DNA from: Amylostereum areolatum
Lineage: Eukaryota; Basidiomycota; Agaricomycetes; Russulales; Stereaceae
NCBI GenBank assembly: GCA_012932865.1
Contig: SAXG01000019.1
Coordinates: 186,001 to 250,000 of the forward strand
Length of the DNA: 64,000 nt
Direction: 5' to 3'
This document shows positions 1 to 64,000 of this stretch, piece after piece. Below the pieces are notes generated by a model. That model was not told where the DNA came from and did no database searches. It saw nothing but the letters and a program-made list of their open reading frames with translations. A program made the position numbers and the translations under genes. How positions within the stretch are numbered: position 1 is the first letter of the stretch; every line of letters begins with the position of its first letter.

Positions 1-4
1 GCAG

Positions 5-1863
5 GTGAACGCGTACGTCGCGCCCAAGCAGGACACCGTCGACGCCGTCCAGGCCTGGCTCGCGAGCAACGGCATCAACGCCACCTCCCTCTCCCCCACC
101 GGCGACTGGCTCGGGTTCGAGACCACCGTCGAGCACGCCAACGACCTCTTCGACGCCTCCTTCTCCACCTTCACCCACCAGGGCACCGGCGCCCAGGCCG
201 TCCGCACGCTCTCCTACTCCATCCCGGCCTCGCTCAAGGGTCATCTCGACCTCGTGCACCCCACCGTCACGTACGCGCTTTCTCGCTCGTGTTCTCGGCC
301 GCGCGCTAACGATCGTTCTAGCTTCCCGAACCCCTCGCGTTCGCAGCTCCCGCTCGTGTTCGCCCCGCTCAAGGCCGCCCAGTCCAACCTGACCGCGTTG
401 GCCGCGCCCGCGTCCTGCAACACCGCCATCACCCCCACCTGCGTCCAGGAGCTGTACGGGATCCCGACCACGCTCGCCACCCAGTCCTCGAACAAGATCG
501 CCGTCTCCGGCTTCATCGAGCAGTACGCGAACTCGGCCGACCTCAAGGCGCGTTCTTGTTTTTTCTCTCTTTCGGATCTGGACGCGTGGGCTGATCCATC
601 GTTTCCCGTTCAGAGCTTCCTGAAGAAGTTCCGCACCGACCTCTCGTCGTCGACCACGTTCACCCTCCAGACGCTCGACGGCGGCTCGAACCCCCAGAGC
701 GCGAGCCAGGCTGGTACCGAAGCTGTTCGTAGATCGCTCTCACTCGTCAGGGCGTGTGCTAATCCGCGCGCGCGTAGAACCTCGACGTGCAGTACACCGT
801 CGGCGTCGCGTCCGGCGTCCCCAACGTCTTCATCTCCGTCGGCGAGAACTTCCAGGACGGCGACCTCGAGGGCTTCCTCGACATCGTCAACTTCCTCCTC
901 GGCGAAGACTCCCCGCCCCAGGTCCTCACCACCTCTTACGGGCAGGACGAGAGCACCATCTCCCGCGCGCTGGCCGAGTGAGTCGTCCTTCCCCCTGGCC
1001 CGTCCGCGTGGACGGGATTGCTGACCCGAGCGCGACACAGGAAACTGTGCAACGCGTACGCTCAGCTCGGCGCGCGCGGCACCTCCATCCTCTTCGCCTC
1101 GGGCGACGGCGGCGTGTCCGGCTCGCAGTCCCAGAGCTGCACCAAGTTTGTGCCCACCTTCCCCTCCGGCTGCCCCTTGTACGTCCCTCCTCCCCTCTTC
1201 CCGTCCTCCTCCGTCTTAATTCGCGCAGCTTGACCTCCGTCGGCGCGACCCAGAACGTGAACCCCGAGGTCGCCGCGGACTTCTCCTCCGGCGGGTTCTC
1301 GAACTACTTCGACATCCCCTCGTACCAGTCCTCCGCCGTCTCCTCCTTCCTCTCCGCCATCGGGTCCACCAACAGCGGCAAGTTCAACGCGTCCGGGCGC
1401 GGGTTCCCCGACGTGTCCGCCATCGGCGTCGACGTCGAGATCGTCGTCCGGCGGCTCGACCGGCACCGTCGACGGCACGTCCTGCGCGAGCCCGATCTTC
1501 GCCAGCGTCGTCGGCCTGCTGAACGACAGGCTGATCGCGGCGGGCAAGAGCCCGCTCGGGTTCTTGAACCCGTTCTTGTACTCCACGGGGAAGAGCGCGT
1601 TGAACGACGTCACGTCCGGTGCGTGCGGGCTTTGGGGGTGTGCTTGGAGGGCGTGCGCTGACGGTTGTGGGACGGGTACAGGAACCAACCCCGGCTGCAA
1701 TACCAACGGGTTCACCGCGCGCTCCGGCTGGGACCCCGTGCGTTTCCTCTCCCTTTCGCCCCAGTCCTCATTCGTATGCTCACGGTCTTGAACCCCCTCG
1801 ACGCAGGTCACCGGCCTCGGCACCCCCAACTTCGCCAAACTGTTGACCGCCGTCGGACTGTAA
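5..1863 (+). CDS. Sedolisin (S53) serine protease, 5'-partial, one apparent frameshift
   Basis: Secreted tripeptidyl-peptidase/kumamolisin-type protease. The window opens at the end of an intron (AG at 3-4). Exons read 5-270, 322-547, 614-724, 778-977, 1041-1178, 1229-1618, 1682-1737 and 1807-1863. They cover the end of the pro-kumamolisin domain and the catalytic domain. The E-x3-D pair is split by an intron (E at 719-721, D at 784-786), the oxyanion Asp is in SGDGG (about 1102-1116), and the nucleophile Ser is in GTSCASP (about 1471-1491). The 548-613 intron needs a GC donor to keep frame. One extra base near 1446 breaks the frame between DVEIV and SGGSTG, just before the Ser motif. This is either a real lesion or a sequence error. 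The signal peptide and first exon lie outside the window. It is a tandem paralogue of the gene at 3206-5365, with the same last-intron position and last-exon length. Confidence 0.85.
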
Positions 1864-2576
1864 AAATGTGCTTTTGTGTAAGTAGATGGGATCTCACCTT
1901 GCGCTGTTCCTCTGGAGCTTGGTTGGTTGGTTGGTTGCACGTTCTTTTTGCGGTGGATGGCTCGGGACCGCGGTGCTAATGCTATGGACGTCGGGATCGG
2001 GATGTGTTTTGCTGTTTGCTTTCGGGAGTTTGTACGATAAGGATCAAAAATAAGTACAGTACCTCTTTGGGCGGCCGTGCGTCGTGCGTTTCCGCATTGC
2101 GTTTGGGCTCGAGGGCGTGAGTGTGCACTCGATGCATGGCCATGGCTCTCCGAGGTCAAGTTGGCCACTGGCACGTCTCCTCTTTGCTCCGTCCGACACC
2201 TTGGTCCTTGGGTATGCGAACGCCCTTCGGCTTGATCTTGAGCATCGTCAGTCAGCTTACACGGTCACGCAGTGGTCCCAGAAATGTCATGGACGTGAAG
2301 GACCCCTTCCGGAGACTGATTATACGGTGTAACGGGATGCGACCTTGGTCCATAGTAGCGGACCATGGTCCCGGGTCCTTGGCGATGACGTCGGACGAGC
2401 AGGCTCGTCTCTCGCTCAGCGCTCAGCGTCAAGCAGACGAGCACAGTTACCACTTACCAGTATGAGACTATGAGTAGATAGTGATACTAGACTGGTCAGT
2501 GGTCACTGTAGGATTAGTTATTACTATGTACGAGCCTGACCTTCTGAAGACAAAAAAATGATGTGGCAGATGTACT
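1864..2576. other. Intergenic, no gene seen
   Basis: This is the 3' flank of the first sedolisin gene. The open frames here are short and resemble nothing I know. A T7 run on the minus strand near 2555 serves the tRNA-like unit described next. Confidence 0.5.
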
Positions 2577-2633
2577 ACATCGGACGGGAGTCGAACCCGT
2601 GCCGCTAGCATGATACCGTTTCACCACCGATGT
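2577..2633 (-). pseudogene. tRNA-Gly-like pol III unit lacking the anticodon arm
   Basis: On the minus strand, seven-base acceptor halves ACATCGG and CCGATGT pair. A D-arm-like stretch (TGGTGAAACGGTA, A-box-like) and a perfect T arm (ACGGG, TTCGACT, CCCGT) are present; the T arm contains a B box, GGTTCGACTCC. Only 26 nt lie between the acceptor and T arm, about 15 fewer than a cloverleaf needs. The loop and 3' half of the anticodon stem are missing, and CTAGC runs straight into GGC. A run of seven T follows about 15 nt downstream, a pol III terminator. The overall sequence is closest to a tRNA-Gly of the GCATCGGTGGT type (recognition from memory). It is either a deleted pseudogene still able to be transcribed or a tRNA-derived RNA. 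Confidence 0.6.
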
Positions 2634-3205
2634 CCGATGGTGGATAGCCCCACATAACACCTAGTTAGACAGAGTGCCTGCTTTCCTCCTTTCGTGGCTG
2701 GTGGCCTTTTTTCGCCCATATTTTCACTGTGTCAGTTTTTTTTCCCTCCTCATCGGTCTGCCTAGCTTTGGCCATCTACATCGACACCCAGCCCCGACTC
2801 ACCCGAACATGATCAAGTTGCAGGCATCGAGAAGGGGATATGCTTCAAGTTGAAGGTCCATCACACGTACGTCATCCTTCCCGTCCCGCCCAGAACACAT
2901 CCTCTGATCACCATCGCTTTTCGCGGTCCCAGGCCATCGAACGTTGGACATTGTCGTCGCTCGCAGGCTGCGCGTAGAAGTCGCAGAGGAAGAGAATTTC
3001 GGGGCAAGACGCAGTCCGGGCACCATCGTTGAGAGTGGATGGTCCACGATGGCCTCGCACGGGGACCTGCAGAAGTCATGCGGGGTGGTGATGGGCTGTA
3101 CCGGGGGCGTGTCCTCGACGGGCGCGTAACCTCCTCCGCATGGCGAAGGGCATAAAGGGCGCGCCGTGGACAAACAACGTGCGCCCTTCCCCCCCGTCTT
3201 CCGCC
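2634..3205. other. Intergenic, upstream region of the second sedolisin gene
   Basis: No coding sequence is convincing here. A weak TATA-like cataaag lies about 55 nt upstream of the chosen ATG at 3206. Confidence 0.4.
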
Positions 3206-5365
3206 ATGCCCAAGCTCACCGTCGTCCTCGCATTCCTGGCGGCCGCGAGCAGGATGTATGCGCGTTCCGCCGGCATGAACGTCCACGAGCTGAGGGAGCG
3301 CGCTCCATCCGACTATGCGTACCAGGGCCCCGGTGCCCTCGACGACACGCTCGAGCTGCAGTTCGCGCTTGTTCAGAGCAACTTTCCTGCGCTCGAAGAG
3401 GCTCTGTACGCGGTCAGCACCCCCGGGAGCTCGCGCTACGGTCAGCACCTGTCCAAGGAAGAGGTACGCACCCCCTCCTCCATAGCAACTTCACCGTTGA
3501 TTTTGATTTCGGCCTTTAGGTCGACGCCCTCGTCGCTCCTGCGTCAGACTCCGTCGCCGCCGTTCAGGCCTGGCTATCCTCCCATGGATTGGTGGCGACG
3601 CCCACCTCTCCCTCGGGCGACACGCTCAAGGTCGCTCTCACCGTCTCCCAAGCCAACGCCCTCCTGGACACCGAATTCGGCGCATACATCCACGGAGACA
3701 CCGGAAAACGGGCGATTCGTACCATGGCGTATTCGGTCCCGTCGCACCTCAAAAGCCACATCCGCTTCGTCCATCCCACCGTCGCGTGCGTTCCCTCGTT
3801 CTTTCGCGGTCGGTTTCCGCCCTCACGCTCTCTTAGATTTCCGGTGGTGAAGTCGAGAGATGTCGAGGCTAGGTTCTCCGTCGGCGTCACCTCCCTCCGG
3901 GAGAGGGACGATGTTCCCGAGTCTTGCAACACTACTGTCACCCCCGCATGTCTCCAGGCCTTGTATGAGATCCCCACCACCCTATTTTCCCAATCTTCCA
4001 CCAGCATCGGCGTCACGGGGTTCATCGGCGAGTTTGCGAACGAGGCCGACCTGGAGGTAAAGCCCGTTTTGCTTTCTGTCCGCGCCGCGTCCGTCGCCAG
4101 GACCTGAACCGTTCGTCTTTCAGCTGTACTTGACGACCTACCGCCCGGACATTCCGCCCCCCGCCGCGTTCGCGTTCGAGAGCGTCGACGGCGGTCAAAA
4201 CCTCCAGAACGAGACCGGGTTCGGAGACGAGGCCGTGAGCGACCTCGCACATGTATGCGATCATCTGCGACTGTGCTGACGATTGGGCACGGTCTAGAAT
4301 ATCGACATTCAGATGGTCATGGGCCTCGCGTCCGGGGTCCCCACCACGTTCATCTCCGTCGGCGGCGACGGCAACATCGGAGAGTGGTTGGACCTCGCGA
4401 ACTTCCTCCTGGCGATGGACGCCCCGCCCGAGGTCGTGACCACCAGCTACAGCTTCGACGAACCCGACGTGCCCATCGGCATCGCCACGTACGTCACCCC
4501 CCCCCCCCCCCCCCAGTTCCATCTGCACGCATATACCGTCGATTATCTTTGTTCATGTTACTTGATCCATGCAGTCAGATATGCAACGCGTTCGCGCAGC
4601 TCGGCGCCCGAGGGACGACGGTCATCTTCTCTTCCGGCGACGGGGGCGTGTCGGGCGGGAGCCCCTCCGACGCCTGCACCACATTCGTGCCCAGCTTCCC
4701 CTCCAGCTGTCCATAGTACGCCTCCCCCACGCCTTCCCCCGCCCGCTCTCCCCGCTCACAAGCCCCACCCCTGCACGCGTCTCCTCAGCGTCACCTCCGT
4801 CGGCGCGACCGCCTTCCTCCCGCCCGAAGCGCCCTGGTCCTTCACCTCCGGCGGGTTCTCGAACTACTTCCCGCAACCCGCCTACCAAGCCGGCGCCGTC
4901 GCCGCCTACCTCGCCGCGCTCGCCGGCGCGCACGCGGGCCTGTACAACGCGAGCGGGCGCGGCTTCCCCGACGTGTCCGCCACGGGCGTCGACGTCGCCT
5001 ACGCGTTCCGGGGCCAGGCCGCGCGCGGCGGCGGCACGAGCTTCGCCGCGCCGATCGTCGCGGCCGTCGTGGGCGCGCTGAACGCGGAACGGGCGCTGGC
5101 CGGGAACGGGTCCGTCGGGTTTCTGAACCCGCTGCTGTATGCGAACCCGGGCGCGTTCAGGGACGTCGTCGGGGGCAGCAATCCCGGGTGCGGGACGGAG
5201 GGGTTTCCGGCGGTCGAGGGGTGGGATCCGGTGCGTTTTTTCTTCCTCCGTTGCGTCGTGGTTTTTGAGGGTGGGAGGCTGATTGGGATCGGGGTTTGGT
5301 TTGGTCAGGTCACCGGGATGGGGACGCCGTTGTACTCAAAGCTGAGGGCGGCGGTTGGGTTGTGA
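3206..5365 (+). CDS. Sedolisin (S53) serine protease, intact
   Basis: Secreted acid-acting serine-carboxyl peptidase with an N-terminal activation domain. Eight exons (3206-3463, 3520-3785, 3837-4056, 4124-4234, 4298-4488, 4575-4715, 4789-5230, 5309-5365) give 561 aa with no frame break, normal for the family. The ATG at 3206 was chosen because a hydrophobic signal peptide (MPKLTVVLAFLAAAS) follows at once; the in-frame codon at 3140 would add a polar leader. The pro-kumamolisin domain covers roughly residues 40-190. The catalytic Glu and Asp sit in DEANID (E 4229-4231, D 4304-4306, split by an intron), the oxyanion Asp in SSGDGG, and the nucleophile in GGTSFAAP (about 5029-5052). A run of C lies in the intron after 4489. 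It lacks the intron that the first copy has between DVTSG and TNPGC. Likely role: extracellular protein degradation (family knowledge). Confidence 0.92.
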
Positions 5366-5620
5366 GCTGGAACTGGCTGTGTATACGAAGGACGTTTGGG
5401 CTCAAGGGGTAAATGTTTTTTTTTTTGAGGGGGGGGCGATGGCGATTGCTACTCCTTTCGACATTCTTTGTTCGGCAAGGTGGACATATCATTTGGGTCG
5501 TGTGGACGGACATGTTGGTTGGGACATTTTCGTTCGGCTGTACTTCGAACTGCATTATATTCGTGGGGTTGTGAGCAAATTACAACAGAGGAACACAAAC
5601 ACATTTCCCTTTTTTTACCA
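5366..5620 (+). repeat. 3' flank of sedolisin, duplicated at about 9606-9910
   Basis: After the stop codon, both the intact sedolisin and the dead copy near 9.6 kb share a long, slightly diverged 3' flank. Shared landmarks are tgtatacgaaggacgtttgg, a T run followed by a G run, and cattctttg and ctgttatattcgtggg-type strings. The shared flank shows that duplication carried non-coding sequence and that the 9.1-9.9 kb block is a copy of the end of this gene. Confidence 0.75.
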
Positions 5621-5624
5621 ACCG

Positions 5625-5775
5625 CGCTTGAGGTACGCCTGCTTTATTCTACCCCGCCTCAGCCGCGACTCGCCAACTTCTGAACTGTCGTCTCTCAGCT
5701 GTACGTAATTGACAACCTACCGACCGCGGACATTCCGCCCTCCACCGCGTTCGCGTTCGACCGTCGAGAGGGTCG
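5625..5775 (+). pseudogene. Sedolisin remnant, internal intron/exon fragment
   Basis: From 5699 the sequence (ctgtacgtaattgacaacc, then gacattccgccctcc and gcgttcgcgttcga) copies the start of exon 4 of the intact sedolisin (4124-4177), and the preceding part resembles its intron. The match stops near 5765. The rest of that gene does not resume until about 9110, with MFS gene sequence between. No open reading frame survives. I take this and 9110-9605 as two remnants of one third copy. Confidence 0.7.
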
Positions 5776-6549
5776 AGCCCGGCGTTTTCGAGCCATTATG
5801 GAGTCTCGTTTCGCAGACAATTATGGATGGGTGCGTTCGTTGAGGGCATGCTAGGACAGAAGATGAGTCGGTCAATATAAGTACGATGATCAGTCGGAGG
5901 GTTGACGCCGAACACTGTCACTCGTGGAATGAACCAAGCTTATTTTCCCATACTTACCTACTTTCCCACGGGTTCATTTCGTTCTTCACTTCATGGTCAG
6001 GCTTCAAATTTAGAATCCTGGCGCGGTCGCACCAACCTCTACATCCCATAACGTACAGACAAAAACAGTGCACATCACAAGTCAAATGAAACAAGATCCC
6101 TACTATACTTAGCATAATAAGTAAGGTGGCAGCCCAATCCACAGCCGCCAGCGACGAGTCGCAGGCGATGTACCACGCTCCTCGACCATATTGCCCACGA
6201 TGGGATTTCATTCCATTCGTGAACATGGACCGAGGCCCGAAACGCGATCCCCGCATAACCTGAATAGAATGGAAAACGCCCGGTCAATCCGGTGACAGCA
6301 TTTGATCCCGGCGTACACAACCCACCCCTTGAGTCGGGAAGCCTTCGCATAAAGCAAAGTTTTACTTGACCCGGTCTTCTGAGTTCGAGCTCCCCCCCTT
6401 ACCCGCCCCCTTACCCGCCCCTTACCCGCACCCGCGCCCCGCACACCGCCGCTCAATTATCCGCCGGCGTCGAGAATCCCACGTCTACGAAAGCGCGCAT
6501 ACGCCCACCATAACGTATCGTCAGCCCAAAGCAACCTACGCCCCTCGCA
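5776..6549. other. Spacer downstream of the MFS gene
   Basis: No gene is supported. At 6395-6440 there is a short C-rich tandem run of ttacccgcccc units, which is not a telomere repeat. Confidence 0.4.
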
Positions 6550-8597
6550 TCAGCACATAGCCACCGATGCACTTGTCAACGGAGCACGCACCCACACCCG
6601 GCCCACGCAACCGCCGCCCCCGCCGAGTTCGTGGCCAGAACAGCCGATGCGTTCTATGAGCGGGAGCATCCCCGACACCGCGACGGCAAGGATAACGCTC
6701 CGCAATGCCCTAAAAACAACCTCTCAGTCCCCTCTCGCCTGCTTGAGCCACGCCGAAGGGAAAGGAAAACACGCACGTCGTCGCCGCCATCACCTCCGCG
6801 CTCTTCGCGTGCAGAATGTCGACATTGTACGCCGCCATCGGCGTGAGGGAGAAATCGACCTATCGGACGGCGCATCCAATCAGCGCACCCATACGGCAAG
6901 GTTCGGGAGAGCACAAATACGTACCCCAACCCCGTTCATGAACAGACACAAGACGTGGAGCGCGATCCCCGGGGGACCTGGTATATAGTGCGTGACCACA
7001 CCCGAGAGGAGCACTGATAGCGGCACGAGCACACCCGCGCCGAAAATAGATGCACGCAGCCTGTCCTCCGGAACCCAGACACCCTTCCTGCGTGCCCGCC
7101 ATTTGACGACGATGCGGTCGGATAAGCGGCCTGACAGGGGCGCGCCAACTGAGAGTGTAATATCATGACGAACACAACGCGACTGGCGAACAAAAAGGAA
7201 TGCAAGACAAGAATGAGGGGCCGAGAGAGGTGGATGAGTGGAAGAACATGACGGCCGGAGATGATTGACGCACTGATGTTCCCTAAGCCCAAAGGAGTGA
7301 AAAGGAGGCCGATGAGCGCCTCGTTGTGGATGTTGTATCGATTTCCCTGCACTCGCCGAACATATCAGAACACGAAGCGTTGGGCGTAGTGGAGGTGTGT
7401 GCTTACGACGGTATATGCCATCGGAACGAGAAGCACTGGCAAACGTTCAAACACCGTGAGCTCACGGCACGGCGTCCACAAGAAGAGAACTCACGAAAAT
7501 CGGTCAGGGCGACGGCAGTCGAGACAATGCACTGCATATCGATCAACGCCGGCACGATCGACAAGGACACAAAGGAAGCACGCACAATGGCGAGAACGTT
7601 CGGGCTCCTCAGCAGCCACAAACTCTCGAACGGATTCAACCACACCCACCGCCACCCTCTTCCGTCACCCTCCATTTCCATGAGCTTGTCGATCCCTCTC
7701 GCGCGCGGTTGGCTCGTCTCAGGGAAGAACAGAAACATGCATCCCCACGCCGCCATGCCTGCGGCGCACAACGCAAGCTGCATAACACGCCACGACGCGA
7801 AATGCGACGCGAGCCCGCCGACAGGGGGCGCGAGCGCGGGGCCGAGCAAGCTCGCCTGTACGAAGCGCGTCAGTCCACGTTCGAAACCGAAGGGGCCGAC
7901 AGGCCCGGTATGACACGCACCGCGAAGAAGATACCCATCGCCTTGCCCCTCTCCTCGAGCCTGTATATGTCCCCAATCACCCCTGAACCGATCGCAAATC
8001 CACCGCCCGCGCCGAAGGCTTGCAAGACGCGCCAGCACATGAGCTCCGGGACCGAGCGTGCGCACGCGACGCCCAGGGAGCCGATGCTGAGGATAGGGAG
8101 GGCGGAGAGGTATATCGGACGGCGACCGTCTGGGGTGAACGTCAGCGTGGGTGAGTAGAGAGGTATGGATACACGCACAGAAACCGCAGTATGTCGCCCA
8201 CGTTACGGTGCCCATCGCGCTTGCCGCAATGGAGAGGCTTACTGCCAAGCTGAGCGCGCAAAAGGGGGGGGAACGCACGGTCAGGTTCGAAGACGCGTGA
8301 AGAGGATATATGTGGCGTACTTGATTACCGAACCCGTCGTGTCGAAGTCGCGCGCGATCTGCGGGATAGAGGGAACGAACGACCCCGAGACGAACACTAC
8401 AGTCTAATTCAGCGGGAGAGTCGCTTTCATAATTGTGCACAGAGGTACTCACTGGGTACAATCCCTCCGAACGAGATTTGGAGAAGGATGAGCTTTTTCA
8501 TGCGCGGGCTGAACCGGTCGTAGACCGCATCGTGTACGGCGGACGAAGGCTGCGATTGCGCGTTCCCCTCGAGCAACGGAGTGCTCTCTGTAGTCAT
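6550..8597 (-). CDS. MFS multidrug-type transporter (DHA1-like)
   Basis: Twelve-TM proton-coupled drug/H+ antiporter type protein of the plasma membrane (family inference). At least six introns are visible. The first exon, from the ATG at 8597, reads MTTESTPLLEGN and ends in GGIVP; the upstream in-frame ATG at 8717 adds a Ser-rich stretch and is less likely. Next comes an exon with VFVSGSFVPSIPQIARDF. The signature loop DGRRPIYL and the motif-C-like GAGGGFAIGSGVIGD lie around 8020-8130. FPETSQP is about 7720. Late exons give NVDILHAKSAEVMAA (6780-6830) and LRSVILAVAVSGMLPLIERI, ending at tga 6550-6552. The C-terminus after this helix is Gly-rich and atypical and may be degenerate. The gene lies between two remnants of a sedolisin copy, in opposite orientation. 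Confidence 0.85.
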
Positions 8598-9107
8598 CGA
8601 ATAGTCCTGGTGATCCGTGGCACGAGGATGGGAGGAAGAGGAGAGAGAAAGCGAAGAAATTACGATGCTCGAATTCGAATGACTCGGCCGGCTGCTAATT
8701 AGCGAGTTTTGATGCATGACTGGTCTCAGTCAGCTCAGTGCCTGTATGGTTAAGCTATATCGTCCGTGGATGGAGAAAGTTGAACGTTGAAGAGGAGGTG
8801 TGCGAAGGATACGTAATACGTCCCGCATAAAACTACGTCTACTGTACTTACTATCCAGCAGTTACTATTGGTCTCCTGTGGCCGATAGCCAGTGATTTGT
8901 GAGTGAACGCTGGCCACGGCCCACGACCAATGGCATCCCTTGTAAAGCGGTCCATTCGACACATTCCACAAAGAGAATACCAATACCATGTAGTACAGAT
9001 GCGGAGGGGGAATGTCGATGAAAGGTGTGCGCGCGACTGAATCCGTTCAACGTCGACAGATTAGTAAAAGCAAAGGTCCGCCGTTTTCCCACGAGTTCAT
9101 TGATCTC
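8598..9107. other. Upstream region of the MFS gene
   Basis: About 500 bases with no supported gene; presumably the promoter of the minus-strand transporter. The right edge is the junction with the sedolisin remnant. Confidence 0.4.
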
Positions 9108-9109
9108 AG

Positions 9110-9605
9110 TCTTGCAACCCGCCTACCGAGCCGGCGCCGTCGTCGCCTACCTCGCCGCGCTCGACCGGCGCGCACGCGGGCCTGTACAACGCGAGCGGGC
9201 GTGGCTTCCCCGACGTGTCCGCCACGGGCGTCGACGTCGCCTACGCGTTCCGAGGCCAGACTGCGCGCGTCGGCGGCACGAGCTTCTCCGCGCCGATCGT
9301 CGCGGCCGTCGTGGGCGCGCTGAACGCGGAGCGGGCGGGGAAGGGGGAGGGGCTCGTCGAGGTTTTTGAACCCGCTGCTGTATGCAAACGCGGCCGCGTT
9401 TAGGGACGTCGTCGGGGGCAGCAATCCCGGGTGCGGGACGGATGGGTTTCCGGCGGTCGAGGGGTGGGATCCGGTGCGTTTTTTCTTTTCCTTTTCTTAC
9501 CTCCGTTGCGTCGTGATCTTTGAGGGTGGGGGGGCTGATTGGGATTGGGGTTTGGTTTGGTCAGGTCACCGGGATGGGGACTGCCGTTGTACTCAAAGCT
9601 GAGGG
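9110..9605 (+). pseudogene. Sedolisin remnant, 3' catalytic part with two frameshifts
   Basis: Very similar to 4867-5365 of the intact gene. It retains QPAYRAGAVVAYLAAL, then LYNASGRGFPDVSATGVDVA, GGTSFSAPIVAAVVGAL (the Ser motif), NPLLYANAAAFRDVVGG, the final intron and VTGMGTAVVLKAEGGGW-type sequence. One extra base near 9164 and another near 9363-9366 throw the reading out of frame twice. Everything upstream of the Ser domain, including the E-x3-D pair and oxyanion Asp, is absent or replaced by the MFS locus. High identity to the neighbour implies recent duplication or gene conversion. Confidence 0.88.
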
Positions 9606-10044
9606 CGGCGGTTGGGTTGTGAGCCGGAGCTGGCTGTGTATACGAAGGACGTTTGGATTCGGGGGAACTTTTTTTTTTTTGGGGGGGGGGGGGGGGCGAT
9701 GACGATTGCTACTCCTTTTGACATTCTTTGTTTGGGTCGCAAGGCCGTAGGTGAATAGCTTTTTTAGGTCGGGTGGATGGACCTGTTGGTTGGGACATTT
9801 TTGTTCGTGGGACCGCGGCTGTACTTCGAACTGTGTTATATTCGTGGGACACAATTACACAGTTATGGCCGAGGGAAACGGGGCTATAAGCAGGTTACAA
9901 GAGAGGAACGTGGGACAACTATAGGAGGAACACCTCGCATCGCAAAAGCATCAGCTCTACTATACGCATTTTCCCGGTCAGTCAACATTATCTTCCTAGC
10001 TAACATTGTGACGGGATATCTCCATTGGCGTCAGGGAGGTGCTG
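9606..10044. other. Duplicated sedolisin 3' flank, then spacer
   Basis: The stretch 9606 to about 9910 is the second copy of the flank at 5366-5620, including a T run followed by about 16 G near 9668-9695. Nothing is recognised in the remainder. Confidence 0.6.
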
Positions 10045-11610
10045 TCAGTTTCGGTTCTCCCTCAAGCGCAAGGCCATCCGCGCACGGTGTCGGAGGTGTG
10101 AATCGCCTATGCCCGAATTGACAATCTCGGACGACGGATGTATGTGACTGGAAAGTGGAACGACGGTTAGCTTCATCTTTACGCGGAGCTCGCGTAGTTC
10201 AGTAGTGACGAAGGGGTGCTTACTCGGTAGACATGAAGTTTGAGAGGGTGCGATACATGCGCGTCGAGCCGACTAGCCTAGAAATAAGAAGGTTGGTCAC
10301 TCCACGCCGCACGTGTGGGAGCCGAGAGGGAACCCACAGAACGGTCACTGGAGGATGAGGACGTGGCTGGCATTAAGACAAAGACAAAATTCAGGCTGAG
10401 ATCGAGCGCACTCTCGGGTAAGAAGAACATCTGAGGCCGTTTTAGCAGGACGGAAGATGCATGGAGAACGGTGGCACCCACCAAGTCCATTGGAGCTGAA
10501 TAACAGGAAAGTGCTCAGCGCTGATAATACAAAGATGGAGCGAAGCGTACTCACCATTCAGGTTCAGCGACAAGAAGACCACAGTGGGAACCTCTGCGAC
10601 TGTCGCAAGAAGTACCCATATGATACCCTGACATTGAACGGAAGTCGTCATCGCTCGACGAAGCGTGCAATCATCACGCACCTGACTCCACAGCATCCTC
10701 CAAAGCCGATACATCCCGGCATCGCGATATCGAAGCAATCCGGAAAGCATAGCAGCAGGTAAGAGGAAATCCACGGCGAGTACCGTCGAAAAATTCGCCA
10801 TGTTATTCGTTATTCCCAATATAACGCAGCTTGCGTGAGTGGGGTCCCATGTTCCTTTGATCTGAACCAAGGGACGAGTCAATGGTATCCAGGCGATGGA
10901 ACGACGGACGCACGGTGACAGCACCATGAATGAACGACCCCAAATATCCGACCATGGTCAAAAAAACGACATAGGTCATGGCCTTGTTGCGGTTCCAAAC
11001 GGCGATGCTACGAGAGAGAAAAAACTGAATCAAAAATGTCTATATTTTACTCCTGTGCCATATTTGAGCTTACACGCGGAGAGCGATGAGTATGGACGCA
11101 AAGTATGTTGTTGCATACCCAAAACACTTGGCGAAGATTGCTTGAGCTATAGCCGCCGGCATAGGGGAGGGAACGGGCGCTCACAAAGAGGAACACGACC
11201 CATACCTGAAATGCAAAGCCTACTTCAGTCTTGATTCTCCAGACTCCGAGTCGTCTCGGTCGATATGCTCAAGTACCCACATTACAGTTGATCCCCGACC
11301 TCGCGTTGAGGCCGGCGAGGGCCAAGACAAACGTGACCACCCCGCTAAAGCGACAGATCAGATACACCTGAAAAGAAGCTTCCATGAGCGGACCCGTACT
11401 GGACAGCAATCAACGAAGAATTCACCAACGGCGTCCAACTCATCCTCTTCTTGGCTAATATACCCCAGTCGTAGCGGATGTTCGTGAGTACCTCCCATCT
11501 GTCACCACAATGTTCAGATTAAAGATGCGGCGAAAGAAGGACGGCTCGGACCCATAAGCTCCAGCAAGGACGTATTCAAGGCGGATATATGATTCTGAGC
11601 GATTTACCAT
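10045..11610 (-). CDS. Multi-TM orphan membrane protein, Agaricomycete expanded family (copy 1)
   Basis: Predicted seven-TM-type integral membrane protein; function unknown (DUF6533-like in general look). About ten short exons, from ATG 11610 (MVNRSESYIRLEYVLAG). Landmarks: WEVLTNIRYDWGILAKKR, VYLICRFSGVVTFVLALAG, the TM5-region IAVWNRNKAMTYVVF, YLGSFIHGAVTV, WRMLWSQ, IIWVLLATVAEVPTVVFLSL and STRMYRTLSNF. A GTAAGC donor after STE at about 10222 leads to a final exon ending at 10045 that matches the tail of the copy at 52-53.7 kb (SGIGDSHLRHR). ATG 11628 is an alternative start. Relatives lie at 33025-34846, 51975-53719 and, as a fragment, 12640-12990. Confidence 0.7.
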
Positions 11611-12639
11611 GGCGTCAGCTTTCCGCATGTTTACGAGTCATCGAGTGCATCGCTCACGGGTCTGATTTAGAACTGTCGTTGAATCTTGCCAGTTCACCAT
11701 GTGTATGGACAGTATTGGATAGTTTGAGCGCGGTTGAGAGACGTATGGAGGGATAACGAAGTATCTCTCCCTTCACCGGCCCCCTCTATATAGTATGCCT
11801 GTGGGCTATCAGATGCGGGACGATGTATGTATGCATCGCACTGGTATCCAAATCTTGGGGGAACGGTTGATAAAAGCGTCAAGCATCCATTGAATGAGGC
11901 TGCGCACCGGCGTACTATGCCACTCTCGGGTTGAGATTTCTTCTTGGTACATAATGCATTGTGATATTTCACCCGCCTGGTTCGTCGTTGAAGCTGATGA
12001 CCCACCGCAACAGCATGTACTTGATTCGACTGTGCTTCATCTATACAATCGTGACGAGTCATGAGAATGTTTCAGCGGGGAGATCATGTTTTGAAGGGAC
12101 CGGTTCGAACGGAATCTGACCTGTGGCTTTCAGGACATCATGAGCCACCATTACTCCGCGTATTCGCCGTTGATTCAAAAGCCTTGAGCCTTGAGACCGT
12201 CTGTTGGATCACGATACCTGAGAGGAACAAAACCCGGTTGAGAATCTCCACCAACTTGTTGCATGAAGTTTTGTGAAGCACCGACCATTGAAGATGGCTG
12301 TCCGTACACCGATGCACCAGCCCACAGTTACGCTCGCTATTTCGAATGGTCATCGTCTGCCATACAGAAAAGCAGCAGTCTTCTGGTCCGTCCGCGGTGA
12401 CATCTCCGCCGCGGGTCGGCGTGATCTTTCTCGTCAGAACGTCGCTGTGGGCGGGGATAATGTGATCGTCTCGAAGGGCCATGTTTCCGATTGGGTAAAT
12501 ATAGCTTTGCTGGTAGGCGCGTTGAAGCTTTAAAGGCCTCATCGAAGATGCGAACACGACGTTGTGCTATGTCGTAGTGCTCAGAGCGGACCAACCTTCC
12601 AGATGGAGGATTGTAGAAACCGGAAGGCTACCACTATCA
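11611..12639. other. Intergenic, nothing recognised
   Basis: About 1 kb on both strands with only short frames and no family resemblance. It is presumably the promoter of the minus-strand membrane protein plus degenerate sequence between it and the fragment downstream. Confidence 0.4.
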
Positions 12640-12990
12640 ATTTTCAGGGTTCCGCGAGCGCACTCGACGGCGGCGGAGGTGTGTGTCGCCTACTCCCGAG
12701 TTAACGCTCCTGGACCCGAATTGATTGACGCGACTGGAAGGCGGGGCGGCGATTGGTTTTTGGGCTGCACTGGAAACAAAGGGATGCTCACTTAGCAGGA
12801 AAGAAGTTTGAGAGGGCGCGGCACATGCGCGTCGACCCGATCTGTCTAAAAGCAAGTCAATGTTCAAAATGTGGTTTCAACTCATACGAGTTTGAAAGGG
12901 GACGCAGAGAATCGCCACTACCGGCGGAGATGGTATTAATATCAGAACGGATATCAAGCTGGAGGTTATAGAGAAGGTGCACTCTGAGTG
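12640..12990 (-). pseudogene. 3' fragment of the multi-TM orphan family
   Basis: On the minus strand the fragment carries the last intron and last two exons of the family: a diverged counterpart of the STRMYRTLSNF exon (GSTRMCRALSNFF) and a tail with NSGVGDTHLRRRRVRSR, close to the tail of copy 1 at 10045-10130. Weaker similarity to the preceding intron extends to about 12990. None of the TM-coding exons is present upstream, so this is a truncated copy. Confidence 0.6.
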
Positions 12991-13802
12991 AAGACTCCAT
13001 CTATAAGTACGTGTATCAGATGGGTAGAAGACAGATGTGCAAATTTTACTCGCCAAATTCATCGGATCCAGGGAAGCTGTGAGTTATTGACTGGACAATT
13101 AAAGGCGTAGACTCGCTGTTCAAGTCAAGTAGCAAGGAAGTCACAGCGCCCGAGTGAGTCGTTGTCGGACTCGGCACCCAGGCAGCAGGCTTCGTCGTCA
13201 ACGTGATGTTGTCCGTGGCGATAATCGACGGCGGGGAACTATTGGACGACCCAGTAAAAGATGAAGCTCAGAGATATAGGGTCTAAAACTTACCATGACT
13301 TGAGCGTCCGGATGACTTGGGGAGAGTTGGGACCAGTGAGAAACGCGTTCGATCTTCGATGTCGACGACGAGGTTGTCAGTGTAGTCACATGACTCGGAT
13401 GAGGAAAATACACACCGACGAGTCGTCTGAGTCGTCGAGTTCCCACCTATTCCCTCCTACTTACACACTCTTCAGCTCACCCTCCAGAGTCCAAATCGAC
13501 AAGGCTGCTGCTTTCTCACCCCGACTTCCTCGTTCGCGTAAAACAGCTCCCCGGCCCGCGATCCAGATAATACTACACAAACGTTGCCCAGAACGTGGTC
13601 GTCAGCTCGCCATCCCGGACGTTCTGTTTCAACAACGCTGCCTGGTTCATATACTTACGTGCCCACGCCATCGCGTGCTCGTATTCGTCCTTAGGAACTT
13701 CGCATCGGCTTTCTAAAGAGTTTGGGTTCACAGTGAGTCACATCCGTGTCGCGAAAGCTCCCGTAATGACCGTCATCAGCGCTCTCTCGCTCTTCTGCAA
13801 TC
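12991..13802. other. Spacer and F-box gene upstream region
   Basis: No gene is supported. From about 13560 the sequence weakly resembles the region before the second F-box gene (about 20100-20340), so the duplicated unit probably includes the promoter. Confidence 0.4.
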
Positions 13803-15275
13803 ATGGCCCCATTCACCGAAACCATCCCCACTCTCGCTCAGATACCATCGCCCCCGCTTCAAGACTTCACAGCAAGGCTTCCCGCAGAGGTCGTCCTGGA
13901 GGTCTTCCTCTTCGTCGCTGCCTTCAAACCCTCTGAGCACAAGCAGACGCCGCCAAGCACGCGTGTCTCGCACGTCTGCCGACGATGGCGTGAAATCGCT
14001 CTTCAGCACCAGATACTGTGGACAACACTATCGATACCCCATTTTGATGGCATCTCCATGAACCTAGAGCGGTCCGGCACCTTACCCCTCACCGTCCACC
14101 TCATACACGTTTTTCCTAGTAAGATCCCCCGGCGCACCTACGACCATCTGGCCTTGGAGGCTCTGCCACGTGTACGCTCTCTGGCGTTCTCCCTTTGGCC
14201 GCGGTATGATTACAGTACGCTGTGGATGCGCCCAGCTCCCAGGCTGGAATCCCTTACCCTAACAGCCCTCCGACGACGCGTAGGTCTCTCCCTCGTCGAT
14301 TTCAAACGACTTACAGACGACATCTTCGACGCGCATGTGCCGCGGCTCCGCACCCTCAGGCTCCATGCCTGCGAGATTCATCCCACGTCTCCCCTCTTCA
14401 GTGCCCAACTAAGAAAGCTCGAACTCAAGAACATTCGATGCCTCTTTCCCACCGCGCCGAACCTCCACGACCCCGAGGCCCTGCTTGATGCCCTCCGAAC
14501 CATGCCCAACCTGGAGGAGTTGGCCATCATCTCTCCAGTGTCGGAAAAGGGCTGGTTGGAGCGCGTCGTAGATGAGGGCCCCGTCGTCCCGCTGGACAGG
14601 TTATGCAAGCTCGTCCTGGAGGACTACGCGTCCCGTCTCTCCTCTTTCATCCGCCGGCTGCGGCGCCCAACCACATGCAGCGTTGCCCTGCGCATGATCA
14701 ATATGCACGACGAAGACCTGACAGCGGTCTCGCAATCCGTGGATGAAGCGCTCGCCCCCCTGCGCGCAGCGAAGTTCGTTTACAACAAGGTGCACGTCTC
14801 ATGGGAGGGCGTCGACCCGGGGTATTGGTATACGAACGGCGGGATCGAGGTGGTCCGGATCGTTGTCTCAGAGCCCGAGGACCCGTCACTCCCCGCCCAC
14901 CTCGAGATGACCATCGACGTCGAAGAGATGGACATATCCCCGACCTTGGTGGCCCTCACGCACATCTTTCCGCCGTGCGTCCACGGCGCTCGCCTGCTGG
15001 TCCTCGACCATCCCTTCTTCGCGCGCGCTGACGCCTGGGACAAGATCTTGAGGCCGTTCCACGCGATCACGGAAGTGGCGGTGTGCGAAGAAGTGGCCGT
15101 TGGACTTTGCCCCGCGTCGGGTGGGCGAGATGGCGAGTCGATCAAGCTTGGGGAGGTGCCGAACAAGTTATTCCCGAAGCTGGAGAGGACGCGGCTCATA
15201 CACGAAGAGGATCTGGACGAAGACGCACACTGGTGGGAGAGTCGGGGCGAACGAAATCTGGCTGTCCGTGCGTGA
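13803..15275 (+). CDS. F-box protein, unit 1
   Basis: Intronless 490-aa protein. The N-terminal F-box is at about residues 20-75: LPAEVVLEVFLFV, then VSHVCRRWREIAL and LWTTLSIP, the usual leucine and CRRWR landmarks that bind Skp1 in SCF ubiquitin ligases (family knowledge). The remaining 400 residues contain repeated leucine-rich stretches such as LRTLRLHACEI and LRKLELKNI, like the irregular LRR/substrate domains of Agaricomycete F-box proteins. A closely related gene lies at 20348-21856 and a dead one at 25221-26864. The target substrate cannot be inferred. Confidence 0.9.
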   Translation: MAPFTETIPTLAQIPSPPLQDFTARLPAEVVLEVFLFVAAFKPSEHKQTPPSTRVSHVCRRWREIALQHQILWTTLSIPHFDGISMNLERSGTLPLTVHLIHVFPSKIPRRTYDHLALEALPRVRSLAFSLWPRYDYSTLWMRPAPRLESLTLTALRRRVGLSLVDFKRLTDDIFDAHVPRLRTLRLHACEIHPTSPLFSAQLRKLELKNIRCLFPTAPNLHDPEALLDALRTMPNLEELAIISPVSEKGWLERVVDEGPVVPLDRLCKLVLEDYASRLSSFIRRLRRPTTCSVALRMINMHDEDLTAVSQSVDEALAPLRAAKFVYNKVHVSWEGVDPGYWYTNGGIEVVRIVVSEPEDPSLPAHLEMTIDVEEMDISPTLVALTHIFPPCVHGARLLVLDHPFFARADAWDKILRPFHAITEVAVCEEVAVGLCPASGGRDGESIKLGEVPNKLFPKLERTRLIHEEDLDEDAHWWESRGERNLAVRA

Positions 15276-15899
15276 TATCCCCTCTCGACCGGTGGATTTG
15301 GAGGGTTAATTGTGGCACGGACTTTAGGGTACATGTAATACGTAGGATTGGAAATAAGTATCGCTGCATACCATTGTACTCTGTGGCTTGTTCGGACTTG
15401 GGTTGATTTGGCTCTTTACATCGACGGTGAAACCTGTTGATGGTAGCATCAGACAGCTTGGTCTGCCTACGTTATTATTACGGGGGTGTGCGAGATAGTG
15501 GCCACACGAGGACAGTGACCACACGAGAGGTCAATCCCTCCAAGTTCCGAACCGAGGACGAGGACGACCCCTTCCCAAGGTGAGTCGGCCGGTCCACCAG
15601 ATAAATACTACTGCTAAGCGAGTATGTCCACGGAGGCGGTTACGTAGTCATGGACCGGTCCTTGCACGAGGATGAACTGCGTCCACCGGTGGACCTTCCG
15701 CATTGAGCGCACAATAGACGTCGCTATTGTCCCTCCCAGTGGATTCCACCTGTCCGGCCGGTTTATAGCGCCCCCTCGGTCCGCCGGACGCTCTTTCATT
15801 CCAACTCTTACCATCCACAACTCGCGGCAACCCCCCCCTCCCCTCTCGTCTTAATAGTGGCTTCCTCCCCGTCCACACCTATTGACCACCTCACCAACT
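15276..15899. promoter_or_regulatory. Shared upstream region of the acidic-protein gene
   Basis: The region is related to 22190-22566 before the second acidic gene. Both have an aggtgagtcgg string, a block with gctaagcgag, a cacgaggatg block and a ccggtttataacgcc/ggtttatagcgcc TATA-like motif at about 15755 (22448 in unit 2) roughly 120-140 nt before the ATG. I infer a conserved promoter. Confidence 0.45.
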
Positions 15900-16627
15900 A
15901 TGGTTCGAGTCACGTACACGCCTCCCGTTCCCAACCTACTGTTCCCTCCCCACCGCGAGAAGAAAAAGCGACTGTTTCGCTTTCCCTTCCCCGTCGATCG
16001 AGCCACCGCGAAGCCATGGGTTCGCCGAATCATCAAATTTTATGAGTACGAAGAGCCTCCGATGGTGGATGGCGTGCTCTCTCTTCCCGCCTACGACCCG
16101 AACCGAAGGTTCATCGCGCTCCTCGACGCCAGATACGTCTCGCTTTTCAGACCCTACCGAAGAAGGCGTGGCGATGCAGGCAACAGGGCCATTCGATGCA
16201 ACGAGAACGAGCAGGTCGACGAAGGCCTAGACGTCCAGAGCGACGAGGACGACGAAGGTGAGGAAGAGGAAGAAGACCGTGGCGATATTGCAGGCGAAGA
16301 AGACGACGTGGAGTACGAGGAAGGTGGAGAGGACGACGACGAGAACGAGGAAGAGGAAAGCGGACGAGGAAGAGGACGAGGAAGAGGACGAGGAAGAGGA
16401 AGAGGAAGAGGACGTCGACTTGGAGGACTTGGAGGACTCGGATGAGGACTCGCCGGATGACTCGGATGGGGACTCGGATGGGGACTCAGATGGGGACTCG
16501 GATGGGGACTCGGATGAGGACTCAGGATGAGGACTCAGATGAGGACCCAGATGAAGACTCGGATGAGGAACAAGCAGATGACCATGAAGACTCGGACTGA
16601 GGAACAGGAAGACGACGACGAAGACGA

Positions 16628-16660
<33 letters not shown>

Positions 16661-17600
16661 AGACGACGAGACGACGAGGACGACGAAGACGAGGACGATG
16701 AAGACGACGAGGACGACGATGAGGACGACCTCCAAAAACACGCGAAGCGCACCCTACTCCACAACGTCGTCGATTACATCCGGAACGGCACCATCACTTG
16801 GGAGGTGTTCAACATCTGGACCCGTCTATCATTCGACATGCGCTTCATCCTCGTCAAGCTGTCAGCCATCCCCCGCCGGACCGACATACTCCCAAAAGTC
16901 CACTACGGCTACACTCGCAGGCTGGACCAGAGGGCAAGCCCTTCGGGGAATTCTGCGAGGTGCGTGTCTTCAATGGAGCTGACCGAGGGGCGATGCTCAC
17001 GAAACGATAGGCACTACTTGTATCGGCTTCGCGTCATCCTAGCGCGGAACAGAGCGAGCCCACTGACGTTCGACTCGGAGGAGGATTCGCACGTGGACGA
17101 GCAGGTCCTCGTCGATCCTCCTGCTGTTCGAACCGGCGCCGTCACCTTGAACGCTTACCAATGTAAGTCTCATTCTTCCTCGGAAGACTTGAATCCAATA
17201 ACTGACCTTATGGGTACTACGGCAGTGGTGGACCTCGGGAGTGGTGCGTTCAACCCATCTTCGCACGGTTCGAACTGTGTTTACTGACTTGTTCGCCAGC
17301 TCTTAACGATAACCGGCTCCAGGCTTACCGCATCATGGTGATTGAACGTGCAAAGGCCCCTGAAACGGCAGACCGTCATCGAGTAGCCTCGCTTAAAGTC
17401 GAGGTGCGTGCGCGTGGTCTCGCCTGCCTTCGTGAAGTTGACGATTTGCTCATTTTACTTAGTTTTTCCGGCGCTGGGTCACGAAAACTCGACGCTCGTT
17501 GAAGCAAGGAAGGTTTGCTCTCGGTGTCATACGCTTGGACCGTCGCATTATCCGTGCTAGAGTACGGCGGATTTCGGAATGGACCCCTGTGAACGAGTAA
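15900..17600 (+). pseudogene. Acidic-protein gene of the duplicated unit, copy 1, frame-broken
   Basis: Starts MVRVTYTPPVPN and carries the conserved block KPWVRRIIKFYEYEEPPMVD, then an Asp/Glu-rich tract, then VVDYIRNGTITWEVFNIW and GAVTLNAYQ, then three short introns and a basic end (ISEWTPVNE). No annotated domain is recognised. Reading starts in one frame, but the acidic sense passes to a second frame near 16365 and the conserved domain after 16740 is in a third. All shifts fall in GAGGAA/GACGAC microsatellite sequence. No plausible intron repairs this. The last intron has lost the copy-2 acceptor (cag to cgg), but an in-frame TAG 9 nt upstream could serve. Broken gene or collapsed repeat in the assembly. 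Confidence 0.65.
16340..16720 (+). repeat. Microsatellite and 12-bp minisatellite in the acidic tract
   Basis: Imperfect gaggaagag and gacgacgaa repeats enclose about six units of a 12-bp repeat (ggggactcggat, 16455-16530) that would encode Asp-Ser-Asp-Gly. The repeat is the site of all frame changes in the gene and is absent from the copy at 22567-23949. Confidence 0.85.
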
Positions 17601-20347
17601 TCCACTTCGGCCGTCCTGGTCGTCATATACTTACTGGATACATGGGCAGACATTTAGAGTTGTTAGTAGTAGCAGACGTAGTATAAGAGAAGCAGAATCG
17701 AGCAGATGTACTCTTGTCGCACTCTGTTGCGTCACGGAGGTGATTCACCTCATTCACACCCCTGTCGGGACTCGACTCAACCGTCCGAATGGGCGTCAGA
17801 CATATATTTATTTCGAGGTGGCAAGCACGGTAGGAAACCTAGTCCGCCAAAATCCGTACATCACCCCCACACGAGAATTCCACCGAACGATGTGGTTCAT
17901 GGAAGAGCGTGAACATCTGAGCCCGTGATAGGATGTATGCCACCCGGACGAACGCATACGTTGCCCACCATGTTAGGCTTTTTCGGAGCTGAACGCAAAA
18001 TATGATCCACGAGACCGTCGCGTCCGGTACCTATACGAGTATACAGTGGCAGGGAATCCAAGTAAAGACGCGCATAGCTTGATGAAGCTCGAGTTGCACG
18101 ATGTGTATGCCAGTCGGTATGCCACAATGGTCAAAATGCGCTAAAACGACGAACTTAGCGGAAGCCGGGGGATAAGACGACTGGGCGTCTTCGTGTAGGT
18201 ACTCACGATAAGGCGATATTCATCTGCATAGACCGAGCTTGTCGCGCTAACTCGGAGAATCAGCCGATGTTCGAACAGTCTCAGTACATCTGTAGCGTCC
18301 TCCCTCCGAGTCGCGTCCCTACGTGTACGATCTATACGCACGGCGCCATCAGCTATCGATGATTTCTCGTATCACGACAAGATAACTGACGCAATATCTC
18401 CACCATTTGATGCGGTCGCTCTTATAATCGTCCCGCATGGGTCACCGGCCCGACGCCTTCGTCAAAATTTGGAGGGTAAAGTCTTCAATGCGGCGGAAGA
18501 GTGACTGGGTCAGATGTCCGTTCAACTTTCGGCGACGATGCTTCTTTTCACAGCGTGGTGTGAAGTGCGTTTCCACCAGGTATAGAGTCATTACCTTGGT
18601 TGATAACGAACTGCGAGGACGACCATGATAACAGACACGCGGCGGCAGAGACTTTGCGCCGCACGGGCTGAGCATCCTGGAGAACTTGAAGGCAAGGTGC
18701 ATTGATATGTTGGATTAGAGAGAAAACATGGCGCAATAACTTGCTAGCTTCCAGGCGCCATTTTTTGTGGACAGGAACTGAAGCTCACCTAATAGATATG
18801 CACTTCGTGTCGTTCGCCTGTACTAATCGGGCGAGAGGATCACTACTACTACTAAGTATTACGGCCATGGCACTTAGAGGGTGTGACAATTCTCTCGTAC
18901 CTTACATCGTGGAGGGGGTCCAAGCTCCTTGTGCGCCGGTGAACTTCTCCTTAAAAACGTGTTAAGGCGTGCAGGCGGCGCAGGAGAGAACTTAGAGAAG
19001 ACGGATCGGGGTTCGGAATGGAGCGATAGTGTGCAGCGCCCGTTGACGATCACTCCGCGATTTCACAGCACAGACACGAGAAGGGAGATGATCCTGCAGT
19101 CTGATGAAGCTTCCAGTTTGCCATGGCCATGAACTGAAGAGTTGTCTGTAGGTGAACGCGAATTCAAAGAGAAGGAAATCCTTTGGAAATCCTTAGGAAA
19201 ATCGGTCAACGCATGCGCGTGGTCACATGACCGAAATAGCACAACCAATGACAGCGACGCGTACCGGGGCATCGCACTGGCAGGGCCTCGCCGGCGCTCC
19301 TCTACAGCACATATGCACTACTCCCTCAGGTTCTCTCCTTCCATCGAAAGAACGCCCCAATATCCCGCTTCTCCGGCATCGCTATGGAGGGCAAAGGATC
19401 GACGTACCATACACAGAAAAGGTATCGTGTTTCGACTGCTGTCCATCTTCGTTGCTGAAAACTGTGGTCCAAAGCTTGTCCAAAGCGGTGCATAATCTTT
19501 GCTTCGCAATGAAACTGAGGTAGAAGAACGCTGTAGCGATGCAAGAGGCTCGGTGACCGTCTGTGCGTGATGGAACGCCAGGCCGTGGGTGTGTCATACT
19601 TCATGTGCGTCCTCGGGTTTGATTCATACCTTTTTTTCTCGGGGGAAACTTAAGCTGAAACTCGTCCCAAGGTCCCTGTGGTGCGGATCAGCTCCTCGAT
19701 CGAGATGGTTGTTGGATGGATGATTGAGAGATAGGGGGAGCCTCGCGGTGAGTTCGCTGTTGAACTTCGGACAGGATCTCGCTCATACGGCGTGTGTAGA
19801 AGGAAGCTTCCCAAATACACCGCCCTATCTACATAGATGAACGACTTTTGGGTGGTCACAGCCGAGGAAGGGACACCGCGCGTACAGGAATGAAGCTGGA
19901 ATGGACGTCCGCCCTCCATGGCTCCCCTATCTCGACTGCCACGTCGTCCGTACCCCGCCAGAGGGCCCCCAGCACAACCTCCTTTGTCCACTCGACAGGA
20001 TATGTTCTTTTGACGGTAACATCGCGTGGACCGGATACACCACCTTGACCGACGACCAGAGTAATGGCCGGCGCCATCGGCCGCGGAAATCACCCCCGTT
20101 CCGGTTCCGAACACTACACAGATTTTGTTCGGAACGTGTTCGTCTCCTTCGCCTTCTGGGCGTCCCGCTTACCAGCGTCTTTGCTACATATACGGGCGTG
20201 CAGCATTGCCTGGTCGCCTCCGTTCCCCGCACTACCTATCTTCCCACTTTCCCGCCACACTGTTATCGCTCCGTGCGTACCTCTTACGCATCACGTTTCC
20301 TCACGTACTGAAGCTTTTCTGCAGCATTTAACTGCTCTTCTTCACCC
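17601..20347. other. Long spacer between duplicated units 1 and 2
   Basis: I recognise nothing in 17601-19140. From about 19140 to 20120 the sequence is a diverged copy of 24200-25080: shared strings include ggtcacatgac, tagcac and tgtgtcata, tttttctcggg, gagatagggggagcc and gttgaacttcg. A small minus-strand frame across 19650-20110 is partly conserved in the second copy (24683-24955), with the shared ending RSSTANSP, then GSPYL and ISIE. The last 250 bases are probably the F-box promoter. Confidence 0.5.
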
Positions 20348-21856
20348 ATGGCAAGGTTACACAAAGTCAAACTCGTCTCTCGTCCAAGATCAACGGCCAT
20401 CCTCCAAGACTTCACGTCAAGGCTGCCTTGCGAGATCGTGCGGGAGATATTCTCCTTCGTCATCCCCCCCGCATGCGGGCCCTCCAATCGTTTGGAATAT
20501 CTTCCCCGACCAGCATGGATACCTGTCTTCCACGTCTGCAGACGATGGCGCGAAATCGCTTTCCAATACCAGAGGATGTGGTCAACGATATCCACCTCCC
20601 AATTCGACCTCTTGGCCTTGGCCTTGGAGCAGTCCGGCTCCCTCCCCCTCACGATCTATTTCATGCGGCACGGTCCCTCCTACATCGGCCCAAGACGTAG
20701 TAATGGATTTCCATCCATTCCAGACCGCGTCTTCGACCTTCTGGCCTTGCAGGCACTGCCCCGCGTACGCTCTATGGCGCTCTCCTTCGGGCCAAAGGGA
20801 AACCACGACACGCTGTGGACACGACCCGCTCCTGCCTTGGAGTCCCTAACCTTATCCGCCGTCAGACGATGCGTCTACTTCCACACGTTGCAAGCGCACA
20901 CCGTCGTCTCGGAAATCCTTCCCGACGACATCTTCGAAGCACAAACCCCGCGGCTCCACACCCTCAGGCTCAACGTCGTGGACATTCACCCTTCCTCCTC
21001 CTTCCTCAACGAACGCTTGCGGACGCTCGAACTCAAGGACGTACGGTGCTACCGCCCCATCACGCCAGACCTCGCTCACCACGACCCCGAGGCGTTACTC
21101 GAGGCGCTCAGGCGCACGCCTTACTTGGAACAGTTGTCCATCATTTCGCCGGTATCGGATGAGGTGGCGTTCGAGCGCACCGTCGAAGAGGGAACGCACG
21201 CCCCGCCCGTCCCGCTGGGCAACCTGCGCAAGCTCATCCTGGAAGACTACGCCTTCAACCTCTCAGGCTTCATCCGCCGCCTGGAGCTCACGGAGACGTG
21301 TGGTGTCGCCCTGCGCACGGTCCATACGGAAGGCGACCACTTAGAAGCGCTCCTGCAGGTCATTTCGTCCGCGTTTACGCCCCTACCCCACCCCGACCGC
21401 GAGGCGACCTTCTTCTATGGGAAGGTGCTCATCTCGTCCAAGGCGGCGGACCGTGGCTCATGGCGCTCTCGTCGCCCGTGCGACATCGTCCGCATCGTCG
21501 CCTCGGAACCCAAAGACCCGTCGCTCCCCGACCATCTCGAGATCACCGTTGACCTCGAACGGGGAACGGACCTCTCCCTGATCCTCGTGGACCTCGTTTG
21601 CAACTTTCCGCCATGCATCCACCGTGCGCGCGTCCTCGTCGTGGACCACCCTTTCTTTGCCTCCGCCGACGCCTGGCAGGAGGTCTTGGAGTCGTTCAAG
21701 GAAGTCACGGAGTTGGCGGTATCCCCCGAGATAGCCATCGGACTTCGGGATGGGCTTCCTATGAAGATCAAGGAGGGGGGGCAAGGGCCGCTGTTTAAGA
21801 AGCTTGGAACGGTGCGGTATGTACACGAGGATGGTCGGGACGAGACAGTGTGGTAG
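20348..21856 (+). CDS. F-box protein, unit 2
   Basis: Intronless, 502 aa, similar to the protein at 13803-15275 over its whole length. F-box at about residues 20-80: LQDFTSRLPCEIVREIFSFV, then FHVCRRWREIAFQYQRMW. Leucine-rich segments follow (LHTLRLNVVDI, LRTLELKDV, LRKLILEDY). Expected role: substrate receptor of an SCF E3 ubiquitin ligase (family knowledge); substrate unknown. It is followed 710 nt later by the intact acidic-protein gene, as in unit 1. Confidence 0.9.
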   Translation: MARLHKVKLVSRPRSTAILQDFTSRLPCEIVREIFSFVIPPACGPSNRLEYLPRPAWIPVFHVCRRWREIAFQYQRMWSTISTSQFDLLALALEQSGSLPLTIYFMRHGPSYIGPRRSNGFPSIPDRVFDLLALQALPRVRSMALSFGPKGNHDTLWTRPAPALESLTLSAVRRCVYFHTLQAHTVVSEILPDDIFEAQTPRLHTLRLNVVDIHPSSSFLNERLRTLELKDVRCYRPITPDLAHHDPEALLEALRRTPYLEQLSIISPVSDEVAFERTVEEGTHAPPVPLGNLRKLILEDYAFNLSGFIRRLELTETCGVALRTVHTEGDHLEALLQVISSAFTPLPHPDREATFFYGKVLISSKAADRGSWRSRRPCDIVRIVASEPKDPSLPDHLEITVDLERGTDLSLILVDLVCNFPPCIHRARVLVVDHPFFASADAWQEVLESFKEVTELAVSPEIAIGLRDGLPMKIKEGGQGPLFKKLGTVRYVHEDGRDETVW

Positions 21857-22566
21857 TGAGAGGGTTGGGGACCCGAGGCGAAGGAACCTTGGTTGTGCGT
21901 CATATTCCCCTTCAACCGGCGCGTTCGATGGGTTGATTAGTACATGATGGACCTTAGGATACAAGTAATGTGTACGATTCCAAATAAATATGGCGCGATT
22001 ACGCGATGCCAATGAGTTCTGTAACTTGTTCGCGTTTCGGCTCTTTGGGATCCAGCTCATATATAGCATCGCCAGATAGTTTAGACCACCTATGTCGCGG
22101 TTACAGTGGTCGGTGGCTTAACGATGCGATAGGGGATCCACATGAGCTGCCAGTCCCACGTGCGGAATCTCAACTCCCTATCGACGTCTCCAAGGTGAGT
22201 CGGTCAGTCCATGAAATAGACGCTATGCTAAGCGAGGACGACCATGCAGGCGTTTGCGCAGTCATAGACAGGTTCTCGCACGAGGATGGCTGAGTTCGCT
22301 AGCGTGTCAAAGCGTTCATCGGTGAACCTTCCGCTTCGGACGCACAATTGAAAAAAAAAACCTTTGGAATGCCCGCCCGGTGGAGCCGGTAACCTTCAAC
22401 AAGCCATTGTCCCTCCCGGTACTGCCCTTTGGATCCACTTTCTCGGCCGGTTTATAACGCCCCTTCGGTCCGAAGGACTCTCTTTCCTACGTTTCAACTC
22501 TTGCCATCGACGACCGCGGCACCAGTGGCCTCCTCCCCGTCTGCATTCGTCGACTCACTCACAGTC
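21857..22566. other. Spacer and promoter of the acidic-protein gene, unit 2
   Basis: Matches the layout of 15276-15899 in unit 1. The pieces before and after are homologous between units, with a run of ten A at about 22350. No gene is seen. Confidence 0.45.
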
Positions 22567-23949
22567 ATGGCTCTAGTCACAGACACGCCTCTCGCCTTCG
22601 ACATCCACGACCCACCGCCCGCTTACAGCCGCGACGAGCTCAGACGACGATACCGGTTTCCCTTCGCAGTTGACGAGGACGCGGCAAAGCCATGGGTTCT
22701 CGACATCATCGACACCTATGAATATTCAGAGCCTCCGATGGTGGATGGAGTGCCCTCTCTGCCCCCCTACGACCCCAAACGAAGCTTCATCGCGCTCTTC
22801 CACCCGACATTCCTGCCGTTGGTCGAGTTTGGCTGGAACCGGGACGGTCAAGCGGACGACGAAACCACCCAGAGCGACGAGAACGAGCGCGACGGCGAGG
22901 ACATCCAAAACAATGAGGAGAACGACGACGAGAAATACGAGGAGGTCGCGGATGAAGAAGACGACGTGGAGTGCGAGGCAGGTGAAGAGGAACTCGAGTA
23001 CGAGGACGACGAGCAAGATGACGACGACGAGAAAGAGGACGACGAGGCAGAGGACGACGAGGACGACGAGGACGACGCGGACGAAACGAAAGTCAAGCTC
23101 CCCCCGGAACTCCAGAGGCTCAGAAACGCGGTGTACTACGCCGCGCTCTTCACCGCCGTCGATTACATCCGGAACGGCACCATCACCTCGGAGGTGTTCG
23201 ACATATGGAGTCGTCAAGCCTTCGCCCTGCCATTCATCGTCATCAAGCTGTCGGCCCTCCCCCGCCGCACTGACATACTCCCAACAGCCCACTACGACTA
23301 CGCTCGCAAGATGGACCAGAAGGATTGCCTTCCGGGGGAATATGAGAGGTGTGTGTCTTCGATGAAGCTGACCGAGAGGCGGTACTCACAGATTGATAGG
23401 CCTTACATGTATCGGGTCCACGCCATCCAGGCGCGGACGAGAGTGAGCCCACTGAGGAACGAGGTGACATTTGAGGAGGAGGACGCCGAGGTGCATGCGG
23501 CCAACCACGATCCCGTCGCCGATCCCCCCGCTCGTCCGACCGGCACCGTCACCTTGAACGCCTACCAATGTAAGTTTTAATATTCTTTGAAAGACCTGGA
23601 TCTAATAGCTGTGTTTATGGATACTATCCAGTGGTGGACCTCGAGCTTGGTGCGTACTATATCCCGTCGAACGATCACTAGAGCATTTATTGACTTCTTC
23701 ACCAGCTCTTGTTGACAACCGGTTCCACGAATACCGTATCTTGGTGAACAAGCGACGTGCAACGACCCAAGTAACGGCCGACGTCCATGCGCTGCGGCGA
23801 GCAGCTCTGAAAGTCCAGGTGTGTACGCGTGGTTTCGCCTCGGGCCATTTGCTCATTCTGCTTGGTTTTTACAGCGCTGGATCGCGAAGGCTCGACGGTC
23901 GCTTAAGCAAGCATGGTTTGCTCTCGGTGGGACTTGCTCGCATCGTTAG
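22567..23949 (+). CDS. Acidic-protein gene of the duplicated unit, copy 2, intact
   Basis: Lineage-restricted protein of unknown function, about 400 aa. ATG 22567 (MALVTDTPLAF) aligns with the starts of copies 1 and 3; the open frame begins earlier at 22429. Domains in order: a short Pro-rich leader; a conserved N block with KPWVLDIIDTYEYSEPPMVD and YDPKRSFIAL; about 80 residues almost wholly Asp/Glu (22850-23090); a conserved C domain with AVDYIRNGTITSEVFDIW and LSALPRRTDILP; and GTVTLNAYQ. Introns at 23570-23635, about 23651-23705 and about 23819-23873 separate tiny exons from LVDNRFHEYRILVNKRR and the end RRSLKQAWFALGG. The acidic middle suggests nuclear or nucleic-acid-mimic behaviour, but that is only inference. 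Confidence 0.7.
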
Positions 23950-25220
23950 GCTGCATCGTGGCTTTACAGCGTTTTGTCATATTGTAGCCGTGTTGCCACC
24001 ATGGACTTATGGGAATTTGACACTTACTCCTAGAGAGCAGAATGACTTCAATCGCACCCCGGTCTATGGTGCGTGGAAAGAAGACACTTCGCCGGGGGAG
24101 AAGATGTGAAATTAAGCTTCAAGCTTCAGTAACTTCAGTACTCAGTACTCAGTACTTATTCAAGGGCGCTCAAAACTAACTGGCCGGTAGAACTTCAGAA
24201 AACAAGAAAACGAGTCCATGCGGTCACATGACTTAAATAGCACGGCCAATCACAGCGGGGCATCGAGAATCGACGTGGCCCTCGACGCTCGCGCTCTTAC
24301 ATAGCGCTCCTCGAAACTCCACAGCAGTGTACCACATCTCATTCCTTCGGAAGAGCGCCCAGACATTCCAGCCACGACCGGGATGACCACCGAGGCGAAT
24401 GGACCTGGAATCGACCCATCATACTCAGAGAAGGTGCCGTGCTTCGACCTCGTTGCTGTCCGTTTTTTTTGGCTGAAATACTGTGGTCAAAGGGGGGGCA
24501 GAAGGCCTTTGGCTCGCGATACAACCAAGATAAATAACTGGTACAGAGACAGAGTCGTTTTGGTGCGACGTCCGGTGAACGTCTACGTGATGTAACGCGG
24601 GGATAGCTGTGTCATAATGTGCGTCCTTGGTTTTGCTTTATGTCTGTTTTTTCTCGGGATAATTTGAGGCTGAAACTTATCTTTAGGCTCTCGCGGTGCG
24701 GATAAACCCCTCAATTGAGATGTTGGATAGATGGGTCGGAAGATAGGGGGAGCCAGCTTGTGGTGAGTTTGCCGTTGAACTTCGAACAGCACTCTGTTTA
24801 CATGTTCTACGCAAAGGAAGACCCTTCAAGTCCCCTATCCTATCTACGCAATATGAATGATCTCTGGATGGCCGCAGCCGAGGAGGGACCGTGTGCGCAC
24901 AAGAATGAAGTTGGAATAGACACTCGTCCTCCATAGCTCCTCTCTCGACTGCCACGTCGTCCGTATGCCCTCAAAGGGCCTCCACCACAAAAATATCCTC
25001 CTTCAACCTTAACGACGCGCGGACTGGAGACGTCGCCTTCGGGGCGTCCGCCTTTGGTACATATACCGGCCTGCAACATTTCTTGGTCGCGTCTGTCTAC
25101 CATCCCATCTTTTCACTTTCCCGCCACACCGTTGGCGCTCCGTGCGTACCTCTTCCGCATTACGATTTCCTATATACTGAGTCCCTTTTTTTTCCAGTAT
25201 CGAACTGTTTCTCTACAATC
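23950..25220. other. Spacer between units 2 and 3
   Basis: Contains short cagtactcagtact repeats (24135-24165) and, from about 24200, the diverged duplicate of 19140-20120 including a partly conserved minus-strand frame (24683-24955). No confident gene. Confidence 0.45.
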
Positions 25221-26864
25221 ATGGCGCTGTCGCCGAAAGTCTGCCTCGTCTTTGGCCCAGGAGCAAGACTCTTCCTTCAAGACTTCACGTCAAAGCTACT
25301 TGCTAGATCGTCCAAGAGATCCTTTCTTTTTTCATTACACCCTCTCGAAGCGAACCTTCCAAGAAGACTCCACTCCTCGACTAGCATGGATGCGCGTGCA
25401 GGCGATGCCGCGAAGCTGCTTCACCCTACTAGAGATTGAGGTTGACGATTTCGACCCCCCGATTTCGACCTCTTCACCACGGTCCTGCAGCAGTCCAGCA
25501 CCCACTTGGGGGCAGATCGTTACGGATCTGCCCAAGTACAACGTCGTCCACCTGGCTATCAGCGCAGAGCGCGACGACGCCCTAGCGTGCTGCTCGGAGA
25601 GAGGCGGTCTCTTTTGGATGCAGAACAGAGGAAACGTGGGTCCGACGACGTCGTACGCTGCCCAGGTCGTCGTCCCTGGGAGATCATCCTAGGATTGGTG
25701 TCCTAGCATTCTAGGGCTCGGCAATGTCCGCTCCCCCTCACCATCCGGTTCATGCCCGACCGTCTCACCTATATCAACGCAAGCCGCGGCGGCAGCTTCC
25801 CATCCCTCTCCCAGCGCACCTTCGACCTTGTGGCCTTGGAGGCCTTACCCCGCGTACGCTTTATGAGGCTCTCCCTTGGACTAGAGGGAAACTACGGCAC
25901 GATGCGCATAAGGCTCGTTCCCGTGCGGGAGTCTCTAACCTTATCCGCTGTTAGACGATGCGTATACTTCCTCACGTATCGTCGTCTCGAAAATCATTCC
26001 CGACGACATCCTCAAACCAAACTCCTCTACACCGTCAAGCTCGGCGTCGTGGACATCCACCCTACATCCTCCTTCTTTGAGCTCGAGCGTCCGCAAGTGT
26101 TCGTTAAAGACGTACGATGCTACACTCCCACCACACCGGACCTCGTCCAACACGACCTCGAGGTGTTGCTCGAGGCCCTCGGACGCGCGTCCCACCTGGG
26201 GAGTTGTCCATCGTCTTGCCGGTATCAGATGAGGTGGCATTCGAGCGCATTGTCGAAGAGGGGCAGCACGTTCCAGAGACGCTCCTACAAGTCGTTTCGG
26301 CCCCGTTCACGCCCCTACCCCACCCCGATCGTGACGCGACGTTCTTCTATGGGAAGGTGCTCATCTCGTCCAAGGCAGCAAACCGTGGCTCATGGCGCTT
26401 TCGTCGTCTCAGTACCACAAGATCCATCGCTTCCCGACCACCGTCGACCTCGAACAGGGAACAAACATTTCCCTGATCCTCACAGACCTCATCTACAACT
26501 TCCCGCCATGGATACAGCGTGCGCGCGTCCTCGTCGTGGACCCCTTCTTTCCCTCTGCCGACGCTTGGAAAGAGGTCTTGGGAGCGGTTCAAGGATGTCA
26601 TGGAATCGGCGGTGGTATGCCCGAAAATAGCCACATCTCGGGACGAGCTGTCGGGAAAGCTCGAGGACGAGGAGCTATAGCTACAGCAGCAGGAGAGGCC
26701 GTTGTTTCAGAAACTCGAAACGGCGCGATATATGCACGAAGACGGTCGAGACGAGCCAGTGTGGTAGCGAGAGGGCCAGGGACTCGGGGAGAAGGACGAC
26801 TCGGGAAGAAGGACACTTGGTTGTGCGTGCGTCATATCCCCTCTCAACTGGTGAGTTTGAAGGG
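25221..26864 (+). pseudogene. F-box gene, unit 3, degenerate
   Basis: The start resembles the F-box genes (MALSPKVCLVFGPGA, then LFLQDFTSKLLA), but the F-box itself is frame-broken and the CRRWR motif is gone. From 25752 recognisable stretches (FDLVALEALPRVRFM, LTLSAVRRCVYF, VVDIHPTSSF, DVRCYTPTTPDL) match 20735-21080, and later pieces (PHPDRDATFFYGKVLISSK, IQRARVLVVDPFF) occur in other frames. At least four frame changes plus small deletions are needed to align it, so it is a pseudogene. Confidence 0.85.
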
Positions 26865-27546
26865 TTGATCTGTACGTGGACATTAGGATACACGTAGGAT
26901 GTACGATTAGGACTCAAGTATTGTTCCTTATGATATGGTCATATGCTTTCACTGAGTCACTATCTAAGGCTTGACACTTCAGAACTTTGTGGCAGAGGGA
27001 CTACCTACGCCTAAGGGTGAACATGCTATGAAGTATGGCTTGGACATGGGGGCCCGTTCTGCGTGGGTCATAGAGGAGGTCCATGCGATGAGGACACAGG
27101 ATGACTTTGGTGTAATCAACGTCGTTGTTTCTCAGCTCTCTCCAGGTGAGTGGCATCAGGTCGCTTCATCCATTGAGGCGATATCTTGAACGAATAAACG
27201 ACACAGATCGTTATGAGGTCGTAATTCGAACTTCGCGCGCCAGAGCGGCCCCGGGAGAGGCTCAGTCGGCCGACACCGCTCGCGCATCCAAGTGGACGCT
27301 TGAACCATGCGCGTTTGGGCTCACAATAGGATGCACTTGAGCCTTTATTTCGTCGGGCGGAGCGGAGTTCGTGCCGCAACTATTGTCCCTCGTGTTGAAT
27401 TTCGCGGCACCTCTTCCGCCGGCCACTCTTCTTTCCTTTCCCTTACCACAACCAACACAATCCCCCTTTCTGCCACTATCCCCTCCTGCACCGCAACAGT
27501 TGCCTCCTCCCCGCTCCCACCCTTTGACCCACAATACCTCGCATCT
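26865..27546. other. Spacer and promoter of acidic-protein copy 3
   Basis: No gene is supported. It occupies the same place as the promoter region between the two genes in units 1 and 2, but similarity to them is weak. Confidence 0.4.
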
Positions 27547-28862
27547 ATGGCCCAAGTCACATATACCCCCCTCGTCCGCGACGACCACCCCCACCCTTCC
27601 ACCTCCACTCCTCCCGCACCCCGTGGCAAGAAGAGAAGCGGCGACGACCTCGAAAGCACTCGTTCGGCCCCCTCACCACCCTCCAAATTCACCAGCGAGA
27701 ATATCTCCCCAGCATGCCAGTTCTCTACCCCTTCCTTTATCTACCAAGACCAAGACGTGTTCTCGCCTATGCCACCGAGTCCCGACCCCCTCCTCGTTAG
27801 TTTTGAGGCACCTACAAGCACCGAAGCCACCGCCCCCTTTCCGCTCTTCGACCTCAGCCTCGATAAAGAGCTCCTGGCGCTCATTGGCTACGACGACGAC
27901 GGCGACGACGTGCACGATGACGGCGAGGGGGTCAACCTCGACGAATTCGAACACACCTTCTATGACCCGGTCTATGTTGAAGGTCTCAGAATGTGGGCCT
28001 ATTACGACTATCCCGCGGTGATCAGTCGCGGGATGCCTGCCCTTCCTCGCCGCCTCCTCCCAACGATCTACACGCCCTATGCCAATATGGATCGCGAGCC
28101 AGTGGAAGGAAATTCGGAGGCGTATGTACTTTCGACGGCTGGGAGATGATCGTGGACACTGATGCCTTTGCTAGGGTTGATCTATATTGGTCTCATCGCT
28201 CCGATGTGCGGTCCAGGACGAACTGGTTGAAGAATGAAGTGAAACGCGACACGCTCGAGGAAGAGGAAGAGGGGACGACTCCCGCGAATCCCAAGGTCCT
28301 TCGCACCACAGAGGACCCTCTTGAAGCCCCGGGCGGCGTCGTTAACATCGAGGACATGGATTTCGAACAATGTGAGTATTAATTGACTTCCAATGCTACA
28401 ATTGCGAGGGCTAACGTCGTGATCTGTGCAGTCGCGGCTCTAGGAGATGGTGCGTGCATTCTCTCAAGGAGGTTGTGATGTTTATGAACGTTCGTGATGC
28501 TATAGCGGCCGACGCTTTAACAGCCTTTGTTGATGACTGGTTCCACGAATACTATCCAAGTGGTGAGTGCTCTCGGTTACTTACACGTGCCTCTTCTCAC
28601 TACCTTCTCTAGTGGACGATGTCTCAAGCGAGGCGCCGCTTATATCCTGTGCGTTCCCTCCAATGCCACGCCTCCTACTCTTCTCATATTTCTGGATACT
28701 ATAGCTCATGGATCTCCGGACAACGACCTGCCATCGTTAGGTTCCGAAGGGTCAGGTGCGTGTATATGCTGCCGCCTCCAACAGCCCGTTCTCATTCTCT
28801 TTGTGGTCTACAGCGTTACAATGGTGATGCGCCGACTTGAACCCTCTACCATTGCGGGTTAA
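27547..28862 (+). CDS. Acidic-protein gene of the duplicated unit, copy 3, divergent
   Basis: ATG 27547 (MAQVTYTPLV) matches copy 1 at the start. It then diverges: a Pro/Ser-rich leader, PFPLFDLSLDKELLALIGY, a short Asp-rich stretch (DDDGDDVHDDGEG) instead of the long acidic tract, then FYDPVYVEGLRMWAYYDYP and MPALPRRLLPTIYTPY, matching the IW and ALPRRTDILP blocks of copy 2. Introns begin near 28118, 28371, 28451 and 28562; the small exons include DDWFHEYYPS, matching DNRFHEYRIL of copy 2. The 3' end is uncertain: one reading stops at 28702-28704, another splices on to taa 28860-28862. Function unknown. Confidence 0.5.
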
Positions 28863-29506
28863 TCCCACATCTATACGCGACGTCCGCGACGCTGTATACA
28901 ACTTGGTGCACGCATAATGCAGTGCCGCGCGGCTGCCATGTTCAGCGTGCATGGGCAGGACGTCGCCAGCCAGGGCGACTCGGAGGCGAGCCGTTGGAGA
29001 GTTGATGCATGTTGAAGCTGGTTGAAGTCGAACCACGATTGGTGTTTACGCTACTGGTTCTGGAGTTCAATTGCTCCGTATACTCGTCGCTGTGTTATAC
29101 CTTTGTATTGGACTGTACCCATGGGTTGTAAGTATCGGACGTTGTTTTTTTTGCACGCAGGAAGTCTTCTCGAAGATTGCACTTGGATCGCACAATCACT
29201 CATGAAATGGTAGCGCGAAGCAAAGTTCATATACAAGGCGAGATGAGACTGATACATGTGGCGAACTGCCAGCGAGAGTGGATAGCGTCTGAGAATCTGC
29301 CATTGACGAGTGAACGAATGGTGATACACATGCGAGGGAAGCACGTACAGTTTTAAGTAAACCGCAAGAAAGCAGTGGCCAAAAAAACGACGACCGCACT
29401 AAGGCAGTGTTATGAGCGTCCGATGCGATACTGTGTGAGGAGCAAAGATATCTGTGAACTGTACATGGTCCAGAAAGTAGAAAGTCGGACTCACAACCAA
29501 GAATTT
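28863..29506. other. Spacer, nothing recognised
   Basis: Only short frames on both strands, with no recognisable protein or RNA. Confidence 0.4.
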
Positions 29507-29737
29507 TCAAGTCGAAGGTTCAGGACCTTCCGCCGCAACGACCGGAGCGGGGAGATCAAAGAACGTGTGCAATCTGTCCCATACGTTGCGGCGAGCCTTT
29601 TCAGTCCGTAATGTCCAGAGAGATTGGCACTTGGAGCAGGCGGAAGTGTCCTTGATGCTTTCCACAACTGAAGTGAGAGGAACTGCGATGGCAGTCTTGT
29701 CGTCCGCGTCCAATATCAACATCAGGGAAACCCTCAC
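29507..29737 (-). pseudogene. BTB/POZ-family 3'-end fragment (tentative)
   Basis: The minus-strand frame ends with CSKCQSLW, a spacer and RRNVWDRLHTFFDLPAP. This pattern, a C-x2-C pair followed by a Trp-containing 'WDRLPxFFDLP' end, is how many Agaricomycete BTB-domain proteins finish (from memory). The intact BTB gene here has the analogous CEACTAFFKARHLEGRRKVF at its end. No BTB core is found upstream within 1 kb, so I read it as a stranded 3' fragment. Confidence 0.35.
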
Positions 29738-30898
29738 CTGCTAAAGCCAGGTTTTTTAACGCTCAGTTATATGAGACATGTGAATCGTGTTAAGCGGAGA
29801 AAACAAGAGCTAACTCACCTCGATGGACGGTCGTGCCTCAGCTCGTCCTTTAGCGCAAACCAGCAGAGGCGACATCGGGCTTGCGCCAAGCGAGGGAGAG
29901 CCATGGGCTCTCCTCGAACACGAACTTAGAACAGGGTCGAGCCTCGAGCTGCCTCGAGGCGCCGTCGCCGTCGGAGCTCGAATCGACTTCGCATTGAACG
30001 CGATCGTCCCAGTGCCAGCTCACCTTACTTCCTACCACTTCGACCTCCCGGTCCTCCCCTCCTTGACCGCCTGCAGTCAGCCATCAACCGCGCTCGACCA
30101 TGCTCGCCCTGTTGTGCGCTCAACGCCTGCCACAAGCCATGTCGTCCTTCTTCCTATGTCTGTTGTCGCACATGGTCTGCTTTGGATGGTATGACTAGGC
30201 CCGTGGGTTAGGACCTCCAACGTGCGTAACCCACATCGTGCATCTCGTCCTCAACCCTGATGTACTCATTTTCTCAGCGAGTGAAGCTTGTCAAGAGTCT
30301 CTCCTTCTTGCTGGACCGGCGACACCCTCGGCACCATCACTAGATTCGCTACACCCTCAGCGTCATCACACCCACGCTCCCTTCCTTTTTTCACCGCCAT
30401 TAACCAACATATTAGAATCCATGTTAATCAATGGGAGGACCAAGTCATCCTTTGCTCGTCAGTAAGTCGTATCTCCTCCGTTCTCGCGCGCTGACCCGCG
30501 TCGTAGCATCAGGCGCTGGCGAACATGATATCGGTGTCCTATTCACACACATCCGAGTCACTGTAGCATCATCTCTTCTTTCTTCCCCCTGCCTTTTTCT
30601 ATCCGAGTACCTGCATCCCTGTATCACCCATTTCTCACATCCTGTACTGCGTCGACGTACCGTAGTAATAGATAGTAATGGAGTATTTCATGAATAATCT
30701 CGTACCAATTGTGTGAATAGCAAAATTAGCAGCCGAAAGGGACTAGAAAGGATCGGGTACCGATCTTCTGGAGGAAGATCTGCCGCCGATGCCAAGTTTT
30801 AGCTTGGATGAGCTGCAAATGTTGCGCGAAATTATGGGGGGGGAACCGAATTTTGCTAATCTGCTAATTACCGTGAATTACGTCCGAGTTAATGCTAG
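29738..30898. other. Spacer, one unassigned 123-aa frame
   Basis: A frame at 29823-30194 (+) is open, but its composition is ordinary and I recognise no family. The 30670-30900 stretch is AT-richer and looks like decayed sequence. Confidence 0.35.
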
Positions 30899-32627
30899 TT
30901 AACAGATGAGGGTTTGCCTGATGAAGGTCTTGGTCAAGCCTTCGAGTTCTGTGATACATACGGCCTGCGCTGGACAGTCTTTGTGAGGGCCTTCATGAAG
31001 AAAAGCATTTACTTCTTTGGTTTGCGCGTCGACGAGCTTCGGGCAAGCGCTGACATACGTGCGTAGAAGCCAGAAGTCCCTCTTCAATGTCTCTTCGGGT
31101 GGCTGTGGCGGATCTTGGATCCACTGACGGTATGAGTCCAGATATTCCAGAAAGTTTTTGTGGTCGTAGTAACAGCACTCGTATAGAACCAAGGGTAGCA
31201 TGTCATGGAGGCCATATTCGTGTGCGAGAGACGCGACCGCGATGTCCACATGATCCGATGCCCATTCTATAGGCAAGTGAGTCTGACCTTGACCTTGACC
31301 AGATATCGCGCCAAAGGACTTGTAATCCTCAAATTTGCCAGCCGGGTAGCATATGGAAAGGCGATTTACGGCCTCGCTTCTCAGGCTGTTGATGGCGTAG
31401 TTTGACCCCATGCGAAGATAGGACGCAACAGTTTGGACCGGAAGCTTCGTATATTCCGGATAGGGCCTATCGTGTGATCTCCTCAGATCGGCGTCCCGCA
31501 TCAAAGCTGGGAAAGACTCACCGCGCAACCCCGAAGAGCCAGTTCAGCATTATTGCCGTTTTCGGTCAAGTTGGCGGAACCGCGCGTCGCGCGGATTTCG
31601 AGCCTTCCACCCGCGCGGACCTTCCGCGAGCTGTAGACACCTCATTTTCTATCCGTTTTCCTTAAATCTTAGTGTGTTCGAGTCGTAAGCATGACCCAGA
31701 GGGCGCCCCAGCGAGATCGAGTTGAAAATCGAAGGAAATGCGCTTAGCGGCACCAGTAGGCCAGAATCCGGCATCTGCGCTCTTCTGCAGAGCATAACTT
31801 GGCAAGATCTTCACTAATATACCTAAATGTTAGCCATAGACCATTTTATGTGTCTCTTCCAGGGCGCCCCTTGTTCAAATAGACACAATGTACGCAGTAG
31901 CACTCTCTCAGAGCATGGTCATGCTAGGCAGGGACCGGCCAACACTGTCCCAGGTGAATTTTCTGCAGCTGAGATCCAAACAAGCACTGGGTGCCCTATC
32001 AATGTGTCGTAAATTATTGCTGGTTCAATATTTGGGTAGTTTGGGGAAGGTTCCGCCAAGTTATGCTCTGCAGAAGAGCGCAGATGCCGGATTCTGGCCT
32101 ACTGGTGCCGCTAAGCGTATTTCCTTCGATTTTCAACTCGATCTCGCTGGGGCGCCCTCTGGGTCATGCTTACGACTCGAACACACTAAGATTTAAGGAA
32201 AACGGATAGAAAATGAGGTGTCTACAGCTCGCGGAAGGTCCGCGCGGGTGGAAGGCTCGAAATCCGCGCGACGCGCGGTTCCGCCAACTTGACCGAAAAC
32301 GGCAATAAATCGACATCTTTCACGGTTTCTTCTAGTCGCAGGGCAGGGCACGACGAATAAGTACGTCAGACCGGGACGGCTGGTATCGGTGACAGCGGCG
32401 AGTCGTTCCTTAAGGACGGTCGAATGCTGGACGAGAAGGCCCCGGTAGACTTTGAACGCTATGTTTTCCGCGATGATAACCACATTTCCGTCGTCGAACC
32501 ACAGGGTGGGGTGATGAGTGAAAGGCCCTGGGCCGACCATGGACACGTCCTCGTCCGATTCGGCCTTTCCAACATTGGAGGAGCGCTGACGCTTGCGCGA
32601 ACGACCGTCTTCGGTAGGTGTACTCAT
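30899..32627 (-). pseudogene. BTB/POZ-domain gene interrupted by an inverted-repeat element
   Basis: BTB/POZ proteins dimerise and often act as Cul3 adaptors or transcription cofactors (family knowledge). On the minus strand the first exon (from ATG 32627) reads a Ser/Arg leader, then LWFDDGNVVIIAENIAFKVY and the start of the BTB fold. The last exon (31472-30899) reads YPEYTKLPVQTVASYLRMG and the rest. Between them, at 31553-32305, lies a 753-bp element. Removing it with one TA restores VKDVDLMLNWLFGVAR, exactly the family pattern, followed by a normal GTGAGT intron. A further one-base shift just before CPALRLEET, near 32365, also breaks frame. The gene is therefore very probably dead. A related intact gene is at 36723-37815. 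Confidence 0.82.
31553..32305. mobile_element. 753-bp non-autonomous element (MITE/foldback type) with 251-bp inverted repeats
   Basis: The ends begin TTGCCGTTTTCGGTCAAG. The left arm 31553-31803 and the right arm 32055-32305, reverse-complemented, are each 251 bp and differ at one base that I can see. The unique middle is 251 bp and codes for nothing recognisable. TA flanks both sides (31551-31552 and 32306-32307), the target duplication used by Tc1/mariner-like elements. Removing the element plus one TA restores the host BTB reading frame. No transposase is present, so it must be mobilised in trans. The near-identity of the arms means either recent insertion or arm correction. Confidence 0.93.
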
Positions 32628-33024
32628 TTTCTATATCTCTGGATAGGATTGGAAGGCAAATGCGGAATCGGGAGCGTGCTTACAGTCGATGGGAAGTTGG
32701 TGGTGGGAGATAAGAATATTCGCTGGCGTGACTTGACGCGTCTGTCATGATGCAGGGACCGCGCCGTGTACTTATCTATCTATCTATCAGCTCATGACCG
32801 GTGCTACACGTTACACGCTTTTCCCGGAAGTAGGACCAGACACTTGCATAAGTACACGTGACTGCAAGTAGCCTACAACAGGTACAACATGATTTAGAGC
32901 TACAGGACACAACAAGAATACACAGGGAAATCAGACGACAGAAAACAGGGTAGAATAGTAAATACTGATCCTTTAGTTGCACGACGGGACAGAACGATTG
33001 TCACTGCTCAGACCGACGCGCAGA
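32628..33024. other. Spacer between the BTB and membrane-protein genes
   Basis: No gene seen; a short tatc tandem run lies at about 32772-32787. Confidence 0.4.
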
Positions 33025-34846
33025 TCATATCGCCTGCACCGTGTAATCTCCCGAAACATTGTAATTCAGGTTCGGAGAGAAAGGATCCTTGAACATCAAA
33101 TCGACGGAGTCACCTTCTTGCACGGCCACGTCGAGCGGCACCATAGAGATGGCGTTGCTCTGCGCGTCCCTCGAACGCGCTGGGCGCCGGCGGATTTGCG
33201 AGTCCCCGACGAAGGTTCCAGAAGACGCGTGGCTGGAACTGGATGGGAGGAAGATCAGATAACGTGCTCGTCGTGGGAGGATATGCTGTCACATCGGGCA
33301 GCTGGGGGAACATACTCAGGCGACAGGAAGATCGAGAGGGTGCGGTACATGCGCGTCGAGCCGATTAACCTGAGCAGAAGCAGAAAATTTTCAACGATGT
33401 TTCCTAGGAGAAAGGTGAACCGAGAACGTACAGGATGACCACTAGAACGCATCAATCACAAGCCAAAGTCAAAGAGTTCAGTCAGGCGGTGCGTGAAGTT
33501 CAAGACGAACACGCACTCTCCGGTGTGAAAAACATCTGCAAGCTGCGTTAGACGCGCTGAAGAGCCCTCAATCTGGAAGAAAACTCACAAGGTTCATAGG
33601 AGCTGCGAGAGAGAAAAACAGACAGCCGTCGTGAGGCCGCAGCCCAACAATCCGCAGAGACGGACTCACTGTTCAGGTTGAGCGACAGGAAGACCACGGT
33701 CGGGACTTCTGCGACGGTCGCGAGAAAGACCCATACGACACCCTACGAGCGATGCACGTCGGTCAGTACGGACAGAAGCGCAAAACGTTCCGGGATACGC
33801 ATGACCCACCTGATGCCACAGCATCTTCCAGACCCCGGATTTTCTGGCCTCGCGGCGGCGAAAGAGACCCGCGAACATGGCGAGGAGCAGAGCAAGATCC
33901 ACGGAGAGGGACGCCACGACGTTCGGCAGGTTCTTCTCCTCTTTGGAGATGAGGCAGCTCCCGGTGAGGGGTTCCCAGACGGATTTCGCCTGCACGCAAT
34001 CGGATGAAGGTGAGCACAAATATACACATCGGTTGATGGTATCTGGACGTACGGTGATTGCGCCATGAACGAAGGCGGCGAGGTAGCCCAGCATGATGAT
34101 GCCTGCGAACAACATGACGATTTTGTTCCGGTACCAGATGGCGATGCTGGACGACGGCGTGAGAACCTGTGTTTGTTTTTATGTGGAGACGATGGGTGCA
34201 CGCACACACGTATGGCTATGAGCATGGAAGAAAGGTAGATCGAGAGGTATGCGAAGCACTGTGTATTAGGTCTCGTTAGGCAAGTGGTTGGCGATCACGG
34301 AGGAAAGGCGCACATAAACAGAGACGAGCCACGCCTACAATGGCATCAGTATTTCATCTTGACTACAAAGACAACGACGCGCACCTGGCAATTGATTTCG
34401 GAATGCACGTCAAGACCGGCGAGGATGGTCACGAACTCCGCCACCCCGCTCACTCGACAAACCAGATAGACCTGCAATTGCAAACCCAATCGTGAGGAAA
34501 GGCTGACTTACGTTGATGACGAAAGAGCGAAGGGACGAAGGGACGAAGGACGTACCAACGGTGTCCAGGACACTTTGCGTTGCTTCCTGATCAACCTCCA
34601 GTCGTAGTCGAGGTTTGTGAAGAATTCCCATCTGAAAGAAAATGGCAGCGCGATATTCAGTGATGCACATTGTACATTGGGATCAAGGGGGAGCGATATG
34701 CACAGGTAAACGCCGGCAAGGCCATGCTGTAGAAGCACAAATGACGCTGGTGCGATCGACCATCATCAGTTGTCCGCGACGCCTCAAGAGACGGACTACC
34801 CACTGCTCTGAGAGATGATCGTTGCTGGATCCTTCCAATTGATCAT
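33025..34846 (-). CDS. Multi-TM orphan membrane protein, copy 2, tail possibly damaged
   Basis: Same family as 10045-11610 and 51975-53719. It starts at ATG 34846 with MINWKDPATIISQ (copy 3 starts MVNWQDPATILAQ). The next exon gives FVLLQHGLAGVY. WEFFTNLDYDWRLIRKQRK, IAIWYRNKIVMLFAG, YLAAFVHGAITV, LFRRREARKSGVWKMLWHQ, VWVFLATVAEVPTVVFLSL and STRMYRTLSIFLSPEY follow in short exons. The last coding block (NAISMVPLDVAV, then YTVQAI, stop 33025-33027) matches the tail of copy 3. It is in a different frame from SPEYVPPAARCDS upstream, and that upstream frame meets a stop at about 33255, so there is a small indel or an unseen intron. Function unknown. Confidence 0.62.
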
Positions 34847-36722
34847 GGTAAGTAGTGAGGCTGTTCAAGAGGGACTCGACGGAGACAGATGCCCTGAAAC
34901 CTCAAAGCATATATACTCTCATCGGATGCACCGGCATAGGAGAAGCGTTTATTACACTGAACGAGCACGTCAGATGCTCCGTAGAGCCGTCGGAAATGAG
35001 AGCCAACCGTTGAATACGATACCTACTGGGGCCAACTGATATGTCCAAGTCGTTGTTTCGAAACCCCTCCCGTGGGACGTTCAGCACCGAGCGAAGGTTA
35101 TACCACGTTCGATCGCGCTAGAACGTGTCCTTGGTAACGAAGGACGTGGGTTCCTCGCCCCCGCAAGGACGCCTTTTCCAGCGGCACAATCCGATCATGG
35201 ACTCCAATGACAGAGGACTCATTGTCAGGCGGCGTAGGGACGGCCCGTGGCCTGTAGGTCATACGAGGCCAAATCGGTCAAGCTGTTGAATTTCGATGGT
35301 GGTATACCCATGCAGCTGAATTTCTGGCAGAAAATCTGCTGACAACGGTGGACGGGCACAGTATCGTGGGGATGGGGAGAGAGGTACTTAGCGGATGTCA
35401 CGAGCGTGTTGCTGCCAGCCTGCCACGAAGGTGCGTTGCTGCTATCCTGAGTCTTGACGTCAGACAGCCTTCGTCATCGCCTCCGGGACGCAACGCGGAG
35501 TCCTATAGCCTATCAGCGAGGTGAGCGTATACGTATCATAGAACAGAGAAGGAACGCACCGTTGTCTTTCTAGGTCGCATCCACTCACGCCTCGCCATCC
35601 AGCTCGCCCCTTTCATCATGCCAAGCAAGATCTCCAACACGGTGCGGGAGAAAGCCTTCGGTTGATGATGTACACACAAGAAGGGAGGGGGAAGGCACCA
35701 ATGGGGCCCAGCGCAGGCCAGGTGTGTCGATGACCAGACAGGCAAGACTTCGGTGAATGGGTATATCATTGCGGTCATCCTCACCATTGCTCGCCACGGA
35801 TTCTGGGTAATATTTGGACTGGTTTATCAGAGGAGGTAATGATCGTGCACATAACATCGTGGTCGACGCCGTGAACACAACGAAGGAGGCCGGCCGACCG
35901 TCGCCGGAGCAACTACGACGTTACTCCGAGGTGACGGACTTCCGGTGACACGCGCGACTCGTCACATCGTCGTGAATGTGACCCGACGCGTTTGCTGTGG
36001 CTGGTTGCCACGAGTCACGACGCCCGGCCCTCCTTGACGCTCCTTGACCTCACCAGCTCTACTCACGCGCGCTCCTTACTTACTTCAAACCCGTCGTACG
36101 AAGGCACGGCCTTAGCCCGTAGGAATGACCAAACGACGGTCCTCCCTTTTCCCTCGGGATCCCAAGCCCCCCGGACGTAAGGACGTCCTTCTTTCAGTCA
36201 CTCCGCCGCCTTCACATCTTCGTCACATCACAATTAAACTGGACCAACTGGAGTGCATCCCCGATTTTAGGTCAAGCCGGGCTTCATGATACCTTTTGGC
36301 GCTACGATGTCACGAATTCAACTCCCCTTCACCTCTTCACGCTCGCAGCGGAAGCCGCCACGTTCCATAACAGACGTCCCCCGCCGTCTTTATGCCACCG
36401 CATTGGCCATCGAACGCCTTTGTGATCCGCAAGGTCTTGATTGTGCTCTGAATGACCGCCCATCGCGCTCCCCTTGGTGGCCGCACACCCCTTCAGCGTC
36501 ACATCGGTTCGGCCCATCACGAGGCTCGACATGGACAATGCATTCTCCGCCGCCGTCACAGTCTCGAGTGGCGTCGCAGATCGCCGCAACAACGGGCCCT
36601 TCTACGCGTGGTGTGCACTTATATAGTGCGTGTCGGGTCGGCCAGCTCCCCCTCTCACTTGCTTCCGCACCGGCGAACCTCCCCCTCTCCCTTCTCCCGC
36701 CCTTTGTCCCTTCCTGTCAGTC
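34847..36722. other. 1.9-kb spacer, nothing recognised
   Basis: No open frame with domain resemblance on either strand. The 36286-36726 frame overlaps the BTB start and is composition-driven. The last 120 bases, with tatatagtgcg at about 36620, are a likely promoter for the BTB gene. Confidence 0.45.
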
Positions 36723-37815
36723 ATGACCATCTCGTCCGATCACCCATCTCGCCGCACCCACGCCCACGAAGAAGAAATTGAAGAGTCGCCGACTCATTGC
36801 CACGATCTTTGGTTTCAGGACGGGAACGTGGTCGTCATCGCGTATGACGTTGCGTTCAAGGTCTACCGCGGCATCCTCGAACGTGAATCTACCGTCTTTC
36901 GAAAAATCTTCTCCTCCCCCATGCACGATGGCCGATACAAGGCTCCCACTTACCAAGGCTGCCCCGTCATCCGACTTCCCCACAACCCCGACGACGTCGC
37001 CATGGTCCTCCGCCGCCTGTGCGGTGTCGATCGGTGAGCATCTTCGAAACGCCCTCTCCCCAATGAGCTTCATTTGATAGTCCACAAGGTACGAACCGGT
37101 TCTCCGGTTCGACAAACTTCGCCCGCTCCTCTTCCTGGGCAAGGAATTCCAAATCCCGGGCCTTTGGGACGAAGCCGTCGCCCGCCTCGTCACCCTCTTC
37201 CCCCCGACCCTCGAAGCCTACGACGCCCTGACCGAGCGCGGCGGTCCCCCGCCCTTCGTCTTCCCGCACGACCAGAAGCTGACGCGGTTCGACTACTCCG
37301 TCGCGCGCCTGGCGTTCGAGTTCCAGCTGCGCTCGATCCTGCCGCTCGCGCTGTACAGCCTCGCGGCGGACGAGCCCGTCGCGCTGCTCGAGCTCATGGA
37401 CGAGCACGCGCGCGCGGCGACGCCGTACGACATGTCCGTGATCCAGGCGTGCTACGTCGGGCGCGAGGCCCTCGCGTACCAGCGGAAGAACCACACGCTC
37501 GCGTTCTTCGACGGCGCGCTCAGCCCCGCGTGCGCGAGCCCCGTCGAGTGTGGTGCGGCGCTCAAGGGCGTGCGGGAGCATGCGAGGTCCGCGCGGGTGC
37601 TGGCGGAGACGCGCACGGACGCGCTCGAGGATCTGTCGGAGTATATCGAGGAGGAACTCGCGTGGCAGACGTGCGAGGCGTGCACGGCGTTCTTCAAGGC
37701 GAGGCATTTGGAGGGGAGGAGGAAGGTGTTTGCGGAGCTTGGGTCGGGGACGTGTTTCGACGTTGATTTTTATTTCGGGCCTATCGGAGCGCCGACTGTT
37801 CCTCCTGGTGAGTGA
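36723..37815 (+). CDS. BTB/POZ-domain protein
   Basis: Two exons, 36723-37033 and 37089-37815, with an intron 37034-37088 (GTGAGC donor) that joins GVDR to YEPVLRF in frame. The protein is about 345 aa. Residues about 25-110 are the BTB fold: HDLWFQDGNVVVIAYDVAF, the conserved KVYRGIL, FRKIF, then GCPVIRLPHNPDDVAMVLRRL. An alpha-helical C-terminal part follows with a C-x2-C pair (CEACTAF). Such proteins are numerous in Agaricomycetes and may be Cul3 adaptors or nuclear cofactors (family knowledge). GC content rises strongly in the second exon. It is the intact relative of the broken gene at 30899-32627. Confidence 0.88.
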
Positions 37816-38339
37816 TACTTTACTTGACTCTATAGGTGCGTGCGTGCTGACGGAGGCTCTGTATGCAGTGCCTGTTCATTGACCAGACTGCCGGACGACT
37901 GGACGCATATAATTATACGGTATCACTAGCTCTTTCTTCTCCCTTCTTCACTTGTATGTTCTTGGTTAATAGGATACCCTACATTTATTCGTCACCGCTG
38001 TTCATTTTCTGCATCTCTGCTGTCCTGCTGAAGTGACGTCACAGGCAGGAGGAGAACAATCTGAGCGTGGGAACCCGATGCTCCGGAAACCCGCGCGCCG
38101 TCGCCGCCGCTTTTCTTCGTGCTCGACCTCCACCCAGCCTCCACCATAGGCGTCTCTCCCCGTCTTTCCTTTCGCTTTCAATCTCGTGAATAGGCGCATA
38201 TATCCATCCATTCAGCGCTCAGTCTCTGGTCCAGCGTTTCTCGTTCCAGGCGCCTTCTTCGTTGCTGTCCTTTGTCCTCGCGCGGCCGCATACATCCACC
38301 TCCTCAAGAAACCATTCAAAACCCTCCGTCCCCCGGCCG
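37816..38339. other. Spacer, homeodomain gene upstream region
   Basis: No gene; the BTB 3' end and presumed promoter of the homeodomain gene. There is AT-rich sequence at 37905-37990 and a tgacgtcac (CRE-like palindrome) at 38034-38042. Confidence 0.4.
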
Positions 38340-39775
38340 ATGATGCAAGAACTCTTCACCTTCCTTCGCCCTCATCACATCACCGAGCTGAAGCAGATTT
38401 GGGATGCAACGCCGGCAGTGCCCTCGTTGTCCTCACGCCAGGCTTGGGCGCTCGCGCGCAACCTCAAGCCCGCGCCGGTGCACGTCTGGTTCTGGCATCG
38501 CAAGACGAAGCTTTTGAAATCCGGGAGAACCACGGGATTCGAGGAGGGTTACGAGCTGCCGGTAGGAGATCCTGCGGAGCCGATGCTGGTGGACGAGGAG
38601 GACGGGAGGGAGAGGAAGAGGCAGAGGCCGGATGAGGGAGGTGAGTGTGGTGATGAGGAGGGAGAGGGAGAGGAAGAGGAAGAGATGCAGAGGCCGCGGA
38701 CGCGCGCGTGGAGGCGCATACATCCACTCCCTGAAGACGAGGAGGACGGAGGCGATACGGAGGACGAGGAGGACGACACCTCGTCCACGCTCGGTTCTGA
38801 CGACGCATCCACGGACTCATCGTTTGGCTCACCTCCACCTTTCGAATACCCGGAACTCTCGCTGGACCATCTACACCCTTCTTTAGCTTCAGCACCGAAG
38901 AGCGTAGACTTGGACTCTGGCTTGGTCGGCGGGCCGTTCTGGACGGACGAGGGCGGCGCATATACTCTGTTCGGCTCGAGCACTGACTCTCGATTCCTCT
39001 CCTCGGACCCGGCTTCGTCTCCTGCCCCGTCGCTCTCGCCCCTTCCTAACTCTCTACAGAGCCTCTCGCACCTCTCTTCACCATCGTCCTCGGAATTCAC
39101 GCAAAGCGCGGCTGGCGACTGCTCGTGCGCGTGGTGCGTGCCCTTCGACGGTAGGACGCTTCCGCTTATCACCCACTCTCCTCACGCTCGAGCGCGCATA
39201 TAGACGATCCAGATACAAAGCCCCTCCATCCCGACCCATTCGCCGCTCCAGTTGGCTTCTGGGACGACGTCTGCATGGTGCCACAAGCCGAGCTCGACCG
39301 GATGAAGGCGTCCTTGGTGGACTCTGGGCTGATCCCTGCCCCCGACCCCCCCTTGGATGCGGCTTTGCAAACGACGGAAGCGCGAGAGCGTGAGGACATA
39401 ATGGGCTCGAAAAACGCGGAGATGGAGACGGTTGAGGAGCCGGACGAGGACGGATCCTGTTCGGACACGACGCTCGTGGACCTCTCCGTGCCTTCGCCCA
39501 CGCCTTCCTCGTCGTCGCCTACACCCTCGTCCTCCCCTCCGGCTCCTGCTTCAACCACAACCACGAAGAAGGCTCGACGCATCTACTTCGGGAACGACGA
39601 CGACGAGCACAGGATGGAGGAGCGGGCGACGCAGAGACTGGTTATGACCGAGACGGAGGAGAAGGAGGTGCTGGTTGCGATCGCGGCTTTGGGGCGAGGG
39701 CGGGGGATAAGGAGGGAGAGTGCGCTGGACGAGGTGGCGGATCGGTTGTATGGGTGGGCGTTGCGGAACCTTTGA
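38340..39775 (+). CDS. Homeodomain protein
   Basis: Putative DNA-binding transcription factor of 460 aa. Exons 38340-39150 and 39204-39775, joined in frame (PFDG to DDPDTKP). Residues about 8-62 fit a homeodomain: helix 1 HHITELKQIWDA, helix 2 SSRQAWALARNL, and recognition helix PAPVHVWFWHRKTKLLK with the invariant W-F-x-x-R pattern, although residue 51 of the domain is His rather than the usual Asn (WFWHRK for WFQNRR). The rest is low-complexity: an acidic Glu/Asp stretch (38630-38790) and Ser/Pro-rich segments that could be activation regions. The start at 38340 was chosen because it directly precedes the domain; the frame is open from 38262. It lies 250 bp outside the KDZ transposon and is not paired with a second homeodomain gene as at a mating-type A locus. 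Confidence 0.78.
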
Positions 39776-40021
39776 CTCTACTTCTGTGCGGACGCGGATG
39801 CCGATGGACTGCGGGGACTTCGTTGGTCGATCGCGGACTCGTTGGCCGACTATCTGTAGCCTTTCTTGGACGGGCTCATTGCCATGTATCGTTAGCTTTT
39901 TTGGTGCTTCAATTGTATGGGTGCTCCTGCGGGAGTTTCGGCTCTTGGGAGTGCGGCTTCGACGCGCTCGTCACATCGGTGACCTTATGTGACTGGACGT
40001 GTCAGTCACGATCAAGACGGC

Positions 40022-40031
40022 GGCAGCCGCG
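40022..40031 (+). repeat. Left copy of a 10-bp direct repeat (target-site duplication)
   Basis: GGCAGCCGCG occurs here and at 50455-50464 in the same orientation, immediately outside the matching ends of the KDZ element. Confidence 0.7.
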
Positions 40032-40059
40032 GGAGCGTAAAGATTTTGAACGGGGGCGC

Positions 40060-40230
40060 CATGTGGCGGCGTGGCGTGGCGGCGTGGCGGCATGGCGTGG
40101 CGCGTGTAAACTGAAACCGTGAAACTTAAGACAACCGCCATGGCGCCATGGCGCATCCTTTCTTTAAGTTTCTTTTCTTTTCTTTAAGTTTCTAAGGCAT
40201 CCAGCGCCATGGCGCCATGGCGGCGAGACC
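40060..40230 (+). repeat. Left subterminal palindrome array of the KDZ element
   Basis: A diverged block of GTGGCG units (40062-40102) is followed by two clusters of overlapping CGCCATGGCG palindromes (about 40136-40154 and 40204-40222, two palindromes each), separated by pyrimidine-rich tttctttaagttt repeats. The array is mirrored at 50258-50412. Such subterminal repeats are typical transposase-binding sites (inference), and every palindrome holds two CpGs. Confidence 0.85.
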
Positions 40231-40249
40231 TCGTGCGCAGTGCACCATA

Positions 40250-40262
40250 CAATATATATAGA
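40250..40262 (+). promoter_or_regulatory. TATA box for the zinc-finger gene, inside the element's left end
   Basis: A caatatatatagac motif lies about 35 nt upstream of the ATG at 40293, directly after the last palindrome cluster. The transposase gene at the other end has the mirror arrangement. Confidence 0.6.
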
Positions 40263-40292
40263 CTCACTCTGCACGTCGTTGTTCTCTCGTGA

Positions 40293-43089
40293 ATGCCCCC
40301 TCCCCCACAGGGTCCCTGCGACCTTTGTGGCGGCGTTGTCGACCCTTTCCTTACCGTCAACATCGGATCATCGACTCCGCAGAACCGTGGACGTATCCAG
40401 CGTCGGGTACGCCTTCTTATCGTCCGTTTACGCACTCCAGCCCGGCATGCTTATACGTCTGTGACCCTTCTGCTTCCAGTGTTCGGGTTCGGGCTGTCCC
40501 TTCACCATCTTCTATACTCCTCAAATTCAATCCGATAACCCTCAGGACGCTTTTCGTGAAGCAGAGGCAATAACAAAGCTCATCAACAGCGACCCGTCAT
40601 CTTCAACATTCTTTGCCTACTTTCCCCAACACGACACTACTACGTCCTCTCCCTCATCTACATTTTCTGGACCCCATTCGTCGTCTACACGACCTTCTGC
40701 GAAGCCATTCCAACGTCGTGTCTCTTATCACAGACGCACTGGTACGTGTATTCTTCATGATCACTATATTCTATCTAACCCTGAGTCATTGCTCTCGCTC
40801 ATAGTTTCTATGAGCGACCTCGATCCCTCACTCTGCGTTAACCGCCACAAGGGACTCTGCACTAGCAGGAGCAAGAAGTTTGCGAAGGACCTACAATGTC
40901 GCCATAATCGATGTAGCCCCTGCTGTATCAAAGATGCTCACGTTCTCGGGCCATGTGACGTGCCTAAGCACCGTCCCGCCAAAGTTGTTCGGGCTTTGAC
41001 TTCTTCTGATAATACTCCCTATCCGTCTTCGTCCACTGCTGCATCTTCCACCTCCGTTTCGAAGGCTACCTCAAGTTCATCGGCATCGGCGTCCAGAACG
41101 CTCGCTCATCCGGTCCAGAATACATGGACCCAGGTATCAGAAGGAGTCATTGCCGATCGGAAGCGTGTAGTCGGCGAACGTCAGGCTGAAACAGCGAGAA
41201 AGCGAGAGATTACGATCAAGGTTTGGCGTCAGGTGCGTGCGTTCCACAATACGGTTTGTGGGTGTACTAACTCTCCTCTCTAGGCAGGTGTTGGCCCCGA
41301 CACAATACAAGAGCCAGTTCCATTCTACCCTATATTCAAGCTCGACGATTCCAGCGCGTCAGGACTCCTCTTTCCACCCTCCTCTACACCGTCTATGCGC
41401 CTCTGTGCGCAGATCTTTGCTCCGGAGAAGCGTACATGGGTAATCACGGCGGCCGGGGCATCGAGAACGCTGTCTGGTGCAGAGACCGAACTCCTTATCC
41501 GTGCAATGCCGAACGGCATCGGCGGGCCTTACCTTCAGGATCAAGACTGCCTAGAGTTGCCCCCATACGCGCGTTCAAAGAAACGCGCGCATTCTCCCTC
41601 AGACCCATCTGAACAGCCACCTCTGAAGCGAGTCCCGTCTTCCCCAATCCCGTCTTCCCCTGTTCCAGCTTCTCCACCTCTTCCCTGTCGAAAAGGTAGC
41701 TTGCGACGCATCATGTCATCTCCTGGGCCTGTCAGAAGCGATGGTAGCGGCGGATCGACACTTCTCAGGGTGGACCCGCGTGCACGCGCCCCAGCGGACA
41801 CGGCCAGGTTGTCGGTGGTTGCGCGCCTAGGCATTCAGGATCTGGCACAAAACGACTGGCTCCCATCTATCCTTGAGTTTGAAGAGGTATGCGTGCTATG
41901 TCAGTTGATATCCCAGTATATGGTTTCTCACCCCTTTCTTTTGTGCCAGGGCGACACCGAGATCGACAATCCAGAAGTGAAGCCTCCCAGCCCAACGACA
42001 GCTTCGTGCGTGGACCATGCTATTTCGACAAATGACGCAGTGGAAGGCGCTGCGGTATTGCCTTCAGCGGCTGTGGCTACGACGCCCACACCCACTACGA
42101 TGCCCACACCCCCACCAACCATTCCGATCCACATCCCCTCCGATGCCCATCTCCAGGATACCCCTTCCGAATCCCCGTCGCCTATCGTAACATCTCGGCG
42201 TTTCAACTCTCGCTCCCGTTCGAGTTCCTCGACAACCCTCAAATTCCCTTCCGAGTTCTCCTTTTCCGCGATCTGGAAGGGCGTCGAGGAAGTCAATAAG
42301 GCAGTTGTGGTGGAGCCAAAGAAGGGAGGGCCGAGGGAGACCCAGTCTAGCGCGGTCCTCAGGGTTTTTGGCTTGAGGACGTGTGGGGCGTCGACCTTCC
42401 GATATGTTGTGCAGGTTCTCCACATGGGATCACCAGCGACCTGGAAGCGTTACCTTGCTTTGGGCTCGTCTACAGCGGCAGCATTTGGGAACTACCGACA
42501 CGAGGTACGCGGCGCATCCCCGGACGCAAAACTTCCCTGGGAGGATGGGGGGGTGGCACTTGACTCAGCAGGATCTCCGGCCTCATCGGCGTCGCCCTCC
42601 CCACCTCCCCAACTGTTTTATGAGGGCGCTGCTCTCCCCTCACCATCATCCTCCCTTTCTGGCACCACTTCAATGTCTTCTCCAGCCCTCCCATCCCAGA
42701 TAGAAGAGTCTTCCGGTATCTCGTCGCCTGCCAACGCGATTCTCTCAAATACTCGGAACGGCTCCCTTTCAGGTCCCGACACCTTCACCAACCTTGGAGG
42801 AGCGCACGGTGTAGCATTTGATTACGCCGCTACTCAATCTTTCGGCGATCTGTTCGCCCTTCTAGATGGCACAGCCATCGCCCCGTCGTCGATGGACGAT
42901 GCGGCTCTGTTTGCGGACGACATGGCTCCACGTACTAGTACAGACAATCTACTACATACACACACAGAAATCTCCACCTTTTCTCCCACAGGCGACTCCG
43001 TTCCAATCGAAGACTGGCAGCCATGGGATTATGGTGCTTTCATCCCTACTCCTAACACTCTCCAAGCCATTAACGAAGCTATCTCTTAA
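40293..43089 (+). CDS. GRF-like zinc-finger protein carried by the KDZ element
   Basis: Large protein with two Cys-rich modules. Exon 1 (40293-40406) and exon 2 (40480-40741) join as CDLCGG, then FLTVN, NRGR and CSGSGCPFTIF. This is the GRF zinc-finger layout: C-x2-C, a basic NxGR, then C-x4-C-x-F. Exon 3 (40805-41232) has a second cluster: CVNRHKGLC, LQCRHNRCSPCC and CDVPKH. After the intron 41233-41283 comes FYPIFKLDD and ARIFAPE-type sequence, then long Ser/Pro/Thr-rich regions. The tail is SVPIEDWQPWDYGAFIP, stop 43087-43089. An in-frame 63-nt intron is likely at 41889-41951. Likely a nucleic-acid-binding cargo protein; whether it helps transposition is unknown. Confidence 0.65.
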
Positions 43090-43929
43090 TCCATCCTGTC
43101 TTGACCTTAGATACTACATCCCCCCCCCGCGTATATTATGTATCTTAGTTGCACATAATTCTAGAGATCCATAATACAGAAGTTTTTCATACCCCACCAA
43201 CATGCACTTCACTTCCGAAGCATCTCGGCCGTCTCCATTTTTCTCTTGCTGTTGCCTCTTGCATCCAACACGGCCCTCTGCGTGGTGTCGTGCGATGCAC
43301 GCATCAACAAGAACTTTGCCATCGTGCGCGTTCGACTTCAGCTCGCAACAACGCACGCATCCGCTCCCTCAACGTACAGCAAGCAATGTGGAGGATGGGG
43401 AAATAAAAGCGGATAGTGGAGAACAAGAGGATAAAGGTCTGTGATCAGCCGCACTCCCCTCACACACTCACACTTTCCTCTACCTCCCGCGACGATTTCC
43501 TCCCGCCACAGACCACGACACAGACCTCTCGCAAGCACGAGACGGACGGCGCGCACGGGACGAGACGCGTTACAGCTCCCCGCAAAGTTGTCATCGCTGT
43601 CGGCATGCGCAGGGGCAACCGCCCACTCGTTGCAAGCCCCAGCATCCCCGCAAGCCGTACACGACGTTCCACACGTATGCGCGTGCATCGTATGACACGG
43701 CGTCAGGTGTCGCGATGGCGTGTGTTGGCCGTGAAGGTAGGCCATGGATTCTAGCAGAAGGTCAGCCGTCGACAGTTACAGAAGGAACGATGGCTGACCG
43801 CCTCTCTTTCCAACAGATTGCCCTGCCGTCCCCAAGTCCCTCCGCCATCGCCACTGCCTTCCATCCCCAGCCCACCTCTCCTCCATGTTTCTCAGTGGTT
43901 GTCGTCGCAGCACGACCGCTGCAGGGACC
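43090..43929. other. Spacer between convergent cargo genes
   Basis: Frames here are short and look like composition effects. It lies between the 3' ends of the zinc-finger and bHLH genes, so it should hold two terminators. A run of c at 43119-43128 follows the zinc-finger stop codon. Confidence 0.4.
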
Positions 43930-45013
43930 CTAGCGCCGTGGGCAGGAACCGGGGATACTGAATCGGGGGGATGCATACATCTCTGTGAAGCCCGCCTCGA
44001 GCAGCCTCCGCACGTCCGCGTCCTCCCAGAATACGAGCTTCTCCTTGGCCCTGCCCGGCTGCAGCTGCTTCAACACTGGCTGCGCCGTGTACCGCGCCCG
44101 CGGCGGCGGCGGGATGTACTCGGACATGGCCGCACGCTGCCCGGCGGTGTTGAGCATGAGCGCCTCGTTAACCCTGCGCCGCGGACAAAAGCATCAGTTA
44201 GGACGGGTGCAGAGAGAGGAGCCGAGAGCGGCGAGTGACTCACCCTTGAAGGCGCCGGGTCTCGTTCTCCGCGTTCTGAAGCCGTGTCTGCAGCTGCTGC
44301 TGCGTCATCTCGAGGTACTTGATGTCGCTCGTCGCTCGGTGGAGGAACGAGACCTTGCTCGATTTCTGGTTCGACACCGGGAGGACGTCCTTGAGACGGC
44401 GGTAACCGTCCCGAAGCTCGTCGCGCCTCCTTTGCTCCGACTCGATGCGCTGACGGCGGATCTCCTCGCAGCGACTAAGGGCCCTAGGGAACGGATTAGC
44501 AGAAAAGAGAAAAGGGAAGGATCAATGAAAAGATGTGTATGTACACCTTATTGGAGCCGCTGCTGGGGAAGCTGGGGATCGGCGCAAAATCGTCATTGTC
44601 GTCCGAAAAGTCCTCCTGCTTGGCCGCGCGCCGCTTGCGGGCCATGGCACTATGGGTGATGCGTGGGGAGATGGCGATGGGGTTGTAGCGGTGGGAGCGG
44701 GGAATGGCGGCAAGGGAGGGCGAGTGGGTTCCAGAGCCACGGCGGGTTCCGCCCAATTGCATGCTGCCCGAAGACATGTTGCCGGTGCTGAGGAGGTTGG
44801 GGCGGATGCCGCTGTTCATGGGAGTAGTGTGGGGGCGGGCGGAGCTGGTCGTGGTCGTGTACGAAGGACCGGAGAAGGTGTACTCGGTCATGGGGTTGAC
44901 GAGATTGAGCCCGGTGAAGCTGAGGTGGGGGGACAACACTAAAAGGAGAGGATGATGTCAGAGGCGGAGGGAATAAACAGAGATGGAAATAGGTACGTAC
45001 AGTGCATGGGCAT
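43930..45013 (-). CDS. bHLH transcription factor inside the KDZ element
   Basis: Starts MPMH at ATG 45013, splices to LLSPHLSFTGLNLVNP, and then an N-terminal Ser/Thr/Pro-rich region ending SSGSNK at about 44550. After an intron the domain follows: RRQRIESEQRRRDELRDGY is a classic basic region with the E-box-contacting Glu and paired Arg, then RRLKDVLPV (helix 1), a loop with NQKSSK, and VSFLHRATSDIKYLE (helix 2), running into coiled-coil QQQLQTRLQNAENETRRLQ. After another intron the end is QRAAMSEYIPPPPRARYTAQ, stopping at 43930-43932. It is a DNA-binding dimeric regulator (family knowledge). It is head-to-head with the TET/JBP gene, sharing about 400 bp of upstream sequence. A start further upstream cannot be excluded. 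Confidence 0.8.
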
Positions 45014-45431
45014 GATAGCGGTTGCGGCGCACGACAGCGACCACACGTCTGGGACCAAATGAGTACGGCCGCGCTCACGAATCGTGTGATGAGCGTGAGG
45101 CGGATACGTACTCCACGCGTCGCGGGCAGATGTATAAGTACGAGTACCAATGCACAGAATTTACGAAAGGTCTATTGAAGGTGATGATCAGCAATGCACT
45201 GGCTGCATGGATGACAAGGTAAGACATACCGGATAATTGTGAGGGACGGGGACGAGTACGACTACGAACATCTGTACGAAACGCGGATCCAACACCGAAG
45301 TGAGCGGCGCTGTCACAGCTGAGCTTGCGATCACGCGGCGGCTGTCAAAAACAGGTCAGCATATATATAAAAGGATGGTGAAAAAAATCGAACGTTGCTT
45401 ACCTACCAACCTCCCCCAACGGTACGTCGCA
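45014..45431. promoter_or_regulatory. Shared divergent promoter of the bHLH and TET/JBP genes
   Basis: A strong TATA (catatatataaaagg) at about 45358-45373 points rightwards towards the TET/JBP gene. The leftward bHLH gene starts at 45013. Co-regulation is an inference from the arrangement. Confidence 0.5.
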
Positions 45432-47731
45432 ATGAGCCTTGCACCCCGTTCCAACCTACCGTACGTCCCATCGAGGCCGCTCTACCCCCCGACGAGTGCA
45501 GGCGCTGCACACAGCGTAACTCTCGTCGAGAGCGGCCTCGAAGCGCGCCCGTAGCGGTCATCGGCAGCGTCGGCGTTGCGTTTGCAGGTAGCAAACCCGT
45601 CGAGCTGTACGCGGACGCACGGGCTGAGGTCGTGCAGTGCTCGACCCCGCTGCTGCTATGTGCTCCAGACGGGGTCGCTGCGAGCCGACTGCGACGCGCA
45701 ACGGGACGCGCCTTGGACGCGTCTTGGACGCGACGCGTCCGAGCGCGTCGACGGTTTCCCACGTTCTCCCCCCCTTCGCTCCGTTCCTCACGAGTCACCG
45801 GCCTCACCCTCACCCTCACCCTCACCCTCTCCAGACGACCCCCCCTCAACACCTGGCACGGTATAATGGCGCGGACCCCTGTGCGTAAAATCTTACCGCT
45901 GCTCGTAGCCAAACTCATACCCCTCGCAGCTTCGTCGCTCGGAGCGTTTGCGCCGACATAGCTCTCCGCTCTCGCCTCCTCCGTCTCCGCCACCGCCTCC
46001 ACCACAAGCACGAACGCCGCCACGCGGCTCACCCTTCCAATCGCATGCAAAACCGTGCAGCCCGCACACAGACGCGTTCCCGGACCTGCGACGTCTCTTC
46101 CCAGGAGACCGCGACGTCTTCGATGTCGTGGATATCGAAATCGACATCATGGATCTCTACCAGGCTGCTGTTGCGCGCGAAGTCGACGAACCGGACTCGG
46201 ACTTGGAGGAGGCTGAGGAGGACGAGGACGAAGAGCAGGCTGAGGCCGGCAGAAGTAGAATTGCTGGGGAGCGGGATAGGTGCGTCGCCTCCGTGCTGGT
46301 CACTGACAGCGCTGACGCTTCGTCTATTACAGCTCACCCTCTCCTTCAGTACAGTCCCGGACCCCTCTCGATGGGTTCGCCTTCAGGCAAATAGGACAAC
46401 ACGTGCATCGGCCTGCGGCGGCCGGCAGTTCATCCAGCACCCAGCTCACCAAGGCAGAGCGTCGCAAACGAGCGCAGGAGCGTGCGCGGGCAAATACAGC
46501 CATTCTGAAATTCAAAATGCGACCGCACGTCATCCACAAGTACACGAAGATCATGCAATTCAAGTGCACCATTGCCGCTCGCGACCTACCTCATACGAAA
46601 ACCGCATGGTTGGGACGTGAGGCTCTCCCCGATGGCGCCCCCGCAAGCCTTCGAAAGATACGCTGGGATGGACGGTGGGTCTCTCCCTCCTCTAGCATGC
46701 CTCAGCTCACAAGTATGCACGTATGCAGTAAGCCGCTCGTCTTGTCGATAGAAACGGCTACATCATGTGTGCCATGCACGGCCGCCCCGACGATCCAACC
46801 TGGGACGAGGCGTGTGGCCGCGTCTGTCTCAAGCTGGTCGACCTTGGGCAACGTTTCTACTTCAATGAGACCGACTCGAAGCATCGGCGTGGTGAGTACC
46901 CGTGCTTCCATGCCGGGGTATCCTACGGAGGTGGACAAAAGGTTTGGCTGATTAGTTTTGAACATCACCTGCTGCTTCTAACCGTACCGACAGGGCCCGA
47001 TGAACCGCAAGCAAGCCAGCAAGGGCAAGCAGACCGAGGTTGATCGCCTTCTCGCGGACAACGACGTTATACGCCTAGCTGGCCACGGGAGCGGTACGTA
47101 TGCATTGCCCCCCGACCTACATATACTTATGTGCACAATTATAGCGTCTTTTGCCACGACGGCCCCGAAGCTATTCAAGAAATTTGACGATACCCTTAAC
47201 GCGCTATGCGAGCGCGACTCGAAGCTGAAACGTCCATACCCGAACTCGGTATGGGCAGCAACGACATTCAACCTCGGAGGGCAAGTCATTACCACCCCGC
47301 ACACCGACCACCGCAACCTTGCCAGCGGATGGTGCTCGATTACGGCGCTCGGGAACTTCGACCCTCAAGCGGGCGGCCACCTTGTCCTGCATTCACTTGG
47401 TTTGATTATAGAGTTCCCCCCAAACTCGGAGTGTTGCATACTCTCAGCATGCATCGTTCACTCGAACACACCGGTCCAGCCTGGCGAGGTTCGGTGCTCT
47501 ATCACCCAGTACAGTGCAGGGGGTTTGTTCCGGTGGGTGGCCAGCGGATTTCGGAAGCTGGGCGATCTGGCGGTGCATGACCCTCAGCGGAAGGTGGAAA
47601 TGGAGGCGGCAGATCCCACGCGGTGGGATACCCATATCTTGTTGCTCTCGAAGGTGAAGGATCTCGCGGCAGATGTTTCTAACGTGTTCGGTGTGGAGAT
47701 GGAGGTTGATGATGGCTCAGGCAGTGTGTAG
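45432..47731 (+). CDS. TET/JBP-family Fe(II)/2-oxoglutarate dioxygenase
   Basis: Family enzymes oxidise 5-methylcytosine in DNA. The catalytic region is clear: HRRGEYPCFHAGVSYGGGQ (46890-46940), then after an intron VIRLAGHGS, then FNLGGQ, the Fe-ligand pair H-x-D in TPHTDHRN (His 47300-47302, Asp 47306-47308), the conserved ASGWCSITALGNFDPQAGG, LVLHSLGLIIEFPP, the distal His in IVHSNTPV (47459-47461), and the 2-oxoglutarate-binding Arg in GEVRCSITQY (47492-47494), ending GGLFRWVASGF. Upstream exons carry an acidic stretch (46190-46250) and a basic segment KAERRKRAQERAR, perhaps for DNA binding. Introns near 46280, 46675, 46940 and 47094 were placed by eye. The first exons are uncertain; ATG 45432 or 45375 follows the TATA box. 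Convergent with the transposase 3' end. Confidence 0.85.
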
Positions 47732-47941
47732 GGCACGCCATAATAGATTATGGAGTCAGACGCGTACGGAGTGAACAGCATGTACGAAGATCGACCGAGA
47801 CGCGTCGAACGACGAACTGTGACTCGCAACTCGCGTACCAATTTCTTACACACAAACCACACGCGGCGATCAAGAGCGAGGTTAATAGCAGCCAACACAT
47901 GAGTTTAAATAGCATAGTTATAAATGTGCATGTAATGGATA

Positions 47942-50145
47942 TTAAGACAGTAAGTAGTCCCTAGACAGATGAAACGGATGGGCGCCGGTTTTGCGAAGAT
48001 CGTCCATGATCATACGGTTGCGCAACTTCACCATCTCGTCCAAGAAGTAATCATATCGCACCTCCCTCATCTCCCTCACAATCGCCTGATATCCAACAAA
48101 CCACGAGTTCGTCATCTCCGCGGCTGACGAGTTGAATCGCCAACGACCATGCACCACGAGGTCTGGGAACAGCGCCGGGTTACAGTGCTGTCCACAGAAA
48201 TCGTCGGAGTCTTTATGCTTCGTCTTCATGTGAAACACGTCAACCGGTAAAGCGCAATTGGAGAAGTGAGTGTCACCTTCCGCAATGATATGCTTCTGCA
48301 GGCTGCAGGCGTTGTCGTAGAAGATGACTTGTGGGAGGGAATTTTTCGTGGGGAAAAGACCGTGCAGGAACTCCTGCACTAAGTGTGAGGCAATGAACAG
48401 AACGACACCGAAAGAATTTACTCACTCGAGCGCCGTTAATCGCCTCCGACCCAAAAAAAGTCGCGCGGCCCAGCATTACACCACACGTCGCAACACACAG
48501 CTGCTCGTTGTGAGTGCGACGCCGCCCAAACCGTGCCCGCAACTTCACGTTCCCTGCATCCGACTTGTCCGGGCATCCCATCCCTTCTTCCACCTCTAGC
48601 AGCTCCTCCGTTTCGCCCTCGCCAGTTTCTTCTGCCCGCAACAACTTCTGGCGTTCAAGGCGGCGTCGCAGTTGAAATAGCGCGGACTGGTCCTTCGTGT
48701 CCTCCAAGCGGCGGTGGGATGCGTCAGAGCAAGTGCGGAAACCCACACCAGCGTCTGCATCACATCCATCAACGACGCAAAGCTTGTCCTTGTACGAGTG
48801 CTCGTCACAGAATCTTGCTCGCTGGGAAGGTAGCTTGCCCTGGCAATCATGCACATTGCAGCACGGCCGACCGACTGTAACGCCGTCCATAACAACGGCG
48901 CGCATTACACCTAGTAGGGGAAGGTCAGACAGGATCCAAACACAAGTGTCGAATGGGACGTACTGGGCTCATCGAGTTCACCCTTGACTTCTATGGCGCA
49001 GCATCGATCACACGCATGATTCCAGCACTCCTGGCCTTGTCCTGCCATGAGATTGTTCCGTGCGTTGAGGGCTTCCTCAAGACGCTTTGACTGATCACCG
49101 ACATTGGATAGGCGAAGCTGATCGCCGCGCTCCTTGTGGTCTCTGATCAAAGCGAGAAGGAAAAACGCGTCCCAGACGATGGTGACGGTCATCGACGGAG
49201 AGACAGACCAAGCAGCTGGGAAGCGGACTCGTGCTTCGCCGTGTTCCAAGTCGTATATGCGTCCGTTATTGCTCGCGGAAACCCTAATCTGATGGTCAGT
49301 TTAAGGTTCATATCAAGGTCGACTCGAAAGACTCACCAGGCGCAAACCATCGAGTTCGTGAATCGCATGCAGAGGGAGGTCTCGACAAAAATATGTTTGG
49401 TGACATGAATGGTCGATGGTGAACCCGGATAGTATGTGCGCTTCCGGTTGGAGGCGTGACCGTGGACGTAATAAGTTGGATAATAGTGTGTCCCACAATC
49501 TGGTACAGACAACTTATTAGCCCTGAGCGGAAGGTTTACAAGGTAAATAAGGCATACTTCGGCACGTTGCCGAGAAAGATAGCACGGGGACGGGACCGTA
49601 TTCTCTGGTAAAATGGACGACGCGGATGAACTCGATCTTGGAGAGATCGCGGGGTATCTGTGCTTGGCCAGGTCCTGGTGCCGTGCACAGGGGGTTGAAG
49701 CAAACCCGTGTCGGAGGGTAAAGGTCGCCAAAGCCTTACGAGACTACGTCAGTAAATTACGGTTAGAAAAAAAAGTCAAATATTAGCACTCACCAATATC
49801 GAAGGGCAGTCCGTGGTGCATGAAAACGTCCAGAAGATCTCCCGCTCGATACCTCCCTTGCAAAGAGCCGTCCGCAGTAGTCATCGACCATGCAAGGTCT
49901 TGGTAAATGGCCCAAAGATCGGTGACGACGGAAGGGTCGAGATGTAAGGCAGACGCTAAGAAGCCGACGACGTTGGAGGGTAAGCGGTGAGGAGGGCCGG
50001 AGTAGGAGGAGGCGCAGTGCCAGGAAAGGCGTTCCTTCAGCTGCGCGATAAGTCGAAAAAAGAGAAGAAGAGCATCAACCGAAACGGTCTCAGCAAGGCC
50101 GTCAGAGTGGACAAGCAGAGGAGAAATAAGAGTAGAAAGCGACAT
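47942..50145 (-). CDS. KDZ-superfamily transposase with CxC6-type Cys cluster
   Basis: Starts at ATG 50145 (MSLSTLISPLLVHSDG). Then YPPTRVCFNPLC and VHFTREYGPVP, then C-x2-C and HYYPTYYVHGHAS, VETSLCMRFTNSMV, and CWNHACDRCC. After that comes a dense Cys/His cluster (GRPCCNVHDC, RARFCDEHSY, CVVDGCDADAG, FRTCSDASHRRLE), the CxC cluster that accompanies KDZ transposases. The core follows: QVIFYDNACSLQKHI, LPVDVFHMKTKHKDSDDFC, WRFNSSAAEMTNSWFVGYQ and REMREVRYDYFLDEMVKLR. The D of FYDNAC and E of SAAEMTN are probable catalytic acids of the RNase-H-like fold (inference). Introns begin near 49791, 49526, 49333 and 48422; splices such as GAR to EFLHGLF keep frame. Stop 47942-47944. Apparently full length and undamaged. 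Confidence 0.9.
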
Positions 50146-50164
50146 AATCTATGGAGGTGGATGG

Positions 50165-50205
50165 GAGATGGGCGGGGGCGGGGGCGGGGGCGGGGGCGGG
50201 GGAAC
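50165..50205. repeat. (GGGGGC)n tract in the transposase 5' region
   Basis: Five or more consecutive gggggc units on the plus strand, between the transposase TATA box (gtgtatataagtc on the minus strand, about 50236-50248) and its ATG. The plus strand could form a G-quadruplex; the transcript would be C-rich here. Confidence 0.7.
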
Positions 50206-50257
50206 TTAGATTCAAGTCGGGGCTTTGCGCACACGACTTATATACACAGGACCCGCC

Positions 50258-50412
50258 ACAGCGCCATGGCGCCATGGCGCGAAAGTCTCTTCAAAGACTC
50301 TGGAATGCTTGACGTGGCGACCGCCATGGCGCCACGGGAAGTTAACTGAGAACTAGCTTCAACGCGCCGCCATGGCGCCATGGCGCCACGCCTCAGTGCC
50401 ACGGCGCCACGC
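50258..50412 (-). repeat. Right subterminal palindrome array of the KDZ element
   Basis: Three clusters of CGCCATGGCG palindromes (about 50260-50281, 50321-50334 and 50367-50390), with five palindromes in total, are followed outwards by CCACGGCGCCACGCCAC. The order and rough spacing mirror the left array at 40060-40230. Confidence 0.85.
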
Positions 50413-50454
50413 CACAACGCTATGTAGCGCGTCCGTTCAAATGTTTAACTTTCT

Positions 50455-50464
50455 GGCAGCCGCG
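50455..50464 (+). repeat. Right copy of the 10-bp direct repeat
   Basis: GGCAGCCGCG, identical to 40022-40031; see the element entry. Confidence 0.7.
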
Positions 50465-51974
50465 CACCTCGAGGCGACTCTGCACACGGTCCTGGTCGAC
50501 GTCAAATCACGCCAAATCCATAAACTCCTCTCGATCTTATCGTACGCAAATCATACCGTCTGCGGAGGTCTGCGGTCATCTCGGCGTGAAGTTGCCAGGG
50601 ACAATTCCACGAGAGACTCGAGCGGAGCAGACAGGAAAGGGGATCACTGCAGTGCCGGTCGACATCAAGACAGGAGTGGCCGTCGTATGTTTCGATCTGC
50701 AGTTGGGACCTGCCACGCAAGCCTGCCATGTACCCCACTACGGAGGACCCGAAGCCCAACGCTGCCTTCAATTGCGGTCTGCTTGTCCAATTTGTATGTC
50801 CTGGCATAGCGTCTCGTTCCTGGGTCCCGGGGGGGGCATCAGAACGGAGCAGCAGCAACTCGAAAGTTCCGGTACCTCCGAGTTTCCGGGTCAGCCAACG
50901 ACGAGGTGCACGCTGGTCGATCATCTCCCCATCCTCGCCTCGATCAGACCAAATATATACCGGTCCAAGCTTGTCGTGGCACGATTTTCGGTTTGTCTTC
51001 TCGACGTCGTTCTCGAATGGCCCGCCCCCGTTCTCCTTCCTCCCCCACAAGCATGGTTACCAAACCGCCACGGCATCATGAAAGAGGGGAGACCAAGGGG
51101 AGACGCCATTCGGATCCTTACGTCCTCCTCCCCGAAAGTTGCGATGCTTCTCAGCGATATTTCAAGCCCTCTCATGATTGATTGTTCCGACGTAGGTGGG
51201 TCACTCATATCTCACCCGTGACATGGCTCCGTGAGGTGGATCGTGCTCCCAAAAAATAAGTACGCAGTTCCCAGTTTCCTCCTTACAACGTCTGTTTGCT
51301 ATATGTTTAGAAGGAGCACCCCGAAAGCACGCGCAGCACGCGCAGGGTCAGCTGGGTAAGATGCTCTTCCCGACACCTGCCACCATGTACGTGAGCTATT
51401 CGTCTGAGAGAGCGGCGAGGGGGGGGTGGGGGATGGCTCCCGTTTGTCGCTCGTGTATGATGTGTATATCATCGATTGATTCTTGTTCGCGCAGACGACG
51501 GCCATCGGTGTCGCCCACAGTCGTCGCCGAGAGTCTGGCGGCAATCTATGGGCTTTGAATTTGCTCCTTTCAAATGACCTCAGGCATTCTGTGCGGGCAT
51601 ATCTGGGCATATCGTTGGCAGATCGGCGTTCGAAGACTTGACTGGAAGGTTTCTCGCCGTTTTCCTTCGGTGGGTAGACGATTATTCTTGTTCAAATGGC
51701 GTACTAACTCTCGGGACTCTCGCATGAATCCACTCTTGAAACTTGTCCATGACGCAGTGACCCGTCCCTGGAGAAGACTTTTTGCAATAGGAAACGCTGA
51801 TTCATCCGCAACCTACCAGATTCGATCGGGGGGCGCCGCCGACCTGCCCAGTGCCCAGCGAGAGATCTGAGACATCCTGTCCCCGCAACGCGCGCCGTGA
51901 GGGGACGCCTATATATCTACGGTGGAGCCCGTGTCCTGGTTGAATTTCGCGATCGCTCTCCCCCATTGAACGCC
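50465..51974. other. 1.5-kb spacer with unassigned frames
   Basis: Open frames exist on both strands (50586-51221 plus, 50502-51050 minus), but neither resembles a family I know, and they overlap each other. Treated as non-coding until transcript data say otherwise. Confidence 0.4.
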
Positions 51975-53719
51975 ATGGTGAACTGGCAGGATCCGGCGAC
52001 CATCCTCGCTCAGTACAGTGAGCCTTCCCAGGTCGTCTATTTCCAGAGGATGGCGAGCTTACAGGACCCCAGATTCGTTCATCCTTCTACAGCATTGCCT
52101 CCTCGGTCTCTACCTGCACGTCCCACTACTTTTTGAGGCCGCGCGCGCGAGCTCACCAGCACACGCCTCTTAGATGGGAATTTGTTTCGAACCTGGATTA
52201 TGACTACAAGCTGATCAGGAGGCAGAAAGAGCTGAAGTGGACACCGATAGTGCGTGATATCTGCATCCCGAGGAATTCTCTGCGCTGACGTCGACGCGTT
52301 TCAGGCGTATCTGGCTTGTCGCTGCGCCGGTGTAGGCTCGCTAGTGTCTATCGTCACCGGTCTCAATCTCGCGCACAAATTCAACTGCCAGGTCAGTTTC
52401 CCCACTTAAATGCTTGTCCGCAATGGCGCTGGACTCAACGTCCCCTCGTGCCCTAGGCATGGTTGTATTCCGTGTATGTAAGTGGGGCCTTTGTTTTCGC
52501 CACTGTCTCCTCCTCATCGCTTCAACCCGCAGTGCTTTTCCTACGCGGGGTTACTCCTTGCTTCAACGCTCATCGGCATCCGCGTGTACGTTCTCGTTGG
52601 ACATTGGCACCGTCGCGGCGCTGATATCGCCCCGTAGTATCGCCATCTGGAACCGGAACCGTGTTGTGATTGCCTTCGTCTCCTTCGCTTTACTCGCTTT
52701 CCTCGGGACACTCCTGCACGGCGTCATCGTTGTACGTCCATGCCCCTTCACACATGGCTTGTATCCTGCTGAGCTTCGATCCAGGCCAAGGCCACTTATG
52801 ACCCCGTCTCCGGCATATGCATCATCCTCCGGTCTGAAGCAAACCTGCCCAATGGGATCTGTGGACTCGTCGTCGACGTTTTGCTGCTGGGCGCGATGCT
52901 GGTGGGGCTCTTCCGTCGGCGCGAGGCGAGCAGGTTCGGCGTCTGGAAGATGCTCTGGAAGCAGGTATGTCCGCGGCGGCGCTTGTCGCCTCTACGGCCT
53001 TATTCATTAATCAACTCGTAGGGTCTCGTTTGGATGGTACTCGCGACCGTCGCAGAACTTCCCAGCGTGATTTTTCTGTCATATAACTTTAATGGTGAGG
53101 CTTCGTCGTGTCTGACGCTGACCCGAAGCTTATTGCGCCTCTCTATTCCGCCGTACAGTCGCTATGAACCTGGTGCGTCTCTTCGATCTAATACAGTCAC
53201 CATGCGCCTAATGGCCCTCGCAGATGTTCTTGACGCCTGAGAGTGCGTAGTCATGGGGATCACCCTTCAAGCTTCACTCCTACTGACATGCTTCCCATTC
53301 TTCGTTCGGCGTTCAGTGACGATACTGTGAGTCCTTCCCCGCTTGACCCGCGCTCACGTCTGACTGTCGTTCGTAGTTTGGTCGGCGCAACGCGTATGTA
53401 CCGTCAGCTGTCGAACTTCCTTTCCCCCAAGTACGCCCCCTCTATCCGCCCTGACTTTCGAGGAGCTGAGCGTCCCCCCTCTAGCTCTACATCCATGTCG
53501 TCCGGCATTATCGAATCGGGCATAAGCGATCAACACCTTCGTCGCCGCCCGCTCCCAAGGGACATCGAAAGCAGTGCCATATCCATGGTCCCGTTGGAGG
53601 TATCCGTGCATCACGTGCAGGAGGAGCACGGAGGCTACGAGTCGCACGATGAGCTGAAAATTCAGCGGTCCAAAGACGATGTTTCGGCATCGGCAGATTA
53701 CAAAACGCAGGCGATATGA
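51975..53719 (+). CDS. Multi-TM orphan membrane protein, copy 3
   Basis: Best-preserved member of the family here. Exon 1 is 51975-52017 (MVNWQDPATILAQY) and exon 2 is 52073-52115 (FILLQHCLLGLY). Its donor is GC (gcacgt at 52116); exon 3 from 52174 gives WEFVSNLDYDYKLIRRQKE. Then YLACRCAGVGSLVSIVTGL, AWLYSVY, CFSYAGLLLASTLIGIRV, IAIWNRNRVVIAFVSFALL, FLGTLLHGVIV, an extracellular-type loop with two Cys, LVVDVLLLGAMLVGLFRRR, WKMLWKQ, LVWMVLATVAELPSVIFLS and ATRMYRQLSNFLSPKY. The hydrophilic C-tail (SSGIIESGISDQHLRRRP, end KTQAI) stops at 53717-53719. I count about seven TM segments. Function unknown; possibly receptor-like. Confidence 0.75.
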
Positions 53720-54271
53720 ACGTCCCCCCCTCGTCTTCCCTACGCTTGTTGCTGGCCATCGGGCGCACATGCACGCATCGTCATCCTCCTGAGGGCGTTC
53801 TTCAGAGTAGGAGCGGAGTGTACGTATGGTAGTCGGAGTCTTTTGGAGATGGTCGGACGGCAGCGTACGGTGTTGTAGAAGTAATTGTTGTATCACAGGA
53901 CGGTGTTCATCCATTGGACTTACCAATGGCCCCTCGTACGCCTCCCTTCCGGGCATTATACCATAGTTTGAATTACAACTAGATGCACACTGCAATCGCC
54001 AGGGAAAGAGCTAGACCGCCGGTTCCCAACTGGCTTGCTATAAGGTGAGGATCAGTGGCGAGCAGTGGCACGTGATCTCTAAATTGGAGACGGATTTCAA
54101 TTCCAGAGTTTCCGAGCCGAGCTTCTGGCAAGTTCAAATCCTCGAAACTTCGTCCGCCCTCGTCCGCTCTTCGCGCCATCCGGTAATATATATGGCCACA
54201 GAACAAGAAGAAAGGGTCTCTGACCCCGCAGGCTTCCTGCGTTCGTTCCCTATCACCCCGTGACCCTGACC
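53720..54271. other. Spacer and P450 promoter
   Basis: No gene. A TATA-like taatatatatgg at about 54184-54195 lies 75-90 nt before the P450 ATG. Confidence 0.45.
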
Positions 54272-56488
54272 ATGTCTGCCAGCACCCAACCCTCGTACAC
54301 TCCTTTCTTCACTGACGGCGTCGTACTTGCTCTCTCCATCGCCCTCGGGCTCGCTGTCTATGTGTACACTTCCTCGCGCCGCAAACAGCTCGCTCCTTAC
54401 CCTCCGGGCCCGCCTGGCAGGTTCATCATCGGCAATGCGCTGGATTTCGACGTCGGGAGGCCGTGGATCAAGTTTACGGAGTGGAAGGAGCAATACGGTG
54501 CGTGTTTCGTTCACGACGTGGCTGGCGGAACGGTCGTGGTCGTGGATGAGCTGACGATAATATGTTGCGCAGGGGATGTCGTTGGCTTGCGGGTACCGGG
54601 CATGAACATCGTCGCTCTCAACTCTCAGAAAGCAATCAACGACCTGCTGGACAGGCGCGCGAACAAGTATTCGGACCGCCCGCACTTCACCGTCGGATGT
54701 GAGATTCTGAAGCTCGAAAAGGTGCGTTCACGCGTTTTTCCTTACCATATCTCCACGAACTCAACCCCAACATCGACGCGGGCGCGCAGAGCATGACGAT
54801 GATGCCCTACGGCGCTGAGTGGAGATTGTGCCGCAAGGTTCAGAATACGGCGCTGAGCCAGACGGCCGTAAAACAGTATCACACCATGCAAGAGGACATC
54901 GCGACGCTCATGGCCAAAGAGTTCATCGACACCCCCGCGGACTTTTTCAACCTCGCGCGTCTGTGCGTGTTCTCTGCTTCTCTCAGCGTTTACGGAGTCT
55001 TAAAATTTTGTGTTGGTGGGGACCTTGATGCAGGTGCGCCGGCCGCATCGTGTTGTCGATCACGTATGGGCTATCGGTTAAGACCGTGGACAGCGAGGCC
55101 AGTCGAATGCGGACTTGGATTGAGTGTTTGTGGGTGCTGACATGGCGATCGTCATAGTACGTTACCCACGCGGACGAGACGATGCGCCTCGTCGGGGAGT
55201 CCATCACCCCTGGCGCGTACTTGGCTGATATGATCCCCACCCGTTCGTACCCTCTTTTCGTTTTAACTTTTCCGTGTATATTCCGCTGACGAAGGCTGTC
55301 TTCGTCTGATAGTAAAATACTTACCTTCCTGGGTTCCGTTCCAGAAACGCGCGGCTCATGCCGCGCGGATGGTGCTCAAGATGAACGACATGCCCTACGC
55401 GCATGCGAAGAAGAACATCGTATGTCTTCCGTGTGCAGATACAGGTGTGGTCTGACGGGGGTATTGATATGCAGGCTTCTGGCATGGCGGGTCCATCGCT
55501 CACGCGCGAGATACTCGCGGGCCTCTCTGGGGAGGAGAAGACGCCGGAAATGGACGAGCGTATGAAGTGGACGATGGGCGCCATGTATGGAGCGGGTGGA
55601 GAGACTGTGCGTTCTCTTCTATCCCCGCGTCTACGACGTCGCTTCTGACGGTATCGCTTGCAGACGTTCGCCACCGTACTTGTCTTCCTGATGGTTATGG
55701 CTCTCAACCCGGAGGCGCAGAAGAAGGCCCAGCAAGAGCTCGACGCGCACATCGGCACGGACAGGCTCCCGCTTTTGTCAGACCGTGGCGAAATGCCATA
55801 TATCGAGGCGTGTATCAAGGAGACGATGCGCTGGAATCCTGTCGTACCTCTTAGTATGTTTCTCGCCTTTATCTTCTTCCTGTCCACCAGATCTCTTCTT
55901 GTGAAAACCTTTTTGACGCTGCAGCTGCAGGCATTGCGCGTCGCACGGCTGAAGATGACATCTACGAAGGGTACTTCATCCCGAAGGGTACCGTCGTCAT
56001 GCCCAACTCATGGGCGATGGCCTTCGCGCCGGACGCAAAGTACCCTCCTCGCGAGTTCCACCCCGAGCGCTTCTTAGATCCAGAGACGCACACGCTTGAT
56101 CCCGGAGCGTATGTTTTTGGGTATGGGCGTCGGTGAGCCTTTTCCTTTCCCCATGTGCACGATCTTCGCTACTGACGGTGACGGGATGCGCGTAGAATTT
56201 GCCCTGGGCGTTACGTCGCCGAAAACTCTGTCTTCATCCTCCTGGCTACGATTCTCTCCGTGTTCGACGTCACGTCTCCTCCCGCGTCTGAAGGTCCGCT
56301 TGTGCCGGAGTTTGAGCCGAATCTCGTCAGGTACGTCCCCGTTGAAAAGCATTGTCATAGTTGGTCTGGAAGTACTAATGAGACGCGATGAATGTAGCTA
56401 TCCGAAGGATTTCAAAGTCACGATCAAGCCGCGCTCGAAGGATAAAGAGGAGATGGTGCGGAGAAGAGCGGCACAGTCCACTGTTTGA
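54272..56488 (+). CDS. Cytochrome P450 monooxygenase
   Basis: Membrane-anchored haem-thiolate oxygenase. ATG 54272 begins a short polar start followed by the TM anchor ([17 protein letters not shown]) and the hinge [17 protein letters not shown]. Exons then give [42 protein letters not shown] (C-helix W-x3-R), the I-helix region [10 protein letters not shown] with the following [11 protein letters not shown]-helix [10 protein letters not shown] (E-x2-R), [15 protein letters not shown], the PERF motif [10 protein letters not shown], and the haem loop FGYGRR split by an intron from ICPGRYVAE (Cys codon 56200-56202). Ends AAQSTV. It most resembles the O-methylsterigmatocystin-oxidoreductase-like CYPs common in basidiomycetes (from memory). 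A closely related P450 faces it at 62813-64000, with two esterases between. Confidence 0.92.
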
Positions 56489-57175
56489 GCGCAGATTGCT
56501 TTCGCGCGGGTTTTTATAACAGGGCTATTTTTATTTTTGATCGGGTTTCCGGGTAGAGGGAAAGCACAAATTTTAGGAATATTATATGTACTACCAGCGT
56601 GAGGACTTCGAGATAGAATGACTGTCTCTTATTCCCCGCCATGGTAGACGCTGCCGCGCGCTCAGACGCGTCTCGCCGAGATCAGGTGACCATGAGGTCG
56701 AGTCACGCGCCGCTGCGACACTGACGCCGTCTCACTGAGTCAGGACTGTCATCTCTGAATCCTCTGTAATTCCACCTCGAACTACCCTCGTAATCTGGAT
56801 ACGGTTTCCAGTCGCTCGCTCTCAGGAAAACAGGGCATGCCACCCGCATTCGCAACCTCCAAGCTCTATGCAGAGGACCTTTGACTTCGAGTCTTCGCGA
56901 TCAGACACCTTTCCAACGTCCTTGCCCTGCTCCATCGAGCAGTGCACAAGGTACACGGCCTCACGCGATGTTCTCGAAAGGTATATATTCTACTTTGTTC
57001 CCTCCGATCTTCCGCTAAATTACAATTTTATGGCATCATCGTCATCAATAGCTGCCGTTCAAGCCATCAGCCTCATTACAGCAGCCCACTTTGCGCGAAC
57101 GTTAAATGAAAGTGGTGGCAGTTGGTCATGGGACAGACCTCCTCAACACCCCCCAGGAACCCTCTACGCTCGATT
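56489..57175. other. Spacer upstream of the first carboxylesterase
   Basis: No gene is supported; a tatatattc motif at about 56983 is a possible promoter element. Confidence 0.4.
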
Positions 57176-59597
<2,422 letters not shown>

Positions 59598-60157
59598 ATG
59601 GATCTGGATTTGAAATGTGGGTATGTCGTATCGTGTTTCGTGGTACCAAATATTCACTGACCCAAGATTCATCATAGGTTCCGGGGATCAAGTCCAGTAG
59701 GGATGACCTGTACTGTAATAGTTGTCATCAGGACTAAGGCGGGGTGGGAATCAGATTTGGTTCCATATGGACCTATCACTTACTCCACCGCGATGGTCGG
59801 TCTCCCTTGCGTTCTTCCAGGCAAGCGCTTGCTGCGAACGAGCGGTCTGCGGGTACATCACGCGCTTGCATACTCACGCAATCTCTCGGGGGCTACGACA
59901 GGTGGTGTAGAGTACTTACTCTCGCTCCCGTCGATTCATCATTATTCTTACTCATGGCTGTCAATGGCGCTTGATGCGTATACAGCTCCTATGGTAAACA
60001 CCCTACTCATTTTCGCACCCACCAGACTCCGCATGCAACGGCGTCCATCTGAAACAGGGCGAGGCGAGTATACTGGTATCCGACGGGCAAGCTGTGCGGT
60101 ACAGGATATACAAGAGGGCCTCAAGAATGGCCATGGGTCGTCAACCAACAGGCAATA
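59598..60157. other. Spacer between the two carboxylesterases
   Basis: No gene seen. It separates tandem paralogues and should hold the terminator of one and the promoter of the next. Confidence 0.4.
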
Positions 60158-62555
60158 ATGATACCGCCTCGCCTCCTCACTCGCGCGTCGTTGCTTATTC
60201 TACTATCTGTTCTTCCTCGTGGTACAACGAAGACCGTTGATCTGGGTTATGCAACGTATCAGACGGACCTCAGTCTCGAAGCGGGCGTGACGAGCTTCCT
60301 CGGGATCCGTTACGCCGCGCCTCCCACAGGTTCGTCCGTCCTCGTCTTATCCGACTCGAGAACGATTTTCGCCGACCTTCTGTCCAGGAGAACTGCGTTT
60401 CCAGGCGCCGAAACCTCCCGTGAATGTGACGGGCGTGCAGAATGCGACGGCCCAGCCGGTGCAATGCATGCAGGACGGCAACTTCGGGGCAAACACCACC
60501 AGCCCCTTTCGGGCTCACTCCAAGCTCCCAACAACGCCTCCAGGAGCGATCACAGCCAACGCAAGCGAGGACTGTCTTTTCCTCAAGTGAGTTGTATGCA
60601 ATTACCGTCGTATTCACCAAGTCTGATCATTATTAAAATGTGGACGCAGCGTGCATGTTCCAACCGAACTCGACCCGAGCGATGAGAGTTCGAAGCTGCC
60701 GGTATTGGTTTGGATCCATGGAGGAGGGTGCGTTGTTGTTGTTTTCTCCGTCAAACTTGCATGCTCATGCTCACGCGAGGATAGGTATGACGCGGGTAGC
60801 GTCGCTGAATATTCGGGCCAGCTGCTTGTCAGCGAAGCCAACCTGGGAGTCGTGGTGGTTCAGATGCAGTACCGGCTTTCCGTGTTCGGTCTGTGACTCG
60901 TCTCTCCTTCCGGCTGAAGAAATCTCTGAGCGTTTTGTTGTTCTTCAGGCTTTTTGGCTGGTGAGAAGGTAAAGCAAGGCGGGGCACTCAACGCTGGACT
61001 GTGTACGTCTCCGTGAGGTCAAAGCTATATCCAAGCTGACCCTTCCCTCAGTGGACCAACAGTTCGCCCTGCAATGGGTCCAATCGCACGTAAGGTCTCA
61101 TTTCATCGCAATCCTTCCGTGTCCGCCTCACATACAAGTCGCATGGGCAGATCTCCAAATTCGGTGGCGATCCGACCAAGGTCACAATCTTGGGCGAGTC
61201 GGCGGGTGCGGGCTCGGTGCTGCAGCACTTCGTTGCGCATGGTGGCAAGACGGACCCGCCGTTGTTCCGTGCGGCGATGATGAGCTCTCCGTTCCTCCCA
61301 TTCCAGTATCCCTATAACGACCCCGTTTGGGAGGTAGGCGTGTCGAGCCCCATCGTTCTTCTACTCATTCATACTGATATACTCACGCACCGGACAGGCG
61401 ATTTACGATACTTTCGTCGCTGGAGTGAAGTAAGTGGAGTTTTTGTCTTTTGGATGAGATTGAGGACTGACTCGATGTCGACTAGCTGTACCGGGACCAA
61501 CGATACACTGGCTTGTCTGCGCTCGGCGGACGCCACCGCCCTTCAGACTCTCGACAGCACCATCACCTCCGCCAATTTCATGGGCGTCTACACCATGGTC
61601 CCAGTCATCGACGGGTCCTTCATTGTCGAGCGGCCCCTTGCGACGCTACAAAAGAAGCAGACCAACTCTGTGAGTCTTTTTCAAATTGTGCTCTCTTTCC
61701 ACACCGAGCTAATGTTCGGACAGGATGTTCTTCTCGTGGTGACGAACACGCACGAGGGCGACATTTTTACCAATCCGGCCGTGCTCGTAGCAGACAACTT
61801 TACGTTGGAAGAGTACGTCACACAGCTCTTCCCGCGGATGAGTGTGGAGCAGATCGAAGGGGCGGTGGGCTTGTATGAGGGCATTGCGGGGGTAACTACG
61901 GTACCGGAGCAGGCGGCACTGGTAATGGGTGAAAGTAAGTTTACTTTTCAATTGTCCTTAGGTTGCTGGTGGTGACAGGTCGCGCACAGGTATATTCGTA
62001 TGTCCTGGTTATGCTTCGCTCTCGGCGTTCCCAGCGGCAGCAGCCTGGAAGGTATGTGTGTGTACCCTGCGTTTCACACCTCTAATCATACTCCTTAGGC
62101 TGAATTCGCTATTCCTCCCGCCACTCACTCTGTAGACGTTCCTTTCTACTTCCCTGGGTTCGTCCTCAGATTGCTAATCATCTCTACTGTAAGTTCCTGC
62201 TTACACGGATGTGCCTTTAGAATTCTTGGAAACGCGCCTCCTTTCAACAACACTGGATTCGTACGCGCATTCCAACAGGCATTCCTAGCCACGGCGATGT
62301 CTCTCGATCCGAACGCCCACTTCGTTCAACCTGACATCACTCCAGAGTGGCCTGCTTGGCAGACAAGCACACGGGAGATGCTGTTCAACAGGACCGAGGC
62401 GGGAGAGCCAGTGGTGAAGACTGTCCGGACGAATGAGCAGCTTTCGAACAGATGCGCGTAAGTGTTCTTCAGTGGACGGATATAGTGGGCGGGTACTCAC
62501 GAGAACCGTTATGCACAGGTTCTGGAACAGTTTGGGAGAAGTGAACTCACAATGA
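60158..62555 (+). CDS. Secreted type-B carboxylesterase/lipase, copy 2
   Basis: Tandem paralogue of 57176-59597 with the same exon layout. ATG 60158 begins MIPPRLLTRASLLILLSVLP, a signal peptide. Then KTVDLGYATYQTDLSL, FLGIRYAAPPTG, an exon with LRFQAPKPPVNVTG and SEDCLFLK, LVLVWIHGGG-type (VLVWIHGG), QMQYRLSVFG, LAGEKVKQGGALNAGL, VDQQFALQWVQSH, FGGDPTKVTILG and a canonical elbow GESAGAGS (Ser 61199-61201). Then [58 protein letters not shown]-type sequence, FAIPPATHSVDVPFYFPG and FLATAMSLDPNAH, ending FWNSLGEVNSQ (stop 62553-62555). Unlike copy 1 it keeps the usual Glu before the Ser. Confidence 0.85.
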
Positions 62556-62812
62556 ACGACCTAGACATGTGTTCACCTTCGAGCTATGAGCGCTATGAGC
62601 GCTATGAGCGGTAACCCTGTGACCTACAGAACAGTCGCAATTGAATCCATCTTTGACCTGCTGTTCATACATTCTATGTCAATCGTGAAAACAGAGAAGG
62701 CGACGAAATCTATTCGCATGGGTAAGCAAGTGAGTGTGAGATTAAATAAAGAGCGTGAGGTAGGTAGTGCGCGGGAGCCTGTATTATAAACACTCAGAAG
62801 CTACGGGATCCT

Positions 62813-64000
62813 TCAAATCGTGCTCTTAGAAGCCTTCTTGTACACCATCTCCACCTTATCCGCTGACCGTGGTTCTATCGTGAGTTTGAAAGGCTTGAGA
62901 AAACTGTCCGAATCCGCGCATCAGGACATGGGTGGCAGCGAGACGAAAAACCCCTACCTGACAGTGTTCGCCGCCCACTCAGGGACGAGCGGACCTTCCG
63001 AAGCAGGCGGTGGTGAGACTTTGAAGACGGAAAGGATGGTGACCACGAGGATGAAAGTCGAGTTTTCCGCGAGGTATCGCCCTGGGCAAACCCTAACCGA
63101 CCTTGTCAGCGACGAGGAGAAAGCGAGCGGTGGAGATATGGTGAACGTACCGACGGCCGTATCCAAACGTGTAGAAGGCCGGATCGATGGTGGTGTCCTC
63201 GGGGTCGAGGAAGCGCTCCGGAATAAACTCGCGTGGAGGATACTTCGCGTTCGGCGCGAACGCCATCGGCCTGATCATATGCCTCAATCAGAACAGAACG
63301 CGTGAGCTAACCGAAACAGCGCGCACCAAGTGTTCGGCATGAGAATAGTGCCCTTGGGAATGAAGTAGCCCTCGTAGACATCGTCCTGTGCGGCGCAGTG
63401 AGGAATACCTAGATCGCACGTCGTGAGTTCAATGGCAGAAGATAGACCATGATGACGTACCAAGGGGAACGATTGGGTTCCAACGCAGGGTCTCCTTGAT
63501 GCATGCCTCGACGTAGGGCATGGTGCCGCGGTCGGCAATGACAGGGAGACGGTTGCCAATGTGGGCGTCGAGCTCCGCTTGGGCTTTAGTTTGTTTATCT
63601 GGATGGAGTGCCATGACCAGGAGAAAGTTAAGAACCAACGCGAACGTCTGTTTGATATGAATCAGAGACTCGAAAGTCGTATAGGCGCAGACGAAGAAAA
63701 GAGCGTGCACAAACCGTTTCGCCACCGGCAGCATACAATGCACCTTTGGAGATCGGATGAGCAAGGCGACGGAGAGCCCGATGCAGAAGGTAACGTACCG
63801 AGACTCCACTCCACACGTTCCTCGAACTCTGCATTGTTGTTCTCCTCCGACAGATTGGTAAAGACATCCCGGGTAAGCGAAGGCCTCGCCTCGCCTGAAG
63901 CCTATGTACAGACCACCGCGATCAGACGAGGCATACAATGGATTCGAAAGCGCGACGCACGAGGTTGCTCTTCGCTTCGTTGAAAGGAAAGCTGTTCAAT
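62813..64000 (-). CDS. Cytochrome P450 monooxygenase, 5'-truncated by the window edge
   Basis: Minus-strand relative of the P450 at 54272-56488. From the right edge: NSFPFNEAKSNLVRRAFES, an exon with SGEARPSLTRDVFTNLSEE, ALYAAGGET (I-helix A-G-G-x-T), TFALVLNFLLVMALHPDKQ, LDAHIGNRLPVIADRGTMPY, K-helix [59 protein letters not shown] split by an intron from ICPGRYLAENSTF (haem Cys), [13 protein letters not shown], then a last exon FLKPFKLTIEPRSADK ending KASKSTI (stop 62813-62815). The N-terminal anchor and C-helix are beyond 64000. Convergent with the second esterase, 257 bp apart. Confidence 0.88.

What the first reader, a model, noticed from the sequence alone, without database searches (positions are those of the whole stretch)
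40032..50454. Complete KDZ transposon with TET/JBP oxygenase and two regulatory cargo genes
Seen: a CxC6-KDZ transposase and a TET/JBP dioxygenase, both with all key motifs, lie between matching ends. Known: mushrooms carry KDZ elements linked to TET/JBP genes. New here: the element can be delimited, appears intact, and also holds a bHLH factor and a GRF-like zinc-finger protein. Four genes in opposing pairs suggest a self-regulating element that edits its own DNA methylation while encoding its own transcription factor.
Basis: partly seen in the sequence, partly recalled or inferred. Interest (0 to 1): 0.92.

Follow-up and report, generated by a model that had tools for sequence, protein, structure and literature searches.

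The report
Fungal transposon with swapped TET cassette
A complete 10.4-kb DNA transposon in a wood-decay fungus (likely Amylostereum) carries genes for a likely transposase, a predicted TET-type DNA dioxygenase and an uncharacterised zinc-finger-like protein; its fourth gene is a fused fragment of two host genes and is probably not the self-made regulator first proposed, so the element matters as an example of gene capture and likely TET exchange.

Summary
Four spliced models are intact: GRF-like (+), bHLH (-), TET (+), CxC5/CxC6 transposase (-). The TET protein models onto fungal CcTET.

The interpretation changes. The GRF-like and transposase genes form a conserved inward-facing pair that delimits seven diverged elements (perfect 8-bp duplications) without a match to this TET or bHLH. 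TET looks like an exchanged cassette: in a sister element only the TET gene differs strongly (55-80% against 89-98% around it). The bHLH gene is a capture: a truncated host bHLH gene fused to a host REV1 fragment, missing as one 1,042-bp block from the sister element, with dN/dS of 0.6-1.0, changes at near-invariant residues, and broken in four of ten copies.

A self-encoded transcription factor is unsupported; anti-silencing by TET is plausible but untested. New variant of a known kind (TET+ fungal DNA transposons); it fails the published TET+ Kyakuja signature and the Pfam KDZ model.

The parts
40023..40030 (.). left copy of the 8-bp target-site duplication GCAGCCGC
   Evidence: single copy at the empty site C154
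40031..50455 (.). complete transposon, 10,425 bp, termini GGGAGCG...CTTTCTG, imperfect 24-bp terminal inverted repeats
40057..40222 (.). left subterminal repeat array of CATGGCG/CGCCATG; with the right array it holds all 20 occurrences in the element
40293..43089 (+). GRF-like gene, 848 aa, 5 exons (40293-40406, 40480-40741, 40805-41232, 41284-41886, 41950-43089); N-terminal CxxC...NRGR...CxxxxCPFTIFY motif
   Evidence: model; motif conserved in the 5 rows aligned; dN 0.395, dS 2.27 against C112 over 445 codons
43930..45013 (-). chimeric bHLH-REV1 gene, 296 aa, 4 exons (45013-45001, 44938-44545, 44483-44244, 44173-43930)
43980..45021 (.). captured block (1,042 bp), absent from the sister element C110, which has six other bases there
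44121..45014 (-). stretch 92.6% identical (introns included) to the host bHLH gene on C116
43977..44122 (-). stretch 84% identical to the 3' part of the host REV1 gene on C45
45866..47731 (+). TET/JBP dioxygenase gene, 527 aa, 6 exons (45866-45880, 45930-46279, 46333-46674, 46752-46941, 46994-47093, 47145-47731)
45771..47720 (.). TET cassette that differs in sister C110: bins 55-80% identical against 89-98% in the bins on either side
47942..50145 (-). CxC5/CxC6 transposase gene, 642 aa, 6 exons (50145-49794, 49734-49558, 49499-49337, 49283-48964, 48910-48426, 48373-47942)
50262..50385 (.). right subterminal repeat array of CATGGCG/CGCCATG
50456..50463 (.). right copy of the 8-bp target-site duplication

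Best explanation
Window 40,031-50,455 is a complete DNA transposon with 8-bp target-site duplications, in which a CxC5/CxC6 protein, the likely transposase, and a GRF-like protein form a conserved pair, while the TET and bHLH genes between them are probably later, exchangeable arrivals. Step by step. (1) Shown: ends, duplication, copies and empty site. (2) Inferred: the CxC5/CxC6 protein binds the subterminal repeats and cuts and joins at the GGG..CTG ends. (3) Inferred: the GRF-like protein, kept together with the transposase in diverged elements, is an accessory DNA- or RNA-binding factor. (4) Fold and triad shown by prediction and alignment, activity inferred: the TET protein oxidises methylated bases on element copies and so counters silencing. 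(5) Shown: a sister element differs strongly in the TET gene alone; inferred: the gene was exchanged. (6) Shown by sequence: the bHLH gene is a host bHLH fragment joined to a REV1 fragment, present as one block; inferred: it was inserted recently and is a drifting passenger, not a required regulator.
Against: The transposase does not match the Pfam KDZ model and profile alignment to three KDZ sequences is not significant (P 0.066), so transposase activity rests on CxC5/CxC6, motifs and mobility. No catalytic activity of the TET was tested and its Pfam score is below cut-off. Three of 8 copies lack a duplication. Three of the 13 GRF-like places (C119, C110:163 kb, C149) have no listed transposase match, though only 69 of 137 transposase candidates were scored. 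The bHLH DNA-binding exon differs less from the host (6 of 240) than the N-terminal exon (30 of 379) or introns (14 of 193), which could hint at some constraint, although 5 of the 6 differences change the amino acid. YN00 gives dN/dS 0.63, not 1, and 224 codons have little power. In six copies the bHLH frame is open. Absence of the block in C110 could in principle be a clean loss.
Confidence: 0.78

Rival explanations
1. The captured bHLH is a working, fast-evolving regulator that the element uses (or that acts against the host bHLH protein), so the element does encode its own transcription factor.
For: Open frame and matching length in 6 of 10 copies; Pfam HLH match, and Max as nearest solved relative by sequence; fewer changes in the bHLH exon than in introns; dN/dS near 1 would also fit a switch of role.
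Against: Split by an insertion at the same place in C50, C27, C166 and C56, with two stops in C56 as well; these four have different right flanks, so the broken version is itself multi-copy; five changes at near-invariant residues; lost first exon and REV1 tail; no E-box enrichment at the ends; absent from the sister element and without a match in the diverged ones.
Confidence: 0.15
2. TET was not exchanged; it simply evolves much faster than the rest of the element in the C110 lineage.
For: C94 and C110 TETs are each other's best match in this genome, 76% identical over 452 codons, the next at 48-49%.
Against: The excess is in silent change (dS 1.59 against 0.26 for the transposase and 0.035 for a 78-codon GRF fragment), with edges near the gene's ends; dN/dS of about 0.09 is constraint, not fast protein change.
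Confidence: 0.15
3. The element is moved by the many PF18758 KDZ transposases of this genome, and the CxC5/CxC6 protein is an accessory protein.
For: 155 PF18758 matches in the genome, none of those listed at the element; in Pleurotus CxC5/CxC6 frames were reported away from KDZ transposases (passages of PMC7641404).
Against: DDE-like motifs (DGV, YDxxC, AAE) kept in 8 of 9 paralogues, constraint, and termini that vary between the CxC5/CxC6 families.
Confidence: 0.12
4. A host locus or segmental duplication rather than a transposon.
For: Three of 8 copies lack a duplication.
Against: Different flanks, 8-bp duplications in 5 of 8 copies and an empty site.
Confidence: 0.01

Closest known systems
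TET+ Kyakuja and TET+ Zisupton DNA transposons of Agaricomycetes (Kojima 2025, PMC12730594; main text read, supplements not)
   Same: Delimited fungal DNA transposon that encodes a transposase and a TET/JBP dioxygenase; Zisupton is described with 8-bp duplications
   Different: Kyakuja (the only TET+ type reported there for Russulales) has 7-bp duplications, CA..TG ends and no inverted repeats; this element has 8-bp duplications, GGG..CTG ends and imperfect inverted repeats. The main text holds no mention of bHLH, GRF or zinc finger, and I saw no exchange of TET alone between sister elements described for Agaricomycetes.
CxC5/CxC6 insert family of Pleurotus ostreatus (PMC7641404; passages read)
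   Same: Multi-copy elements with a 660-739 aa CxC5/CxC6 protein
   Different: 6.8-kb insert, read there as linked to a Copia retrotransposon; no TET or second gene described in the passages I saw
KDZ1 of Cryptococcus (PMC12810828; passages read)
   Same: About 11 kb, 8-bp duplications, KDZ-type with a cysteine cluster
   Different: 241-bp inverted repeats, CxC1 cluster; no TET cargo described in the passages I saw
Gene-capturing Pack-TYPE DNA transposons (PMC8903248; search listing and start of abstract only)
   Same: Capture and shuffling of host coding DNA
   Different: Described there as non-autonomous plant elements; here the captured block lies inside an element with its own likely transposase
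CcTET of Coprinopsis cinerea (8jkk, 7vpn)
   Different: About 15% sequence identity

Membership tests
KDZ transposons (Kyakuja-Dileera-Zisupton) | Match to the Pfam KDZ catalytic model PF18758 | tested here: not met
   No match at E<=1 for the spliced protein; none of the listed own-genome PF18758 matches lies at the element (the list was cut)
KDZ transposons (Kyakuja-Dileera-Zisupton) | D..D..E catalytic motifs with a YD..C and FH...H core (pattern recalled) | tested here: inconclusive
   Motifs present in 8 of 9 paralogues; profile comparison to three KDZ sequences aligns the YD..C and FH parts but P 0.066
KDZ transposons (Kyakuja-Dileera-Zisupton) | KDZ-associated cysteine clusters CxC5/CxC6 | tested here: met
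   CxC5 8.2e-35, CxC6 2.4e-24
KDZ transposons (Kyakuja-Dileera-Zisupton) | 8-bp target-site duplication (Zisupton, Dileera) | tested here: met
   Perfect in 5 of 8 copies and 7 of 8 diverged elements
TET+ Kyakuja (Kojima 2025) | 7-bp duplication | tested here: not met
   8 bp
TET+ Kyakuja (Kojima 2025) | 5'-CA..TG-3' ends without inverted repeats | tested here: not met
   GGG..CTG ends, 15 of 24 terminal positions inverted-repeat
TET+ Zisupton (Kojima 2025) | Transposase within the Zisupton clade | not tested
   No named Zisupton sequence was at hand for a tree
TET/JBP dioxygenases | TET/JBP fold | tested here: met
TET/JBP dioxygenases | HxD...H iron triad and downstream arginine | tested here: met
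   H162 24/25, D164 24/25, H215 23/25, R226 24/25
TET/JBP dioxygenases | Pfam Tet_JBP above cut-off | tested here: not met
   15.0 bits against 34.9; 9 of 25 aligned proteins match at E<=0.1
TET/JBP dioxygenases | Oxidation of 5mC | not testable with these tools
   -
PE-type TET (Kojima 2025) | HxE in place of HxD | tested here: not met
   HTD in the window's protein; D in 24 of 25
AG-type TET (Kojima 2025) | Residue equivalent to CcTET Asp337 | tested here: inconclusive
   No residue-level alignment to CcTET was obtained (searches gave none); by gap-free counting the position would be C, not D
GRF zinc fingers | Pfam zf-GRF match | tested here: not met
   No Pfam match; no significant PDB relative; the resemblance is a recalled motif
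Basidiomycete bHLH family of the host (P0002 and orthologues) | HLH domain and collinear gene with shared introns | tested here: met
   HLH 2.8e-9; 92.6% DNA identity through three introns

The most novel reading that the evidence does not exclude
This is a distinct lineage of modular DNA transposons: a fixed mobilisation pair (CxC5/CxC6 transposase plus a GRF-like protein) holds the ends, and the interior is a slot into which epigenetic or regulatory cassettes are exchanged. TET is one such cassette, moved between elements as a single gene, and the bHLH-REV1 fusion is a new cassette caught at birth.
Probability: 0.4. Interest if true: 0.75.

Novelty: new variant of a known kind. Interest (0 to 1): 0.6.

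Why it matters
TET-bearing transposons of fungi are thought to counter DNA methylation, but how they gain and change TET genes is open. Here one genome holds near-identical intact copies, an empty site, a sister element with a different TET in the same slot, and diverged elements without a match to this TET. That makes the claim testable by comparing methylation and copy number between members of one lineage. It also shows a DNA transposon that holds a fusion of two host genes (a bHLH factor and REV1) in many copies, and it warns against reading each gene inside an element as a working part.

Tried and rejected
Considered and rejected. (a) Element as a host locus: rejected by the empty site. 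(b) C106 and C120 as TET-transposase half elements: the contigs end inside the element. (c) bHLH acting on E-boxes in the element's ends: CANNTG 2 in the terminal 600 bp against 2.0 expected, CACGTG none. (d) Filing as TET+ Kyakuja: duplication length and ends do not fit. (e) Showing KDZ kinship by profile comparison: P 0.066. (f) CcTET residue alignment through PDB sequence searches: no TET chain found by sequence, so the Asp337 question stays open. (g) Homologues of the GRF-like protein: one hit only, the A. chailletii copy; only the 7,977 candidates sharing most words were scored and the protein is low-complexity, so this is no evidence of absence. (h) Named genes in the interior of C112: no Pfam match above cut-off in the 9 frames scanned. 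(i) Papers: no paper in the held library holds TET, transposon, basic helix-loop-helix, basidiomycet and KDZ together, nor TET, transposon and Amylostereum; the 2014 PNAS paper that named KDZ is not held, so what it says of accessory genes is unknown to me. (j) The name 'GRF' and the motif patterns for GRF and KDZ are recalled.

Dropped rows: blastn pieces of 60 bp or less, or of 150 bits or less, were left out of the copy table. C15 and C139 copies or fragments of the family were seen only as search hits, not fetched; of C106 and C120 only the contig-end pieces were fetched.
Full report
What is there. The window lies in contig C94 (186,001-250,000) of a 57.1-Mb, 182-contig assembly. The first and last kilobase recur across the genome. 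I fetched nine other copies and aligned them with the window's copy. C180, C161, C122, C34 and C100 are full length at 99.9%; C50 and C27 are full length with two insertions; C166 lacks about the first 185 bp; C56 lacks the left third. With the window's copy that makes six near-identical full-length copies and four related ones. Reading the junctions gives an element of 40,031-50,455, and a perfect 8-bp duplication in 5 of the 8 copies compared; C122, C27 and C50 have none. The left flank of C27 and the right flank of C166 share ACTATTAG, so those two may be halves exchanged between copies, by recombination or misassembly (inference).

Empty site. A query made of the two window flanks joined over one copy of the duplication matches C154:213173-213978 at 95% over positions 1-810, straight across the junction at about 501; the rest of the flank follows after about 6.3 kb of other DNA. 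The fetched C154 stretch reads across the site with GCAGCCGC at the junction and no element. The assembly therefore seems to hold parts of both haplotypes (inference).

Genes. I built spliced models by hand; all introns are GT-AG and none of the four proteins has an internal stop. Order and strands: GRF-like (+), bHLH (-), TET (+), transposase (-). Pfam finds CxC5 and CxC6 in the transposase, HLH in the bHLH protein, Tet_JBP below its cut-off in the TET protein, and nothing in the GRF-like protein. The GRF-like, TET and transposase frames are open in 9, 10 and 10 of the 10 copies; C56 lacks the GRF-like gene. C180's transposase carries 17 amino-acid differences from the window copy, which I did not resolve.

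Organism. The best database matches to the bHLH, GRF-like and TET genes are Amylostereum chailletii proteins at 97-99% identity, all three listed with a longest contig of 29,042 nt, presumably one contig. The host bHLH gene of this genome matches A. chailletii protein P0002 at 96-100% in its four pieces. The window is thus very likely from A. chailletii or a close relative (inference).

The core pair. Searching the genome with the GRF-like protein gave 13 places outside this family, some of them single weak exon matches. Ten of the 13 have a CxC5/CxC6 transposase match on the same contig in the same inward-facing layout, about 7-20 kb away. C119, C110:163 kb and C149 have none listed, but only 69 of 137 transposase candidates were scored. 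I fetched both ends of eight of the ten. Seven have a perfect 8-bp duplication next to termini GGGARCG (GGGAACA in C66) on the left and CTTTCTG, GTTCTG or TTTCAC on the right: C112, C126, C172, C101, C152, C113 and C66; in C150 the left terminus is there but the right was not found in the 670 bp fetched. The terminal repeats of this element and six of the seven (C101 was not scored) match at 15-18 of 24 positions. From those coordinates the seven are about 10.9-18.4 kb long. No match to this TET or bHLH is listed within them, and in C112, which I fetched whole, tblastn with the TET and bHLH proteins finds nothing at E 1e-3. C112's interior holds other frames without Pfam matches above cut-off. 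The GRF-like N-terminus keeps CxxC...TVN.G.ST..NRGRIQR.CS.S.CPFTIFYT in the five rows aligned. Between C94 and C112 the GRF-like gene shows dN 0.395 against dS 2.27, and the transposase dN 0.215 with dS not estimable. I read both genes as under constraint.

Subterminal repeats. All 20 CATGGCG/CGCCATG occurrences in the element lie in its two terminal 300-bp stretches; the commonest terminal words differ in C112, C113, C152 and C172. I infer family-specific transposase binding sites.

TET exchange. C110 holds a sister element. In the stretch compared (45,021-49,070) it is 89-98% identical to the window copy in 150-bp bins outside TET, but from 45,771 to 47,720 it drops to 55-80%; the TET gene is 45,866-47,731. 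Silent divergence of TET is 1.59 against 0.26 for the transposase and 0.035 for a 78-codon GRF fragment (C110's transposase includes a shifted stretch). I read this as replacement of the TET gene by a related one.

The bHLH gene is a capture. Window 44,121-45,014 is 92.6% identical, introns included, to a host bHLH gene on C116, a conserved basidiomycete family (858 database proteins at E<=0.001, 120 listed). The first exon with the conserved MEGPLE start is missing but for its last few codons. Window 43,977-44,122 is 84% identical to a C45 gene whose 428-aa frame matches REV1_C at 6.4e-23. The two pieces meet at 44,121/44,122. C110 runs across from 43,979 to 45,022 with six other bases between, so the block 43,980-45,021 was inserted, or less likely lost cleanly. 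C179 holds a related arrangement: the bHLH 5' part at 87-89% and a longer REV1 piece at 79-88% in three parts. A. chailletii protein P0003 has the same AAMS/EYIP junction with a full start, so the fusion may predate its capture (inference).

Is the bHLH gene kept? Against the host gene there are 26 amino-acid-changing and 7 silent codon differences in 224 codons; dN/dS is 1.03 by NG86 and 0.63 by YN00. Exons differ by 36 of 671 bases, introns by 14 of 193. In the bHLH exon 6 of 240 bases differ, five of them changing residues (sequences). In 31 orthologues that I fetched, of the 858, four of those five sites carry the host residue in 31 of 31 and the fifth in 30 of 31. In C50, C27, C166 and C56 the long exon 2 is split by an insertion that in C50 looks like a solo LTR; C56 also has two stops. 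The A. chailletii database copy P0001 has other changes in and near the basic region. Together this favours a drifting passenger; a new role is not excluded.

What is known. Kojima (PMC12730594; main text read) reports complete TET-bearing transposons in 11 lineages, with Kyakuja the only TET+ type in Russulales, making 7-bp duplications with CA..TG ends, and Zisupton making 8 bp. That text has no mention of bHLH, GRF or zinc finger. In passages of PMC7641404, Pleurotus CxC5/CxC6 frames are described apart from KDZ transposases. In passages of PMC12810828, Cryptococcus KDZ1 is an 11-kb element with 8-bp duplications. The KDZ-naming paper of 2014 is not held. So the element works like a TET-bearing KDZ transposon and shares CxC5/CxC6 and the 8-bp duplication, but it misses the Pfam KDZ model and the Kyakuja signature; I file it as a new variant, not as a Kyakuja.

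Limits. All DNA comparisons are within one genome. Copy counts are lower bounds. Four of 18 TET places outside this family lie within 10 kb of a listed PF18758 match (list cut), so the source of this TET is open.

Noticed in passing
C50, C27, C166 copies, at window-equivalent 43,329-43,341 and 44,853-44,860: Two shared insertions of about 480 and 540 bp; in C50 they have TG..CA-like ends and short duplications, probably solo LTRs. The second, also at the same place in C56, splits the bHLH gene.
   Followed up: partly
C27 left flank and C166 right flank: They share ACTATTAG, as if one insertion had been split between two contigs.
   Followed up: partly
L053 / C154:206,888-213,172: The empty-site contig carries about 6.3 kb of other DNA some 310 bp beyond the site, with an 8-bp overlap of the flanking matches, perhaps another element with an 8-bp duplication.
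   Followed up: no
L034 (C179:94,501-98,500): A second bHLH-REV1 arrangement with a longer REV1 piece and no match to most of the bHLH domain.
   Followed up: partly
L029-L030 (C112, between GRF-like and transposase genes): About 8 kb of interior with long frames and no Pfam match above cut-off in the 9 frames scanned.
   Followed up: partly
whole genome G000: 155 matches to the Pfam KDZ model, and 18 TET-like places outside this family, 4 of them within 10 kb of a listed KDZ match.
   Followed up: partly
C113 and C150; C101 and C172: Diverged elements with near-identical match scores on different contigs, perhaps alleles of two haplotypes or recent copies.
   Followed up: no
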